DNA from: Nitrospinota bacterium
GTDB taxonomy: Bacteria > Nitrospirota > Nitrospiria > Nitrospirales > UBA8639
Length of the DNA: 58,168 nucleotides
Direction: 5' to 3'
Assembly: GCA_022572725.1 (NCBI GenBank)
Contig: JACZVJ010000003.1
Span: forward strand, 1-58,168
A program made the position numbers and the translations under genes. The notes beneath the pieces are model-generated. The model was given only the letters and a program-made list of their open reading frames with translations, made no database searches and had not been told where the DNA came from. Below, piece by piece: positions 1 through 58,168 of this stretch; the stretch's first letter is position 1, and every line of letters starts with the position of its first letter.

Positions 1-1422
1 AAAATAGTGATCTCCCTCGGCGTGCGGAATGAGGGACCGGAGGTATTCGTGAGCCAGCTCCACACCGCGTCCCGGTCGTACGGGCTTTCGAAAATCCAGG
101 GCCTGGGCCGCGGTCAGTAATTCAATGGCCAGCACCTGTTGGACATTCTCCAGCACATGAAACAGTTTTACGGCACTGATACTGCCCATACTTACGTGGT
201 CCTCATGGCCGAGACTGGTGGGGATGGAATCAACCGAGGCCGGATGACAGAACACCTTGTTTTCTGAGACCAGAGCCGCGGCTGTATATTGTGGGATCAT
301 AAACCCGGAGTTCAACCCAGTGTCCTTCATCAAAAGCGTGGGCAGGCCATCATGGCCCCCAAGGAGAAGATAGGTCCGCCGTTCGGAGATGTTCGCGAGG
401 GTGGCTAACGCGATGGCCGCAAAATCCAAGACCACGGCCAGCGGTTGCCCATGAAAATTCCCTCCGCTGATGATAGCGCCATCTTCAAACACCAGCGGGT
501 TATCCGTCACGGAATTGATTTCGATTTCAACCACGGCCTGTGCGTGGTGCAGACTATCTCTCGCAGCACCATGCACCTGCGGGACACATCGCAAAGAATA
601 GGGATCCTGGACCTTGCCACAGTGACGATGGGACTCGAGAATTTCGCTTGAGACCAGGAGCTTGCGGACATTGTCAGCCGCTTGTCGTTGCCCGGTGTAG
701 GGACGGAGCTGATGAATCCTCGCATCAAACGGGGTGACGCTACCTCGAAGCGCTTCTAAGCTCATGGCCGCGACGACATCCGCAACTTTGACCAGGTTGA
801 TCGTTTGCTCTAGAACATAGGCCCCGTAGGCACTCATCAGTTGCGTGCCGTTGATGATCGATAGTCCGTCTTTCGCGTGCAAATCGATGGGGGTCATCCC
901 GTGCTGGTGAAGAACGTCTGCGGCAGGAAGGGTGGCCTCTCCTTCCCGATCCCAGAAATAGCCGTACCCCAGCAACGGCAGCGACATATGGGCCAGTGGG
1001 GCCAAATCACCGGAAGCTCCGACACTTCCTTTACTCGGAACGGCAGGGATCAGGTCCCGTGCTGCAAAGGCCAGGAGACGCTCAAAGGTCTCGAGAGAAA
1101 TACCCGAATACCCTAAGCTCAAGGCGTGGATTTTCAGCAGGAGCATCAAGCGACATATGCCCTTTGGGACTAAGTCGCCGACCCCGACCGCATGGCTCAA
1201 CAGCAGATTTCGTTGCAACTCCGTGACCTGGGTCGCATCAATCCGGGTCTGTGCGAGCGCTCCAAAACCTGTGTTGATCCCATAGTACGTCTTCCCATCG
1301 TGGAGGGCCTTCGCCACCACCGCTTCTGAGGCACGGATTGACGAGGTATCCTGCTTGAGAAAGGCAAGACGCTGTTCTAAATCCTCGTACAGATGGGTGA
1401 TACGGATGGATGGCCCGCTCAT
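1..1422 (-). CDS. hutH: Histidine ammonia-lyase, C-terminus cut by window edge
   Basis: Deaminates L-histidine to trans-urocanate, the first step of histidine breakdown in the cytoplasm. The 474 codons present read from ATG at 1422 and lack only about the last 30 residues of the usual ~500. Visible family motifs are YGINTGFG near residue 50 and VGASGDLAPLAH near 137, whose Ala-Ser-Gly cyclises to the MIO electrophile, plus GGNFHGQP further on. It follows hutU by 39 bases in the same reading frame with no stop between, apart from the hutU stop itself. The sequence before the ATG is pyrimidine-rich with no Shine-Dalgarno match, so translation probably depends on ribosomes arriving from hutU. 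Confidence 0.95.
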   Translation of the reverse strand, partial: MSGPSIRITHLYEDLEQRLAFLKQDTSSIRASEAVVAKALHDGKTYYGINTGFGALAQTRIDATQVTELQRNLLLSHAVGVGDLVPKGICRLMLLLKIHALSLGYSGISLETFERLLAFAARDLIPAVPSKGSVGASGDLAPLAHMSLPLLGYGYFWDREGEATLPAADVLHQHGMTPIDLHAKDGLSIINGTQLMSAYGAYVLEQTINLVKVADVVAAMSLEALRGSVTPFDARIHQLRPYTGQRQAADNVRKLLVSSEILESHRHCGKVQDPYSLRCVPQVHGAARDSLHHAQAVVEIEINSVTDNPLVFEDGAIISGGNFHGQPLAVVLDFAAIALATLANISERRTYLLLGGHDGLPTLLMKDTGLNSGFMIPQYTAAALVSENKVFCHPASVDSIPTSLGHEDHVSMGSISAVKLFHVLENVQQVLAIELLTAAQALDFRKPVRPGRGVELAHEYLRSLIPHAEGDHYF

Positions 1423-1461
1423 GGAAGGAGCAAATGAGGAGAGGCTATGGCCATGCAGCCC

Positions 1462-3132
1462 CTACAGGGTAATCATGGGTAAGTCTATGGCGTGATGATG
1501 GGCTGTCTCAATGGCCAGTTCATAGCCCGCATCGGCATGTCTCATCACACCCGAACCCGGATCTGCAGTCAAAACCCGTTCCAGTCTTCGGTCTGCCATG
1601 TCAGTCCCGTCCGCCACGCACACCATGCCCGCATGGATGGAGTACCCGATGCCGACCCCCCCACCGTGATGCAAGGAAACCCAACTGGCCCCGCAGGCGG
1701 TATTGAGCAGCGCATTCAGCAGAGGCCAGTCGGCAATGGCATCGGATCCATCCTGCATGCCTTCGGTTTCACGGTAAGGCGAGGCCACCGAACCTGAATC
1801 CAGATGATCCCGACCGATCACAAGCGGAGCGTCGACTTTGCCTGTTTTGACCAGCCAGTTGAACTTGGCGCCCATTTCAGCCCGTTCGCCGTATTCCAGC
1901 CAGCAAATACGCGCCGGGAGCCCCTGAAAATGAACCTTCTCTTGCGCTTTGGTGATCCACCGAATAAGCGCATCCTTTTGAGGAAAAGCCTCGCACACCA
2001 CTTTGTCCGTCATCAGGATGTCCTGAGGATTGCCGGACAGCGCCACCCAGCGGAAGGGACCCGCGCCTTTGCAGAATAGGGGACGAATAAACGTGTTGAC
2101 GAAGCCTGGAATCTTGAACGCTTCCTGGAGTCCACGCCGATCAGCGACTTGCCCCCTCAAATTATTGCCGTACTCAAAGACAATGGCTCCCTGCCGCTGC
2201 ATCTCCAACATGGCGTTGACATGGGTGACCATGGAGTCGAGCACGGTCTGCTCATACTCCTCTGGCTGGGTGGTGCGCAGTCGGGAAGCTTCCTCAAGGG
2301 TCAAGTGGGCTGGGATATACCCACAACGAAGGTCATGTGCGGAGGTTTGATCGGTCAGAATGTCAGGCACCACATCACGCCGAACAAGCTCGGGCAACAC
2401 CTCGGCGATATTGCCGAGTAAGCCGACCGAAAGCGCTTGTTTTTTGGCTTGAGCCTTGAGCACGCGCCCGAGGGCGTCATCGAGCGTAGTACAGAGGACG
2501 TCACAATATCCCGCCTTCAGCCGTCGTTGAATGCGACGTTCGTCTACCTCAACGCCTAAAAAGGCTGCGCCGTTCATTGTTGCGGCGAGGGGTTGGGCCC
2601 CACCCATGCCGCCGAGACCGGCCGTCACCACCAGCCGTCCTTCGAGTGACCCACCGAAGTGTTGCCTCGCGCACTCCGCGAAGGTCTCAAACGTGCCTTG
2701 CAGGATGCCTTGCGTTCCGATGTAGATCCAGGACCCGGCGGTCATTTGGCCATACATTGTCAGGCCAAGCGCCTCCAGTCTCCGGAATTCATCCCAGGTC
2801 GCCCATTTCGGCACGAGATGGGCATTGGCGATGAGGACCCTCGGGGCTTCTTCATGGGTTCGAAACACCCCAACGGGCTTCCCGCTCTGCACCAGCAGGG
2901 TTTCGTCGTTTCCAAGATGTGTAAGGGTTTCAATGATCTTATGGTAGCAAGCCCAATTTCGAGCCGCCTTGCCTGCTCCACCGTAAACAATCAATTCGGA
3001 GGGGTTCTCGGCGACATCCGGGTCCAGATTGTTCATCAACATGCGCATGGCCGCTTCTTGATGCCAGCCTTTGCACGATACACTCCTCCCGGTGGGGGCC
3101 TTAATTGAAGTGAATGAGGCGGTGGTCGCCAT
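1462..3132 (-). CDS. hutU: Urocanate hydratase
   Basis: Converts urocanate to 4-imidazolone-5-propionate with a tightly bound NAD+, the second step of histidine degradation. The 556 residues equal the usual family length. Family signatures are visible: [20 protein letters not shown] near residue 20, [12 protein letters not shown] near 50, a glycine-rich NAD-binding stretch [10 protein letters not shown] near 175, [10 protein letters not shown], and [14 protein letters not shown]. The ATG at 3132 places the conserved N-terminal motif at its normal distance. It is the upstream gene of a hutU-hutH pair; hutI and later pathway genes are not in the window. A 17-base palindrome lies 30 bases upstream of the start. 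Confidence 0.96.
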
Positions 3133-3161
3133 TGCTAGGCAATTGGGCTTCCGGAACCAAC

Positions 3162-3178
3162 GATATGAATATCATATC
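3162..3178. promoter_or_regulatory. Palindrome upstream of hutU, candidate operator
   Basis: Perfect 7-base inverted repeat GATATGA-ATA-TCATATC, ending 30 bases before the hutU start codon. The position and symmetry suit a dimeric repressor site for the hut pair. It does not resemble the HutC (GntR-type) sites I know, and no regulator gene is adjacent in the window. The regulatory role is inferred. Confidence 0.4.
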
Positions 3179-3473
3179 ATCTTCGTTCGTCTTTGGAAGG
3201 AAATATCCCCGTGGGATGCGGGTTCTCAAAACCAACAGGATCATCATGAAGTTATGATGTCAGGACCCCGAGCGGCACCCCACTTTCCCGACAAGCTGAT
3301 CCCGAGGGAATTTGCCCAGCAGCAGCTCAAAATAGGAAAAAAATGGCCAATTTTTCCAGTTCTGCGCGGCTTGGTTTTTGGGGAGAAGGTCAATGATTGA
3401 TAGGGTGCTTCGCCTCAATGACTTTTAGCGCTGGCGGTTTGTCGCCCAGCGAGCCATTGACACGAAGCTGATG

Positions 3474-3597
3474 GGGCCTGTTGAAAAAGTCCGCCAGCGG
3501 CGTTCTCTGGTCTTTGCCCTCCCTCACACGTACTCCGTGTACGCTCCGGGCGCCAAAGCCCATTCGGCCTTGCTGGACGGGCCTTTTGAACAGGCCC
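3474..3597. repeat. MITE-like element with terminal inverted repeats
   Basis: The ends are GGGCCTGTTGAAAAAGTCCG and its near-complement (CGGGCCTTTTGAACAGGCCC); the outermost GGGCCTGTT and AACAGGCCC match exactly. The inner bases GCCAGC and GCTGG also pair, so the whole element can fold on itself. It contains no plausible gene. A second, half copy of the same end motif (GTTGAAAAAGTC-GCCAG) occurs on the minus strand at 9580-9601, which supports dispersal as a repeat. From memory, similar sequences are common between genes in Nitrospira. Confidence 0.65.
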
Positions 3598-3739
3598 TTT
3601 GCTTGTGATGATTCATGGAATTGTTGGGATGGAATTGGCACTTTAAAATTTTTGAATTATTCAACAGTCCCTGATGGGAAGTCTGCTGCAACCGAGGGCG
3701 ATCCTTACCCAGAAGGTAAAGATGACTATGCATCATGAC

Positions 3740-3792
3740 AATGGGGACAGGCACCGGCAGGGATTGTCCCTATGCCGAAGCCAGTCCCCATT
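3740..3792. repeat. REP-like palindromic element
   Basis: AATGGGGAC at 3740-3748 is exactly complementary to GTCCCCATT at 3784-3792, and inner segments (GGCACCGGCA / TGCCGAAGCC, and GGGA / TCCC) can extend the stem. The terminal GGGGAC-AGGCACC type of sequence is familiar from REP elements mobilised by REP-associated tyrosine (Y1) transposases in many genomes. No such transposase is seen in the window. Confidence 0.55.
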
Positions 3793-3838
3793 TTCTAACC
3801 AGTGAATCCGAATTGACGGTCCGGCAGGAGTCCCTCTC

Positions 3839-5368
3839 CTAACCCACAACCTCTCCCACCAGATCACGGAGCTTTTCGCGACACCTCGGATGCCGTAATT
3901 TTCCCAGCGCTTTGGCTTCGATCTGCCGGATCCGCTCCCGCGTAAGGCCGTAGTCCTGGCCCAGGTCTTCCAAGGTATGGTCCACATCATCCCCAAATCC
4001 AAATCGCCTCCGGATGATGTTTTCTTCTCGAGGGGTGAGCACTGTAAAAGCCCGAGCAATTTGACGATTCACATGGTACCGATTCACAGCGTCAAACGGT
4101 GAAGGGGCCATTTTATCCTCAATGAAATGGCCGAGATGACTGTCCCCATCTTCTCCCATGGGTGTCTCGAGCGAAATCGTTCCCTTGGTGGTCTCCACCA
4201 TTTTTTGCACTTTCTCGATAGGGAGTTCCATCCGCGTCCCGATCTCTTCAAGGGTCGGGACGCGCCCCAATTGCTGAACAAGATGGCGAGAAGTACGCGC
4301 GAGCTTTGCATTGGCTTCAGTGATATGGACGGGAAGACGAATGGTTCGGGCTTGGTCTGCCAGGGATCGGGTGATCCCTTGGCGGACCCACCAGGTCGCA
4401 TACGTACTGAATTTGTAGCCACGGTGATAGTCGAACTTCTCCACCGCCCTCATTAGGCCGATGTTGCCTTCCTGAATTAAGTCCATTAAGGGGAGTCCTC
4501 GATCCATATATTTTCTGGCCAGACTGACCACCAACCGCAAATTCGCTTCGATCACGTCCCTCTTTCCTCGCTTCACCTTGTCTTCAGCCTGCTCCACAAC
4601 TCGAAGGGTCTCTTTGAGGTCTGCGGCGGACACCAGAGCCACCTCCTGCTCAATGTGACGGATCTTCCTGCGCGCTTCCCGGAGGGTGTCCTTGATCCCG
4701 CGGAGCGTCGTTTCTGGCTGTCTCGCTTTTCGCCCGATGGCGGAGCAGAGCGAGTAGTCCAGCCGGCAACATTCTTCTATCTGCCTCTCTGCCGTGACCA
4801 CTTCAGCACCCATCTCTTTGATCCGGCTGAGCAGGTGCTCTTGAATGTCTGGGCGCAAGTTCAAGGCCTTGATCTTTTCCACGATTTTCTTTTTGAGGGT
4901 GAGAAACCGCTTCCCGGGTAATGGCGGCCTCCCCTGGAGAATTCGGGTCTCCTGACGTCGGGCATAGCCTCGAACAAAGGCTTGGGATAGTTGACGGATT
5001 CGGCCCAGTTCCGTGAGCGTCCGCTCCCGAAGTTCTTCCTCATCCTTTTCCCCCACCTCATCGTTTCCTGCCGCCTCGGCGGACCCATCTGGGAGGACGA
5101 TGGCCTCTCGCACCCGGAGCTCCCCCCGTTTCAGGCGGTCCCGGAGTACTTGAAGATAGGTGAGGGTCATCGGCATGCTGAAGACGGCTTCAGCTAATTC
5201 TCCCTGTCCCTCCTCAAGGCGGGTAAATAGGGCTATCTCTTGCTCTCGGGTTAACAGTGAGACACGGCTCATGTCTTTCAAATACGTACTCACCGGATCG
5301 TCGGTGGTGGGAATGGCACCCAAGGGAAGCACACGATCTTTATCCGGGTGTATAATCTTCTTGAGCAT
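3839..5368 (-). CDS. rpoD: RNA polymerase sigma-70 factor, RpoD family
   Basis: Directs RNA polymerase to -10/-35 promoters. 509 residues from ATG at 5368, chosen because AAGGAG lies 7 bases upstream; a longer in-frame extension to 5401 has no such site. Order: a short N-terminus, region 1.2 ([18 protein letters not shown]) at about residues 20-55, a long charged non-conserved segment, region 2 from about 270 ([20 protein letters not shown], then [17 protein letters not shown]), region 3 starting RLPVHITE, and region 4 near 470 with [15 protein letters not shown]. An acidic region 1.1 is not evident, so it is either a short primary sigma or an RpoD paralogue; one window cannot decide. It stands alone on its strand. 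Confidence 0.93.
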
Positions 5369-5571
5369 AGTCCACTCCTTCCTGGGTTCGTAGCCACCCA
5401 CCCAATCCTCGCCGATGGCTTGGCGTCTCCTCCATTTTTCATTCAGATCATGGGGTGGTGAGTCTCATTCCCAGTGCCCCTTGATCAACCAAGAGGGACA
5501 GCGAGCCCGACCAAACCCTTCCAAAGGATTTTGAGAGGGCGCCCCCCACCACGATTACCGGAACTGCCTTC

Positions 5572-5823
5572 TCACGAGGCCAAAATCTGTGGCCTCGCTT
5601 CGCTGACCTGCAAGGCTCGTCCACCTAGTTCAGTGCCATTCAGCTCTGTAATAGCGATCACAGTCTCCTGGCTCGTAGACATTTCCACAAAGCCAAACCC
5701 GCGGGAGCGGCCAGAAAATTTCCCCTTTATCACAAGCGCTGACTCGACGGTCCCGTACGCATCAAACAATCTTTTCATCTCCTGGTCAGTCGCAGACAAC
5801 GGCAAACTACCAACGTAAACCTT
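5572..5823 (-). CDS. RRM-type RNA-binding protein with non-canonical or lost start
   Basis: A small single-domain RNA-recognition-motif protein of the bacterial Rbp type (about 80 residues), expected to bind RNA in the cytoplasm. RNP2 is VYVGSL and RNP1 is RGFGFVEM, both with the usual aromatic residues. The first ordinary start in frame is TTG at 5805, but that lies inside RNP2 and would delete the first beta strand. Upstream in frame there is no ATG, GTG or TTG before a stop. AGGAG sits 5 bases before an AAG codon at 5823, exactly where a homologue would have ATG, so I place the historical start there. Either a rare start codon is used or the start has mutated. Confidence 0.7.
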   Translation of the reverse strand, partial: KVYVGSLPLSATDQEMKRLFDAYGTVESALVIKGKFSGRSRGFGFVEMSTSQETVIAITELNGTELGGRALQVSEARPQILAS

Positions 5824-5829
5824 GTGAAC

Positions 5830-6204
5830 TCCTAGAATTGGGATATTAGCCTAAATTGGAGAACAGACGAAGGGAAGAACCAGGCCGAAGGCGAGAAACC
5901 CGTAGCGGCTGAGATCAACTTCCGATCAAACCAAATTTTCCCCCAACAAAACACCAACCACATCACAGCCCTGAAGGGTCAGTGATAAGATTAACAAGGT
6001 AACAAGGCAACTGATATATATACACGAATTCATTGGCAATATGCAACCAAAAAATTGGGGTTCATTGAGGTTCAATTGGGGTCCCGGATAAGGCCGGGGA
6101 ATTTTGGGGGCTGCACTAAGTCCTGGGAGGGCACCCCACTGACCTGCTTTCAGCGGGTGTCCCACGCCCAATGGTGGTTATGTCAACTGTTGACAAGATT
6201 GCCT
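5830..6204. other. Intergenic region, no gene seen
   Basis: About 375 bases between the RRM gene and the IS3 remnant. Short frames exist on both strands, but none has a ribosome-binding site or a recognisable domain. Part of it may be decayed insertion-sequence DNA continuing from the remnant at 6205-6440. Confidence 0.4.
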
Positions 6205-6440
6205 TCAGCTCAATGCGTTTTCCCATCCTGGCAGTTGGCACCCAAGCGAGTTGGGCAGGTAAACCCGATTGTAGCGGTGCTGCAAGCGTTCACCAGCACC
6301 TGAGTTTCCCAGAGTGTCTCAAAAATGTCTCTCGCGAATCATTCATCTCGGAACTTGCCAATGAAGCTCTCGATAGAGCCTTTCTCCCATGAACGCCGGG
6401 GTTCAATGAAAAGTGTCCGTATTCCCACACGGGCAGCTTA
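6205..6440 (-). pseudogene. Remnant of IS3-type transposase (OrfB C-terminal end)
   Basis: Translation of the minus strand gives IRTLFIEPRRSWEKGSIESF followed by GKFRDE, matching the conserved end of the IS3/IS481 integrase core (typically TLYIEPGSPWENGYIESFNG). The frame then hits a TGA. After a frame change it continues as QHRYNRVYLPNSLG, the counterpart of the YN-x-RPHSSLGY motif, and ends soon after. At least one stop and one frameshift make it non-functional. No terminal inverted repeats are recognisable, so this is an old fragment. Confidence 0.75.
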
Positions 6441-6534
6441 AAGGGTGGTGTAAGCCTTACCTTGAGATAGGATAAACTGGTACGAGATCGCATGGTCTCG
6501 CCAAAGGAGTTCTCAATTTTATAGTGGTCTGAGA

Positions 6535-6864
6535 ATGGATATGAATACGTTGAAGCAGCAGTGCCGGCGGATAACGGAGGAAATTCTAGAATTTCTCGAT
6601 GACCGGAATAGGTCGGAACCCAAAGGGACTCCGACGCCCAATCCATGGCAAGCCACGAACTTTGAAAAGTTGCGCCATGGCGCAGAGACCCTCTCGTTAT
6701 ATCAAGAACGCTTTAGCGCCAAGGTTATGGAGCTCTCTGCGGCCTTGCGCCAAGAAGGCTATTGTGATGCCGAGTTCGAGGCACTTCTAAGGCCACCGCC
6801 CAATCCGGCGTCGTTGAGGAACATTGCCGAAAAACTTCGGGCTTTGAGTGGGACACAGGAATAG
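6535..6864 (+). CDS. Hypothetical protein, 109 residues
   Basis: I do not recognise a family. The protein is soluble, charged and probably helical (MNTLKQQCRRITEEILEFLD at the start; ELSAALRQEGYCDAEFEALL later), without signal peptide or membrane segment. Two ATG codons (6535 and 6541) are possible starts; the nearest purine-rich site (AAAGGAG near 6502) is too far upstream to serve. It sits just beyond a transposase remnant and faces the GYD gene tail to tail. The amino-acid composition is protein-like, but expression is uncertain. Confidence 0.5.
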   Translation: MDMNTLKQQCRRITEEILEFLDDRNRSEPKGTPTPNPWQATNFEKLRHGAETLSLYQERFSAKVMELSAALRQEGYCDAEFEALLRPPPNPASLRNIAEKLRALSGTQE

Positions 6865-6883
6865 CGTACTCACGGTTTCTACT

Positions 6884-6930
6884 GGCCTTTAGAATTATGT
6901 AAACTCTGCTCGGGTTGAAACCTAAAGGCC
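6884..6930. repeat. Inverted repeat between convergent genes
   Basis: GGCCTTTAG at 6884-6892 is exactly complementary to CTAAAGGCC at 6922-6930, with a 29-base loop. It lies between the convergent hypothetical gene (ends 6864) and GYD gene (ends 6946), where a bidirectional terminator would be expected. It lacks a T-tract on either side, so it may simply be a structural or mobile remnant. Confidence 0.35.
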
Positions 6931-6945
6931 CCTCCCGAAACTTTC

Positions 6946-7242
6946 TCAAGAGGGCATCTTGGCCAAAACCCCCTTGATCTCGTCCTGGCTAAATGCTCGA
7001 AGGGTTTCGGTACGGACGTTTCCCCGCGAACAGCCGCTCAGCATGACGGCCGTTGCCGTGGCTTCATCCGGCGCTTCGAAGATGATGACCCCGTCATATC
7101 GACCCATGGTCCAGTAGAAGCCCTTGACCGTCCCACCGGCTGTCTGGATCGTCGCCTTAAACTTCTCGGCCCGCTTGACCGTGTCTTTTACCTTTCGGAT
7201 GCCTTGGTCCGTCCATCCAAACAGAGCAATAAACGTGGGCAT
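6946..7242 (-). CDS. GYD-domain protein
   Basis: A 98-residue member of the small GYD family (dimeric alpha/beta ferredoxin-like fold), named for a Gly-Tyr-Asp motif. Here it reads GRYDGVII near residue 67. The N-terminus (MPTFIALFGWTDQGIRKVKD) and the helix with KRAEKF fit the family closely. Members have no firmly established biochemical role. ATG at 7242 is supported by AGGAGG seven bases upstream, one of the best ribosome-binding sites in this part of the window. It is monocistronic, flanked by a convergent gene and a gene-poor region. Confidence 0.85.
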   Translation of the reverse strand: MPTFIALFGWTDQGIRKVKDTVKRAEKFKATIQTAGGTVKGFYWTMGRYDGVIIFEAPDEATATAVMLSGCSRGNVRTETLRAFSQDEIKGVLAKMPS

Positions 7243-8131
7243 GATCCACCTCCTAGGTTGTGACCCAGATTCACCAAAAGTGATCCTTGTTTCCTCGTGG
7301 TTTCAACCATGGTACGCCAGCAGATAAATGACGGCAACAGAATGGAGCAGTCAAAAGGCTGGCCCCCAAAAGGGAAGGAAAACACCCGAGCGGACCTGAT
7401 TCTTTGGAATCCACCTCGGGCTCTGACCGCAAAGCCATGAGAACCCAAAAAGTTCAAAATATTTTACGGGAAAGAGCAAGGCTTAGATATGATCCATTTA
7501 AGACATAAGAGCCATCTCTCCCATGAGAAATGGCCCTTGCCTTTAAACTCCTACACAAGCCTCCGAAAAGATTTGTTTTGTGGCCTCTTGGCCCATGCCT
7601 ATCAGCATTCGGGTATTTTCTAAAAGGCTCGTATTTTTTAGACAACTCGGTTAAAAAGGGGACGCTCACCTTCAGCAACGAAAGATTGTCATTGCTGGCA
7701 GGGGGCTCAGGTGATCGGTGGACTCAGGTCTTCCATACAAGGCCCCCTCTTGTTTCATCCCAGAATACTTCGATGGCCGAGTTCTACCACCTTATCCCTC
7801 AAAAGGCTTCTTGCACAAACCTTTGAAAATCTTAAACTCCCCAGCTTGGGATGTCAAAAAAGCCACCTTTCCTGGAATCAGATCGGGCCTCCCGCCCCCT
7901 TCGAGGGCAACCAGGCCATTGGGGTCAAGCGGGTAGGCCATGAGAAGGAATAGAATGCCGGAATGGAGGATAAAACAATGGGGGGAGCGAGAGAAGGGAA
8001 AAAAGAGGGCCCTGCCCCCCGCAGGCGCTAACCTCCTTCTTGCGAGGACCCATAATGTTTCCCAAGCGAACTGGCTCACCGATACACAACCGGGACCACC
8101 TTCAGGGGGGCAGGACACAAAAGGATACGGT
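7243..8131. other. Gene-poor region of 889 bases
   Basis: Several open frames cross this region on both strands, but their translations are rich in Pro, Ser, Arg and aromatic residues in a way typical of non-coding frames, and none has a ribosome-binding site. It holds the promoter side of the GYD gene at its left and a possible terminator of the CBS gene near 8000. Decayed genes cannot be excluded. Confidence 0.45.
7999..8025 (-). terminator. Possible terminator of the CBS-domain gene
   Basis: On the minus strand, CCTGC-GGGGG-GCAGG forms a 5-pair hairpin, followed after six bases by six T residues. It lies about 107 bases beyond the stop codon of the CBS gene. The gap before the T-tract makes it a weak candidate. 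Confidence 0.3.
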
Positions 8132-8899
8132 CTATACCACTCCAGAATAATAACGCAAAATATCCGAAACCGAGATGACACCTACAATCGCTCCCCCGTC
8201 CGTCACTGCCAAATGACGGGTGGCCTTCTCCTTCATGAGCCGGACGGCCTCAACGACGGGATCACTACTTTCAAGAGAGATGATGGGCTCGCGCATGCAA
8301 GTCTTCACCCTGGTCGTGGACGGGTCCACTCCCCCTACCAAGACCTCTCGGCTCAATTCAGTCTCGGTAATGCTCCCAATAAAGTGGTCCACTCCTTTGA
8401 CCAGCAGGGAGCCGATCTTCTGTTGTCGTAACAGAAGTGCCACTTCCCTCAGTGTCGCGTCCACATGAATGAAGTGGACCGTTGTTGACATGTAATCGGC
8501 TACTCGCGGTCCAGTCGTGGTTTGTATGCGTTCTCCCCTGGCCAGGGCCGCCCGGCGTGTTTCAAGATCTCCAATGCACATTTCGAGTACTCGTTGACGT
8601 TGCCTGAGGGTTTCTCGCTCCGTGGCGTGAGTGACACCTTCCGGTGCCTCCTGCGGCAAGTTGACCATCCCTGTTGCCTCCCCAATTTGGGCGTAGTCAT
8701 AGGTACCCACCATTGGAGAGGAGCTTCCAAACACTCCGCTGATTATTTCCTCTGTCATTAAGTCGAAGTCCACCAAGGTTGAGCCTGAGGGCTGTGCCAC
8801 CAAGAAGGATTTGAGAATGCCAAGCTGCTTTCGCAACCGCTCGAGATCACGGTTTAAAGATGCCTCTTTTTCCGATTGAGCATGAAGCGGTTGTTGCAT
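8132..8899 (-). CDS. CBS-domain pair protein with N-terminal coiled coil
   Basis: 255 residues. The N-terminal half is charged and helical (EASLNRDLERLRKQLG), and a second helical segment before the CBS pair holds RETLRQRQRVLEM. The C-terminal half, from about residue 133, is a tandem CBS (Bateman) module. CBS1 begins VADYMSTTVHFIHVDATL and CBS2 ends IVGVISVSDILRYY. Such modules bind adenine nucleotides and act as energy sensors; here no enzymatic domain is attached, so it would act through a partner. The ATG at 8899 follows GGGAGGAG with good spacing; an extension to 8971 is open but has no such site. No operon partner is evident. Confidence 0.85.
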   Translation of the reverse strand: MQQPLHAQSEKEASLNRDLERLRKQLGILKSFLVAQPSGSTLVDFDLMTEEIISGVFGSSSPMVGTYDYAQIGEATGMVNLPQEAPEGVTHATERETLRQRQRVLEMCIGDLETRRAALARGERIQTTTGPRVADYMSTTVHFIHVDATLREVALLLRQQKIGSLLVKGVDHFIGSITETELSREVLVGGVDPSTTRVKTCMREPIISLESSDPVVEAVRLMKEKATRHLAVTDGGAIVGVISVSDILRYYSGVV

Positions 8900-9152
8900 A
8901 TCGTCTCCTCCCCTGGAATGTGGGACAAATAGTACTTCGGCTGGTACAGGGAGAGCAACGTCCCTTCCCATGGGCCAGGCAATTTTCCGTTCAAATACGA
9001 GAGCTCAAACTTCTTTGCCTTCTCAGGAGCCCTTTTTGCAGGGGTTCCCTCAAAAACTTATCCGTTCTCCTCTGGCCCGCTTAGTCAATATGGTTCTGCG
9101 TCTCTTGGAAATCGGGCTGTCTCACAGAGCGAGGGCCATCATTTCTCCATCT

Positions 9153-9578
9153 TTAGACCTCCTCGGACGGCTGGTGCAATTCCTCCACCGCCGGACCGAC
9201 GAGCCTCGTAAAATCATGGTATCGCATCTTGGGGGCTTCACGGTACGTTCCTGCCTGAAAGATGATCTCTTCGTTCTCCGCGAAGGCTCGGTCCACATAC
9301 ATGGCTCGACCGTGGAGGTTGCCAGACGGCGGCATGGTGCAAAGTCACAATCTGGAAAGAGCCCCTGGAACTCCTCCTCAGGCGCCAGTCTGGCATGCCT
9401 CGTCTGAAAGACATCTTTGAGTCGCTTGAGATCTACTTTCCATGTTGACGGCAGTACGGTCATCACGAATCTGTCCTTGACCTTCACCATAATGACCTTG
9501 GCCAGACTCTCCCCCAGCACCTGCAGAGCGCGGGCAATCTCAGGCGCCTCATAGGCTTCCTGATGGTCTAAGACTCCA
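9153..9578 (-). pseudogene. YbaK/ProX-type aminoacyl-tRNA deacylase, truncated and frameshifted
   Basis: The family hydrolyses mischarged aminoacyl-tRNA in trans. One frame gives DHQEAYEAPEIARALQVLGE, then SLAKVIMVKVKDRFVMTVLP, and runs to DCDF near 9340. The family then continues with a GAMPPFGN-like motif, which is found here in another frame as MPPSGNLHGRAMYVD followed by FAENEEIIFQAGTYREA. A single-base change in frame near 9337 separates the two. The N-terminal 20-30 residues are missing: the frame opens right after a TGA inside a GTTGAAAAAGTC repeat end at 9580-9607. It has thus lost its start and its frame. Confidence 0.8.
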
Positions 9579-9579
9579 T

Positions 9580-9607
9580 CTGGCTGACTTTTTCAACATC
9601 CTGTTAG
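9580..9607 (-). repeat. Half copy of the GTTGAAAAAGTC repeat
   Basis: On the minus strand this reads AACAGGATGTTGAAAAAGTC followed by AGCCAG, matching the left end of the element at 3474-3597 over GTTGAAAAAGTC-GCCAG with one mismatch. It abuts the truncated 5' end of the YbaK-type pseudogene, suggesting that arrival of a repeat copy, or a rearrangement at one, removed the gene start. Confidence 0.55.
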
Positions 9608-9659
9608 TGTGAGAAGTGGTGCGGGGTCTTGAGAATTACGGGGTTGAGTGCGGGTGTTT

Positions 9660-10976
9660 TTAGGGAGACTGAGTGGGGCCAGAGCCGGGTTCCTCGGTCT
9701 TGGGTGCTTGGAGTTCGAGTTCCTCTCGAAGGGTTGTGAGGGGAATGCGGACCTTCAATGGCTCTCGCATGGTTCGGAACATAATAAAATTTTTCAAGCG
9801 GGCTAGCATCGCGTAGGTCACCAATTGCCCTTGGGGAACCAGCGTCGCCCCGGATTTGGTGCGGATATCGTCGGCTAAAATCATGGGCGGGGCCAGCTCG
9901 TTGAGGCTCACTTCGCCATGCTTGTAACGAAGGGCGGTTGCCGAGACGGCGGACAAAGCTTCCAGAACCGATGGGTCATAGCGACCTGTTCGCGCTTTTA
10001 ATTCCTCAAGGGCTTTCTTTTTGGTGCGGCCTGCGGATTCGAGCGCATCCAGGTCGATCGCCACTTTGAGCAACCGGGAGCCGATTGGGATGGATTCGGG
10101 GTCCCCTTCACCATCAGCCATCCCGAAGCCATCTAACGTATCTTCCTGGTGGGCGATAATTTCAGCCACCTCTTCCATCCTCGGGATTTTTCTGATCATG
10201 TCCGCACCGATTTGGGGGTACTGTCGGTACAGCCTCGCTTCGCGAGGATTGAGCCTTTTACCCTGCGAGACTTTGTGCAACACGTTAGGCGGTAATGCCA
10301 CCCACCCCAGTTGCGACAGCAGCGAGGCGATTTCCAACTTCCAAATGATGGGGAACCTCATCCGCTTGGCCATCGCTGTGACGTAGCGCTTGATCCGGGC
10401 GGACCGGCCGAACGCTTCAGGGTTCATGAGCGAAAGGACCTGGGTCATCGCCTCAATGGATCCGATCAGGGTTTGCTCCAGGAGCTCCTTTTCACTTCGC
10501 ATTCGGCGAAGCACCTCTCGGTCCGCGGCTTCGGCTTTCTGCCGTTGCTCATTGATGGTTTGCTGCAAACGGTACTTTTCCGCCGCGTTTCCAATGGCTC
10601 GCTGGAGCACGGGTGGGGCCAATCTGGCTTTTGGGATATAATCCATGATGCCGGCTTTCATGGCATCAACGGCGGTTTGGGTGTCGCCGTTACCTGTGAG
10701 GAGGATGACCGGTTGATGAAAGCCCATCTCCTGCATGCGTGTAAACACCTCAACTCCTGTTTTTTCTCCTAAGAAGTAGTCGATCAGCACCACATCTGCC
10801 GGATAGCCTTGTAGCGCCTGCAGGCCTTGGGCCGAATCGAGAAAACCCCGAAACTCAGTCTGCCACCCGGGAATTTCCTGGATATACTGACGCAGCAACT
10901 CCAAGTTGTCTGGGTCGTCATCGATTGCCAAAATTTTCAAAAGCGTGTCTGTGGTGCTGTTCAAGTTTGGCCTCAA
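9660..10976 (-). CDS. Response regulator with degenerate HD-GYP domain
   Basis: 438 residues. An N-terminal receiver (about 13-135) has the acidic pair in LAIDDDPDN and phosphoacceptor Asp in VLIDYFLGEKTG. A coiled linker follows, then an HD-GYP-like domain (about 175-345). The usual HDIGK is SQLGW near residue 220, the GHS histidine is Arg (FGRSARI), and HHERxDGSGYP is HQEDTLDGFGM near 272. Most metal ligands are therefore gone and c-di-GMP hydrolysis is unlikely; binding or scaffolding remains possible. The start is a TTG at 10976 without a clear ribosome-binding site, so the true start may lie a few codons inside. It is the last gene of the signalling island. Confidence 0.82.
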   Translation of the reverse strand: MRPNLNSTTDTLLKILAIDDDPDNLELLRQYIQEIPGWQTEFRGFLDSAQGLQALQGYPADVVLIDYFLGEKTGVEVFTRMQEMGFHQPVILLTGNGDTQTAVDAMKAGIMDYIPKARLAPPVLQRAIGNAAEKYRLQQTINEQRQKAEAADREVLRRMRSEKELLEQTLIGSIEAMTQVLSLMNPEAFGRSARIKRYVTAMAKRMRFPIIWKLEIASLLSQLGWVALPPNVLHKVSQGKRLNPREARLYRQYPQIGADMIRKIPRMEEVAEIIAHQEDTLDGFGMADGEGDPESIPIGSRLLKVAIDLDALESAGRTKKKALEELKARTGRYDPSVLEALSAVSATALRYKHGEVSLNELAPPMILADDIRTKSGATLVPQGQLVTYAMLARLKNFIMFRTMREPLKVRIPLTTLREELELQAPKTEEPGSGPTQSP

Positions 10977-11054
10977 ATAATGTTCGGTTCGCCTACACGT
11001 CGCAAAAGTAAGGGTGGGATGGGCATAAAGAAGGGAATGGCGAGGTGCGTCCCC

Positions 11055-11690
11055 TTAGGGCAGAGTTTTTTTATGGCTCTCATGGTCAGCCGATCCATTT
11101 CCGAGGGCCGCTTGAAGTTCAAGGTGGTGGATGGCTTTTTCCTCATCGGCCGCCCGTTCCTCTTGCAGGGCCACGAGTTCGTCGAGTTGCCGTTTGGCCT
11201 GTTGGGCCAGATGCCATCTTTGAGTCAAGGAGTTGGCGAGTTGCCAGACTTCAATGTTGTCAAAGGGTTTTCGAAGGATGAGCAATTTTTCACTATGTTT
11301 CAGCCGCTCAATGATTGTTCTCCATGAGTGGTCGGAGTAGGCGGTACAGATGACAATTTGAATGTCAGGGTCGACCTGCCAGATATGTTCGATCGTTTCG
11401 GCCCCGTCCCACCCCGGCGGCATGCGCATATCCACAAAAGCGACGGCGTAAGGCTGATCACGTTGAAGAGCCTCCCGGACCATGGCAAAGCCTATTTGTC
11501 CCTGGTCGGCACAGTCCACCTCGAACCGTTCTGGGGGTGGGGCTAAGGCATCGTCATCGAGCAGGCTGGCCCGGGCCTCTCGCAGCGACGCATTCCCGTC
11601 CGGCTGGGCAAGGATCTTCCGAAAGTCAGCGTGAATCGCATGGTTGTCGTCGATAACCAATATTCGGCGATTGAGGGAGTGAGTTATCAT
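11055..11690 (-). CDS. Stand-alone response regulator, [10 protein letters not shown] type
   Basis: 211 residues: an enlarged receiver with IDDNHAIHADF at the acidic pocket, an inserted acidic stretch of about 30 residues, and phosphoacceptor Asp in [13 protein letters not shown] near residue 93. Then come [11 protein letters not shown] and the conserved Lys in LRKPFD. A helical tail of about 50 residues (LDELVALQEERAADEEKAIH) may be a dimerisation or docking helix. There is no output domain. Its ATG overlaps the end of the upstream receiver-kinase by 4 bases, so the two are translationally coupled and probably partners. Two other proteins in the island carry the same receiver subtype. Confidence 0.88.
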   Translation of the reverse strand: MITHSLNRRILVIDDNHAIHADFRKILAQPDGNASLREARASLLDDDALAPPPERFEVDCADQGQIGFAMVREALQRDQPYAVAFVDMRMPPGWDGAETIEHIWQVDPDIQIVICTAYSDHSWRTIIERLKHSEKLLILRKPFDNIEVWQLANSLTQRWHLAQQAKRQLDELVALQEERAADEEKAIHHLELQAALGNGSADHESHKKTLP

Positions 11691-12961
11691 GACGTGGTGG
11701 CCTCCACAGGAATCATGGGGAGGTCGAGAGTAAACGTGGCACCGGTTCCCTCGCCATCGCTCCAGGCCCGCAAAGAACCATTCATGACCTTGGCGGCGAG
11801 GGCACTGCCATGAAGTCCGAACCCGTGTCCGTCCTTTTTGGTGGTGAAGCCTTGTGCAAAGATGCGGGTGAGGTTCTCCACCGGGATTCCTACACCGGTG
11901 TCACAAACCTGAAAACGGATATACTTTTGTTGATCCACACAAGGCTGGATTCCCAAGGTGAGTTGGTGCGGTTGGCCCGGCAAGTCTGTCATGGCATGGT
12001 GGGCGTTGCGAATCAGGTTGACGAGGATTTGGAGCACCTGGTGCCTATCAATCATGACCTGTGGGAGTTCTGCGTACGCTCGAACCACCTGAATCCGGTC
12101 TTGGTCCAATGTTGCTTGATTGATAATCAGCGCCTGCTCCATGAGTTCTGCCGGGACCGCGGGCTCTGCATGCGTTCGCGACTTGGCAAAAGTCTGCTGG
12201 GCCTGGATCACTCGCCGGACGTGGTCGAGGTTGGCGTGAAGGCACATCAGTTCATCGAGAGCCCTGGTGTTCTGAATGAGCAGGTTTTCCCCCAACTTGG
12301 CCAAGTAATCGGGAATTTGTCGGCCTTTGTGGTCGTGGGTCAGATACTCCCCAATGTCATCGGCGTGGTGATGAAGCATTTCGGCAATGCTTTTGATGTC
12401 CCCGATGCAGGATTGTTGAATATTGTCGTGGAGTTGATGGCTGATGACACTGACGCTGTTCAATACATTGCCCACGTCGTGGAGGACGTTTGTGGCCACT
12501 TCCGCCTTGCCTAACTGTCTAGCCGTTTCCAGCAATTTTGCGTTCAATTCTTCCCGCTCGGCTTCCACCCGTTTCTGTTCAAGGGCATAGCGGATGGAAC
12601 GCTCCAAAAGAGGGGCATTGATCTGGCCTTTCACCAGATAATCGACAGCTCCCATACTCATAGCTTCTTGATCAATTCCACGGTCCCCATAGCCGGTGAG
12701 CAAAATGGTTGGGGCGGGGCAATGGCACAAGCCGGCGTGACGAAGAAGTTCCAGTCCTGTGTGCCCGCCCAGGCTGTAGTCAAAGAGGTTGATGTCGTGT
12801 CGATGTTCCTTCATGCACTCTAGGCCTGATTCGTAAGAAGGGACCCATTCCATGTCATAGGTGGTACCCTCGATTTCTGAAAGAAGATCGCGGGTGACCA
12901 GGTAATCATCCTCATCGTCCTCGACGAGCAAAATGCGGATCCGTTGGGCGTTCGTGTTCAT
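11687..12961 (-). CDS. Receiver-histidine kinase
   Basis: 424 residues. Receiver at about 8-130 (LLVEDDEDDY; phosphoacceptor in NLFDYSLGGHTG). Next is a helical dimerisation segment with the phospho-His in VLHDVGNVLNSVS near residue 160, and a HATPase domain with N box LVNLIRNAHHAM, CDTGVGIP and GHGFGLH. The H box belongs to the LH-(N/D)-VGNVLNS subclass, shared only with the membrane kinase at 18461-21022. The receiver precedes the kinase, so it may accept phosphate from another kinase and gate the transmitter. Its stop overlaps the start of the next response regulator by 4 bases. Confidence 0.88.
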   Translation of the reverse strand: MNTNAQRIRILLVEDDEDDYLVTRDLLSEIEGTTYDMEWVPSYESGLECMKEHRHDINLFDYSLGGHTGLELLRHAGLCHCPAPTILLTGYGDRGIDQEAMSMGAVDYLVKGQINAPLLERSIRYALEQKRVEAEREELNAKLLETARQLGKAEVATNVLHDVGNVLNSVSVISHQLHDNIQQSCIGDIKSIAEMLHHHADDIGEYLTHDHKGRQIPDYLAKLGENLLIQNTRALDELMCLHANLDHVRRVIQAQQTFAKSRTHAEPAVPAELMEQALIINQATLDQDRIQVVRAYAELPQVMIDRHQVLQILVNLIRNAHHAMTDLPGQPHQLTLGIQPCVDQQKYIRFQVCDTGVGIPVENLTRIFAQGFTTKKDGHGFGLHGSALAAKVMNGSLRAWSDGEGTGATFTLDLPMIPVEATTS

Positions 12962-13233
12962 GGCTATTGTTTAATATTGTGGATATTCCCTTCGTAGATC
13001 GGTTGGCCAAAGAGCGATCTTTAGGGGGTGAGGGACTCCCGGGGGTCTTAAAAATCCCTTGGTTGGAATACAAGGGGAGGTAGAAGCGGAAGATCTGACC
13101 CGATGGCAGGTTCCTCAGGAATGGAAGAAAAAATTCGTCGACGAAGGGATGGCTTGTTTGGCGGACCTTGAACCGGCTGGTCTGGTGCCACGAATGGGTC
13201 TGGACGGATTTTGGGGCCTCAGGCTTCCCCAAT

Positions 13234-13782
13234 TTACAGGTGAGGTAATTTCACCAGTTGGAGCCAAAAAGTATTTAACGTCCCCAGAAGGGTGACATAC
13301 CCGTCATAATTGGAGGGTTTCCCAACAAAGGAATTGGCACCAAGGTCATAGACCTGCGAGATATCCTCCTCGTTCGTGGAGGTCGTAAACACGATAACAG
13401 GAATTTTTCGAAGGTAGGGGTCGGTTTTTATCTCCCTGAGTGCTTCATATCCGTTTTTCTTGGGCATATTGAGATCCAAGAGGATCAGGCCGGGTGGGGG
13501 TGATTCCTTGGGATCTGAGTAAGCCCCCCGATGCTGCAGGTATTCCATCAACTCTTCACCATCTCGAACGAAGCGCAGGTGGTTGGGAGTATTCAGTTCT
13601 TTCCAGGCTTCCTTAGCGAGCATGCAATCATCATCGTCATCATCAGCCATTAACACCGTGATCCCCTTTGACCGGAACCTCGTCGTGAAGGATCCCGGTC
13701 CACTGGTGGGACCCGCTGGTGGTTGTGTGGGGTAGAGCTGACTCATGGTGAAATATTCAATGGATGTCTGGATCGTTAGCAA
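13234..13782 (-). CDS. Rcp1-like response regulator, copy 1
   Basis: 182 residues with a single receiver of the Rcp1 type (known best as partner of bacterial phytochromes): acidic cluster MADDDDDDC, phosphoacceptor in LILLDLNMPKKNG, switch Thr in VFTTST and conserved Lys in VGKPSN. There is no output domain. The TTG at 13782 is preferred because AGGAG sits 8 bases before it; it overlaps the end of the neighbouring paralogue by 7 bases, which implies coupled translation. An ATG at 13746 is the alternative. The extra N-terminal 35 residues are Pro/Ser/Gly-rich. Confidence 0.86.
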   Translation of the reverse strand: MLTIQTSIEYFTMSQLYPTQPPAGPTSGPGSFTTRFRSKGITVLMADDDDDDCMLAKEAWKELNTPNHLRFVRDGEELMEYLQHRGAYSDPKESPPPGLILLDLNMPKKNGYEALREIKTDPYLRKIPVIVFTTSTNEEDISQVYDLGANSFVGKPSNYDGYVTLLGTLNTFWLQLVKLPHL

Positions 13783-14276
13783 TGGGCCGCTCCTGAGTTA
13801 AGGAAAGGGGTAAGCCCTTCTCCCCTTCCTTGGCGAGGGAGAATCGCAATGGAGGACCAATAGTCATTCAGAGCCCGGATCACCGCCCTGTACCCGCGAA
13901 TGGAATCGGGCTTGGTCAAGGCAGCATTAGCCCCAAAGCTGAAGGTCCGACTCGTGTCTTCATCCGATTGGGAAGTGGTAAAGACGACGACGGGTATTCC
14001 CTTGAGTTGAGGATCAGCCTTAATTTCCTTAAGGACCGTGTGTCCGTCCTTTTTGGGCATTTTAAGGTCCAGGATAATCAGGTGAGGGCGTGGGGAGGAT
14101 ATGGGGTCGGTATAGTTGCCACGGTGGTAGAGGTAATCCATCAGTTCGTCACCATCCTTAACGAATTGGAGGGAATTCCCTACACTACATTCTTCCCAAG
14201 CCTCCAGTGTCAGGAGGCAATCTTCCGGGTCGTCATCGGCCATGAGGACCATTAAGGGTTCTGATGCAGTACGCAT
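13776..14276 (-). CDS. Rcp1-like response regulator, copy 2
   Basis: 166 residues, single receiver, close paralogue of its two neighbours: MADDDPEDC at the acidic site, LIILDLKMPKKDG with the phosphoacceptor, VVFTTSQS, and Lys in ALTKPDS. I chose ATG at 14276, preceded by AAGGAGG at 11 bases; the frame is open to 14330 but the extension has no ribosome-binding site. The 3' end overlaps the start of copy 1. A lone receiver of this type usually passes phosphate or acts by protein contact. Confidence 0.87.
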   Translation of the reverse strand: MRTASEPLMVLMADDDPEDCLLTLEAWEECSVGNSLQFVKDGDELMDYLYHRGNYTDPISSPRPHLIILDLKMPKKDGHTVLKEIKADPQLKGIPVVVFTTSQSDEDTSRTFSFGANAALTKPDSIRGYRAVIRALNDYWSSIAILPRQGRGEGLTPFLNSGAAHC

Positions 14277-14354
14277 GTCTGTAAAAACCTCCTTCAATTT
14301 CGAGATTCTTGGCCTCTGGCCATGAAACAAGTCATGAGCAGCTTGCCCTTCGCG

Positions 14355-14834
14355 TCAACACAGGGTGGTGAGTGGAGCATGATGGCCCTTTCGTGGAATT
14401 CTCATCTCTAACCAGGTTTGGCTCAAATCTCTCATGACGCTCAGGTACTCACAAAAGGTTCCCGGCTTGGTCACAAAAGCCAGCGCTCCCAAAGAAGACG
14501 CGCGAGATGCGTCACTCGGGGCATTGGAGGTGCTCAAGACCACCACGGGAATGTCGCAAAGGGTGGGATCAGCCTTGATCTCCGCCAGGGCTTCCATTCC
14601 GGTTTTTTTGGGCATGCTGAGGTCCAACAGAATCAACCCGGGTCGAGGGGAACGACTCAGGTCAACGTATTGGCCTCGGTGGTAGAGGTAGTCCATAAGC
14701 TCCACGCCGTCTTGAACAAATCGAAGATCATTTCCCAGCCCGTTTTCCTCCCAGGCCTCCATAGCGATGAGGCAATCGTCAGTGTCATCGTCAGCTACCA
14801 ATACCGGTGCTATGGTTCGAGGGGAGTGCGTCAT
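14355..14834 (-). CDS. Rcp1-like response regulator, copy 3
   Basis: 159 residues, single receiver: VADDDTDDC, phosphoacceptor in LILLDLSMPKKTG, VVLSTSN, and Lys in FVTKPGT. ATG at 14834 follows AAGGAGGT with good spacing. It is the first gene downstream of the cyclic-dinucleotide riboswitch and terminator, about 160 bases away, so transcription into this triplet of receivers is likely set by the ligand. Copies 1-3 look like tandem duplicates. Confidence 0.88.
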   Translation of the reverse strand: MTHSPRTIAPVLVADDDTDDCLIAMEAWEENGLGNDLRFVQDGVELMDYLYHRGQYVDLSRSPRPGLILLDLSMPKKTGMEALAEIKADPTLCDIPVVVLSTSNAPSDASRASSLGALAFVTKPGTFCEYLSVMRDLSQTWLEMRIPRKGHHAPLTTLC

Positions 14835-14992
14835 AAGACCTCCTTCCCTTCTAGGGCAGTTCCTATTCCTGAGTGAAGGCAGAATTCAGGTGTGGCAAAA
14901 TGGAGCGTAGAGAGAGAAGGTTGAGAGTCAGAAGAACTCTCGAGGGTATCTGTCTCTCGGCCATGCTCCCTTCATCGCAGTTGCCGGGCCAC

Positions 14993-15026
14993 AAATGAAA
15001 ACGCCCATCCTTTTTGTGGATGGGCG
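14993..15026 (-). terminator. Intrinsic terminator behind the riboswitch
   Basis: On the minus strand, CGCCCATCC-ACAAAAA-GGATGGGCG forms a perfect 9-pair stem followed by TTTTCATTT. It lies 23 bases beyond the aptamer and about 160 bases before the next gene, the normal place for a riboswitch expression platform. A possible competing pairing with the aptamer 3' end was not resolved. Confidence 0.85.
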
Positions 15027-15049
15027 CATTGAGGTCAGTGCAACGTGTA

Positions 15050-15148
15050 GACCCCGTGGCAACCAGGCGTACCCTGGGAAGGTGAACTTCCCCAATCAGG
15101 TCCCTTGGCTTTGCGTCCCACCCTTTCGGATGGTTTGCCTTTTTCACC
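15050..15148 (-). ncRNA. GEMM / cyclic-di-GMP-I class riboswitch
   Basis: The minus-strand sequence shows the GEMM-I hallmarks in order. GGCAAACC opens the aptamer; CCATCC-GAAA-GGGTGG forms a hairpin with a GNRA tetraloop; GGGACGCAAAGCC is the nearly invariant core; a variable hairpin (TGGGGAAG to CTTCCCA) follows; the close is GTACGCC-TGGTTGCC, whose TTGCC pairs with the opening GGCAA. This is strikingly close to the Vibrio Vc2 aptamer. GEMM-I RNAs bind c-di-GMP, with a subset preferring 3',3'-cGAMP through one base change that I cannot assign safely by eye. With the following terminator it should control the receiver genes from 14834 onwards. Confidence 0.88.
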
Positions 15149-15230
15149 TTGTGGGGGTAGGTATCGGCGTTCTGAATGGAAGACTTTAGGGAGGCCTCCG
15201 GAGAGAAGCGGTCCCTCGTTACGGGTGTTT

Positions 15231-15272
15231 TGTCGTTTGTCGTTTGTCGTTTGTCGTTTGCCGTTCGTCGTT
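15231..15272. repeat. Tandem heptamer repeat
   Basis: Six head-to-tail copies of TGTCGTT on the plus strand: four exact (15231-15258) and two with one change each (TGCCGTT, CGTCGTT). It lies in the untranslated leader upstream of the riboswitch. Copy number may vary by slippage. The role is unknown. Confidence 0.8.
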
Positions 15273-15406
15273 CCTTGTGCCTTGTTTGTAAAGAATCTTC
15301 CGTGCCTGATCACACGAATAACAAACCCTGAATGAGGAAAAATGCACGGCAAAGGCCAAACGATGCTTTAGGAGAAAACGAGAGGAGGGGCTTTAAATTA
15401 CATCGA

Positions 15407-15802
15407 TCAGGAAATTGAGACAGGCTGTTGAGATGAGACTCCTATTGCCTCCCGAATAGCGGCCAAAAGTTCATTGAATTCAAATGGTTTCTCAAAAAAC
15501 GCCGCGGCTCCTAGGGCCATCGCCTTTTCTCGAAGCTCCGGCAGCTTGGAGGCCGTCAAGAAAATGAGGGGGGTACTCGTGGTAAAGGTGGAGTCCTGTA
15601 GCCATTCCGCTACGGTCAACCCGTTTCCACCGGGCATGAAGATATCCAACAAGATCACATCCGGCTTATGCTCCTTGGCTTGAGCCAGAGCCATGACCGC
15701 GTCAAAAGCCACGATCACTTCATAACCCTTTGCTTTCAACCGCACCGATAGCACTTTGACAGTCATTTTGTCATCTTCTACCAAGAGAACTTTGTGTTTC
15801 AC
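15407..15802 (-). CDS. Single-domain response regulator
   Basis: 131 residues forming one classical receiver: VLLVEDDKMT, phosphoacceptor in VILLDIFMPGGNG, switch region IFLTASK, Lys in FFEKPFEF. There is no output domain. It starts 23 bases after the receiver-kinase upstream and is probably cotranscribed with it, making that kinase its likely phosphodonor. The subtype differs from the Rcp1-like triplet beyond the riboswitch. Confidence 0.88.
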   Translation of the reverse strand: MKHKVLLVEDDKMTVKVLSVRLKAKGYEVIVAFDAVMALAQAKEHKPDVILLDIFMPGGNGLTVAEWLQDSTFTTSTPLIFLTASKLPELREKAMALGAAAFFEKPFEFNELLAAIREAIGVSSQQPVSIS

Positions 15803-15825
15803 GGTGTGCCCTCCCTAGAGTCTCT

Positions 15826-17058
15826 CTATCCGTCGGTGGCGTTTTCCTTAGGAATCGTAAAGAAAAAAGTGCTCCCCCTTCCCAGTGAGCTTTCCACGGA
15901 AAGGGTTCCTCCATGAAGCCTGACAACCTCCTGGGAAATGGCAAGCCCAAGTCCTAATCCGCCATGAAGTCGTTCGTGGGCTGTCTCAACCTGGTAAAGA
16001 CGGTCGAAGATGCGATGAAGATCGCCTGGGGCAATGCCGCATCCCGTATCTTTCACTGAAACCAAGATGTGTGTGGGATTACCAGAATCCGGACAAGCCT
16101 TGACCGTAATTACCCCTCCCGCAGGGGTGAATTTCATGGCATTGCTCAGGAGATTGTTGAGGACTTGCGCAATTCTGTGTTCATCAATGAACACGTTGGG
16201 GAGGCGAGGCTCAACGGCCGAGCTCAAGGTGATGCCATTCTCCTCGCCAACAGGCTTGAATTCCGTCAGGATGCGAGTGATCAGGGGGCCAAGGGGAACG
16301 GAACGCTGATGAATACTCAACTTTCCGGTTTCGATGCGGGTGGTATCGAGGAGATCATTGACGATATGGGACATTTGATCAAAGCAGTCCTTGACCAGCC
16401 CCAGATACTCGCATTGTTCATCTGAGATGGATCCGGCCAGACCGTCAAGGATGATGCTCGCAAACTCACGCCCGGCCGTTAAGGGTGTTGTCAGCTCATG
16501 GGCGACCGTGTGATAAAACCGCTGGACCTCCTCGTTCTTTCGCACCAAGGTTTGATTGTTTTCTTCCAAGTGGCGGCGATAGTCCTCGAGATTTTTACGG
16601 AGTTTGGCTTTCTCAAGGGCGTTCATGATACCCCGCTCAAGACTTCCCCTGGATGCTAAATTCTTTGGCAAATAGTCCGTTGCCCCAAGCTGCAGGGCAT
16701 GAGTGGCAATGAGTTCTCCCCCACATCCCGTTAGCATCATAATGGGTAGCTCGCAGCCTTTTTCCTGGCCCTCCCGTATGAGATCCAGGCCGGTTCGCGC
16801 ACCAAGGTTGTAATCGAGAAGGACGACATCATGCGTGTTTCTGGTCATGGCTGTCAGTCCGGCCTCATAGGTGGAAACCCAGTCAATTCTAAATTGGGTG
16901 CCGGAAAAATCGGCCAACAATTCCCGCGTCAACAGGTAGTCATCTTCATCATCTTCGACCAGAAGCACCCTGGTGGGGCTGCCACTATGCCTGATTTCAT
17001 CTGGGGTGTGATCCTGGGTGGAAAAAAATTTGGCGGTCTCGTTGTGTTCACTGATCAT
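15826..17058 (-). CDS. Receiver-histidine kinase
   Basis: 410 residues. Receiver at about 28-150 (VLLVEDDEDDYLL; phosphoacceptor in VVLLDYNLGARTG). HisKA has the phospho-His in HTVAHELTTPL near residue 186, and a complete HATPase carries NNLLSNAMKF, DTGCGIAP, GGLGLGLAIS and GRGSTF. It is soluble. The receiver is of the same D-Y-x-LG-xx-TG subtype as in the proteins at 9660 and 11687, but the kinase core is a canonical HisKA. It lies between another receiver-kinase (86 bases upstream) and a single receiver (23 bases downstream). Confidence 0.9.
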   Translation of the reverse strand: MISEHNETAKFFSTQDHTPDEIRHSGSPTRVLLVEDDEDDYLLTRELLADFSGTQFRIDWVSTYEAGLTAMTRNTHDVVLLDYNLGARTGLDLIREGQEKGCELPIMMLTGCGGELIATHALQLGATDYLPKNLASRGSLERGIMNALEKAKLRKNLEDYRRHLEENNQTLVRKNEEVQRFYHTVAHELTTPLTAGREFASIILDGLAGSISDEQCEYLGLVKDCFDQMSHIVNDLLDTTRIETGKLSIHQRSVPLGPLITRILTEFKPVGEENGITLSSAVEPRLPNVFIDEHRIAQVLNNLLSNAMKFTPAGGVITVKACPDSGNPTHILVSVKDTGCGIAPGDLHRIFDRLYQVETAHERLHGGLGLGLAISQEVVRLHGGTLSVESSLGRGSTFFFTIPKENATDG

Positions 17059-17144
17059 CGTGGTCTGATGCTCTCTAAAGCGACCGTTGCAGACTTCACA
17101 GGATGGGCTTCACGCGCCATGAATGACGAACTCCGAACGAGGGG

Positions 17145-18464
17145 CTACACCCCACATCCTTCCCCCTGCTTGCCCGGCAGAGTCACACGAAATGTCGCCC
17201 CTTGGCCTGGTGTGCTGTGAGCCGTGATGGTGCCCCCATGGCGTTCTGCCACTTTTCTACAAATGGCCAGTCCAATCCCCGTGCCCTCGTATTCATGGCG
17301 ACCATGAAGGCGTTGGAAAATCCCGAAGATCCTTTCGGCATATTCTTCTTCAAACCCAATCCCATTGTCTTTCACCGAAATTCGCCACTTGGGTTGGCCA
17401 TTGGTGACGTGTGAGGTGTGAGCGGTTCCTTCCTTCAAGCAGTCCGCCGAAATGGTCACCATGGGGAATTCCCCGTTCTTACAAAATTTTAAGGCATTGA
17501 CCAGCAGATTTTGGAATAACTGTCCCAGTTGAGTGGCATCTCCTTCGATTGTCGGGAGGGTGCCGACTTCAATGAAGGCACGAGTCTGGCTGATCCGGGC
17601 TTCCAGGTCGGAAAGGATCTCCTGAATCAAAGCGTTTAGGTTCACGGGCTCGAATGGCTTGGCTTTAGCCGCTAGGCGAGAAAAAGACAGAATGTCGCGA
17701 ATCAGGGTTTGCATACGTCCCGCCGCGGCCTGCATGCGCTGAAGGTAGTCGCGTCCCTGATCGTCTAAGGAATCATGACACTTGGTCATCAATCGATCGC
17801 CAAAGGCCTGGATCTTTCGGAGTGGCTCTTGGAGGTCATGGGAGGCCACGGAGGCGAATTGGTCGAGCTCGTGATTGGACCGAGCCAGCTCCGCATTCAT
17901 GTGCTGCAATCTGTCTGTTCGCAAGACCACTTGCGCTTCAAGGTCCGCCAAATGCTCTCGAACCTGCCCCGCCAGCGTCCACTTTCGGGTCAAGGCATTG
18001 GCCAGTTGCTGGACCTCGATGGCGTCAAAAGGCTTCCGCAGAACGAGGAGTTGATCGCTCATTCCCAGCCGCTGAATGACCTCGTCCCAGGCATGGTCCG
18101 AAAACGCCGTGCAGATCACGATCTGGATAGAGGGATCCACCTGCCAAATATGTTCGATCGTCTCGACACCGTCCCACCCCGGTGGCATCCTCATGTCCAC
18201 AAACGCCATGCCGTAGGGGCGGCCCTCCTCTAGGGCTTTCTCCACCATCGCCAAGCCGGATTGGCCTTGATCCGCGCATTCCACCTCGAATCCGCCAAAA
18301 TCGGTGGGCGAGGGGGCCTCATCAAACAGCGCTGACTCGATCTCGGCCAGTTTCTGGGAAGTCCCTGGCGAGCCATCGAGAATCTTCTGAAAATCCGAAT
18401 GGATCGCCTGATTGTCGTCAATCACCAAAATGCGCCGATTAATGATCTCAAGTGTGGTTGTCAT
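17145..18464 (-). CDS. Receiver-histidine kinase, phytochrome-type H box
   Basis: 439 residues. The enlarged [10 protein letters not shown]-type receiver (about 8-165; [33 protein letters not shown]) is almost the twin of those at 11055 and 21070. A coiled linker leads to a HisKA domain with ASHDLQEPLRKIQAF near residue 206, the H box typical of phytochrome-like kinases whose partners are often Rcp1-like receivers. The HATPase has NLLVNALKF, DNGIGFEEE and GTGIGLAICRK. The start overlaps the end of the membrane kinase by 4 bases. The Rcp1-like triplet further on is the obvious candidate acceptor, by analogy. Confidence 0.9.
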   Translation of the reverse strand: MTTTLEIINRRILVIDDNQAIHSDFQKILDGSPGTSQKLAEIESALFDEAPSPTDFGGFEVECADQGQSGLAMVEKALEEGRPYGMAFVDMRMPPGWDGVETIEHIWQVDPSIQIVICTAFSDHAWDEVIQRLGMSDQLLVLRKPFDAIEVQQLANALTRKWTLAGQVREHLADLEAQVVLRTDRLQHMNAELARSNHELDQFASVASHDLQEPLRKIQAFGDRLMTKCHDSLDDQGRDYLQRMQAAAGRMQTLIRDILSFSRLAAKAKPFEPVNLNALIQEILSDLEARISQTRAFIEVGTLPTIEGDATQLGQLFQNLLVNALKFCKNGEFPMVTISADCLKEGTAHTSHVTNGQPKWRISVKDNGIGFEEEYAERIFGIFQRLHGRHEYEGTGIGLAICRKVAERHGGTITAHSTPGQGATFRVTLPGKQGEGCGV

Positions 18465-21022
18465 GCCGGCACCTCCACCGTCTTGGCCGGAAGCTCCAAC
18501 GTAAAGGTCGCTCCCTGGTCTTCCCCGTCACTGTGGACGGTGAGCGACCCACCCATGACCTTGGCACTCAACGCGCCGCTGTGTAGCCCAAACCCATGGC
18601 CGCCCTCTTTGGTCGTGAAGCCCTGTGTGAAAATGCTTGTCAGGTGCTCGGGTTTGATGCCGGCCCCATCGTCGCTGACCTGCAGGTGCACAACCCCATC
18701 CTTCGTGTCGCTCCGTTGGATCCTGAGAGTGAGGTGATGGGGCCTGTCCGAGGGTGCCTTCATTGCATGCTTGGCGTTGCTGATCAAATTCACCAAGACC
18801 TGGAGCACCAGATGCTTATCCACGACAACCGGAGGGAGCTGGGCATACTCCCGGACCACGGCAGCGTGATGCCTCTCCAAGGAAACCAAGTTGACCTGGA
18901 GCGCCTGCTCCATTAAGGCCGCCAGATCCGTCGGTTCATGCAGGCCGCCGGAACTGGCCACGGTCTGTTGGACGTTGATGATTTCCTTGATGTGATCGAT
19001 ATTTTCCACCAGGCTCTCGAGTTCCTTTAACACGGTGGATTGCTCTTGGATCAGGTGGGCCCCCACTTTCGTCAAGTACTCGGGAATCTGTTGCCCCTTA
19101 GGATCTTGGGTAAGATAGGAGCCTAAATCCTGGGAATGTTGGCTGATCATCGCCGCGGTCCGGCTGATTTTCTCCATGGGTGAGCTGCGGATGGTCTTTT
19201 GGACGAGGCCCACCGAGACATTGATGCTGTTCAGGACGTTCCCCACATTGTGCAGCACGCCGGTGGCCACATCGGCCATCCCCACCCGTCGCGAGGTGTC
19301 GATGAGTTGTTTGTTCAGCGCCTCCCGCTCCACCTCCTCCTTTTTGCGCGCGGTGATGTCCCGAGCAATGGTGGAAATCCCGATCACCTGCCCGCCGGCC
19401 TCCTTAATAGGGGAAATGGTTAAGGAGACCTGAGCCAATGTTCCGTCTTTCCGAATCTGTTCCGTTTCGAAGTTGGAAATGACTTCTCCTCGGTGAATTT
19501 TATCGAGGATCTCAGGGCCTTCAAGAACGCGCTCGGGGGGAGCAAGATGGGAGATAGGATGCCCTATGACTTCCGCTGCCGAGTAACCATAGAGCCGCTC
19601 GGCACCCTTGTTCCAAGTCTGGATAAGACAGTCGGGTGTCATGCCAATAATGGCATCATCTGAGGACTCGACGATCGCAGCGATCCGTGATAGCGCTTCC
19701 TGTGCTTTTCGTTCTTCGGTCATATCACGGAAGACTAAGACGGCTCCAGTCAACGTTCCACCCTGATCCCGGATCGGTGCCGCACTATCCGCAATGGGGT
19801 GCTCATGGCCGGCTTGATCAATGAGAATCGTGTGGTTCGCAAGGCCGACGGTCTTTCCCTGGGACAGGACTTGGTCCATGGGATTCACTGTGGGTTCCCT
19901 GGTGACCTCGTTGATGATGTGGAAAATCTCGTTCAGTGGGCGCCCTTGCGCCTCCGTAAATGAGAAACCGGTGAGCAGTTCGGCCATGGGGTTCATTCGG
20001 GTGATCCGTCCCATCGTGTCGGTCGCCATGACGCCATCCCCGATACTATTGAGGGTGATGGCGAGATTCTCTTCCCGCTCGCGAACTTGGGCTTCCGCCT
20101 GTTTGCGGATGGCCACTTCCTTTTCCACTTGTTGGTACGTTCGGAGATAATCCAGGGTTAACCCCAGGAAGGGCACGAAGTAGGCCACGATTTTCAGGAA
20201 GTGGGCGATGTTGAAGTGGTTATCGAATAAGGCCGTGGAGCCGAAGGCCATATGGAGCTCGACCACTGTTTCAGGGATCATGCTCAAGAGCAGAGCATGT
20301 GCGAATAGCCCGGGTTGTTCCCGATTAAAGCGACGAAAGACAGTCAGCCCGCCTACAACAAAGAGGATAAGAGGAAGAACGTCGTAGGGCCTGGTGATCA
20401 AGGAGTCCGGATACATGGTCTGGGGCAGGGAAGCGCTGGTGGCACAATAATCAATAATCACATAGGCCAGAAGGCCAAAAATGGCGCTGATACTGAGGAC
20501 TAACCGTATGTCTCCTTTTGCCTGGCGGACGCTCCCATTGAGGACAATCATGACACCGACAATCATGATGAGGGCGTTGAATACCCGGCAGATCGCCCAG
20601 GTAAAGGGAATGAGGTTTCGGTTATCTGCGACGGCTTCGATTAAGCGGTCCGCCGCCAGGGTGTGAAAGGCGTCCATGAGCCCGGCGCACAGGAGGGCCA
20701 CCCCGATAATGGGCGTGGTCACGTCGCGCTTGATGCTGAAATGCATGAAGGCCAAAAAGGCCGTAAACATTGCCGTCAGAAAGGCACTCCACTCCAGGAT
20801 GGTGTGTGAGAAGCTCCCGGAGAGACTTTGAAACATGCCTTCGACACGCTGATGCGGAGCCATGGTGGAGGCATCAGACCACGGAAAGGGCGTCTTCTGT
20901 GAGCCAAAGTCTATTCCTGCCAGATTCAACAGGAATGGTGCTGCACAGACCGCCAGGATTCCCCAAATGATCGGAGTGGGCATCCGAGCATCTTGTAAGG
21001 TTTGGGTGTTATGTTGACTCAT
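18461..21022 (-). CDS. Membrane sensor histidine kinase with two PAS domains
   Basis: 853 residues. About eight membrane helices at residues 10-305 form a MASE3-like integral sensor, including LLCAGLMDAFHTL, where a Phe-His pair sits in a helix. Then come PAS1 (SIGDGVMATDTMG), PAS2 (SSDDAIIGMTPDC) with a PAC-like tail, and a kinase core with H box VLHNVGNVLNS near residue 590 and HATPase motifs LVNLISNAKHAM, DDGAGIKP and GHGFGLH. ATG at 21022 follows GGAG at 8 bases; a 76-residue upstream extension overlaps the preceding gene and looks non-coding. The signal is unknown. It is the only membrane-bound sensor of the island, so probably its input. Confidence 0.9.
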   Translation of the reverse strand: MSQHNTQTLQDARMPTPIIWGILAVCAAPFLLNLAGIDFGSQKTPFPWSDASTMAPHQRVEGMFQSLSGSFSHTILEWSAFLTAMFTAFLAFMHFSIKRDVTTPIIGVALLCAGLMDAFHTLAADRLIEAVADNRNLIPFTWAICRVFNALIMIVGVMIVLNGSVRQAKGDIRLVLSISAIFGLLAYVIIDYCATSASLPQTMYPDSLITRPYDVLPLILFVVGGLTVFRRFNREQPGLFAHALLLSMIPETVVELHMAFGSTALFDNHFNIAHFLKIVAYFVPFLGLTLDYLRTYQQVEKEVAIRKQAEAQVREREENLAITLNSIGDGVMATDTMGRITRMNPMAELLTGFSFTEAQGRPLNEIFHIINEVTREPTVNPMDQVLSQGKTVGLANHTILIDQAGHEHPIADSAAPIRDQGGTLTGAVLVFRDMTEERKAQEALSRIAAIVESSDDAIIGMTPDCLIQTWNKGAERLYGYSAAEVIGHPISHLAPPERVLEGPEILDKIHRGEVISNFETEQIRKDGTLAQVSLTISPIKEAGGQVIGISTIARDITARKKEEVEREALNKQLIDTSRRVGMADVATGVLHNVGNVLNSINVSVGLVQKTIRSSPMEKISRTAAMISQHSQDLGSYLTQDPKGQQIPEYLTKVGAHLIQEQSTVLKELESLVENIDHIKEIINVQQTVASSGGLHEPTDLAALMEQALQVNLVSLERHHAAVVREYAQLPPVVVDKHLVLQVLVNLISNAKHAMKAPSDRPHHLTLRIQRSDTKDGVVHLQVSDDGAGIKPEHLTSIFTQGFTTKEGGHGFGLHSGALSAKVMGGSLTVHSDGEDQGATFTLELPAKTVEVPA

Positions 21023-21069
21023 GGTCTTTCTCCATTTTTTGTGATGCGTCGTTCGTGGTTTCGAATTCG

Positions 21070-24000
21070 TTACTCGGGATGTGCTGCAACCTTCCTGCCC
21101 ATTTCCTCTTGAAGTGCCGCTCGTACCCGTTCGATTTCGGCCTCGAGGAGAGGAAGCATGGCCACACTTCCTTCGACTGTCCCCGCCTGACCTTTTTGCT
21201 CCAACTTGGAACAGAGGTGCGCGAGCGGTTTGGCGCCCATGTTTTGACAACTCCCTTTGAAGGCATGAGCCGTCATGGCTACCGCTTCGGGGTCCGCCCT
21301 TTCCACGGCCTCCCGGATTTGAAAAAGATGGGATGGAGCGTCCTGCAAGAACTGCTCGATCACGGAATTGAGAAAGCCTGAGTCCGCTTCTCCATCGAGA
21401 TTCTGAAGCTCAGTCAGAACGTCGCTATCCAGGGCATCCTCATAGGGAGTCGGCCCAGTCAAGGTGGTGGAGGGTTCGTCGCTCATCTCTGCCCCTTCGT
21501 CGGGAGCCACGCATGAGGAATCCTGATCGGCCAGATTTCCTTTATGCTTTTGGTCTTTGCCGGAGGTGTCCCCTGAGGGAGGCACGAGGGACGCTTCACC
21601 ATGTGTCTCTTGCTGCCAGGGAAGCCACCGTTGAAGCACGCCATCCAGCTCCTCGATCCTCACCGGTTTGGGTACATAATCGTCCATGCCGGCTTCCAGG
21701 CATTGCTTCCGGTCCCCTTTCATCGCGTTGGCAGTCATGGCGATAATCGGAATGTGAGAGGGACGTGGTGGGGTGTGAGGATTGGCTGGTTCGTCTGATG
21801 CTTCACGCCTTCTGTCTGACGCTTCACGTTCGCGGATACGCCGGGTCGCTTCAAACCCGTTCATTCCCGGCATCATGCAATCCATCAACACCAGGTCGTA
21901 GGGAATTCGTTCTAGGGCCTCAATGGCTTCGTTCCCGTTCGCGACCACATCGACCCGATACCCCAGCTTGGCCAGCATGCGCACCGCGACTTTTTGATTC
22001 ACGTGGTTGTCTTCGGCCAAGAGAACCTTCATCCGCGCATGAGTGATGGCTTCTGTCACACTATGGCGGGTAATGAGGTAGGATTCAGATTGTGTGGGCG
22101 TTTCCAAGGAATCCGCTGATTTCCCTATGACCAAGCGCAGGGCTTGGAAGAGATGGGCAAATTGGATGGGCTTGGTGAGGTAGGCGTCAAAGCCGGACGA
22201 CTTGGCCATTCTGGCCTCTCCCCTTTGGGCCACATCGGTCAGCAGAACCAACCGGGCCCGACTCAAATTAGGCTCGTTTCTGATGGCGGCACCCAGCTCC
22301 ATGCCATCCATCCCAGGCATTTGCCTATCGATAAGAGCAAGGTCAAAAGGATCACCCTCCTCCGCTGCTTGGCGAAGCGTGTCGAGAGCACCTTGGCCGT
22401 CATTGGCCGTCCGGGATCGCATTCCCCACACTTCTAAATAATGTGTGAGAAGCATCCGGCTGGTTGGATTATCATCGACCACACACACGTGGAGCCCCTT
22501 GAGGTCCTCGCAAGGGTTCACCAGAGCTTGGCGATCGATGGGCTGTTTCTCCAATTGAACCGTGAACCAAAACGTGCTGCCTGTTCCTGGAGTGCTGCTG
22601 ACTCCAATGTGGCCCCCCATCATCTCCGTGAGTTGTTTGCAGATGGCGAGCCCCAACCCTGTTCCCCCATATTCCCGCGAGATTGAACTGTCGGCTTGGG
22701 TAAACGCCTGGAACAGCCGTTCTTGTTGGGTGGATGAAAGCCCGATCCCGGTATCGGTGACATTGAACCGAACCACGACTTCATGCTCCGATTCGTGTTC
22801 CTTTGTGACCTGCACACTGACTTCCCCTTGTGGGGTAAACTTTATGGCATTCCCCACGAGATTGGTCAGGATTTGCCGAACCCGACCGGGATCACCTTTC
22901 ACCGCGGTCGGAACGTCCGCGAAGACCACCGCAATGAGCTCCAGCCCCCTCGTCTGGGCTCTTTCGGCCAGGAGTTCGGAGACCTCCTCAGTCATGACCC
23001 GGAGGTCGAAATCAATTGTTTCCAAATCGAGTCTGCCGGCCTCGATTTTGGAAAAGTCGAGAATGTCGTTAATGAGGGTCAGCAGCATTTCGCCGGAGTG
23101 TTTGACTGTTTCGGCCAAGTCTCGCTGGTCAGCAGTGAGACCGGTATCAAGCAACAATCCGGTCATCCCGATCACGCCGTTCATTGGGGTGCGAATTTCA
23201 TGGCTCATGGAGGCAAGAAACTCGGCTTTTACTTTGGACGCTTCCAGCGCTTGATCACGGGCTTCGGCCAGCTCCAGGTTTGTTTTTTCCAAGTCCTGGG
23301 CGGCTTGCTGCATTTTGGCTTCGTCTTCCCTGCGTTTTGAAATATCCTGGGCCACATACACCATTCCCTGAAACACACCCTGGGTGTCCTGCAAAATAGA
23401 CCCAGAAAATGAAACCGGGATCTGACGACTGTCCTTGGCGTGGTACGTCGTTTCGACTTGATTGACAAAACCTTCTTTCACCAGATCGTTGATGAGTAAA
23501 GCATTGACCACGTCATTGCCAAGAATGACTCCGGGCGGTTGTCCAATCAGCTCGGATTCCTCATAGCCCAGCATTCGTAACGTCGCCCGATTCACGGAGG
23601 CAATCCTCATGTGCGAGTCGACCACCAGAAGAGAATCTCCCATGGATTTCATGATGCAATCCATATAGATCTTTGCTGCCGTGGCTTGGTCGTGGGCGAC
23701 TCGAAGCTCTTCGTGGCTGTGTTCAAGCTTCAGAACCGTCTCCACCAATTGCGCCTCAACCTCTCGGCGGCGGGCGATATCCTCTTGCAAACTCAGGTTG
23801 GCCATCCGTAGCTCGACGGTCCGCCGGTCCACGGTAGCCGTTAAATTCTCAACGTGGAGGTAGTTCCGCCGCGCGCATTCCCATTTCCGGGTTAACGCCG
23901 TGGCCAGTTGCTGAGCCTCTATGGCATCGAACGGCTTCCGAAGGATGAGTAATTGGTCACTTTGGCCCAGTCTGTGAGTAATTTGCTCCCAGTCATGGTC

Positions 24001-24375
24001 CGAATAAGCCGTACAAATAACAATCTGAATGGCCGGATCGACTTTCCAAATATTCTCAATGGTCTCAAGTCCGTCCCATCCCGGCGGCATGCGCATATCC
24101 ACAAAGGCGACGGCATAGGGACGGCCAGCCTGGAGAGCCGTTTGAACCAGGGCAAAGCCCGCTTGTCCTTGATCAGCAAAGTCCAGGTCGAATCCTATGA
24201 AGTGAGGCTTTGACGTTTCTTCATCAAACAGGGCCGACTCCAGTTGAGCCAGGTCATCCGATTCCGATTGTTCTCCAAAGATTTTCTGAAAATCGTCATG
24301 GATCGCCACGTTGTCGTCAATGACTAATATTCTCCGGTTTGTGGTGTCAGGCAGGTTGGTCACGCTGGCACCCAC
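21070..24375 (-). CDS. Multidomain hybrid histidine kinase: REC-PAS-HK-REC-REC-Hpt
   Basis: 1101 residues. Receiver 1 is the [10 protein letters not shown] type (about 15-165). A PAS near 240-360 includes [15 protein letters not shown]. HisKA has [14 protein letters not shown] near 390; the HATPase has LVGNAIKF and [11 protein letters not shown]. Receiver 2 runs from about 635 ([21 protein letters not shown]). Receiver 3 starts near 781 ([23 protein letters not shown]) with an unusual Arg/Pro-rich insertion containing REASD twice. A C-terminal Hpt has [13 protein letters not shown] near 1035. All phosphorelay steps are thus present in one chain. The start is GTG at 24375 (GTG 24363 is possible); no strong ribosome-binding site. 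It heads the island, 47 bases before the membrane kinase. Confidence 0.92.
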
Positions 24376-24749
24376 ACCCGTTTAACCGGCAGCTTCAGGT
24401 TTACGGTGTGCATCTCATCCGTTTATGTTGGAAGTGAAACTGATTGTCATATGGCCTGGTCACTCCCCGTGTTCTGTTGGGACATAGTGGAGTGACTTGA
24501 TGCTTTCGATAGCCGGGATCTCTTCATCAAATTTCGAGGGGTGAAGAGCTCCAGAGCCGGGTGTTTCCCACACGTTGTGAGTGCCATTGGTGAAAGGACC
24601 TGCTTCCCTTCTGTTTCTCAATGTTCATTATCGATAGACTCCATTGATTCTATTCGGACAACGACTTTGTAGACTTTACACACCATGACCCTTAGCCCGG
24701 AACGGCTTCACGGGTTTCCCAAAATGGGCCTGGAGGGGAAGAGATTGGT
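24376..24749. other. Intergenic region, probable island promoter
   Basis: 374 bases between the HD-GYP gene and the first gene of the signalling island, both leftward. I see no gene and no convincing terminator or -35/-10 pair. A palindromic patch around ATCGATAAT-type sequence lies near 24630. The island promoter is expected here by position. Confidence 0.4.
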
Positions 24750-26078
24750 TTAGATGTGGGTGGCTAGTTCTGGTAGGTCCGTGGGGACAGATGCTGAAGG
24801 TGTATTTTCGGGCCCCTCAAAGGGGAAATACCGAGTCATGCATCGGGGGTTCAGATAGTCCCAAACCTCTTTGGGCAGCTCACTGGGTCGTAAACTTTTT
24901 TTGATGGACAGACGGGTTTCCTGAGCTAAGTCCAGAATGATCGCCTCATTCCTGGGGATATCCGGAGCATAGAGCAACACCAGAGGTCGCAGGCGATCTT
25001 CGAAGTTGATTGTGCTCACGACTCCAATCGATTGGTCGCTCAATTCCACAATAGAGCTGGGGGGGTAAACGCCAAGGCATTTAATGAGTATTACCACCGC
25101 GTCTTCCCAAAATTCCGAGTGGCGTTTGGCGTAGAGCGAGCACATGGCTTCGTAGGGGGTTAAGCTCTTTTGCAAATCCGGGTTATTACACAGTTCGTCA
25201 TAGGCATCGACCACCATGATAATTTTGGAAAATTGGTGGATAGCCTCGCCTTTCAATCCTCGAGGGTACCCCGAACCATCCATGCGTTCATGGTGTTGAT
25301 GGATAGCCTCTAAACTTGGCTCTGGGAAGTTAAACCCTTTTTCTACCATATTTTTTCCCATCTCGGGGTGCTTTCGTATGACGTGAATTGGTTGTCGGGT
25401 CGGCCCTGACTCCTTGTAAGCGGTTTCCCCGATGTCATGGAATAGCGCCCCCAGGCCGAGCAAACGGATGACGTCATCGGAGTATTTCAGCTCTTTTGCC
25501 ACGATCATACTCAGGATAGCGGTATTGAGGGAGTGATAGTAAAATTCATTGCCGTCTTCATTGTCATCCGACAGGTTCATGAGAGCGACCAACGTTCCGT
25601 CACTTCCTATAATGCCAGAGAGTCCCTGGACCATTTCCTCCGCTTTCCGCATGCCTTTGACGAGACCACACGACACATCCCGCATCAGAGCCTTGTTCTC
25701 AGTTAAGACGACTTTATAGGACTGCTCGGCTTCTATAAGTTTATGACGACGGTGCTCGAATGCTTGGACTCTTTCCTCTCTGACCACCACAGCCTCTTCC
25801 GGGGAATCGGCTTGGGTTTGAGGAATTGACGGCGAAGGTTGGTCCTTGATTGCCTTGTCTCCTTCTTCCTCCTGAGTGGTCGAGAGGGTGGGATCGGGGT
25901 CAGACAAGTCAGGGTCATAGAGAATTTTGATGTTCTTTAGGGAACGGAGGATGGCCAGTTCTTTGGCAGATGTGATTTTGAACGTGTTGGCGGGGAAGGG
26001 ATGGCTAAACCACGAGCCCGCCATCTTAACGTAAAGGCCTATCCGCAGGTCTTTGGCATGGGCTGGTACAAAGGCCAT
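24750..26078 (-). CDS. HD-GYP phosphodiesterase with DUF3391-type N-terminus
   Basis: 442 residues. The N-terminal part (VPAHAKDLRIGLYVKMAGSW) is typical of the DUF3391 domain that precedes many HD-GYP domains; a Glu/Pro-rich linker follows. The HD-GYP domain (about 140-370) keeps the key residues: FHDIGE near 213 and HHERMDGSGYPRGL near 263, with VVDAYDELC. These enzymes hydrolyse c-di-GMP to pGpG or GMP. The last residue of HDIGK is Glu, a tolerated change. ATG 26078 has AGGAAAG upstream. It lies just upstream of, and in the same direction as, the island containing the GEMM riboswitch, consistent with local c-di-GMP control. Confidence 0.92.
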   Translation of the reverse strand: MAFVPAHAKDLRIGLYVKMAGSWFSHPFPANTFKITSAKELAILRSLKNIKILYDPDLSDPDPTLSTTQEEEGDKAIKDQPSPSIPQTQADSPEEAVVVREERVQAFEHRRHKLIEAEQSYKVVLTENKALMRDVSCGLVKGMRKAEEMVQGLSGIIGSDGTLVALMNLSDDNEDGNEFYYHSLNTAILSMIVAKELKYSDDVIRLLGLGALFHDIGETAYKESGPTRQPIHVIRKHPEMGKNMVEKGFNFPEPSLEAIHQHHERMDGSGYPRGLKGEAIHQFSKIIMVVDAYDELCNNPDLQKSLTPYEAMCSLYAKRHSEFWEDAVVILIKCLGVYPPSSIVELSDQSIGVVSTINFEDRLRPLVLLYAPDIPRNEAIILDLAQETRLSIKKSLRPSELPKEVWDYLNPRCMTRYFPFEGPENTPSASVPTDLPELATHI

Positions 26079-26767
26079 TTCGTGGCTTTCCTAAGCTCTG
26101 CCTCTCTTCATTCTCCTCAGAGAGGACGGCCCGTTTTTCAGGAGCTTTGTTATCGGAGATTTCAGCATGAAATTTTTAGTGTGGTAGCCAAAGGCCGGAC
26201 GGTTTATTCATAAAGGGATTTCATCCTTTGGAAAAATTTTGTGCCTGAGTTTTGTTATCTCTCGTTTTTTCGGCGTGGTTTCCCAAATTCTTAACTGTCA
26301 ACCCGCGAGTTGGTGAGGGGGAATGGACCCCTCCCGTGCAGGTGGTCGGATCTGGAGAATAGGTCAACCAAACCCAATGCCCGCGTTTCCAGCCTTGGGT
26401 GTCCAGTGTCATGTCAATAAGCCTGACGGTTTTGAACAATGATCCTGGACTTCGTGCCTTTTAACCCTGGATTCCCTCCAAAACCCCATGGAAAAGTTGC
26501 TGCATAGAGCTGCCTAAATGGCTCAATGATCCCGAGTTAAGGTGAAAGAAGCGCGGTGGTGTTGCCGGGTTGGGGCATTGGGTACTTGGGATATGGAGGG
26601 GTGGTGGGGTTTGAATGGTTGGTTCGGGTTCGGATGGAGGCTTATGATATGATTTCACGCTCTTGCTCCTTCCCAATCTGGATCAATAATGAAAAAGGCT
26701 GAGAGGCCGTTGGAAGGAAAGAATCCGCCAAGTCCGCAAAAGAATGCTTTGAATGCTTGAGGGGGTC
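26079..26767. other. Divergent intergenic region
   Basis: 689 bases between the leftward HD-GYP gene and the rightward SUMF1-like gene. Both promoters should lie here, but none is clear by eye. Around 26560-26650 the plus strand is strongly G/T-rich. Short frames encode low-complexity Pro/Ser/Thr-rich translations and are not credible. Confidence 0.45.
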
Positions 26768-27631
26768 ATGATGAGATCCAGGAGAGAATCCGGCTGGCTT
26801 TCTTTCACTTTGTGGTTCCTGGTTGCCATATTGGTTTCTTCGTTTGGAGAAGCCGGGCTATCGTGGGGCGGGGGCCTGCCTTCTGAAATTGTGGGGAAGG
26901 ATGGGGCCCCGATGGTGCTTATCCCGGCCGGGCCCTTTCCCATGGGAGTTCCCAAATGGGCGCGGGATGGAGGGGTCGATGAACGGCCCAATCATGAGGT
27001 CGACCTTGATGCCTTTTACATGGATAAGTATGAGGTGACCAACGGTCGGTATTTAGAGTTTATTCACGCCACTGGCCATCGGCCGCCCAAACACCGTACG
27101 GATCAGACCAAAAATCTGTGGCAAGGCGGGCTGATGCCGGAGTCGATTGCGCCCCTCCCGGTCATCAATGTTGACTGGTTTGACGCCCAAGCCTATTGCG
27201 AGTGGGCGGGGAAGCGATTGCCCGCGGAGGCGGAATGGGAGAAGGCTGCCAAAGGCACGGATGACCGTCGGTTCCCCTGGGGGGATGTTGAGCCGACGCA
27301 TAAGCATCTGAATTTTAATCAGACGTGGAAAGGCGAGAAGACCTTGGTTCCTGTTGGGATTTATGAAAAAGGAAAAAGCCCCTATGGGGTGTACGACGTG
27401 GCCGGGAATGTGTGGGAATGGGTCGCCGATTGGTATGACCCAGCCTATTACCAGAAAAGTCCACGCCGTAATCCAAAAGGGCCGGCAACAGGAACTCACC
27501 GTGTGTTGCGAAGCTCAGGCTGGGAGGTGGAGACCCCGATGGTCAGAATTTTTACGCGGGTGAAAAGTAATCCCTTGAATCGGAATCATTCCACGGGGTT
27601 TCGCTGCGCGGCGGATGGTCCGGGCCTTTAA
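26768..27631 (+). CDS. Secreted SUMF1/FGE-fold protein lacking active-site cysteines
   Basis: 287 residues from ATG 26768 (GAGGGGG just upstream; ATG 26771 is equally possible). A signal peptide or anchor helix is visible (LSFTLWFLVAILVSSF). The body is a formylglycine-generating-enzyme-like C-lectin fold: MVLIPAGPFPMG, DAFYMDKYEVTNGRYLEF, INVDWFDAQAYCEWAGKRLP, AEAEWEKAAKG, GNVWEWVADWY and the terminal GFRCAAD. The catalytic Cys pair of true FGE is absent (RVLRSSGWEVETPMVRIFTR is at that place), so formylglycine formation is unlikely. Related domains occur in diverse periplasmic proteins. It is monocistronic. Confidence 0.88.
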   Translation: MMRSRRESGWLSFTLWFLVAILVSSFGEAGLSWGGGLPSEIVGKDGAPMVLIPAGPFPMGVPKWARDGGVDERPNHEVDLDAFYMDKYEVTNGRYLEFIHATGHRPPKHRTDQTKNLWQGGLMPESIAPLPVINVDWFDAQAYCEWAGKRLPAEAEWEKAAKGTDDRRFPWGDVEPTHKHLNFNQTWKGEKTLVPVGIYEKGKSPYGVYDVAGNVWEWVADWYDPAYYQKSPRRNPKGPATGTHRVLRSSGWEVETPMVRIFTRVKSNPLNRNHSTGFRCAADGPGL

Positions 27632-27829
27632 CCCTTGCCAGGTTCGGGATTTCGTTCAGGGAAAGGTTTAACCTTGTGCCCGTTATAATCATGAACGACC
27701 TGAGCCTTCATGCAAAGAGGTTCGTGGGTTTCAAGGTCAGGCCGATTGTAAGTTTGAATTTCCGGACTTTCCTGGACCCTTTGACAAAAAGGGTTTTCTG
27801 GCCTTGTTTTCCGGTCGGGCCTTGGCTCC
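27632..27829. other. Convergent intergenic region
   Basis: 198 bases between the SUMF1-like gene and the lon gene, which converge. No strong intrinsic terminator is visible in either direction. Confidence 0.4.
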
Positions 27830-30235
27830 TTAATTCGGGCACAATACGTCCTGGGCTTGAGGAGAACCTTGGATGGGAAAATGGGGTCCGCCATTGTTGG
27901 TGAGCAGTGTCGCTGCCAGCACCTCGTCCAACGTTTCCACGAAAACAAAGGTCAAATCGTTCCGTACTTGGTCCGGCACTTCTTTTAAGTCCTTTTCATT
28001 GCCCTTGGGCAATATCAACTGTTTGATGCCTGCCCGGTGAGCCCCCAGGACCTTTTCCTTAATACCCCCGACTGGCAGGACCAGCCCGCTCAAGCTTATT
28101 TCACCCGTCATGGCTGTATCGCTTCGTACCCTGGCCTTTAAGAACGTTGAGGCAAGGGCCGTCACCATGGTGACGCCCGCAGAAGGACCGTCTTTAGGAA
28201 TGGCCCCTTCGGGGATGTGGATATGGAGCCCGTTTCGTTTGAATACGTGGGTGTTGAGACCCATTTGCTCTGCTCGAGACCAGAGGTAACTGCGAGCAGC
28301 TTGGGCGGACTCCTGCATGACCTCTCCCAACTGGCCGGTTAAGGTCAGGTCGCTCCCTCCTGGCAACAATGTGGTTTCGACATACAGCACCTCGCCTCCG
28401 GCTTCCGTCCAGGCCAGGCCAGTCGCAACTCCGATCGGGAGTTCCCTTCGACTCTCGTCGGGCAAGAACCGGTCGGTCCCTAGCCAATCCATTAATTCCG
28501 ATTGTTGAATGACTATAGGATCCGGCAAAGAGTCTCCTGAATCAGCCAATTTCAATGCGACTTTTCGAGTGAGGCGGCCTAACATTTGTTCAAGTTGTCG
28601 GACCCCCGCCTCCTTGGTATAGCTGGTGATGATATGGGTGAGGAGGCCTTCCTCCATCGAAATCTGATCTGGGGTCAACCCAGCTTCCTTTAGTCGGCGG
28701 GGCCATAGGTACCGAATGGCAATTTCGTATTTTTCCTGTTGACTGTAGCCAGGCAGACGAAGGATTTCCATCCTGTCCATCAGGGGACGGGAAATAGGAT
28801 CCAGGGTATTGCCTGTGGTGATGAACATAATCTTTGAGAGGTCAAAGTGGAGATCCAAATAATTATCTCTGAACGTATGGTTTTGGGCTGGATCCAAAAT
28901 TTCCAACAGGGCCGAGGCTGGATCTCCCCGAAAATCATGACCGACTTTGTCCACTTCATCCAGCATAATCACGGGATTCTTGGTGCCCGCTCGCCGCAAG
29001 GCTTGTAAGATTCGACCAGGCATGGCGCCCACATAGGTTCGCCGGTGCCCCCGCAGCTCGGCTTCATCGTGTAACCCGCCCAAGCTGATTCGCTCGAAGG
29101 TCCGGCCAAGAGCACGGGCGATAGACTGTCCCAAGCTGGTTTTGCCTACACCAGGTGGACCCACGAGGCACAGAATGGGGGCGTTGGCAGAGGGGTTCAA
29201 TTTCAGGACGGCCAGGTGCTCTAAGATGCGTTCTTTCACATCCTGAATGCCGTAATGATCTTCATCCAACACCTGGCGCACTCTTGAGATTTCCAGGCTG
29301 TCCGCAGTAGTCTTGGTCCACGGCAGTTCTAAAATGAGTTCCAGATAACTCCGAATCACCTGATGGTCTGGGGCCACTGGAGGGAGTTTGGCCAATCGTT
29401 TCACTTCACGAATAGCCTCAGTGTAAACATGCTCCGGCAAGTCCGCCTCTTCGATCCGCTTTTTCAGAAGCGCCACGTCGCTTCCCTCGGGGTCTTCATC
29501 GCTTTCTCCTAGCTCTTGTTGAATCTCTTTGAGTTGCTGGCGCAGGAAATACTCACGCTGGGATTTCCCAATCTCCGTTTGGGCTTGGCTCGCAATTTCG
29601 TTGCGAAGTTTGAGGATTTGAAGCTCGTGGGATAAGACAGCATAAATTTGGCGCACCAATTCCACTTGTGTTGGAATCTCCAGGATGGTTTGCAGGCGTT
29701 CCACAGTCAGGTTTAAAAACGAGGCGAGCCGGTAAGCCAAGGAGGTCGGATCCCGTTCCGCACGCAAGACATCGATGACTTCTGTAAACCCTTGGGCAGA
29801 GATGAGCCCAGGGAGTTGACCGGCCAAATCTAAGAGGGCCCGATGTAATGCTTCGATTTCCGGCCCCGATTCCGTTGAAAGGGGGAAAGGGCGGGATCGT
29901 GCGCTTAGAAAGGAATCGGCTTGTTCCAGTTTAAGGAGGACCACCCGCTCCACCCCTTGGACCAGGATATGAAGTTGCCCCTCCGAGGTTTTACCCGTCT
30001 GTTTTATGACGGCTTTCGTCCCGGTTTGATAGAGGTCTTCGAGAATCGGGCTTTCCTTTTCAGCATCCCGCTGTGCGGTCACGAGAAGTATTTTGTCCTC
30101 GGTCCCCATGGCCGATTCCACCGCAGCAACGGATCGACCCCGGCCTATGGAAAGGGGAAGCATGGTGCCGGGAAACAAGACTATCCGCTTAACGGGAAGA
30201 ATCGGGAGGGTCGTTATGGTGAGTTCATCGCCCAT
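27830..30235 (-). CDS. lon: ATP-dependent Lon protease
   Basis: 801 residues from ATG 30235; the family start consensus ([20 protein letters not shown]) follows at the right distance, whereas a 23-residue extension to 30304 is unlike Lon. It has an N-terminal substrate-binding LAN domain (about 10-200), a helical region, and an AAA+ module with Walker [12 protein letters not shown] near 360 and Walker [10 protein letters not shown] near 425. The serine protease domain has the catalytic Ser in DGPSAGVTM near 685 and Lys in [14 protein letters not shown] near 725. It is a soluble hexameric quality-control protease. It is not next to clpX or trigger factor, so it may be a second Lon paralogue. 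Confidence 0.95.
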
Positions 30236-30390
30236 TTGGGAGCGCCTTTGGAAACATGGACAAAGAGATCCCTTCTCAGATAGCCATCGTTCCAAGTGAG
30301 TCAACTCATTCGGAGTAGGGAACTAACCATATCGACAAATTTTCTCAATCATTTCAACGTGTTCTTCCTTGAACGAATCCCTGGAACTTT

Positions 30391-30414
30391 TAAGGAATTA
30401 TTGGGGAAAGCCAT
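30391..30414 (+). repeat. 24-base direct repeat, copy 1
   Basis: An exact copy of this 24-base sequence (starting TAAGGAATTATTGGGG, ending GCCAT) occurs again at 30491-30514, 100 bases downstream. A 26-codon frame opens at the ATG at the end of copy 1 and closes at the TAA that begins copy 2. The origin is unknown. Confidence 0.85.
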
Positions 30415-30490
30415 GAGTAAGGAGGGTGATGGAAAAACTCCAATCATAACTGGATGCGCAGAGAGGTGTTTAAAATCAGGCAAGTACGTA

Positions 30491-30514
30491 TAAGGAATTA
30501 TTGGGGAAAGCCAT
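30491..30514 (+). repeat. 24-base direct repeat, copy 2
   Basis: Second exact copy of the sequence at 30391-30414. Together with the 76 bases between them the pair looks like a local duplication within the lon-mltD intergenic region. Confidence 0.85.
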
Positions 30515-30670
30515 CTTTAAAATGCTAACAATCCTAACCCCTTCCCGCCAATTCTCCCAGTCAGTACGGAGAGAAGGCCAACATTTTTTCGGGAGCCACC
30601 TCTCTTATTGCCACGAGGAGGGTCAACGGAATAAAGACTCGGGGGATCGCTTAGCAGGCAGAGAGGAGCG

Positions 30671-30844
30671 ATGTCTGATTATATAGAAACATTTTCCAAT
30701 CAAGGCGGGTTTGTGCCAAGCCATCGTAGCGGTACAATCCACGGTTCCAAAGTTTTCGTCGGAATACAAAAACAACCCTTGTTTAAGTTATCAAGTTCCC
30801 TGTCGGTCAATGGTGTGTACGGCTCTTTGGATTCCTGGTTGTGA
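30671..30844 (+). CDS. Possible small protein, 57 residues
   Basis: ATG at 30671 opens a frame starting MSDYIETFSNQGGFVPSH and ending at TGA 30844. GAGAGGAG precedes the ATG, but the spacing is short (2-4 bases). There is no signal peptide, membrane segment or known motif. It sits just before a candidate promoter for the transglycosylase gene. Coding status is uncertain. Confidence 0.3.
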   Translation: MSDYIETFSNQGGFVPSHRSGTIHGSKVFVGIQKQPLFKLSSSLSVNGVYGSLDSWL

Positions 30845-30873
30845 AGAAGTTCTTTCAAGAACCATTTTGTTTC

Positions 30874-30902
30874 TTGACATAAACTGCGCTCATGGGTAGT
30901 CT
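30874..30902 (+). promoter_or_regulatory. Candidate sigma-70 promoter of the mltD-like gene
   Basis: TTGACA at 30874-30879, a 17-base spacer and TAGTCT at 30897-30902. Perfect -35, weak -10. It is 54 bases upstream of the preferred start codon. Confidence 0.45.
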
Positions 30903-30955
30903 CTCAAGTTGGCAGGGTGATGTCCGAAAAGGTTTTTAAAAAGGGGGATGAAGGG

Positions 30956-32629
30956 ATGGTGTGTCTGGTTTGGCCTGTTCGAGGTTTCCTCTTCCTGTGC
31001 GTTCTTGGGCTTGTTTTGCTGAGGCCTCTTCAGGCATTTTCCCAATCGGGGAATATTGAAGAAGAACAGCCCTCCTACTTTTCCCACGCCTTCAATGTCC
31101 CCAACCCCACCGAATCATCCCTTCGCTATTTCCCTGTTGAGGAACCTACCTCCCACGCTGATCAGGTTGAGGTGACAAATTCTATTTCGCCTGGAACCAC
31201 GGAACCGATTGGGACCCTTGGAAGGTGGGCGTTGAATGAAAAGGGATCCTCTTTAGATTCTCTGACTTCTCAGTTTAGTTTGGGTTCCCGTTTTTTCCCC
31301 ACCCCTCCCGAACCGTCTCTCAATGGGAAATCGAAACCCACATTGAGTAGGTTTTTGTCTTCTCCCTCCTTATTAGGGCAAATCAATCCAGACGAATCAG
31401 AATTGACCGGAGTCCAACCCTTTGGAAATTCCTTTTTAGCTGAAAAAAAGATGGTGTGGCGGTATGGAAGGCTTTTGCCAACGTCTTCCAGTTCCTCTGA
31501 ACTGAAACCTCCTTCCTTATATGGCGACATTTCTATCATCCTGAACCCCGCGGTAGAGAAAAATGTTCGATACTTTCAGACTGTCATTCCAGATCGTTTC
31601 CAGGAATGGCTGACCAGGTTTTACCGGTATGAGCCTATGGTCGCCGGGATTTTTGAAGAACTTGGATTACCGCATGATCTCGTGTATTTGTCTCTAGTGG
31701 AAAGCGGCTTTAACCCCCGGGCGTACTCCCGTGCTCGAGCGGCAGGCCCTTGGCAGTTTATGAAGGCGACAGGGCGGTTGTACGGACTTCGAGTCAATTG
31801 GTATGTGGATGAGCGTCGGGATCCAGTGAAATCCACCGTAGCCGCGGCCCGACATCTTAGGGATTTGTATGATAAATTTGGGTCTTGGCCTTTGGCGTTG
31901 GCGGCTTATAATGCCGGCGCAGGAAAAATCCAGCGGGCTATCAGAAAGAGTCGGAGCCAGGATTATTGGAAAATTGCTCGTACCCGCTATATTCGAAGGG
32001 AAACGAGGGAGTACGTCCCACGTTTCATGGCGGCAACGATTATTGCAACCAGTCCGACTTTATTCGGGTTTAAAGCCGGGTCGTCTGAGGTTCATCAATA
32101 TGAAGAGGTGCATCTGAGAAGTACGGTGCATTTGCGCTCAGTTGCCAAGGAAGCGGGCATTTCGTATGAAGAGTTGAGGCGGTTAAACCCGGAGCTCCGG
32201 CGAAGCCTTACCCCTTCTCATAAGAAGGGATATTATTTGAAGGTCCCTATGGGGATGGGTGACCACGTGCGAAGTGTCCGTGATCAAATCAAAGTCTGGA
32301 CCCAGCCGCCAACCCAAATCACATGGTATCGAGTTCGTCGCGGGGATAGCTTGTCCGGAATTGCAAATCGGTTTGGCACGAGTGTGCGGAAGCTCAAGAC
32401 CCTTAACAACCTTTCCAGAAACCTGATTCGAGTGGGGGATCGATTACGGGTCGGGGCAGAGTCTCCGCCCCCCAGTGGTGATGTCAATTGGTACCGGGTT
32501 CGACCTGGGGATAGTCTCTGGAGTATTGCCAGGCAGTTCAGCGTAACGGTCAGGGACTTAATGGCTCTGAATCAACTCCGGGGAAGCTTGATTCATGCTG
32601 GCCGGCTGTTGTTAGTCAGTAGTCCCTAG
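30956..32629 (+). CDS. mltD: MltD-like membrane-bound lytic transglycosylase with two LysM domains
   Basis: 557 residues from ATG 30956, chosen because the hydrophobic signal segment (GFLFLCVLGLVLLRPLQAF) then lies at the N-terminus; GTG 30917 would add 13 charged residues. A Ser/Pro-rich stretch of about 170 residues precedes the SLT domain. The catalytic Glu is in LVESGFNPRAYSR near 248, followed by AAGPWQFMKATG and LALAAYNAGAGKIQRAI. Two C-terminal LysM repeats begin WYRVRRGDSLSGIA and WYRVRPGDSLWSIA (about 455-555). It cleaves peptidoglycan to 1,6-anhydromuropeptides in the periplasm, with LysM anchoring it to the wall. The gene converges with the TPR gene 14 bases away. Confidence 0.92.
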   Translation: MVCLVWPVRGFLFLCVLGLVLLRPLQAFSQSGNIEEEQPSYFSHAFNVPNPTESSLRYFPVEEPTSHADQVEVTNSISPGTTEPIGTLGRWALNEKGSSLDSLTSQFSLGSRFFPTPPEPSLNGKSKPTLSRFLSSPSLLGQINPDESELTGVQPFGNSFLAEKKMVWRYGRLLPTSSSSSELKPPSLYGDISIILNPAVEKNVRYFQTVIPDRFQEWLTRFYRYEPMVAGIFEELGLPHDLVYLSLVESGFNPRAYSRARAAGPWQFMKATGRLYGLRVNWYVDERRDPVKSTVAAARHLRDLYDKFGSWPLALAAYNAGAGKIQRAIRKSRSQDYWKIARTRYIRRETREYVPRFMAATIIATSPTLFGFKAGSSEVHQYEEVHLRSTVHLRSVAKEAGISYEELRRLNPELRRSLTPSHKKGYYLKVPMGMGDHVRSVRDQIKVWTQPPTQITWYRVRRGDSLSGIANRFGTSVRKLKTLNNLSRNLIRVGDRLRVGAESPPPSGDVNWYRVRPGDSLWSIARQFSVTVRDLMALNQLRGSLIHAGRLLLVSSP

Positions 32630-32643
32630 GACTCGGTTTTGAA

Positions 32644-33447
32644 TTAGGGCTCTTTTTCTTCAGTTGCCTCTTCTCCCTCTTGGCGTTCCTGGCCTAACTT
32701 GGCTTCTCCTCCTGCATCTGCACCCCCTTGGTCTCCTTTTTCTAATTGTTCAAATGCCTTGACTCGAATTGAGGCTTCGTTCGCAAAGGGCGAAGTGGGG
32801 TGCAGCTCAAACAGTTCCTGGTAGTACGCCAGAGCCTTTTCCGGCTGGCTTTCCTCCTCCTCCAGTTTGGCCAATTCAAAAAGGACCTGATCCTTATTCA
32901 ACGCGTCTGGAGTGGCCAGGACCTGGGAAAAAGCTTTCACGGCATTCTCGTGGTCTCCATTCAAAAGGTGAGTGGAGCCCAGTCGTTGGTAAACCAGCCC
33001 GAGCAATATGCCGTTATGACCAAAACGATCTACATAATTTTGATAAGTCTCGATAGCTCCTGTGTAGTTTTTTTGATCAACGAGCGCATTCCCAATAAAA
33101 TAGAGAGCCAGCTCGGCGCTGGAGGTTCGGGGAAACTCTTCAAGGATTTCCCGATAGATACTGATAGCTCGTTTGAGGTTATCGTTGGCCTTCTCTGGGT
33201 CATCAAAAGGACGATCGCGATAGAGTTGGACGGCTTGGGCATGTAACTCCAAAGCCATTTCTTCTTTTTCCTGTTCCAGCCATACAATGATTCCAATGGC
33301 CAAGGGTAGGAGGCACAGCAGAAGCAACCCCACAATCACAGCTCTACGATGTGTTTCGGCGAAAAACCACAGCCGCTCCATTCTGGTCATGAATTGAGGA
33401 ACTTCGGCTGCTATGTCTCTGTTGGGATCCTTAATTTTGAAACTCAT
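32644..33447 (-). CDS. Membrane-anchored TPR protein
   Basis: 267 residues from ATG 33447 (AAGGGAAAT upstream); a 31-residue extension looks non-coding. A cytoplasmic N-terminal segment is followed by one membrane helix (AVIVGLLLLCLLPLAIGIIV, about 37-56), then four or five TPR-like units (for example AISIYREILEEFPRTSSAEL, AIETYQNYVDRFGHN, ALAYYQELFELHPTSPFANE). The tail is Glu/Gly-rich (EGEEATEEKEP). This layout resembles the YfgM/CpoB-type periplasmic TPR proteins that work near the Sec translocon or the cell envelope; no specific assignment is possible. Note its closeness to the Tol operon. Confidence 0.82.
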   Translation of the reverse strand: MSFKIKDPNRDIAAEVPQFMTRMERLWFFAETHRRAVIVGLLLLCLLPLAIGIIVWLEQEKEEMALELHAQAVQLYRDRPFDDPEKANDNLKRAISIYREILEEFPRTSSAELALYFIGNALVDQKNYTGAIETYQNYVDRFGHNGILLGLVYQRLGSTHLLNGDHENAVKAFSQVLATPDALNKDQVLFELAKLEEEESQPEKALAYYQELFELHPTSPFANEASIRVKAFEQLEKGDQGGADAGGEAKLGQERQEGEEATEEKEP

Positions 33448-33658
33448 GGGGAGATGATTTCCCTTGGAATTTTGGCGTGACCAATGCCAGAGTTCTGACA
33501 AGCCCTGGCGCCTTATACCCACCTGGCTCGACCTTGTCAATTGGAGGGTTGCGGGAGGAGAACTGAATGAGCATGCAAAATAGACTGAGAAGTTTACGCA
33601 ATATCTTGCTGTTTTTTCACCGGGAGGAAAGAGGGAGCTGGGAGAAAGGAGTAGATTG

Positions 33659-33763
33659 ATGTCGGCATCCTTGCCTTATTATCCTGATGAGGAGGGGAAA
33701 GCTTTCTCTATTGGCAGATATTTCTCTATCGGGTACATTTTAAGGGTAGACAGAAACAGTTGA
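33659..33763 (+). CDS. Possible small protein, 34 residues
   Basis: ATG at 33659 is preceded by AAAGGAG with a 7-base spacing, a better site than many real genes in the window. The frame reads MSASLPYYPDEEGKAFSIGR, then FSIGYILRV, and stops at TGA 33763. No family is known to me. The good ribosome-binding site is the only support. Confidence 0.3.
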   Translation: MSASLPYYPDEEGKAFSIGRYFSIGYILRVDRNS

Positions 33764-33876
33764 GGTTCAGAGGTTCAATTGAAGGGAACACCCTCCCCAA
33801 TTCGATATGACTGAAAATTTTGCCTAGGCTAAATATCTTACTTATCACACGTGGTCAGCGGCACAGTTTGTTTCGG

Positions 33877-33904
33877 TTGACAAGCCCAATATGGTTGATA
33901 TAAT
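33877..33904 (+). promoter_or_regulatory. Sigma-70 promoter for tRNA-Val
   Basis: TTGACA (33877-33882), 16-base spacer, TATAAT (33899-33904): a perfect consensus in both boxes. The expected transcription start is near 33911, twenty bases before the tRNA, which is typical for strong stable-RNA promoters. It may also serve tRNA-Asp downstream. Confidence 0.85.
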
Positions 33905-33930
33905 TGAAAAATCATTTGATTATACATTAT

Positions 33931-34006
33931 AGGCGGATAGCTCAGTTGGGAGAGCGCTGCCCTTACAAGGCAGAGGTCGCAGGTTCAAACCCTGTTCCGC
34001 CTACCA
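33931..34006 (+). tRNA. tRNA-Val (anticodon TAC)
   Basis: Acceptor stem AGGCGGA pairs with TCCGCCT. The D arm contains AGCTCAGTTGGGAGAGC, the anticodon arm is TGCCC-TTACAAG-GGCA-like with TAC in the loop, and the T loop has GGTTCAAACC. The discriminator A and CCA (34004-34006) are encoded. Confidence 0.95.
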
Positions 34007-34124
34007 CCTGTGTAAAAGACAAATCCAAACGAATTTTGGAAGTCGAAAAAAAGGGGGGCTTTCTTGGTCATCCCCTTCCCTGAAGGGGATTTCTGGTGCG
34101 GTGATTTCCAAACCTTTTGTGTGT

Positions 34125-34203
34125 GGGGCCGTCGTTCAGCCTGGTTTAGGACGCCAGATTGTCAATCTGGAGGTCGCGGGTTCAAATCCCGTCGGCCCCG
34201 CCA
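34125..34203 (+). tRNA. tRNA-Asp (anticodon GTC)
   Basis: Acceptor stem GGGGCCG pairs with CGGCCCC. The anticodon arm CCAGA-TTGTCAA-TCTGG carries GTC, and the T arm is GCGGG-TTCAAAT-CCCGT. The 3' CCA is encoded. It lies 118 bases after tRNA-Val and about 100 before tolQ. Confidence 0.95.
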
Positions 34204-34304
34204 CATGCTTCTCACGTTGTCCTTTCCTCGATGTAGTTTGCACAACCTAATGTCCGGCTCCTCTTCCGTTAGGACACAGCCAACAAAGCGATTACACGCG
34301 CATT

Positions 34305-35024
34305 ATGTTCTCCAGTAATCCGATTGAGCTGATCGGCTCATTAGGTACTGTTTCGATTGTCGTTCTCCTTATCCTCCTTTTCTTCTCTGTTTTCTCCTGG
34401 GCGATTATCGTCTCTAAGTGGCGGATCTTTCAGGCCATGTACCAGGAGGAAGCTCAATTCCACCATACCTATGAGGCACACCCGACTGACTTCAAAAAGC
34501 TTCGCAGTCTGGCCAAAAAACTGCCGTCGAGCCCCAGTGGAGCAGTCTTTTTAGGCGTCATGAATAAGATTTGGCCAATGGGGGATTGGTTTGGGGACCG
34601 ATCGATCACAGGGCCAACGTCTAATGGCCGCTGGCCAGAGCGGCATTATCTGGAAAAGGTTGTACAATCCATCGTGCAAAATCAGATTAGCCAACAAGAG
34701 GCCTACCTACCCTTTTTGGCTACCACTGGAAACATTACACCCTTTATCGGCCTATTTGGCACCGTATTGGGTGTGATCAACGCCTTTCACGGAATTGGAC
34801 TAGGAGGGACGACCAGCATTGCGGCTGTCGCACCGGGCATAGCCGAGGCGTTGGTGGCAACTGCAGCCGGTCTCTTTGCAGCCATTCCTGCCGTGGTGGC
34901 GTATAATTACTATTTAACAAAGGTTCGAAAAACCATACATCGAGTGGAAGCGTTTACCATTGAGTTCCTTAATTCGCTTGAAGGACTGGCCAGCGAGATC
35001 AAAGAGGCTGAGGTGGTCCGATGA
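34305..35024 (+). CDS. tolQ: TolQ, inner-membrane proton-channel subunit
   Basis: 239 residues, usual TolQ/ExbB length. TolQ with TolR forms the proton-motive-force-driven motor of the Tol-Pal system, which constricts the outer membrane at division. Membrane helices are at about 14-34 ([20 protein letters not shown]), near 145-165 and at 180-200. The family core reads [20 protein letters not shown], then [23 protein letters not shown] 34305 has no strong ribosome-binding site. Its end overlaps tolR by 4 bases. The company of TolB, rather than a TonB receptor, argues for TolQ over ExbB. Confidence 0.93.
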
Positions 35025-35455
35025 TATTTGAAGCTCGCCATCGTCGGTTTCTGTCTGAAATCAACGTCATTCCCCTGGTCGATGTTATGCTTGTGCTGTT
35101 GATAATTTTCATGGTGACAGCACCCATGTTGCACCGGGGCATCGATATTACCCTCCCTCAGTCTGCCGCCAATACCATTACCCCGGAACAGCGTCTCATT
35201 ATCACGATTGAACCTGACGAAAAGATATATTTAGGGGAGGATTACGTGACCATCCTTGATTTGCGAGGGAGGCTCCAGGAGGCCAAGCTGCAACACTCGA
35301 AGGTTTCAGTGTATCTCAGGTCTGATCACAGGATCCCTTATGGTCGGGTTATTCAGGTGATGGATGAAGTGAAGGGGGCTGGGATTGAACGCTTGGGGAT
35401 GGTTACATCCCCTGAGGGTTCGGATCTTGATGAAGAACTGGGGCGACTGCCATAG
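35021..35455 (+). CDS. tolR: TolR, inner-membrane motor subunit
   Basis: 144 residues, ExbD/TolR family. A short cytoplasmic head is followed by one membrane helix (about 20-38) that keeps the essential proton-carrying Asp in [18 protein letters not shown]. The periplasmic domain contains [20 protein letters not shown], corresponding to the peptidoglycan-binding TolR fold. The start overlaps tolQ by 4 bases (ATGA), implying coupled synthesis of the two subunits. Confidence 0.93.
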
Positions 35456-35470
35456 GCCTGATGTCTAGCC

Positions 35471-36904
35471 ATGCCGAAGAGAGAGTCGGTAAGTCTTATC
35501 TCCCTACACTTTTCGCCTCATCCTTCTCTTGTTGATGAGCGACTAGGGTGGTGGCTGGCCTGCTCGCTCCTCCTTCATTTCCTGTTCCTGGGGTTAGTGA
35601 TGAATCTGCGTTTCCCAACTTCGATTACCCCCCCCATGGCCTCCTTTCCGGTAGCGCTGATCACCCTGTCTGAACTCACACCGAGGCGGGAATCTCGCGT
35701 CGCTTCGAAAGCCCAATCTGGTTTGAAGAGCCTTCAATCCCAACGGGCGAAGGCCACTCCCCAAGTCACGACCTCCCAGGCTCGACGTCTGAACCAACCA
35801 GAGCCAGTTAAACCTGCCCCGGATTCTGTTTTCCAGCCGCCCCAGGAACGTCTTGCAGAATCATTTGCCATAGCTCTCAAAGCGATCATAATGCCGCAGC
35901 AGCGGACCAGTAAGCCAACACTTCAAGTCCACGACTTTCTAAGACCGGAGTTACCCCCGACCCCGGCTCGGGTTGGGGAAACGGGGAGACTGGAGGGAAT
36001 AACTTTACCCCCCGAGGTTCCCAGACTGGCTTCAGTCCATCCTTTGCCAAAAAAGGAGTTTAAAACACCGGACACCGTCCAGGGGGAAGTTCAACCGAGA
36101 GAAAAGATGGAGAAACCACCAGCCTTTGAGACCGTGAAATTACCTCCGGAGGCACCCAAATTATCTTCCGGAAACTTCCTCCCAAAGGGAAAGGAGGTGG
36201 AGGTTCAGCCCCCTCCGAATCGGGAGGGGTTAGAGGAATCGCTCAACCGGGTGGTTCAATCGGTTAAGGTACCCAAGCAACCGACCTTTAGGCAGATCAA
36301 GCCCATCCTGCAATCACCCTCAAAGGTGGTAGAGAAAAAGATGCCAAAAGCAACCTTGGAAGGAATTCTGTCACCACCCGAGGCCCCCCAATTAGCCCCA
36401 GTGGAATTCACTTCGGCTGGATCGACGCCGACCAAAGAGATCAAGGAGGGTCCAATTCCGGAAGCACGTCCAGACAATCTTACCTCCCAGATTGCGATGC
36501 TGACCATTCCAGAAGTGAAGATCCGAGAATTCGATCGAGCGTTGTCTATGCAGGGACAGGGTAGAGGCACCAAAACTGGGACCGGTGTACAATTATCCGG
36601 GGGGACCTCTGATAGGGATCCCTATTGGGGACAGGTCCGGGCGAGAATAGACCGGGAATGGGTGGCTCCACCGGTTGAACTCAAAGGGAACCGGCTCCTT
36701 CCGGTTGTGTTGACTTTCAGGCTAGAGCGGTCGGGTCAGATAACTGACCTGGAGGTTGAGCACCCCTCCGGGAATGCCTATTTTGATGAGGCGGCGAAGC
36801 GGGCGATCCTTGCCGCTACTCCATTGCCGCCCTTCCCTCCCAGGATGACCCAGGCATATCAGGACTTACGGTTTCAGTTCACCGTCAGCAAAGGTTCCCC
36901 ATGA
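35471..36904 (+). CDS. tolA: TolA/TonB-like energy transducer
   Basis: 477 residues. One N-terminal membrane helix (about 28-47: WLACSLLLHFLFLGLVM), a long Pro/Lys/Glu-rich periplasmic stalk, and a C-terminal TonB_C domain from about 385 (LPVVLTFRLERSGQITDLEV, AKRAILAATPLPPFPP). In the stalk, three units resembling LPPEAPKLSSG-FLPK recur at about 177, 222 and 298. Unlike the helical stalk of enterobacterial TolA, this one is Pro-rich and TonB-like. By position between tolR and tolB it should link the motor to the outer membrane. The stop overlaps the tolB start by 4 bases. Confidence 0.85.
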   Translation: MPKRESVSLISLHFSPHPSLVDERLGWWLACSLLLHFLFLGLVMNLRFPTSITPPMASFPVALITLSELTPRRESRVASKAQSGLKSLQSQRAKATPQVTTSQARRLNQPEPVKPAPDSVFQPPQERLAESFAIALKAIIMPQQRTSKPTLQVHDFLRPELPPTPARVGETGRLEGITLPPEVPRLASVHPLPKKEFKTPDTVQGEVQPREKMEKPPAFETVKLPPEAPKLSSGNFLPKGKEVEVQPPPNREGLEESLNRVVQSVKVPKQPTFRQIKPILQSPSKVVEKKMPKATLEGILSPPEAPQLAPVEFTSAGSTPTKEIKEGPIPEARPDNLTSQIAMLTIPEVKIREFDRALSMQGQGRGTKTGTGVQLSGGTSDRDPYWGQVRARIDREWVAPPVELKGNRLLPVVLTFRLERSGQITDLEVEHPSGNAYFDEAAKRAILAATPLPPFPPRMTQAYQDLRFQFTVSKGSP

Positions 36905-38241
36905 CTCGTTTTCGCTTCATGACTTTCATTTTCCTTCTCCTGTCGGGGGTGGGAACTGTGTGGATGTTTGAATCCTTTGGGGCGGAGATCTTTCTGGAAG
37001 CCAAGCGTTCTGATTTTCAAAAGATTCCCATTTGGGTTTTGGGATTCGGAGATGGGGACCCTGAGGCCAATTCGGGATCCCGGATTGGAAACAAAATATC
37101 TGGGATTTTGAGGGCCGACCTCAAACGGTCCCAAGTGTTTGCGGTAGAAGACTCCGAACATCGGCCACTAAGATTTAATCAGGGTCAGTGTAAGTCGGTC
37201 GAAACGTTGCGCCAGGCGAAAAAGAGTGGGGCGACCGTGGTGAGTTGGGGGAGGATCGGGCGAAAGGGCCCTGACTTGGTGATGGAAGCCTGTGCCTATG
37301 ACGGGGCTAGCGAGGCAGAGGCCGTGGGCAAACGGTATGTGGGGGGTCCCATTACTATGCGCCTACTTCGGTTAATGGTGCATCGATGGGCAGATGAGCT
37401 TGTATCCCGCTATACAGGTGATCCGGGAATTGCCCGAACAAAAATTGTTTTTGTTTCTGAGGTACATGGGGGTCGGAATCTGTATGTGATGGATTATGAC
37501 GGATACGGACCTAAACCGTTAACAGCAGATCGGCGACTGAATCTCATGCCGGCCTGGTCTCCGGATAAGCGTTCACTCATCTATACGGCCTACCGTCAAC
37601 ATAATCAGGAGATTGTTCAACTCCACTTAGCCTCCGGAGAAACTAAAACCCTTGTACCACCTAAAAGCCTGAATATTACCCCGGCTTTTTCTCCTGATGG
37701 AAAACTCCTGGCTTATGCCTCGGCGAAGGATGGCAATTCCGATATTTACACCCTGGACCTTTTGACTCAAGAAAGGGTGCAATTGACTTTTGACGCCAGT
37801 GCTGACCTTTCTCCTTCTTGGTCTCCGAATGGACGGGAAATTGTCTTTACGTCAGACCGTGGGGGACGTCCTCAGGTCTATATCATGAGTGCAGATGGGT
37901 CGAACGTCCGGCGGTTGACCTTTGAAGGGAACTACAATGCGGCTCCTGCTTGGTCTCCGCAGGGCGACTGGATCGCGTATGTGTGTCAGATCCCAGCGCT
38001 GGGATTCAAATTATGCCGCATATCTCCGGATGGTCAACAGCAATTTCAAATAACTTCCGGGCCGAGAAGTGAAATGGATGACTCACCATCCTGGTCTCCC
38101 AATGGTCGGCACCTTGTGTTTAGCTCAACCCGCAAGGGGCGCAGTCATATTTATATGATCAACGTTGATGGGATGGAACCGGCGGAGCAGTTGACATCGG
38201 GCGGTACCCATCATAGCTCACCGGCCTGGTCTCCATTATAA
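36901..38241 (+). CDS. tolB: TolB, periplasmic beta-propeller
   Basis: 446 residues. The N-terminal segment acts as a signal peptide (FRFMTFIFLLLSGVGTVWMF). An N-terminal alpha/beta domain follows, with IWVLGFGD and GISGILRADLKRSQVFAV-like sequence. The C-terminal six-bladed propeller has repeats of the form PAWSPDKRSLIYTAY, PAFSPDGKLLAYAS, PSWSPNGREIVFTS, PAWSPQGDWIAYV and PSWSPNGRHLVFSS. TolB normally binds Pal and the TolA C-terminal domain. It is the last of four overlapping tol genes. Pal, the usual next gene, is not found downstream in this window. Confidence 0.94.
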   Translation: MTRFRFMTFIFLLLSGVGTVWMFESFGAEIFLEAKRSDFQKIPIWVLGFGDGDPEANSGSRIGNKISGILRADLKRSQVFAVEDSEHRPLRFNQGQCKSVETLRQAKKSGATVVSWGRIGRKGPDLVMEACAYDGASEAEAVGKRYVGGPITMRLLRLMVHRWADELVSRYTGDPGIARTKIVFVSEVHGGRNLYVMDYDGYGPKPLTADRRLNLMPAWSPDKRSLIYTAYRQHNQEIVQLHLASGETKTLVPPKSLNITPAFSPDGKLLAYASAKDGNSDIYTLDLLTQERVQLTFDASADLSPSWSPNGREIVFTSDRGGRPQVYIMSADGSNVRRLTFEGNYNAAPAWSPQGDWIAYVCQIPALGFKLCRISPDGQQQFQITSGPRSEMDDSPSWSPNGRHLVFSSTRKGRSHIYMINVDGMEPAEQLTSGGTHHSSPAWSPL

Positions 38242-38494
38242 TCCTTCTGCTCTCCTTCTGGTGCCCTTGCCCAATAGAATGGCTATGATCTTTCATAATT
38301 TGGTGTCAGCTATTGGTAAGGGTGTGCGCAGGCCTGGGGGGTTGTACCAAGTGGACCTGGGCATGAATCCGGCTCCATTTCAGGTTTTCGATAGCTGCCA
38401 AGCTGCAGAGAGCTAAGAGTTTGAGTTTAATTGGAGGGTTGGAAACCCAAACCCGGATTTTCATTCAAGGCTTGAGTGAAACGGCGGGAACGCA

Positions 38495-40072
38495 ATGAGA
38501 GTGATCATTAATCAGATGTGGGGATGGGTAGGCTGGGCAACCTTGGTCCTGGTTCTCTCTTCCTGTGTCGCGCAACAAGCCGAACTCGTTGAGCTCAAAA
38601 GGGGCCTCGGGGAAAAGATCGCCTTGGAAAAAAGGGCCCTTCAAAAAACCATCGACAAGGACAAAGAAGAAACGAATGAAAATCTGGACAAATTAAAGAC
38701 TGAGGTTAACACTCAGCTGCGCAATGTCCGAGCCCAATTCAACCATGACCTGAATGACCTTCGTGAAAAGGTTTCCGCCTATTTCAATAACAAGATAGAA
38801 GAGGAAGTCCATCGCATTCAACAACAAGTGGAGCATAAAGTTGACAATGTCAGGCAGGAAGTAGCGAATCTAGGCCAACTCCAAGACCAACGATACAGCG
38901 AAAGAGAGGCCCAAATCACGGATTTAAAATCCAAGATTGACAGTCTGGATGCTCAGATGGAAAAGGCCTGGGAGAAACAAAAACAATTCATGGGCAGGGA
39001 GATGATGGATTTTCGAAGCTCCTTAAATGATTTTAAGGGAGTATTGAAGGAATTAGATGAAAGAGTGCTCCAAGAACGTGATCGCGCCAGCAAGGCAGAA
39101 GCGCAATTGAAGGAAGATTTCGAGGGAAAACAGGCAAAGTTCACAAAAAAACTTGACGCCGACACGCAAGCCTTGAGGACGTACTTGGAGCAGGATGTGC
39201 GAGCCAGCCTAACCTCAGTCGTGAAAGCGGTGGAGGAGGAGACGAATCGTTCCGTGCAGAAGGTAGCTCAGTTGGAAACCATCTTCCAGGGGCTTGAAAA
39301 GAAAATTGGGAGTGAGGTGGTAGGGCTTCAAGGAGAGGTAAGGGGCTATGAAGCCCATGTTCAAGAACTCAATCAGACCGTGGGCAAGCTGCGTGAGGTC
39401 TTGGAATCGGTGACAGAGAGATTGAGCAAACGGGGCGATGACCAGATTCTGCAGTTGGGGCAGCTTACCGAGCGGCTAAATCGGTTTGAACAGAATCAAG
39501 AAACCCTGGTTGATGACATGAAGGCCAATGCCCAGGCTACTTCCAGCCACCTTTCAAAGGTGAATACAAGTGTTCAGTCGCTGGCTCAGGTCTTTGACCA
39601 GGTAAAGGGTAATTTAGATACGAGAGTCGAGGAACAAGCCCAACAAATTGGGAGGTTGAGTGAAACACTTGCTACCCTAGAGCAGAACCAGTCGGCTTTG
39701 GTCGGAAAAGTTGACGCTGACTCCCAAACATTGGGCGAGCATTTGAATGAGGTGAACACCAGTATCACGTCCGCGGTCAAGGCACTTGAACAGGTCAAAG
39801 CCTCATTGACCTCCAGAATCGAGGATCAAGAGCGTCGTTTGACCGAATCCGCTGCCGCTCTTGCTTCGATGCAGACGGTTAGGGGGGAATTAGCCGACAA
39901 TGTCGAGCATTTAAACGAGTTAACCCATACGGTTGCTCAACTCCGGGATGTGGTGGACTCCATTGGGACCAAAATGGGGGCTAGAGTGGACCGGCACGAC
40001 CGGGATTTGGCAGGTTTAGGTGAGCAGTTGAAAAGGATTCAAGAAACAGGTGTTGGAAGCCAAGCGAATTAG
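38495..40072 (+). CDS. Long coiled-coil lipoprotein after the Tol operon
   Basis: 525 residues. Lipoprotein signal with lipobox LSSC (Cys24), preceded by a hydrophobic helix. Nearly the whole mature part is predicted coiled coil with many Glu, Lys, Gln and heptad Leu/Val. Two tandem units of 66 residues (about 317-382 and 383-448) share the pattern QLTERLNRFEQNQETLV / RLSETLATLEQNQSALV, then HLSKVNTSVQSL / HLNEVNTSITSA. No OmpA-like peptidoglycan-binding domain is seen, so it is not Pal. It starts 253 bases after tolB. It may be a fibrous periplasmic spacer; no family recognised. Confidence 0.8.
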   Translation: MRVIINQMWGWVGWATLVLVLSSCVAQQAELVELKRGLGEKIALEKRALQKTIDKDKEETNENLDKLKTEVNTQLRNVRAQFNHDLNDLREKVSAYFNNKIEEEVHRIQQQVEHKVDNVRQEVANLGQLQDQRYSEREAQITDLKSKIDSLDAQMEKAWEKQKQFMGREMMDFRSSLNDFKGVLKELDERVLQERDRASKAEAQLKEDFEGKQAKFTKKLDADTQALRTYLEQDVRASLTSVVKAVEEETNRSVQKVAQLETIFQGLEKKIGSEVVGLQGEVRGYEAHVQELNQTVGKLREVLESVTERLSKRGDDQILQLGQLTERLNRFEQNQETLVDDMKANAQATSSHLSKVNTSVQSLAQVFDQVKGNLDTRVEEQAQQIGRLSETLATLEQNQSALVGKVDADSQTLGEHLNEVNTSITSAVKALEQVKASLTSRIEDQERRLTESAAALASMQTVRGELADNVEHLNELTHTVAQLRDVVDSIGTKMGARVDRHDRDLAGLGEQLKRIQETGVGSQAN

Positions 40073-40394
40073 AAGGCAGGTGGCCGGAGGAAGGAAGTGT
40101 CATGTATGGTGGCACACCAAGTGAGGCAATTGTTGGAATACTAAAAAGGACCGCATATCGACAATTGATGCCCTACTCTCCCTCCGTGTTGTGGAACAAG
40201 CTGGATAGGTGTTCTAGTTGAACACCTTAAAGCTCAAGGCTCGTTCTCCGTCCTTGTGCCACGACAAGTTTTGGGGCTGCCACAGAAGGGGAAAGAAGCT
40301 TTTTCTTTGGGCGAGCCTGGGCTTCAATAAAAAGTGAGGAGAAGGGGTTTCTGAAGTTCCGTCATATATTGGTGTGTCGGTAGGGTTCCTTGTC
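40073..40394. other. Intergenic region before mutL
   Basis: 322 bases. A 7-pair hairpin, GGTGTTC-TAGTT-GAACACC, lies at 40208-40226, without a following T-tract, so it is either a weak terminator of the lipoprotein gene or an operator. No gene is seen. Confidence 0.5.
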
Positions 40395-42233
40395 ATGGTC
40401 ACAGAACAGACCGGTGGAAAAATTCAAGTCCTGCCTGAATCGGTGTCGAGCCGCATAGCCGCGGGTGAAGTCATAGAGCGTCCGGCATCGGTTGTAAAGG
40501 AATTAATCGACAACAGCCTGGACGCCGGGAGCACCGTCATTACCATCGAAGCCAGGGATGGGGGAAAGCGGCTGATCCGGGTAACGGATGATGGGGAGGG
40601 CATGGCCAGAGCGGATGCCCAGTTGGCGTGCCAGCGATTTGCGACCAGCAAAGTGCGCACCGAGCAGGATTTGTTGGGAATTACGACCTATGGCTTCCGG
40701 GGTGAAGCCTTGCCTAGTATTGCCTCGGTTTCCAAGCTTGGTCTCTTGACAACCAGGCGGGAGGATCAAGTGGGGGCATACCTCGTGGTGAGTGGAGGAG
40801 AAGTCTCCTCTGTTGAAAGTCGCGCCACCGCCCCTGGCACGCAGGTCGAAGTGAACGATCTCTTCTTTAATACGCCCGGGCGACAAAAATTTCTGAAATC
40901 CGCCACCACAGAATTTTCGCATATTTGCCATGTGGTCCAACAAGCCGCACTCGCTCGGCATGGGACCCATTTCCGGTTAACTCACAATGATCATCCAGTC
41001 CTGGATTACCCAGCCGTGATGACAAAAACCGACCGGATCCTTCAACTCTATGGCGCCCGTTTTATGGATAGGGTGCTCCAGGTCCTTGGCGACCAACCGG
41101 GGCTTCGTGTGGAGGGTGTGACGGTTAATCCCTATCATACTCGAACCAGCCGAACCCCCCAGGAAATTTTTGTCAACAACCGACCCGTGAAGAATTCCAC
41201 GATTTCTCATGCGGTCTATGAAGCCTATACCTCGTTTCTCCCGAAAGGGCGGCACCCCGTGTTTACGCTTTTTCTTGAAGTTGATCCGGTGCAAGTGGAT
41301 GTGAATGTTCACCCAGCCAAACGCGAAGTCAAATTTTCCACCCCCGAGAGGATCCATGGTGTAGTCAAAGAGGCGATTCGGCGTCCACTCCAGAAAAAGG
41401 TGGTGGAGAGTCATCCATGGCCCACATCAGCAGATGAATCTCTTTCATCAAAAGGGAGCGTTTCCCATGGAGGGTTGGAAGCCACGGTCCAACCTCGGGA
41501 AGGCCTCCTTGGACCTAGGGGATGGCAGGAAAAGAGATCTGGGGCATCATTCGGATCACCGGTTCAAAGCCAATTCTATCCGGGGAAGCCTAATAAGGTC
41601 GTCGCTCCTTCCGAAATGAGCAGGGAAACAACACCGCTATATTGTATCGAAGATGGCCATGCGATTACGGTGCTAGGTCAGGTCAATCGAACCTTTCTCA
41701 TTGCCCAAATCGGTGCTGAGCTCCATGTGGTAGATCAGCACACAGTCCACGAACGAGTCTTGTTTGAACGTCTATGGCGTGGGTGGCTCGAAAAAAGCAT
41801 CCCCGCCCAGGCCTTATTAATCCCGGAACCTATTGAGCTTCAGCCTCATGCGGCTGTAGTCCTTCAGGAGCAGTTGAGCGAATTGGGCAAGCTTGGCCTG
41901 GAGATTGAGCCATTTGGCTCTCGGTCCTTCGTCGTTCGCTCTATTCCTTCCATCCTGGGTCAGATGGATTATGGGGTTTTGGTGCAGGATCTCATTGATG
42001 ATCTTTCCGAGTGGAAATCCCTGGACTCCATCGAAAAACGGATACACCCGGTGTTGGCCTCCATGGCCTGTCGGGGAGCGGTCCAGGCGGGGCGTGCAAT
42101 GAGTGATCTGGAAATCAAACAGATCCTTGATGATTGGGTTCAAGAAGGGTTTCCCATGACTTGCCCTCATGGACGTCGGGTGGCCATGAGGTTTTCCGCC
42201 GATGAACTCAACCGAATCTTTGGTCGGGCCTAA
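40395..42233 (+). CDS. mutL: DNA mismatch repair protein MutL
   Basis: 612 residues from ATG 40395. N-terminal GHKL ATPase: VSSRIAAGEVIERPASVVKE, ELIDNSLDAG, DDGEGM, TYGFRGEALPSIASV; then the transducer region with FVNNRPVKN and NVHPAKREVKF. The linker is variable. The C-terminal dimerisation domain has DQHTVHERVLFERL near 447, matching the endonuclease motif DQHA-xx-E-xxxx-E with Ala to Thr, and ends with CPHGRRVAMRF. This suggests an endonuclease-type MutL, as in bacteria lacking MutH. The gene overlaps miaA by 32 bases. Confidence 0.95.
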   Translation: MVTEQTGGKIQVLPESVSSRIAAGEVIERPASVVKELIDNSLDAGSTVITIEARDGGKRLIRVTDDGEGMARADAQLACQRFATSKVRTEQDLLGITTYGFRGEALPSIASVSKLGLLTTRREDQVGAYLVVSGGEVSSVESRATAPGTQVEVNDLFFNTPGRQKFLKSATTEFSHICHVVQQAALARHGTHFRLTHNDHPVLDYPAVMTKTDRILQLYGARFMDRVLQVLGDQPGLRVEGVTVNPYHTRTSRTPQEIFVNNRPVKNSTISHAVYEAYTSFLPKGRHPVFTLFLEVDPVQVDVNVHPAKREVKFSTPERIHGVVKEAIRRPLQKKVVESHPWPTSADESLSSKGSVSHGGLEATVQPREGLLGPRGWQEKRSGASFGSPVQSQFYPGKPNKVVAPSEMSRETTPLYCIEDGHAITVLGQVNRTFLIAQIGAELHVVDQHTVHERVLFERLWRGWLEKSIPAQALLIPEPIELQPHAAVVLQEQLSELGKLGLEIEPFGSRSFVVRSIPSILGQMDYGVLVQDLIDDLSEWKSLDSIEKRIHPVLASMACRGAVQAGRAMSDLEIKQILDDWVQEGFPMTCPHGRRVAMRFSADELNRIFGRA

Positions 42234-43302
42234 TTTGGAGGTTGAATTGCAGGAATCCTGGGCAACTGTGAATGACCGGCACCGGTCATCTTTTCCGGTG
42301 GTAAAGCCGCTGCTTGTGCTGGTAGGGCCCACGGCAATTGGGAAAAGCCGGGTGGCCCTTCATGTAGCCCACGCCATGGGAACGGAAATTTTAACGGCTG
42401 ACTCCACCCAGGTCTATCGTGGGATGGACATTGGGACGGATAAGCCAACTCCTTCGGAATGGCAAGGTGTGCCCCACCACCTGACGGATCTGGTTGCCCC
42501 TGATCAACCATTTAACGCGGGTGAATTTCGGCGCCATGCCATGGTCGAGATCGACCGGTTGCACCGAGAAGGCCTGATCCCGTTGGTGGTTGGTGGGACG
42601 GGGCTTTATGTGAGGGCATTACTTCGAGGGCTTTGGCCAGGTCCCCCCGTGGATTGGGGACTCCGACGACGACTCGAGCAGGAAGCCTGTGAACATGGAC
42701 TCGACACTCTTTATCGTGAACTGGTTCGTGTGGATCCTGACTCCGCTCGGCATGTGCATCCCCATGACCGGATTAAGGTGCTCCGTGCCCTTGAGGTCTA
42801 TCGGCAGATTGGTGTCCCGTTATCGAAAGCCCATAGGCGGCATGGATTTAAGGAGCGGCCGTTCCGGGCCTTAGTGATTGGGCTTACCATGGACCGTGCA
42901 GCTCTTTACCGACGTATCGAGGCCCGTGTGGAAGTCGAATTGGAGAAAGGTCTCGTTCAAGAAACCCAACGGCTTTTGGACAGAGGGTATACTCGGGACC
43001 TGGTATCGATGAAAAGCCTGGGATATCGACAGATCGCGGGATTTCTGGTAGGTGAGTATTCATTTGATGAGGCGGTCCGTCGGCTGAAACGGGATACGCG
43101 TCATTTTGCCAAGCGGCAACTGACCTGGTTTAGGAAAGAACCTGAGATCACTTGGCTCGAAGTGAAAGAACAGGAAGCCCCTGAGTCCACTTCCGCTCAA
43201 GTGCTTGTTCGAGTGGAACGTTTGATAGGAGAGCTCGGCCAACTTGGGGACCTGGAGCCTGGCTTCTTGCCGGAAGTGGGCTGTGGAGCTTCTGAAAGGT
43301 AA
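42202..43302 (+). CDS. miaA: tRNA dimethylallyltransferase MiaA
   Basis: 366 residues, some 50 longer than typical. Adds a dimethylallyl group to N6 of A37 in tRNAs reading UNN codons. P-loop GPTAIGKSRVALH near residue 42, TADSTQVYRGMDIGTDKPT, HHLTDLVAPDQPFNAGEFRR, VVGGTGLYVRALLRG, and HDRIKVLRALEVY are all present. The C-terminal DTRHFAKRQLTWFRKE is canonical. ATG 42202 (GAGG ten bases upstream) lies inside the end of mutL; starting there gives a 35-residue N-terminal extension with no family counterpart. mutL-miaA is a common bacterial pair (with hfq, absent here). Confidence 0.95.
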   Translation: MNSTESLVGPNLEVELQESWATVNDRHRSSFPVVKPLLVLVGPTAIGKSRVALHVAHAMGTEILTADSTQVYRGMDIGTDKPTPSEWQGVPHHLTDLVAPDQPFNAGEFRRHAMVEIDRLHREGLIPLVVGGTGLYVRALLRGLWPGPPVDWGLRRRLEQEACEHGLDTLYRELVRVDPDSARHVHPHDRIKVLRALEVYRQIGVPLSKAHRRHGFKERPFRALVIGLTMDRAALYRRIEARVEVELEKGLVQETQRLLDRGYTRDLVSMKSLGYRQIAGFLVGEYSFDEAVRRLKRDTRHFAKRQLTWFRKEPEITWLEVKEQEAPESTSAQVLVRVERLIGELGQLGDLEPGFLPEVGCGASER

Positions 43303-43325
43303 TTTCATCGAGAAACTTTCTTGCC

Positions 43326-44231
43326 ATGGGAACGCGTTTGGGAAGGACAGCACGGGCCGATGTTGCGGTGATCGGGGGGAGCGGCCTTTATGATATGGAG
43401 GGCCTGGGGCAGGTTCGTGAGGTGCGGCCCACCACTCCCTTTGGTCGTCCGTCAGACGTTGTGGTACTGGGGAACCTGGATGGTCGGCAAGTGGCGTTTT
43501 TGTCAAGACATGGACGGGGTCATCGCATCAGTCCAACAGCAATCAATTATCGGGCCAACATCTATGCGCTCAAATCATTAGGAGTTGCCAAAATTTTTTC
43601 TGTCAGTGCCGTGGGGAGCATGAAAGAGCAAATTAAACCTGGCGAGATGGTCCTGCCGAATCAATTTATTGATCGAACCCAACATCGGATATCAACCTTT
43701 TTTGATCAGGGGGTCGTGGCCCATGTGGCGTTTGCCGACCCGATCTGCCAACCCTTATCGCATGTGCTGTGGCAGGCAGCTCGGAAGGCCAAGGCAAAGG
43801 TGCACCCCAAGGGCACGTACCTGTGCATTGAGGGTCCCCAATTTTCCACAAGAGCTGAGTCCATGCTGTACCGCCAATGGGGTGTGGATGTGATCGGTAT
43901 GACAAACCTACCAGAGGCCAAATTGGCCAGGGAGGCTGAGATCTGCTATGCCACCTTGGCCCTGGTTACGGATTATGACTGTTGGCATGAAAGCGAAGAG
44001 GCGGTATCGGTTGGAGCCATTTTCAGCATCATGCATAAAAATGTGGCTCTTGCGAAGCAAGTCCTTCGCTATGCTCTGCATGAGGTGCCTGAGACGAGGG
44101 CCTGCTCCTGTGCCAGGGCACTTGACCATGCGGTGGTCACCGCTCCGCAGGCCATGTCTGCATCGGCCCATCGGCGTGTCCGCCTCCTTCTCAATAGGCA
44201 AAGTGCTAAAACCGCGAAGGGGAGTCGGTAG
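43326..44231 (+). CDS. mtnP: S-methyl-5'-thioadenosine phosphorylase
   Basis: 301 residues. Phosphorolyses methylthioadenosine, a by-product of polyamine and SAM-radical metabolism, to adenine and methylthioribose-1-phosphate. Family marks: VIGGSGLYDM, FLSRHGRGHRISPTAINYRA, VSAVGSMKEQIKPGEMVLP, CIEGPQFSTRAES, GMTNLPEAKLAREAEICYAT and TDYDCW. Discrimination from purine-nucleoside phosphorylase is by the whole pattern, which fits MTAP. The start is ATG 43326, 23 bases after miaA. The PfkB-type kinase follows after a single base, suggesting a shared salvage function. Confidence 0.93.
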   Translation: MGTRLGRTARADVAVIGGSGLYDMEGLGQVREVRPTTPFGRPSDVVVLGNLDGRQVAFLSRHGRGHRISPTAINYRANIYALKSLGVAKIFSVSAVGSMKEQIKPGEMVLPNQFIDRTQHRISTFFDQGVVAHVAFADPICQPLSHVLWQAARKAKAKVHPKGTYLCIEGPQFSTRAESMLYRQWGVDVIGMTNLPEAKLAREAEICYATLALVTDYDCWHESEEAVSVGAIFSIMHKNVALAKQVLRYALHEVPETRACSCARALDHAVVTAPQAMSASAHRRVRLLLNRQSAKTAKGSR

Positions 44232-44232
44232 G

Positions 44233-45147
44233 ATGGGGAGCTTGTTGGTCGTGGGGTCGGTCGCCTTTGACACCGTTCGGACGCCATTTGGTGAGGCAAC
44301 TGAAGTCCTTGGGGGATCGGCGACATATTTTTCAACAGCCGCCAGCTTTTTTACCGATGTCGAGCTGATTGCCGTTGTGGGTGAGGATTTCCCCGAGTCG
44401 CATATTGATTTTCTGAAGAGTCGGGGAATTGATTTGACTGGTTTAGAACGGCGAGGTGGGAAAACTTTTCGGTGGCGTGGTGAGTACACCTACCAGTTGA
44501 ACGAGGCCCACACCCTTGAAACTCATTTAAACGTCCTGGAAACCTTTCGACCAAAAATCCCAGAGCAATACCGTTCCCCGAAGATGCTGTTCTTGGGGAA
44601 TATCGATCCTGAACTCCAACTGGATGTGCTCAATCAGGTGGAGCGTCCTCGGCTGGTAGCCTGCGATACGATGAATTTTTGGATAGGGGGCAAGCGTGAC
44701 GCTCTCTGGCGAGTACTGGAAAAGGTGGATGTGCTGGTTATCAATGATGGCGAGGCTCGAGACCTCGGGCAGGATTCGAATCTTGTCAAGGTGGCCAAAG
44801 AAACCTTGGCAAGAGGGCCCAAGCACTTGATCATCAAGCGAGGGGAGCATGGCGTTTTGATGTTTAATCAGAAGCACACCTTTGGCGCACCGGCGTTTCC
44901 TTTGGAAATGGTGAAAGATCCGACTGGGGCGGGCGATACATTTGCCGGAGGGTTTATGGGGCATCTGGCCTCGACTGGAGATCTGTCTGAGGCAGGATTC
45001 CGGCGTGCTATCATTTTTGGCAGCGTCATGGCCTCTTTTACAGTCGAAGCGTTTAGCCTTGACCGCTTACGATGCCTGGAATATAAGGAGATCGAGGCCC
45101 GATTCCGGGAGTTTAAGCGCCTGACCCATTTTGAGGATTTGTCCTAA
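44233..45147 (+). CDS. PfkB-family sugar or nucleoside kinase
   Basis: 304 residues from ATG 44233, preceded by GGGGAG with 8-base spacing and one base after the mtnP stop. The frame is open far upstream inside mtnP, but that extension is out-of-frame mtnP sequence. N-terminus SLLVVGSVAFDT and GGSATYFSTAASFF are substrate-side motifs; the C-terminal signature DPTGAGDTFAGGFMG holds the catalytic Asp and anion hole. It transfers phosphate from ATP to a sugar or nucleoside. Coupling to mtnP suggests a substrate derived from methylthioribose or adenosine, but the sequence does not prove it. Confidence 0.92.
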   Translation: MGSLLVVGSVAFDTVRTPFGEATEVLGGSATYFSTAASFFTDVELIAVVGEDFPESHIDFLKSRGIDLTGLERRGGKTFRWRGEYTYQLNEAHTLETHLNVLETFRPKIPEQYRSPKMLFLGNIDPELQLDVLNQVERPRLVACDTMNFWIGGKRDALWRVLEKVDVLVINDGEARDLGQDSNLVKVAKETLARGPKHLIIKRGEHGVLMFNQKHTFGAPAFPLEMVKDPTGAGDTFAGGFMGHLASTGDLSEAGFRRAIIFGSVMASFTVEAFSLDRLRCLEYKEIEARFREFKRLTHFEDLS

Positions 45148-45152
45148 CGTGG

Positions 45153-45344
45153 TTGAAGAGCTGTTTTCTGTCTGTTGAAGGTGTGCTCGTCGGTGTTCCA
45201 TGGCGATGGCCCTATGACCGTTTGAGTTACATTCACATTCGGAAGGTATTGCTTCATATTCAATCCACCGGACCATCTTCACTGGAAGCCGGGGAATACC
45301 AAATCCGACGGGGTGTTCGATGGAATCAGTCGGGGAAATCTTGA
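45153..45344 (+). CDS. Doubtful small ORF before rodZ
   Basis: A TTG-initiated frame of 63 codons (SCFLSVEGVLVGVPWRWPYD at the start) fills the 172 bases between the kinase and the rodZ-like gene and overlaps the latter by 25 bases. No ribosome-binding site or known domain. It may be a small gene or merely an open spacer. Confidence 0.2.
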   Translation: MKSCFLSVEGVLVGVPWRWPYDRLSYIHIRKVLLHIQSTGPSSLEAGEYQIRRGVRWNQSGKS

Positions 45345-46264
45345 AGCAAGCTCGAGAAGCCCAAGGCTTGAGCCTCGAGCAAGTAGCGTCTCAAACCAAA
45401 ATTCAGGAGCCGTTTATTAGGGCCTTGGAGGAGGGGCATTTTGAAGCGTTGCCTGAACGGGTCTTTGCCAAGGGGTTTGTCCGAACCTATGCACGGTCTT
45501 TGGGGATGGATGAAGACGATGCGGTGCGCCGGTTTTCTGAGTCCTCCGGCTCTTATTACGACAAAGGGGAAGAGGAGAAACGGCAGGAGCAACAACGGGT
45601 TGAAGAGGACCGCAAGGGCAAATACAACCGAAATGTGGTCATCGCCCTGACTGGGGCCCTGCTGGTGGGTTTGATCTTCCTATTGCCGAGAGAACAGTCA
45701 CCTTCTCCTGAGTCAAGCATATCTGAAGGTCAGGAGGTTCCACGGGGAGTGGTGCCTCCATCTGAGATCTCGTCCGGTGGAACTCCGGTCTCGCCAGAAA
45801 ACGGGGGGCTGCCTAACGGGGGGTTGGAGTCCGAAGGCCAATCCCCGCCTTTTTCCCGCGAGACTGGAGGTGGGGATTTTGCCACACGGAGCCCTCAAGC
45901 CATGGGCGAGGAAGGAGGTGCTGAGCCCGTATCTCCTCCTAAGGCTATGCCCGCCGTGATACCGGTTCCGGCGAACCAGGTTCCTTCATTAGGTTCCATT
46001 CCCGAGACCTCAGGAATTGACGAGAAGGCACTGGTCTTGGAATTGGAAGCTACCGAGATTACCTGGGTCGTGGTCCGGTCCGATGAAGGAGAACCTCAAG
46101 AAGCCTTGCTTCAGCCTGGGGAAACGGCTAGATGGAAAGCCGATGAGCGGTTTTTCCTCACGCTTGGGAACGCTGGAGGGGTCGAGGTCAGTCTGAATGG
46201 AGAGCCCCTAGGCGCCTTTGGGGAACATGGTTCAGTCGTTCGGGAGCGTGAAATCAAACCGTGA
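45320..46264 (+). CDS. rodZ: RodZ-like helix-turn-helix membrane protein
   Basis: 314 residues. An N-terminal Xre-type HTH_25 domain (about 1-70: GEILKQAREAQGLSLEQVAS, PERVFAKGFVRTYARSLGMD) is followed by a charged linker and one membrane helix (about 110-130: VVIALTGALLVGLIFLLP). Next comes a Pro/Gly/Ser-rich periplasmic spacer of about 120 residues. A C-terminal DUF4115-type beta domain has LELEATEITWVVVRSDEG and LQPGETARWKADERFFLTLG. RodZ links MreB to the elongasome and sets rod or helical shape. It shares the strand and close spacing of the mtnP-kinase-cdd group. Confidence 0.9.
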   Translation: MESVGEILKQAREAQGLSLEQVASQTKIQEPFIRALEEGHFEALPERVFAKGFVRTYARSLGMDEDDAVRRFSESSGSYYDKGEEEKRQEQQRVEEDRKGKYNRNVVIALTGALLVGLIFLLPREQSPSPESSISEGQEVPRGVVPPSEISSGGTPVSPENGGLPNGGLESEGQSPPFSRETGGGDFATRSPQAMGEEGGAEPVSPPKAMPAVIPVPANQVPSLGSIPETSGIDEKALVLELEATEITWVVVRSDEGEPQEALLQPGETARWKADERFFLTLGNAGGVEVSLNGEPLGAFGEHGSVVREREIKP

Positions 46265-46322
46265 GAGACTATGGATAGGTTTATAGGGAAATGAGAATTG
46301 CGAGCCAACCGATAGAGGTCCA

Positions 46323-46751
46323 TTGCAAGAGAATTCTCTAGATATCAACCAGTTGATCAAGGTTGCGGGACTTGCCTCTCAGCATGCCGTGGCTCCATCG
46401 TCTCAGTTTCGGGTAGGGGCAGCCCTTTTAACCAAGCATGGTTCGATTTATACCGGGTGCAACATTGAGAGCCCGGTGTACCTCGGTATTTGTGCAGAAC
46501 GAGTAGCCTTGTTTAAGGGGCTGTCCGAGGGAGCTCGACAGTTTGTGGCCCTCGCCATTGTCTGCGAGGAAGGTGGGCCGTGTCCCCCCTGTGGAACATG
46601 CCGCCAATTACTTTGGGAGTTTGCCCCTTCCCTCCAAATTATTTTAGTCGAAGAGGATGGTTCGCCACGGGTCCACATCATCGAAGAATTACTCCCGGGA
46701 CCTTTCGAACGTGGAGGGCGAAAGCCCTTTGAGGAGAAAGACCGGATCTAA
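46323..46751 (+). CDS. cdd: Cytidine deaminase
   Basis: 142 residues, short homotetrameric type. Deaminates cytidine and deoxycytidine to uridine forms in pyrimidine salvage. Zinc and catalytic motifs: GCNIESPVYLGICAERVALF (Cys-Ala-Glu with the proton-shuttling Glu) and CPPCGTCRQLLWEF with two Cys ligands. The start is TTG 46323, five bases after GAGG; no ATG is available upstream of the conserved N-terminus. It lies 58 bases after rodZ and is the last gene before the strong cytochrome promoter. Confidence 0.93.
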   Translation: MQENSLDINQLIKVAGLASQHAVAPSSQFRVGAALLTKHGSIYTGCNIESPVYLGICAERVALFKGLSEGARQFVALAIVCEEGGPCPPCGTCRQLLWEFAPSLQIILVEEDGSPRVHIIEELLPGPFERGGRKPFEEKDRI

Positions 46752-46768
46752 ATCCCCTCCTGGTTTTC

Positions 46769-46797
46769 TTGACAACCTGAAAAAATCGTTGTTATAG
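46769..46797 (+). promoter_or_regulatory. Sigma-70 promoter of the first cytochrome c gene
   Basis: TTGACA (46769-46774), 17-base spacer, TTATAG (46792-46797). Close to consensus with ideal spacing. Predicted transcription start near 46804, leaving a leader of about 120 bases that contains a small ORF (46844-46927). Confidence 0.8.
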
Positions 46798-46843
46798 TCC
46801 CTTCGTTTTGCGTCCTTGAAATCGCAAAGAGGGGGGGAGTATC

Positions 46844-46927
46844 ATGAAATTAGGCGTTGGGCTCCCGGACTTAAGGTTTTTTCTTTTTCTGTCTTTACGG
46901 TCTAATCATCAAAGGAGGGATGCATGA
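46844..46927 (+). CDS. Candidate leader peptide coupled to cytochrome c
   Basis: 27 codons beginning MKLGVGLPDLRFFLFLSLRS and ending RRDA, with GGGGGGAG six bases before the ATG. Its TGA overlaps the cytochrome ATG in an ATGA junction. The cytochrome gene also has its own AAAGGAGGG, lying inside this frame. The arrangement suggests translational coupling or a leader peptide that regulates the cytochrome; it could also be chance. Confidence 0.4.
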   Translation: MKLGVGLPDLRFFLFLSLRSNHQRRDA

Positions 46928-47409
46928 AGCGGTTTTTTGCTTTATTAAGTATATTGACTGCTTTTGCCTTTTTTAGCGGAGATTTGGCGTTTGCTGGCCC
47001 AGAAAAGGATCCGTTAAAAGCGAGAGTGCCAGCAAAAGAAAGAGGAAAGGCCAAAAAGCTTAAACCCCCTGCCAATCTTTATAAGAAAGCCAAAAAAGCT
47101 TCTGCGGAGATTGTGGCTGAGGGGAAAAAGCTTTTCGAGGGCAAAGGGACCTGCGTCAATTGCCATGGCAAATCCGGCGACGGGAAGGGGGAGGCAGGCA
47201 AAGTCCTTACTCCCGGTCCTCGAGACTTTACCTTCTGCAAATTCCACAAAAAGCGCAAGGATGGGGAGCTGTTCTGGATAATTAAAAACGGCAGCCCGGG
47301 GACCGGGATGGTAGCCATGATACCGGCCACCATTACCGAGGAGGAAGGGTGGAAAACTCTGGCTTATGAGAGGAGTTTTTGCAAGAAATATGATAAGTAT
47401 AGGAAATAG
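46924..47409 (+). CDS. Periplasmic monohaem cytochrome c, copy 1
   Basis: 161 residues with a Sec signal peptide (FFALLSILTAFAFFSGDLAFA, cleaved near residue 24). A Lys-rich spacer precedes a class-I-like haem domain: CVNCH at 77-81 binds haem covalently, and the sixth ligand is probably Met in GSPGTGMVAMIP (129 or 132). Two further Cys (FTFCKFH and RSFCKKY) recur in the paralogue and could form a disulfide. Role: periplasmic electron carrier or subunit; partner unknown. ATG 46924 follows AAAGGAGGG. A strong promoter lies upstream and a strong terminator downstream, so high expression is plausible. Confidence 0.92.
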   Translation: MKRFFALLSILTAFAFFSGDLAFAGPEKDPLKARVPAKERGKAKKLKPPANLYKKAKKASAEIVAEGKKLFEGKGTCVNCHGKSGDGKGEAGKVLTPGPRDFTFCKFHKKRKDGELFWIIKNGSPGTGMVAMIPATITEEEGWKTLAYERSFCKKYDKYRK

Positions 47410-47471
47410 TTTTCGTCTCCACAGAACGTAAAGTGTGTAACTGAAGTATCGGCGATAGGTGAATGGAGTAG

Positions 47472-47511
47472 AAAGCCCCGGCTAGGCTTAAGCCCTAGCC
47501 GGGGCTTTTAT
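47472..47511 (+). terminator. Strong intrinsic terminator after cytochrome c copy 1
   Basis: AAAGCCCCGGCTAGG (47472-47486) is fully complementary to CCTAGCCGGGGCTTT (47494-47508), a 15-pair GC-rich stem with a 7-base loop, followed by T-rich sequence (TTTTATGTTTT). It works symmetrically but has only rightward genes around it. It isolates the second cytochrome gene from the first promoter. Confidence 0.93.
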
Positions 47512-47518
47512 GTTTTAG

Positions 47519-47548
47519 TTGATTTCTTACTTCCCTTTTACTTGATAA
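47519..47548 (+). promoter_or_regulatory. Candidate promoter giving a leaderless cytochrome c mRNA
   Basis: TTGATT (47519-47524), 18-base spacer, TGATAA (47543-47548), directly after the terminator. The expected start point (about 47555) coincides with the ATG at 47556, which has no ribosome-binding site. A leaderless transcript is inferred. Confidence 0.4.
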
Positions 47549-47555
47549 ATTGCCC

Positions 47556-48026
47556 ATGGGCTCATTCGGCACATGTATAAACCTGATGTTAGCCATATGG
47601 TTTTCCATTGGCACGGGTATGGTGTCAGCAGCCGAAAAGGAACCCTTAGCGCCACGTGTGCCTGCCAATGAAAGAGCTGAAGCCAGAACATGGAAGGCCC
47701 CCTTTGGGTCCACCAAGAGAGTTTCAGATAAGATTTTGGCTGAAGGGAAAAAATTGTATGAGGGTCAGGGGACCTGCCTGAATTGTCATGGGGAGTCAGG
47801 AAGAGGTGATGGACCGGCAGGTAGGATACTGAATCCCAGCCCGAGAAACTTTACCAACTGCAAGTTCCATAAGAGAAGGAAAGATGGCGAGCTGTTTTGG
47901 GTGCTCAAGAATGGTAGTCCGGGGACTGGGATGGTGCCAATGATTCCGGTCACCATTAGCGAGGAGAAGGCTTGGAAAATACTCGCGTATGAACGGAGTT
48001 TCTGCAAAGGGTGGAGGAAACGGTAG
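47556..48026 (+). CDS. Periplasmic monohaem cytochrome c, copy 2
   Basis: 156 residues, clear paralogue of copy 1: ARVPAKERGKAKK corresponds to PRVPANERAEART, and KDGELFWIIKNGSPGTGM to KDGELFWVLKNGSPGTGM. Signal peptide (LMLAIWFSIGTGMVSA), haem motif CLNCH at 74-78, likely axial Met in GTGMVPMIP, and the same two additional Cys (FTNCKFH, RSFCKGW). The ATG at 47556 follows a possible TTG at 47550; neither has a Shine-Dalgarno sequence. The preceding terminator means it needs its own promoter. Confidence 0.9.
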   Translation: MGSFGTCINLMLAIWFSIGTGMVSAAEKEPLAPRVPANERAEARTWKAPFGSTKRVSDKILAEGKKLYEGQGTCLNCHGESGRGDGPAGRILNPSPRNFTNCKFHKRRKDGELFWVLKNGSPGTGMVPMIPVTISEEKAWKILAYERSFCKGWRKR

Positions 48027-48195
48027 TGTGGCACTCGCCGAATTCCTAAGGGAATTCCGAACACTACCTCGGCAGGCTGTTGGGGATTTTTCATCACACC
48101 CTGCTTAAGTTGACAGGCCGGATTGCCCTTGACTAGACTCAAAACCTCAGGTGGGCATATCGGGTTTTCAGGGGTGGGAGAGGTAAAGAAAGACA

Positions 48196-48399
48196 ATGGC
48201 GAAATCACGATCATTAGAGGAAGACAAGGCCGCTCTACGGAAAAAGGTGAAGGAACGGGTGGCAAAGAGTGGGAGCTCCGAAGGTGACAGGGGGGTGAGG
48301 CTCCTGCGGAAACGCTTAAAACGGGCCCAGCGAAAGCTCCGCGCTCATGCAGCGAGGATAAGCCGTGCTGGAAGGAAGAAGAGTGCCAGTCCCGCATGA
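48196..48399 (+). CDS. Small highly basic protein, 67 residues
   Basis: Sequence begins MAKSRSLEEDKAALRKKVKE and continues with LLRKRLKRAQRKLRAHAARI; roughly a third of residues are Arg or Lys, and the pattern suggests one long amphipathic helix. Its charge would suit RNA, DNA or ribosome binding, but no family is recognised. GAGAGG and AAAG precede the ATG at acceptable spacing. It lies 63 bases before the HEAT-repeat gene on the same strand and is probably cotranscribed with it. That partner has an acidic N-terminus, so electrostatic contact is conceivable. Confidence 0.65.
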   Translation: MAKSRSLEEDKAALRKKVKERVAKSGSSEGDRGVRLLRKRLKRAQRKLRAHAARISRAGRKKSASPA

Positions 48400-48462
48400 A
48401 TGAAGAAGTCCTAAGGAATTTGTTGAAGGTTGTACAGACAGGATTAGAGAGGGGAATATTCA

Positions 48463-49317
48463 ATGAGTGATGACTTAAAAAGTTCGGCTGAGGGCACTGA
48501 GGCTCAAGAAAATGAGCCTGAAGCCTCCGACGTGACAGAGGAGCTTGTGGATGAAGTTGCAGATTCTCTCATGGAAGGTGTAGAGACCGCATCTGCCGAC
48601 ACTGTTACCGCTGAGGTGGAAGGGGAAGCTGAAGAGGCCGAACAGGAGCTGGAGGAAGAAAAGGTCAAGGATGAAATCGATATCCAAATCGACCTGCTCC
48701 AGGAAACCGACTGGGCGGTCCGCCGCGAGGCGATTATCACCCTCGGTGAAATGGCTGATGAGCGATGCGTGGACCCATTGGTTCGGGCGCTTCGTGATGG
48801 GGATTGGCAGGTGCGGGAGGCGGCGGTCGAGGCTCTGGCCGAAGTGGGGCCTCCTGCCGTCGAAATGCTCATAACATGGCTCCGTGATTGGGATGCTCGG
48901 AAATACGTCATTCGAGCCCTGGGCAAAATCAACGACGAACGGGTCCTGGATCCTCTCGTCTCAGTGCTCCGAAATGATGAGTTTAAGGATGACGCCACCC
49001 GTGCCCTGATCGAGCTGGGAAAGCCATCAGTCGAAAAACTTATTATCGCTTTGAGCGATAAAGAGGAATACGTCCGGAAACAGTCGATTATTGCACTGGG
49101 CGAAATTAAGGATCCAGCGGCCGTGGACCCCTTGATTGCCATGCTGCAAGATCGGGATTGGTTCTCCAGGCTGACAGCCGCTGCTGCGCTCGAGAAGATT
49201 GGTGATCTCCGGGGGCGTGAGGCGATTAAACCGCTTATGAAGGACCCGGACTTAGTGGTCCGAATGCGGGTGGAACGCATCCTTGCTGCCTGGAAGAAAC
49301 AGCCTGCGAACGCCTGA
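48463..49317 (+). CDS. HEAT-repeat protein with acidic N-terminus
   Basis: 284 residues. The first 70 are strongly acidic and low in complexity (EEAEQELEEEKVKDEIDI). The rest consists of six or seven PBS-lyase-type HEAT repeats of about 31 residues, such as DWAVRREAIITLGEMADERC, DWQVREAAVEALAEVGPPAV, EYVRKQSIIALGEIKDPAAV and DWFSRLTAAAALEKIGDLRG. Such proteins are protein-protein scaffolds; no lyase activity is implied. ATG 48463 follows GAGAGGGG. No signal peptide, so cytoplasmic. Confidence 0.88.
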   Translation: MSDDLKSSAEGTEAQENEPEASDVTEELVDEVADSLMEGVETASADTVTAEVEGEAEEAEQELEEEKVKDEIDIQIDLLQETDWAVRREAIITLGEMADERCVDPLVRALRDGDWQVREAAVEALAEVGPPAVEMLITWLRDWDARKYVIRALGKINDERVLDPLVSVLRNDEFKDDATRALIELGKPSVEKLIIALSDKEEYVRKQSIIALGEIKDPAAVDPLIAMLQDRDWFSRLTAAAALEKIGDLRGREAIKPLMKDPDLVVRMRVERILAAWKKQPANA

Positions 49318-49324
49318 GCCGACC

Positions 49325-49753
49325 CTACCTGTCAGCGAGCATCGTATCCAATTTTTTTTGTACTTCCTCGATCGTTTTTGGGGAAATTTGATCTCCTGAA
49401 GCTAAAGAATGCTTCATGCCCTGAACCTGCCCGATCAGGCTCTTCAAAAGCGACCCCGTGTCCCTCCCAGAAGCCTTCTTGAGATGAAGAAGGGCTTTGT
49501 CTAATTCCCTGGTCGCTTTCTCGTATTGACCATCCAAATATTCGGCCTTGCCTTCGAGGAGCCGCGCCTTGGCTGCAAAGAACTCCCGTTGGGAGAATTC
49601 GTGCACTTGGTCTAATCTGAGGGTGCGCTCCGCCACTCTGTCAGATAAGGATTGAATCGTCTGTGTCACTTCACTCATGGGGTGCTGGCCCAGGTAATAA
49701 CCGGCCCAAAAGACTCCAGAAAGGACAAAACTCCTCCAGATTAATTTCCACAT
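49325..49753 (-). CDS. Small membrane-anchored helical protein
   Basis: 142 residues. An N-terminal membrane helix (IWRSFVLSGVFWAGYYLG) is followed by an alpha-helical region with TPR-like character (AKARLLEGKAEYLDGQYEKA, TRELDKALLHLKKA). GTAGGGGGTG precedes the ATG at 49753. The gene converges with the HEAT-repeat gene 7 bases away. No family recognised; perhaps a periplasmic adaptor. Confidence 0.72.
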   Translation of the reverse strand: MWKLIWRSFVLSGVFWAGYYLGQHPMSEVTQTIQSLSDRVAERTLRLDQVHEFSQREFFAAKARLLEGKAEYLDGQYEKATRELDKALLHLKKASGRDTGSLLKSLIGQVQGMKHSLASGDQISPKTIEEVQKKLDTMLADR

Positions 49754-49985
49754 GTTTCACACCCCCTACTGATCCACATGGGTCCCTTTGTCCTAGAAGC
49801 CTCCGGTCGTGCCCATCCCTTTTGGGATGAAGGTTGCCATATTTCTAAGAAATTGAAAAGCCCTTTGGACTGAGCCAAACCTTTTCCTCCAATGGATAGA
49901 GTCACTGTCCACGATATTCTTTTATGACCACTCATGGAAGGAACAGGTTGGAGAATTGAAGCCACCTCGATTGATTGAGAACCCT

Positions 49986-52166
49986 TTAACTTGCTTGCTC
50001 GAGCGTTCTGCCCGATTCCTCCACCGACGAGCCTGTCACGTAAAACCGCTCGGCATACTCTTTCAGCATCCGGCGCGCACTAAACCGGGGAGCGTTGGTG
50101 CGAATGGCGTTTTTGACGATGGTCACCCAACCATGGGGAATCCCGTCTGGATCCCGGGTATAAAAAAGAGGGACCACTTCCTGTTCTAAGATGCGGTAAA
50201 GAGCCTCAGCGTCATGGTCGTCTTTGGCCTGGTCATCCAACCCTTCAGGACCAAGGGGCAAGGCCCATCCATTTGCTCCATCATATCCTTCCTTCCACCA
50301 GCCATCGAGGACACTCAAGTTCGGGATACCATTCAATGCGGCCTTTTGCCCGCTGGTGCCACTCGCCTCTAATGGAGGACGGGGGTTGTTCAGCCACACA
50401 TCGACCCCTTGCACCAAGAACTTGGCGACGTGCATGTCGTAATTCTCTAGGAAAGTGATGTGCCCTCCAAACTCAGGATTCTTGGCAAAGTGATAGACCT
50501 CTTGGATTAACCGTTGCCCTGGTTCATCGGCAGGGTGGGCTTTGCCGGCAAAAATGAATTGAACCGGCTGCCACCGGTTATGAAGAAGTTTTCGAAGCCG
50601 GTCGGGATTGTGAAACAAGAGATTGGCCCGTTTGTAAGTGGCAAACCGACGTCCGAAGCCGATGGTGAGGGCATAGGGCTCCAAAAGGGCGCCGCCTGCT
50701 ATGACTTGATGGGCTTGGAGTCGGCCTTCCATCCATCCCGATTGAATGCGTTGCCGAACGAAACTGAGCAGCTTCCGCTTCAGATATTGGTGTACCTCCC
50801 AGAGTTCCTGGTCGGGAATATCGAGAATGCGATGCCAGAGGGCGGTGTCGTCGGATTCGTTCAACCAGTTTGCCCCCAAATATTTACAGTAAAGGTGAGC
50901 CATTTCCGAGGCAATCCACGTGGGGACGTGAATGCCGTTGGTAATGGAATGAATAGGCACTCGTTCCTCCGGGAATTCGGGCCAGAAGCAATGCCACATC
51001 CGTCGGGAGACGTGCCCATGTTCCAAGCTGACCCCATTGATGGAGCCTGAGAGCCGGATTGCCAGAGGGGTCATATGGAATTGGTCAGTTGAATCGTTGG
51101 GGTGCTTCCCCAGATTGTAAAAGCCCTCGCGGGTCAGACCCATTTGCTCCCAATACCCAGAGAAATGCTGATCGATGAGAGAGACAGGAAAAACATCGTG
51201 TCCAGCCGGTACTGGGGTATGGGTCGTAAAGTGGGAACTTTGGCGCACCGCTTCAAGGGCCTCTTCGAATGAGATGCCCTGCTGAACCATCTCTCGAATT
51301 CGCTCTAAATTCAGAAAGGCCGCATGGCCTTCGTTGGCATGCCACATGCGGGGGTGGATTTCTAAAGCGCGTAGTACACGAACTCCACCAATCCCAAGCA
51401 GAATTTCTTGGGCCAAACGGGTGGTGAGATCTCCGCCGTACAATCGACCGGAGAGGGTGCGATCCGCAGGGGTATTCTCGGGAACGTTCGTATCCAGAAG
51501 GAACAGAAGGATCCGTCCGACCCGGATTTGCCAAACCCGGCAGACAATGGGTCGAGCTCCTAATTCAACTTGAATTCGGCATGGGGTTCCCGAAGGAGTA
51601 AGTGCCGGTTGAATGGGCGATTCTTCCAGATTGAACGACTCATACACAGCTTCCTGCCATCCATCGGGCCCCACTATTTGGCGAAAATAGGATTGGGAGT
51701 ACATGAAGCTAACCCCCACCAGAGGAATTCCGAGGTCGCTGGCTTCCTTCAAATGGTCGCCAGCCAGAATGCCCAGGCCTCCGCTGTAAATCGGCACGGA
51801 ATTGTGGAGGCCAAATTCCGCTGAGAAATAGGCAATTGGGGAATTAACAAGATGGGGATAGTGCCGTCCGAACCAATGGTCGGTTGCGGCTAGGTATTCA
51901 TCGAAAGCTTTAAGCGCCGCTGTATAGTGCCGCACAAACACAATGTCATTTTCCAACTTGGCCAACCGTTCCGGCTTCACCTCCTGGAGCTGTTTGATGG
52001 GGTTGTGCTGGGTGTGACGCCACAGGGTCTGATCGAGGGCTTCAAAAACCTGGCGCGCTTGTGGGGTCCAGCTCCACCACAGGTTGGAAGCCAGATCTTG
52101 CAACCGGGCCAGGCTTGGAGATTGAGATAGGTCAGTTTTTAGCAGTGAAGACGGCGAAACGGTCAT
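49986..52166 (-). CDS. glgP: Alpha-glucan (glycogen) phosphorylase
   Basis: 726 residues, the shorter bacterial type with a DUF3417 N-terminus (LQDLASNLWWSWTPQARQVF). Releases glucose-1-phosphate from storage glucan. Family motifs: AYFSAEFGLHNSVPIYSGGL, GILAGDHLKEASDLGIPLVG, THTPVPAGHD, RRFATYKRANLLF and the PLP-lysine segment ASGTSGQKAALNG near 604. The usual Met before Lys is Gln here, a notable change near the cofactor. ATG 52166 has GGAG five bases upstream; TTG 52184 is the alternative. It follows an unknown gene by 65 bases. Confidence 0.94.
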   Translation of the reverse strand: MTVSPSSLLKTDLSQSPSLARLQDLASNLWWSWTPQARQVFEALDQTLWRHTQHNPIKQLQEVKPERLAKLENDIVFVRHYTAALKAFDEYLAATDHWFGRHYPHLVNSPIAYFSAEFGLHNSVPIYSGGLGILAGDHLKEASDLGIPLVGVSFMYSQSYFRQIVGPDGWQEAVYESFNLEESPIQPALTPSGTPCRIQVELGARPIVCRVWQIRVGRILLFLLDTNVPENTPADRTLSGRLYGGDLTTRLAQEILLGIGGVRVLRALEIHPRMWHANEGHAAFLNLERIREMVQQGISFEEALEAVRQSSHFTTHTPVPAGHDVFPVSLIDQHFSGYWEQMGLTREGFYNLGKHPNDSTDQFHMTPLAIRLSGSINGVSLEHGHVSRRMWHCFWPEFPEERVPIHSITNGIHVPTWIASEMAHLYCKYLGANWLNESDDTALWHRILDIPDQELWEVHQYLKRKLLSFVRQRIQSGWMEGRLQAHQVIAGGALLEPYALTIGFGRRFATYKRANLLFHNPDRLRKLLHNRWQPVQFIFAGKAHPADEPGQRLIQEVYHFAKNPEFGGHITFLENYDMHVAKFLVQGVDVWLNNPRPPLEASGTSGQKAALNGIPNLSVLDGWWKEGYDGANGWALPLGPEGLDDQAKDDHDAEALYRILEQEVVPLFYTRDPDGIPHGWVTIVKNAIRTNAPRFSARRMLKEYAERFYVTGSSVEESGRTLEQAS

Positions 52167-52231
52167 GGTTACTCCATTCGTCAATTAGTCGGTTAAGACG
52201 CTGTTCGGCTTGAATCGAGGGGGTGGATCGG

Positions 52232-53080
52232 TTAGGCGTGACCGGCGTGTTGCCACTTTTCCCAATCAATGGAGGCAGAGAGGACGGCAAAATGTTCTCC
52301 CAAAATTCGGTTAACGCGGTCCATATGCTTCGAGATTTCTTTGATTTGTTCCGGTTTGAGATCGCGACGAAACGCAGGAAAAAGACCCCACCTGGTTTCA
52401 ACTTCTTCACCAGAAACACGCGCGACGACACTGACCAATTTAATGGATTGGACGGGCGACTTTTGGTGAACCTCGGCAGCAGGCTTTGGGTCCACCGGTG
52501 TCGAGTCGTGCTCGGCGGCTGGGGATTCTTCCGGCTTCCCCGCACCCTCAAAGAGTGCGGTCATGGCGGGAATGACCGCACGAGCACAGAGGTCTGCGGA
52601 AGAGGCGATGGCCTGACTGTTTGGGGCTCCGGTCTTGGCAGCCACCTGCTGGCCCGCAAAGTGAAAATATCCTTCTTTTTCTTTGCTCTCCTCAGACACC
52701 ACAAACTTATACCGCTCATAGGTTTGACGACTTTCCGCGACCGCATTACCAATGGACATGATAATTTCCTGACCGTCAATTTCGGAGGAACTCAGAGTTG
52801 GGCCTATCAGGGTCTTCAAACGACTACCGACGGCGTCTTCCAGGCTGTCCATAAATTCGGGTTGGCTTTGGATCGGCATATGGAAGGCCGATATCCGGTC
52901 GGCCAGATTGAACATAACCTTCAAAAACTCCAGGTAAATTTCCCATTCCTGGGATTGGGTCAGCTTCAGGGCTTGGTTCGGGTCACTCCGTTTGATGAGT
53001 GACACAGACTCTCGTGCCACATCCAGCATGGTGTTGGCAAGAGCCTGTAAAATGGAGTCATCTTCTTTTTTCATGTCCAT
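52232..53080 (-). CDS. Hypothetical protein, 282 residues
   Basis: No family recognised. Mostly alpha-helical and soluble: the first 180 residues (ILQALANTMLDVARESVSLI, EFLKVMFNLADRISAFHMP) look like one helical domain. A Pro/Glu/Ala-rich linker (about 180-215) and a short C-terminal domain (VSVVARVSGEEVETRWGLFP) follow. ATG 53080 has a weak ribosome-binding site; ATG 53074 is also possible. It is the first gene of a leftward pair with glgP, but nothing ties it to glycogen metabolism. Confidence 0.75.
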   Translation of the reverse strand: MDMKKEDDSILQALANTMLDVARESVSLIKRSDPNQALKLTQSQEWEIYLEFLKVMFNLADRISAFHMPIQSQPEFMDSLEDAVGSRLKTLIGPTLSSSEIDGQEIIMSIGNAVAESRQTYERYKFVVSEESKEKEGYFHFAGQQVAAKTGAPNSQAIASSADLCARAVIPAMTALFEGAGKPEESPAAEHDSTPVDPKPAAEVHQKSPVQSIKLVSVVARVSGEEVETRWGLFPAFRRDLKPEQIKEISKHMDRVNRILGEHFAVLSASIDWEKWQHAGHA

Positions 53081-53539
53081 GAGCGACTCGATGGGTGAGG
53101 TACCAAAACCAAAGAGAGATTATAACGTAAAGGTTGAGAGCCTGTCCAAATCGCCACCTTTTACGAGGTGAATACCCTTGGCCTTGGCACCATGTTACCC
53201 GTAGACAGCCACGTCTGCCAGGCCTTCGTAGCCGAAGCGACTTCGGCGGAGTGGGCTCTAAAGCCGCGGGGTTCCACAAAACTCCTAGGGACCAAATGAG
53301 GAACGCCGAGTTAATGGGTCAAGAGAGGGAAAGACCATACCCCCGAGAATGGCTTATTAAAAAATCTCCCTGTCACGGACCAAATGGGAGGCAAAACTCC
53401 TTAAAATTGGCTAGATTAAGAAGCCACACGCGCGGTCATTGCAACCGACAATCCCGTGTGTTATACACCGCAGAACCATTCCCCACAGGATGGACTTCCT
53501 TCCTTCACGCCTCAATTAAACCCCTTATCTCAAACGAGC
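53081..53539. other. Divergent intergenic region with hairpins
   Basis: 459 bases before the helicase gene. GCCGAAG-CGA-CTTCGGC (53231-53247) forms a perfect 7-pair hairpin, and GGCTCTAAAGCC (53254-53265) lies beside it. On the minus strand the latter reads as CCCCGCGGCTTTAGAGCC, which recalls the right ends of IS200/IS605 elements, though no tnpA or tnpB is present. No gene identified. Confidence 0.4.
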
Positions 53540-55555
53540 ATGGAAGGTATTCGGCCCGAGTCCAAAGTGTATGTGCTGAAACGGCCGAGTGGTGAGAATT
53601 TCGCCAAACCACTCTCCGTCAATTACGCACAGGAGCTGAACCCCCAGCAGCTTGCCGCCGTCGAGGTGGTGGATGGCCCGGCTCTGGTCATTGCCGGCGC
53701 GGGAAGCGGCAAAACTCGAACGTTGGTCTATCGAGTGGCCCGGCTCATTGATTTGGGAGTCGATCCCAGGTCGATCCTGCTTTTGACATTTACCAGGAAA
53801 TCGGCGCAGGAAATGTTGGGCCGAGTGGGCCTGCTTATCGGGTCACGGAGTGACCAAGTGGCCGGGGGAACCTTTCATTCCGTGGCCAATGCCTTGCTTC
53901 GCCGGTATGGTCGAACCATTGGGTTGGAGCCGGGATTCACCATTCTAGACCGCGGGGATGCGGACGATCTGATTCACCTGCTTCGAGCCCAATTGGGGTT
54001 CAATGAAACCGGCAGGCGGTTTCCCCGAAAGCGCACAATTGCTGAGATGTTCAGCAAGTGCGCCAATACCCTTCAAGATCTTGAGGATGTTCTGCTCGAC
54101 CAGTATGCCCACTTTGGCGAATACCTGGGAGAATTAACCAGGCTTCAGGAAGCGTATGACACGGCAAAGCGGGAACGGCAGTTGGTGGATTACGATGACT
54201 TGCTCGTCCGCCTTCAGGAGCTCCTGGCTCTGGATGAGCAGGCCAGGCAGGTCATTTCCCAGACCTACCGGTATATTTTGGTGGATGAATACCAGGATAC
54301 GAACCGTCTCCAGGCGAATTTGGTGCGTAAGCTGGCGGCCACCCATGACAACGTCATGGCGGTTGGTGATGATGCGCAATCCATTTATGCCTTTCGGGGG
54401 GCCACCTTTCGAAACATTATGGAGTTTCCCACGCTGTTTCCCGGGACCAGAATTTTAAAATTGGAAGAGAACTACCGAAGTACCCAGCCGATTCTGCAAC
54501 TGGCCAATGCGATTATCAAAGGGGCTTCGGAGAAATACGACAAGGTCTTGTTCACCCGAAAATTGGACGGCGCTTTGCCGATTCTCGTGCAAGCGGTCGG
54601 AGAAAATCTGCAATCGCGATTTATCGCGCAAAAAATTCTGGAGTTACGGGAGGAGGGAGTACCCCTGAATGAGATCGTGGTCCTCTTCCGGTCGAGTTTC
54701 CATGCGTTTGACCTCGAAATTGAGCTCTCGCGGTGTGACCTCCCCTTTGTCAAACGGGGTGGGTTTAAATTCATTGAGACGTCGCATATCAAGGATCTGA
54801 TGGCGCACCTCCGGGTCCTGCATAATCCACTGGATATAATCAGTTGGAATCGTGTGTTGCTCTTAATCGAGGGAGTGGGCCAGAAGAGGGCTCGCGACCT
54901 CATCTCGGGAATCCAAAAAAGTGAGCAACCGTTTGACGTGCTTCGAAATGGCTCCGGGCGGTCTTCACACGGATTACGGGCCTTGGCCAACGTACTCGAC
55001 TCACTCGCCCATTCCGGGACCCACCTGCCCTCGACTCAAATCGCCGAGGTGTTGGAATACTACCTGCCCATTCTGAAGGACCAATACGATGACTACCCCA
55101 AACGCATCCGGGACCTGGAGCATCTGACAGTCATGGCTGAACGCTATGGGGATCTGGAAGAGTTTCTGGCGGATTTAGCCCTTGAGCCGCCGAATGAAAG
55201 CGTGGCAGACGTGGAAGCACCGGATCGGGATGACGAGCGGCTGATCCTGTCCACCATCCACTCGGCCAAAGGCCTGGAGTGGCGCTGCGTGTTTCTCATC
55301 TGGCTTGTGGATGGACGGTTTCCCTCCTCCTATTCCTTCGTTTCGCAGGGGGAACTTGAGGAGGAACGGCGACTGCTCTATGTCGCCGTCACGCGGGCCA
55401 AACAGCAGGTCTTCCTGACGTATCCCATTAGCGTCTACGATAGAGCCACCGGGTCGGTGCTCTCAAAACCCTCTCGGTTTCTCGATGATGTCCCATCCTC
55501 CCTCATGGAAAACTGGAATTTGGTGGAGGAAGGGGAATCCTATGACTGGGACTAA
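53540..55555 (+). CDS. UvrD/Rep-type superfamily I DNA helicase
   Basis: 671 residues from ATG 53540; the frame is open to 53456, but that extension is unlike the family. A 3'-5' ATP-driven helicase. Motifs in order: LNPQQLAAV (Q motif), AGAGSGKTRTLVYRVA (Walker A, near 52), LTFTRKSAQEM, GGTFHSVANALL, ILVDEYQDTN (Walker B), GDDAQSIYAFRGA, LEENYRSTQPIL, STIHSAKGLEWRCVFLI and LYVAVTRAK. Length and motifs fit a UvrD/PcrA-like protein. No strong ribosome-binding site. It overlaps the next gene by 14 bases. Confidence 0.93.
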   Translation: MEGIRPESKVYVLKRPSGENFAKPLSVNYAQELNPQQLAAVEVVDGPALVIAGAGSGKTRTLVYRVARLIDLGVDPRSILLLTFTRKSAQEMLGRVGLLIGSRSDQVAGGTFHSVANALLRRYGRTIGLEPGFTILDRGDADDLIHLLRAQLGFNETGRRFPRKRTIAEMFSKCANTLQDLEDVLLDQYAHFGEYLGELTRLQEAYDTAKRERQLVDYDDLLVRLQELLALDEQARQVISQTYRYILVDEYQDTNRLQANLVRKLAATHDNVMAVGDDAQSIYAFRGATFRNIMEFPTLFPGTRILKLEENYRSTQPILQLANAIIKGASEKYDKVLFTRKLDGALPILVQAVGENLQSRFIAQKILELREEGVPLNEIVVLFRSSFHAFDLEIELSRCDLPFVKRGGFKFIETSHIKDLMAHLRVLHNPLDIISWNRVLLLIEGVGQKRARDLISGIQKSEQPFDVLRNGSGRSSHGLRALANVLDSLAHSGTHLPSTQIAEVLEYYLPILKDQYDDYPKRIRDLEHLTVMAERYGDLEEFLADLALEPPNESVADVEAPDRDDERLILSTIHSAKGLEWRCVFLIWLVDGRFPSSYSFVSQGELEEERRLLYVAVTRAKQQVFLTYPISVYDRATGSVLSKPSRFLDDVPSSLMENWNLVEEGESYDWD

Positions 55556-56456
55556 GACGCGGGCGAAATGGATAGGAGGACTGCTGGCCGGCTGCCTTTT
55601 GTTGCTTGCTCCGGAGTGGGCCGTCCAGGCAGCGGAAGACTCGCCCACGCCCCCTGCCCCTATCAACCCTTGGCCTAATCTCGTTCAACAAGCCGACGCG
55701 TTAGGGCTGCCTACGGGGTTTCTCAAGGAAATCGATCCCGATTTCGTGAAGGTGGAGTTTGAAGACCTCCATACCTACGCGGCGGAATACCATCCCGAAC
55801 ATCATCGCATGATTCTGAACCTTCGCCTTTCCTTTAACAAAGCCGGCGGAGCCCTTACGGATTTGGAGAAAATGACGCACCATGACCTCAGCCTGCTGTA
55901 TCACGAACTGCTTCATGCCTATTTGGACTTTCTCTTCTTCGGAGCGGGACCCGACACCCTCACACCGGAAGCCAAGCGGGTCCTGGGCTTGGCAAACGAG
56001 CAGCTCCGTTGCCAGTACCGGTTTATCCGCATCAACCCTATCCGGCAAAGGCGAGAGGTCACCGAGCTGCGCTTCTTGTCCAAAGAAGATGCGTGGGAAG
56101 TGTTGAACGAAACCTGGGGGGTGTTCGTGGGCTGGGCTGTGTGGACCAAACTGGAGCTGTATCGGACTCCGGAATCAGTCGGCCAGTGGACGGCTCCTCT
56201 GATGGATGAATGGGCCCAACGGCTGGCAGCGGCCAATCAGTCAGGAGAGTTGTTAGGGTACTATGAGCCCGATGATCCCGAGGAGAGGAAAGTGGCCCGA
56301 AAACGATATGTGGCCCCGTCCCATGGGATCACCCCCGAAGGAGCGAAACTTCTGTTGGAGCTGATTTTGGAGGAACCCCAGGAGTTGGTGAATCGTAGTG
56401 GAAAAGTGATTGAGACGACACAAAACACCTCTGCGGAGCCGCTTCCCTGTAATTAA
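55542..56456 (+). CDS. Secreted protein with HELLH metalloprotease-like motif
   Basis: 304 residues from ATG 55542, chosen because GGAGGAAGGGGA precedes it with good spacing. Signal peptide KWIGGLLAGCLLLLAPEWAVQA, probably cleaved near residue 30. LYHELLHAYLDF at about 119-130 contains HExxH (HELLH at 121-125), the zinc-binding and catalytic motif of many metallopeptidases. A possible third ligand could be in NEQLRC or the later NETWGVF. I recognise no named family. It starts inside the helicase gene, so the two are coupled although their products act in different compartments. Confidence 0.75.
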   Translation: MTGTKTRAKWIGGLLAGCLLLLAPEWAVQAAEDSPTPPAPINPWPNLVQQADALGLPTGFLKEIDPDFVKVEFEDLHTYAAEYHPEHHRMILNLRLSFNKAGGALTDLEKMTHHDLSLLYHELLHAYLDFLFFGAGPDTLTPEAKRVLGLANEQLRCQYRFIRINPIRQRREVTELRFLSKEDAWEVLNETWGVFVGWAVWTKLELYRTPESVGQWTAPLMDEWAQRLAAANQSGELLGYYEPDDPEERKVARKRYVAPSHGITPEGAKLLLELILEEPQELVNRSGKVIETTQNTSAEPLPCN

Positions 56457-56575
56457 GATGAGAGTGGGCCTTCGCTAGACAAAGTCGACAAATCCATGAT
56501 AGCGTCGGCCATGCACTATCCAGAATCCTGGATCGAAAAATTCTTGAGGCTTAGCACGGAAAGACAACCGACATT

Positions 56576-56651
56576 GCGCCTGTAGCTCAGTGGATAGAGC
56601 ACTGGCCTCCGGAGCCAGGTGCCGCAGGTTCAAATCCTGCCAGGCGCGCCA
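56576..56651 (+). tRNA. tRNA-Arg (anticodon CCG)
   Basis: Acceptor GCGCCTG pairs with CAGGCGC. D arm TAGCTCAGTGGATAGAG, anticodon arm CTGGC-CTCCGGA-GCCAG with CCG, T arm GCAGG-TTCAAAT-CCTGC. CCA is encoded (56649-56651). Confidence 0.95.
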
Positions 56652-56676
56652 AATTTACGAAGGGCATTAAATAAGT

Positions 56677-56721
56677 TCCCCTCCTTTGTAAGGAGGGGTA
56701 GGGGAGGTAGAAATCCCCTAA
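56677..56721. repeat. Double-hairpin intergenic repeat
   Basis: CCCCTCCTT-TGT-AAGGAGGGG (56678-56698) is a perfect 9-pair hairpin, followed by TAGGGGA ... TCCCCTA (56699-56720), a second inverted repeat. Sequences of this kind (CCCCTCCTTTGTAAGGAGGG) are widespread mobile intergenic repeats in several phyla, from general knowledge. It lies between the two tRNA genes. Confidence 0.7.
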
Positions 56722-56750
56722 ACCGAACACAAAATTGTATTGACCTCGGT

Positions 56751-56826
56751 GGGCCGTTAGCTCAGCTGGCAGAGCAGCTGACTCTTAATCAGCGGGCCCA
56801 GGGTTCGAGTCCCTGACGGCCCACCA
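56751..56826 (+). tRNA. tRNA-Lys (anticodon CTT)
   Basis: Acceptor GGGCCGT pairs with ACGGCCC. D arm TAGCTCAGCTGGCAGAG, anticodon arm GCTGA-CTCTTAA-TCAGC with CTT, T arm CAGGG-TTCGAGT-CCCTG. CCA is encoded (56824-56826). Mobile-element remnants begin about 75 bases downstream. Confidence 0.95.
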
Positions 56827-56902
56827 ACAAAATCAAGCACTTGCGCGCCTCCCCCGGGGGCCCCTCCCGGGGAAAAACCTGTTTTAGACCTGTTTCTGGG
56901 AG

Positions 56903-57175
56903 ATGGGCTACAGTCTTTCAACCGTGGTGCCCGCCGTCGAGCAGATCAACCACGTCTACGCGAACAATCTCACCGAGGTCTCACACCTGCCCACGCGGCA
57001 GCGCGAACAGGCCATGCGAGGGTTCACGTCTCCAGCACAGGCTCAGCGCTTTCTCACCCTCCACGGGCTGACACAGAATCTGTTTCGCCTCGGGCGCCAA
57101 CTTCTGCGGGCGGTCAACTATCGGCTCTTACGGAATCAGGCATTCCAAGTTTGGCAGGACGTGGTAGGCGCATGA
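56903..57175 (+). pseudogene. Truncated IS6-type transposase (C-terminal 90 residues)
   Basis: The frame reads YANNLTEVSHLPTRQREQAM, then GFTSPAQAQRFLTLHG and RAVNYRLLRNQAFQVWQDVV. This matches the C-terminal end of IS6-family DDE transposases (typically NNRAEVSHQPTRQRERQM-RFKS-QAQRFL). The preceding DDE core, about two thirds of the protein, is missing: upstream bases are G/C-rich and unrelated. It is non-functional. The presumed right terminal repeat is at 57224-57240. Confidence 0.8.
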
Positions 57176-57223
57176 AGGATGGTATCGGTCATCTACAAAT
57201 TCGTCCGATATTCTTCTTACAAT

Positions 57224-57240
57224 GTTAACTTGACAATACC
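57224..57240 (+). repeat. Probable right inverted-repeat end of the IS6-type remnant
   Basis: GTTAACTTGACAATACC lies 48 bases after the transposase stop. Its reverse complement, GGTATTGTCAAGTTAAC, recurs with one mismatch at 58113-58129 in the opposite orientation. Position and outward orientation fit an IS terminus. Confidence 0.6.
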
Positions 57241-57259
57241 AACGAATGAGCTCGATATC

Positions 57260-57910
57260 TTATTTTTTGAACGACGTTAGTTTGAAAATACCATTCTCGA
57301 CTACCGCCTGCTTATTAGCAATCATGTCTTGCAGGACTGTTTGAATCTGTCCAGTTCTCTCGCGGTCAAAAAAGACGTACAAGGTCTCGTATTCGTGCTC
57401 GCCATTATGTTCCTGAAGGAATTCTATAACCCGCTCCTTCATCCTTTGATTGCTTTCTATTTCCTCTGCTGTAAGTTTTAGCCAGTCACCAAAGGTCTGG
57501 GCCATTTCTCGAGTGGCTTTTTGAATTAGTTCGCCAGTCACCATATTGCTGGCTGATAAATCTACTATTGATGCTGTGGATGCCTGAAGCTGCTCGTCTA
57601 AATTATCCAAAGTGATTACGACCATACCCTGACCTTCGGCTTTCAACTGTTTAATCTGGTTTTTTGAATTTTCAATCACGGCTTTCAAGTGCTCAATCTC
57701 GGTTTTTTGTTTTTCGTTTTCTTCCTGTACCTCTTTCCACCGTTTTTCAGCGATCTCCTTGGTTTGCGTCAGCCAGTCCAATACCTGCGGTGAGCTGAGC
57801 CTTTCGAGTAATTTGATCTGGGCATCTTTGGCATCACAGGCCTGTTTGCTCCAATACATTGCCCCTAAAGAGGTAATGACCACACAGGCTACTAAGATTC
57901 CTTCAAACAT
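57260..57910 (-). CDS. Hypothetical membrane-anchored coiled-coil protein
   Basis: 216 residues. One N-terminal membrane helix (GILVACVVITSLGAMYW) is followed by a long coiled coil (about 45-95: WKEVQEENEKQKTEIEHLKA). The C-terminal domain (about 150-216) reads MKERVIEFLQEHNGEHEYET and could be a winged-helix-like or DNA-binding-type fold (QDMIANKQAVVENGIFKLTS), but that is a guess. Its A/T content is higher than in neighbouring genes. It lies between two inverted IS-end sequences, so it may be a transferred passenger gene. Confidence 0.7.
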   Translation of the reverse strand: MFEGILVACVVITSLGAMYWSKQACDAKDAQIKLLERLSSPQVLDWLTQTKEIAEKRWKEVQEENEKQKTEIEHLKAVIENSKNQIKQLKAEGQGMVVITLDNLDEQLQASTASIVDLSASNMVTGELIQKATREMAQTFGDWLKLTAEEIESNQRMKERVIEFLQEHNGEHEYETLYVFFDRERTGQIQTVLQDMIANKQAVVENGIFKLTSFKK

Positions 57911-58112
57911 TCTGTGATTTTAGCATGACAAAAGAGAAAAATGTGATGTCTTGGCATGGCCTAGTTTATCCACCATTAAGTTCATCCCAACTGGCCACCT
58001 TCCGGGAACAGTTCCCAAAACAGGTTTTGTTCAAGGCATCTGGTAAGAAAACCCATACAATCGTTTGACTTTCCCCTGGTCAAAGCACTGATTCCGTATC
58101 AGCTGCTCTCGG

Positions 58113-58129
58113 GGTATTGTCAACTTAAC
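58113..58129 (+). repeat. Probable left inverted-repeat end of another IS copy
   Basis: GGTATTGTCAACTTAAC is the inverted counterpart (16 of 17) of the sequence at 57224-57240. If it is the left end of an IS6-type element, that element starts here and continues past the window edge. Only 39 bases remain, too few to confirm. Confidence 0.5.
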
Positions 58130-58168
58130 CGGAGTTTGGCAGATTGGCCTGATGAAAACCATTTATTA

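Follow-up and report, generated by a model that had tools for sequence, protein, structure and literature searches.

In C. difficile, the c-di-GMP-I riboswitch Cdi-1-3 is an OFF switch placed before the flgB operon, which includes sigD (PMC6200980, PMC6837544), and the c-di-GMP-II ON switch Cdi-2-2 precedes the two-component genes cmrRST (PMC6837544, PMC12548384, PMC6200980). In Bdellovibrio, the consensus promoter recognized by FliA is TTAAG-N16-CCGATA (PMC3627812). GEMM-Ib switches, which sense cGAMP, share the fold of GEMM-I and occur frequently in Geobacter (PMC8835794, PMC6456294), and the Hypr synthases that generate cGAMP carry Ser in place of the Asp of GGDEF proteins (PMC6456294). Position 20 of the aptamer acts as a selectivity factor among cyclic dinucleotides (PMC9262584). 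Links between c-di-GMP and two-component signalling usually lie at the protein level, being provided by kinases that control cyclases or by effectors that bind c-di-GMP.

The locus described here lies on the minus strand of a 58,168-nucleotide window (the whole stretch of DNA that was analysed) from a Nitrospinota bacterium, and its features are collected in Table 1. With a probability of roughly 0.7, its leader is a transcription-terminating c-di-GMP-I OFF switch that controls an operon starting with Rcp1-like receivers and transcribed from a promoter read by FliA. The aptamer, the terminator, the complementarity, the conserved promoter motif and the conserved gene order can be read directly in the DNA.

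Table 1. Features of the receiver leader and its operon, and the aptamer before the sigma gene elsewhere in the genome (positions are those of the window unless a contig or locus is named)
Feature	Position	Strand	Basis or remark
FliA/sigma-28-like promoter, TAAA-N16-GCCGATAC	15188-15161	minus	ends 11 nt before the aptamer
c-di-GMP-I (GEMM-I) aptamer	15148-15054	minus	RF03167 and RF01051 covariance matches
Presumed Vc2 G20 equivalent, G here (c-di-GMP type)	15139	minus	Vc2 numbering
P2 3' strand GGGUGGGACGC, predicted antiterminator partner of the terminator 5' arm	15113..15123	minus	pairing and MFE
Presumed Vc2 A47 equivalent, A here; G in the RF03167 'GGC' consensus	15112	minus	RF alignments
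Presumed Vc2 C92 equivalent, C in GGUUGCC		minus	Vc2 numbering
Terminator hairpin, 10 pairs	15027-15001	minus	stem, then UUUCAUUUGU
Terminator 5' arm GCGCCCATCC	15018..15027	minus	
Terminator 3' arm, then U-rich tail TTTCATTTGT	15001..15010	minus	10-pair stem
R1, stand-alone Rcp1-like receiver, 159 aa, first gene of the putatively regulated set	14834-14355	minus	PF00072, PDB relatives
R2, stand-alone receiver	14330-13776	minus	PF00072; same order in G012
R3, stand-alone receiver	13782-13234	minus	PF00072; same order in G012 and G016 (R2 split)
Probable continuation: REC-HATPase kinase, REC, REC-HD protein	9660..12961	minus	Pfam; order kept in G012 and G016
GEMM-I aptamer and terminator before a FliA/WhiG sigma gene	G000:C190:25378-25472		L004, L170 near 7380-7475

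A cmscan search of the whole window placed the aptamer at 61.9 bits against RF03167 (gathering threshold 59, E=3.1e-12) and at 60.8 bits against RF01051 (gathering threshold 35), the family that the first-pass annotation had named for checking its claim of a GEMM-I aptamer. The core GGGACGCAAAGCC, the GNRA hairpin (a GAAA tetraloop) and the closing GGTTGCC on which that claim was based are all in place on the minus strand. The fold of the 154-nt leader beats 200 of 200 dinucleotide shuffles (z = -2.88). Across 13 leaders, 97-100% of the P1, P2 and P3 pairs are retained, five aptamer pairs show changes on both sides, and the covariation score of P2, P3 and the terminator was reached by none of 500 shuffles. 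The same annotation had reported a terminator of nine pairs followed by three receiver genes; the terminator is present behind the aptamer with a stem of ten pairs, and R1, R2 and R3 all match PF00072 above its cutoff.

PF00072 is the only domain of R1, a single receiver domain with the Asp/Lys signature (LLDLSMPKK and KP) and no output domain, in keeping with an Rcp1-like protein, and its closest PDB structures (5te9, 4zyl RphyB, 1k68 RcpA and 1i3c Rcp1) are receivers of the Rcp1/RcpA type. A gap of about 270 nt separates R3 from the probable continuation genes, whose co-transcription with R3 is uncertain. In this neighbourhood, the receiver-HD protein (window 9660-10976, minus strand) has HD-GYP motifs that look degenerate. 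An HD-GYP-type protein farther away (window 24750-26078, minus strand) has an HHERxDGSGYP motif that looks intact, making it a possible c-di-GMP phosphodiesterase.

The direction of switching is suggested by the way in which the aptamer and the terminator are connected. They are separated by about 27 nt here (20-31 nt in most leaders) and share no base, and therefore a ligand-bound aptamer and the terminator can coexist. The 5' arm GCGCCCAUCC is complementary to the 3' strand of P2 over 10 of 10 pairs with one bulged A, so that the intrinsic terminator and an antiterminator built on a strand of the aptamer exclude each other. This pairing holds in 96.2% of cells in the 13 leaders, as against 36-62% when slid, and columns 22, 27 and 137 vary in concert (C-G with C, U-A with U), which keeps one and the same base paired in either fold. 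For a transcript not yet extended into the 3' arm, the MFE structure is the antiterminator, at -46.5 kcal/mol compared with -43.7 kcal/mol when P2 is kept, and the ensemble pairing between the 5' arm and P2 is at least 0.78 in nine of the 13 leaders, with shuffled-arm means of 0.04-0.35. Three g4 leaders (G011, G019 and G022) differ in that the partner of the 5' arm is the 5' strand of P1, not P2; the G017 leader shows weak P2 pairing (0.31), and a canonical terminator is absent from the G003 and G015 leaders. Covariation of the antiterminator alone is modest, being reached by 14 of 500 shuffles, and arm swaps between leaders, which are related to each other, gave P=0.065.

Because the antiterminator is the MFE fold before the 3' arm exists, c-di-GMP should, according to this folding model, switch transcription OFF. 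The opposite logic, in which c-di-GMP blocks termination and raises receiver expression, has precedent in the ON switches known to use GEMM-I-type aptamers (pilM), but it is unlikely here: with no overlap between terminator and aptamer the two structures are compatible, and the only alternative fold found draws on the P2 strand, which the ligand would lock away.

Directly upstream of the predicted OFF switch, at a site that the first-pass annotation had passed over, an exact TAAA...GCCGATA match, in the form TAAA-N16-GCCGATA, was found at C77:15162-15188 (minus strand), and no sigma-70-like promoter was found in the leader region. Compared with the forms TAAA-N15-GCCGATAA or, for the lineage, TCAAG-N14-NCCGATA, it agrees at 11 of 12 positions with a spacer of 16. 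In every R1 leader, CCGATA precedes the aptamer by 8-11 nt and is itself preceded, at a distance of 14-17 nt, by a T(A/C/T)AA box. A FliA-like promoter is thus present in 15 of 15 R1 leaders, in none of the eight fliA leaders and in three of the 35 other GEMM leaders, giving a Fisher P of 2.7e-11 for the R1 leaders against the remaining ones (3/43) when kinship is ignored; among random 67-nt windows from these genomes, 0.3% match the motif. Six TTTGTCG copies at window 15229-15272 lie just upstream of the promoter.

We infer that this promoter is read by FliA. The exact motif is not enriched across the genome (six sites, five for the reversed control), so the claim rests on position and conservation. 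Recognition of a similar motif by another sigma factor, which would make the promoter independent of FliA, might account for this lack of enrichment and for the finding that no strict motif lies near the flagellar genes of contig C60. Such a factor is nevertheless decidedly improbable, since the motif fits the published Bdellovibrio consensus and, in 11 of 12 relatives, a similar one, TCAAG-N14 with CGATA, precedes the flagellin match by 157-163 nt. The present assembly, which is 99% complete, yielded no flagellin gene. Elsewhere in the genome, a FliA-like promoter stands directly upstream of a small STAS-like gene of the anti-sigma-factor antagonist type (G000:C198:8860-8886, minus strand; L166). 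In another family of the same taxonomic order, three loci (L047, L048 and L049) have a GEMM-I aptamer before a short flagellar rod/hook-type gene, and the L047 copy bears a FliA-like promoter, being one of the three exceptions outside the R1 leaders.

Searches for GEMM-I and for R1 were run over the same 60 relatives, followed by a search of a 49-genome family and a re-reading of the loci. In the 60 relatives the two sets of coordinates coincide, the aptamer lying directly upstream of R1 on the same strand, and the unit, with R1 as its first gene, occurs in 15 genomes of four genera within that family; the genomes of the family are related, and counts over its leaders or genomes are non-independent samples. 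R1 is followed by R2, R3 and a kinase here and in G012 and G016, by a kinase and a receiver in genus g9, and by a homolog of a MASE3/PAS-type kinase in g4, and the genes of window 15407-17058, upstream of the switch in this genome, have their g9 orthologs downstream of R1. Because downstream and flanking genes vary in this way, the aptamer and R1 are a constant pair amid a reshuffled neighbourhood. Conservation of the unit in 15 species makes real control of the receiver genes by the aptamer likely, as the first-pass annotation had proposed, and the proposal can now be narrowed to c-di-GMP, OFF logic and a FliA-like promoter upstream.

The leader might instead serve mainly to produce a short riboswitch RNA that buffers c-di-GMP, as merRNA would suggest. 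That RNA is an abundant, attack-phase-specific c-di-GMP riboswitch RNA of Bdellovibrio, whose attack-phase promoters are mostly of the FliA type (PMC3627812), and terminated leaders would arise here as well. However, merRNA lacks a conserved reading frame behind it, whereas in all 15 genomes the aptamer is followed by R1 and the antiterminator would let transcription continue, which leaves buffering in place of receiver control a very slight prospect.

Other GEMM-I loci were seen in these genomes. A conserved type precedes a large protein (G000:C129:153-256, L006 and L171; L157; L160) and has CCGATA upstream with no clear -35 box; in G006 and G012, this is followed by genes for a membrane protein and an Rcp1-like receiver. 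A small Flp-pilin-like gene, together with TadE-like genes, is preceded by two aptamers about 470 bases apart (G000:C49:22144-22220 and 22689-22769; L001 and L002). In G003, the aptamer of L159 (near 3284) is followed not by R1 but by genes for a receiver-kinase and a receiver, with a weaker FliA-like site, TAAA...ACCGATC, upstream.

For the receiver leader, the ligand had been left as either c-di-GMP or cGAMP, with the base equivalent to Vc2 G20 put forward as the means of telling them apart. GEMM-Ib, the cGAMP type, is defined by A at position 20. Positions 15139 and 15112 and the C of GGUUGCC, which we take to be the equivalents of G20, A47 and C92 in the Vc2 numbering, all carry the bases of RF01051, and the comparison at position 20 returned the G of the c-di-GMP type. 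In this 99% complete assembly, the canonical Asp is found in each of the five GGDEF proteins and Ser in none, a search for the SMODS domain gave no match, and no cGAMP synthase of the Ser-type (Hypr) GGDEF or SMODS kind was found. Since G stands at position 20, Asp is present in all five GGDEF proteins and no SMODS match was obtained, the expected ligand judged from these sequences should be c-di-GMP, and the cGAMP half of the original proposal is dropped. The identical fold of GEMM-Ib and its frequency in Geobacter (PMC8835794, PMC6456294) lend cGAMP sensing some plausibility, but against the base at position 20 and the absence of a Hypr or SMODS synthase it is very improbable and was rejected. 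That the site is a genuine 'c-di-GMP-I-GGC' variant whose ligand preference is altered is also very improbable and was likewise rejected: RF03167 is the best-scoring Rfam family by about 1 bit and has GACGCGAAG in its consensus, with a CGCGAAG segment (A47 to G, taken as the GGC-defining base from the RF03167 and RF01051 consensus lines), whereas the site has CGCAAAG and shares GACGCAAAG with RF01051, and so has the standard c-di-GMP-I base at A47.

The gene for the sigma factor is itself preceded by an aptamer. A GEMM-I aptamer lies directly upstream of a FliA-type sigma gene in eight genomes (this one and seven relatives), with a terminator between aptamer and fliA in five of five leaders examined. 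The sigma protein encoded here passes both the FliA/WhiG model (214.6 bits, cutoff 189.6) and the FliA model (203.2 bits, cutoff 201), and FlgM, the anti-sigma factor of FliA, is encoded on contig C60 together with FlgK, FlgL and FliW. In this genome no FliA-like motif was seen upstream of the fliA aptamer. In three relatives, TTAA...CCGATA lies about 130-165 nt upstream of a fliA-type aptamer (L213 near 5442, L215 near 5143 and L216 near 5146, all on the minus strand), possibly reflecting autoregulation by FliA.

From these parts we infer the ligand, the direction of switching, the use of FliA and the physiological role of the leader. Transcription would start a few bases ahead of the aptamer, at the promoter read by FliA. 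Without ligand, the 5' arm and the P2 3' strand would form the antiterminator, allowing read-through into the receivers; c-di-GMP would hold P2 in the aptamer fold, leaving the 5' arm free to build the terminator, which would halt transcription. Production of the receivers and adjoining kinases would then require both active FliA and a low level of c-di-GMP. As fliA itself sits behind a GEMM-I aptamer, with a terminator in this genome, c-di-GMP would act twice on receiver output, once in the leader and once, by way of fliA, at the promoter, in a coherent feed-forward loop. Fourteen related species have the same layout of promoter, switch and receiver, so the proteins of the receiver set are probably made in these cells only during swimming at low c-di-GMP. 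Because the receivers lack outputs and stand beside receiver-linked kinases, in motile cells they may serve as phospho-acceptors or adaptors. The broader reading, in which c-di-GMP terminates both fliA and FliA-driven receiver/kinase leaders across the family, and this feed-forward arrangement sets the amount of phospho-acceptor in swimming cells, would have an even chance of being correct.

If this is true, the level of c-di-GMP would be coupled to two-component signalling through the amounts of phospho-acceptor proteins. The link would run via RNA and in reverse, with the messenger deciding on receiver synthesis and the flagellar sigma factor supplying the transcript. The anatomy leads to sharp predictions, namely OFF logic, dependence on FliA and double action on fliA and its target, which are testable in vitro with synthetic DNA despite the uncultured host.

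The components and the general idea are already known from the precedents in C. difficile and Bdellovibrio. As in Geobacter, where GEMM-Ib aptamers share the fold and occur in many copies per genome (PMC8835794, PMC6456294), several aptamers are present, but the different base at position 20 and the Hypr GGDEF synthase of that system are both missing here. The phytochrome receivers Rcp1 and RcpA (1i3c, 1k68) are related to R1 in sequence, with E about 1e-21 to 1e-23, yet no phytochrome was seen among the neighbouring kinases, which are PAS, MASE3 and receiver-linked kinases instead. Bdellovibrio likewise has, beside its FliA promoter consensus, a motile-phase c-di-GMP riboswitch RNA, but merRNA is non-coding, with no conserved downstream gene and no FliA promoter marked for it in Table 2 of that study (PMC3627812). 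The cmrRST genes also have a c-di-GMP riboswitch ahead of two-component genes; there a class II aptamer, an ON switch, DNA-binding response regulators and an invertible switch are involved, whereas the present locus has a class I aptamer, a predicted OFF switch and receivers without an output domain. Given cmrRST and sigD, the statement that the arrangement was not known as described went too far; what holds of it is that, in a literature coverage that is incomplete, no description was found of a FliA-type promoter and a c-di-GMP-I OFF switch before stand-alone Rcp1-type receivers with fliA also switched. Cdi-1-3 and flgB share with this system a c-di-GMP-I aptamer, ligand-induced termination (predicted here), a FliA-family sigma factor and motility genes. 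In C. difficile one riboswitch heads a 23-kb flagellar operon, whereas here a switch of its own precedes fliA, and a separate second one, on a FliA-type promoter, stands before the receivers.
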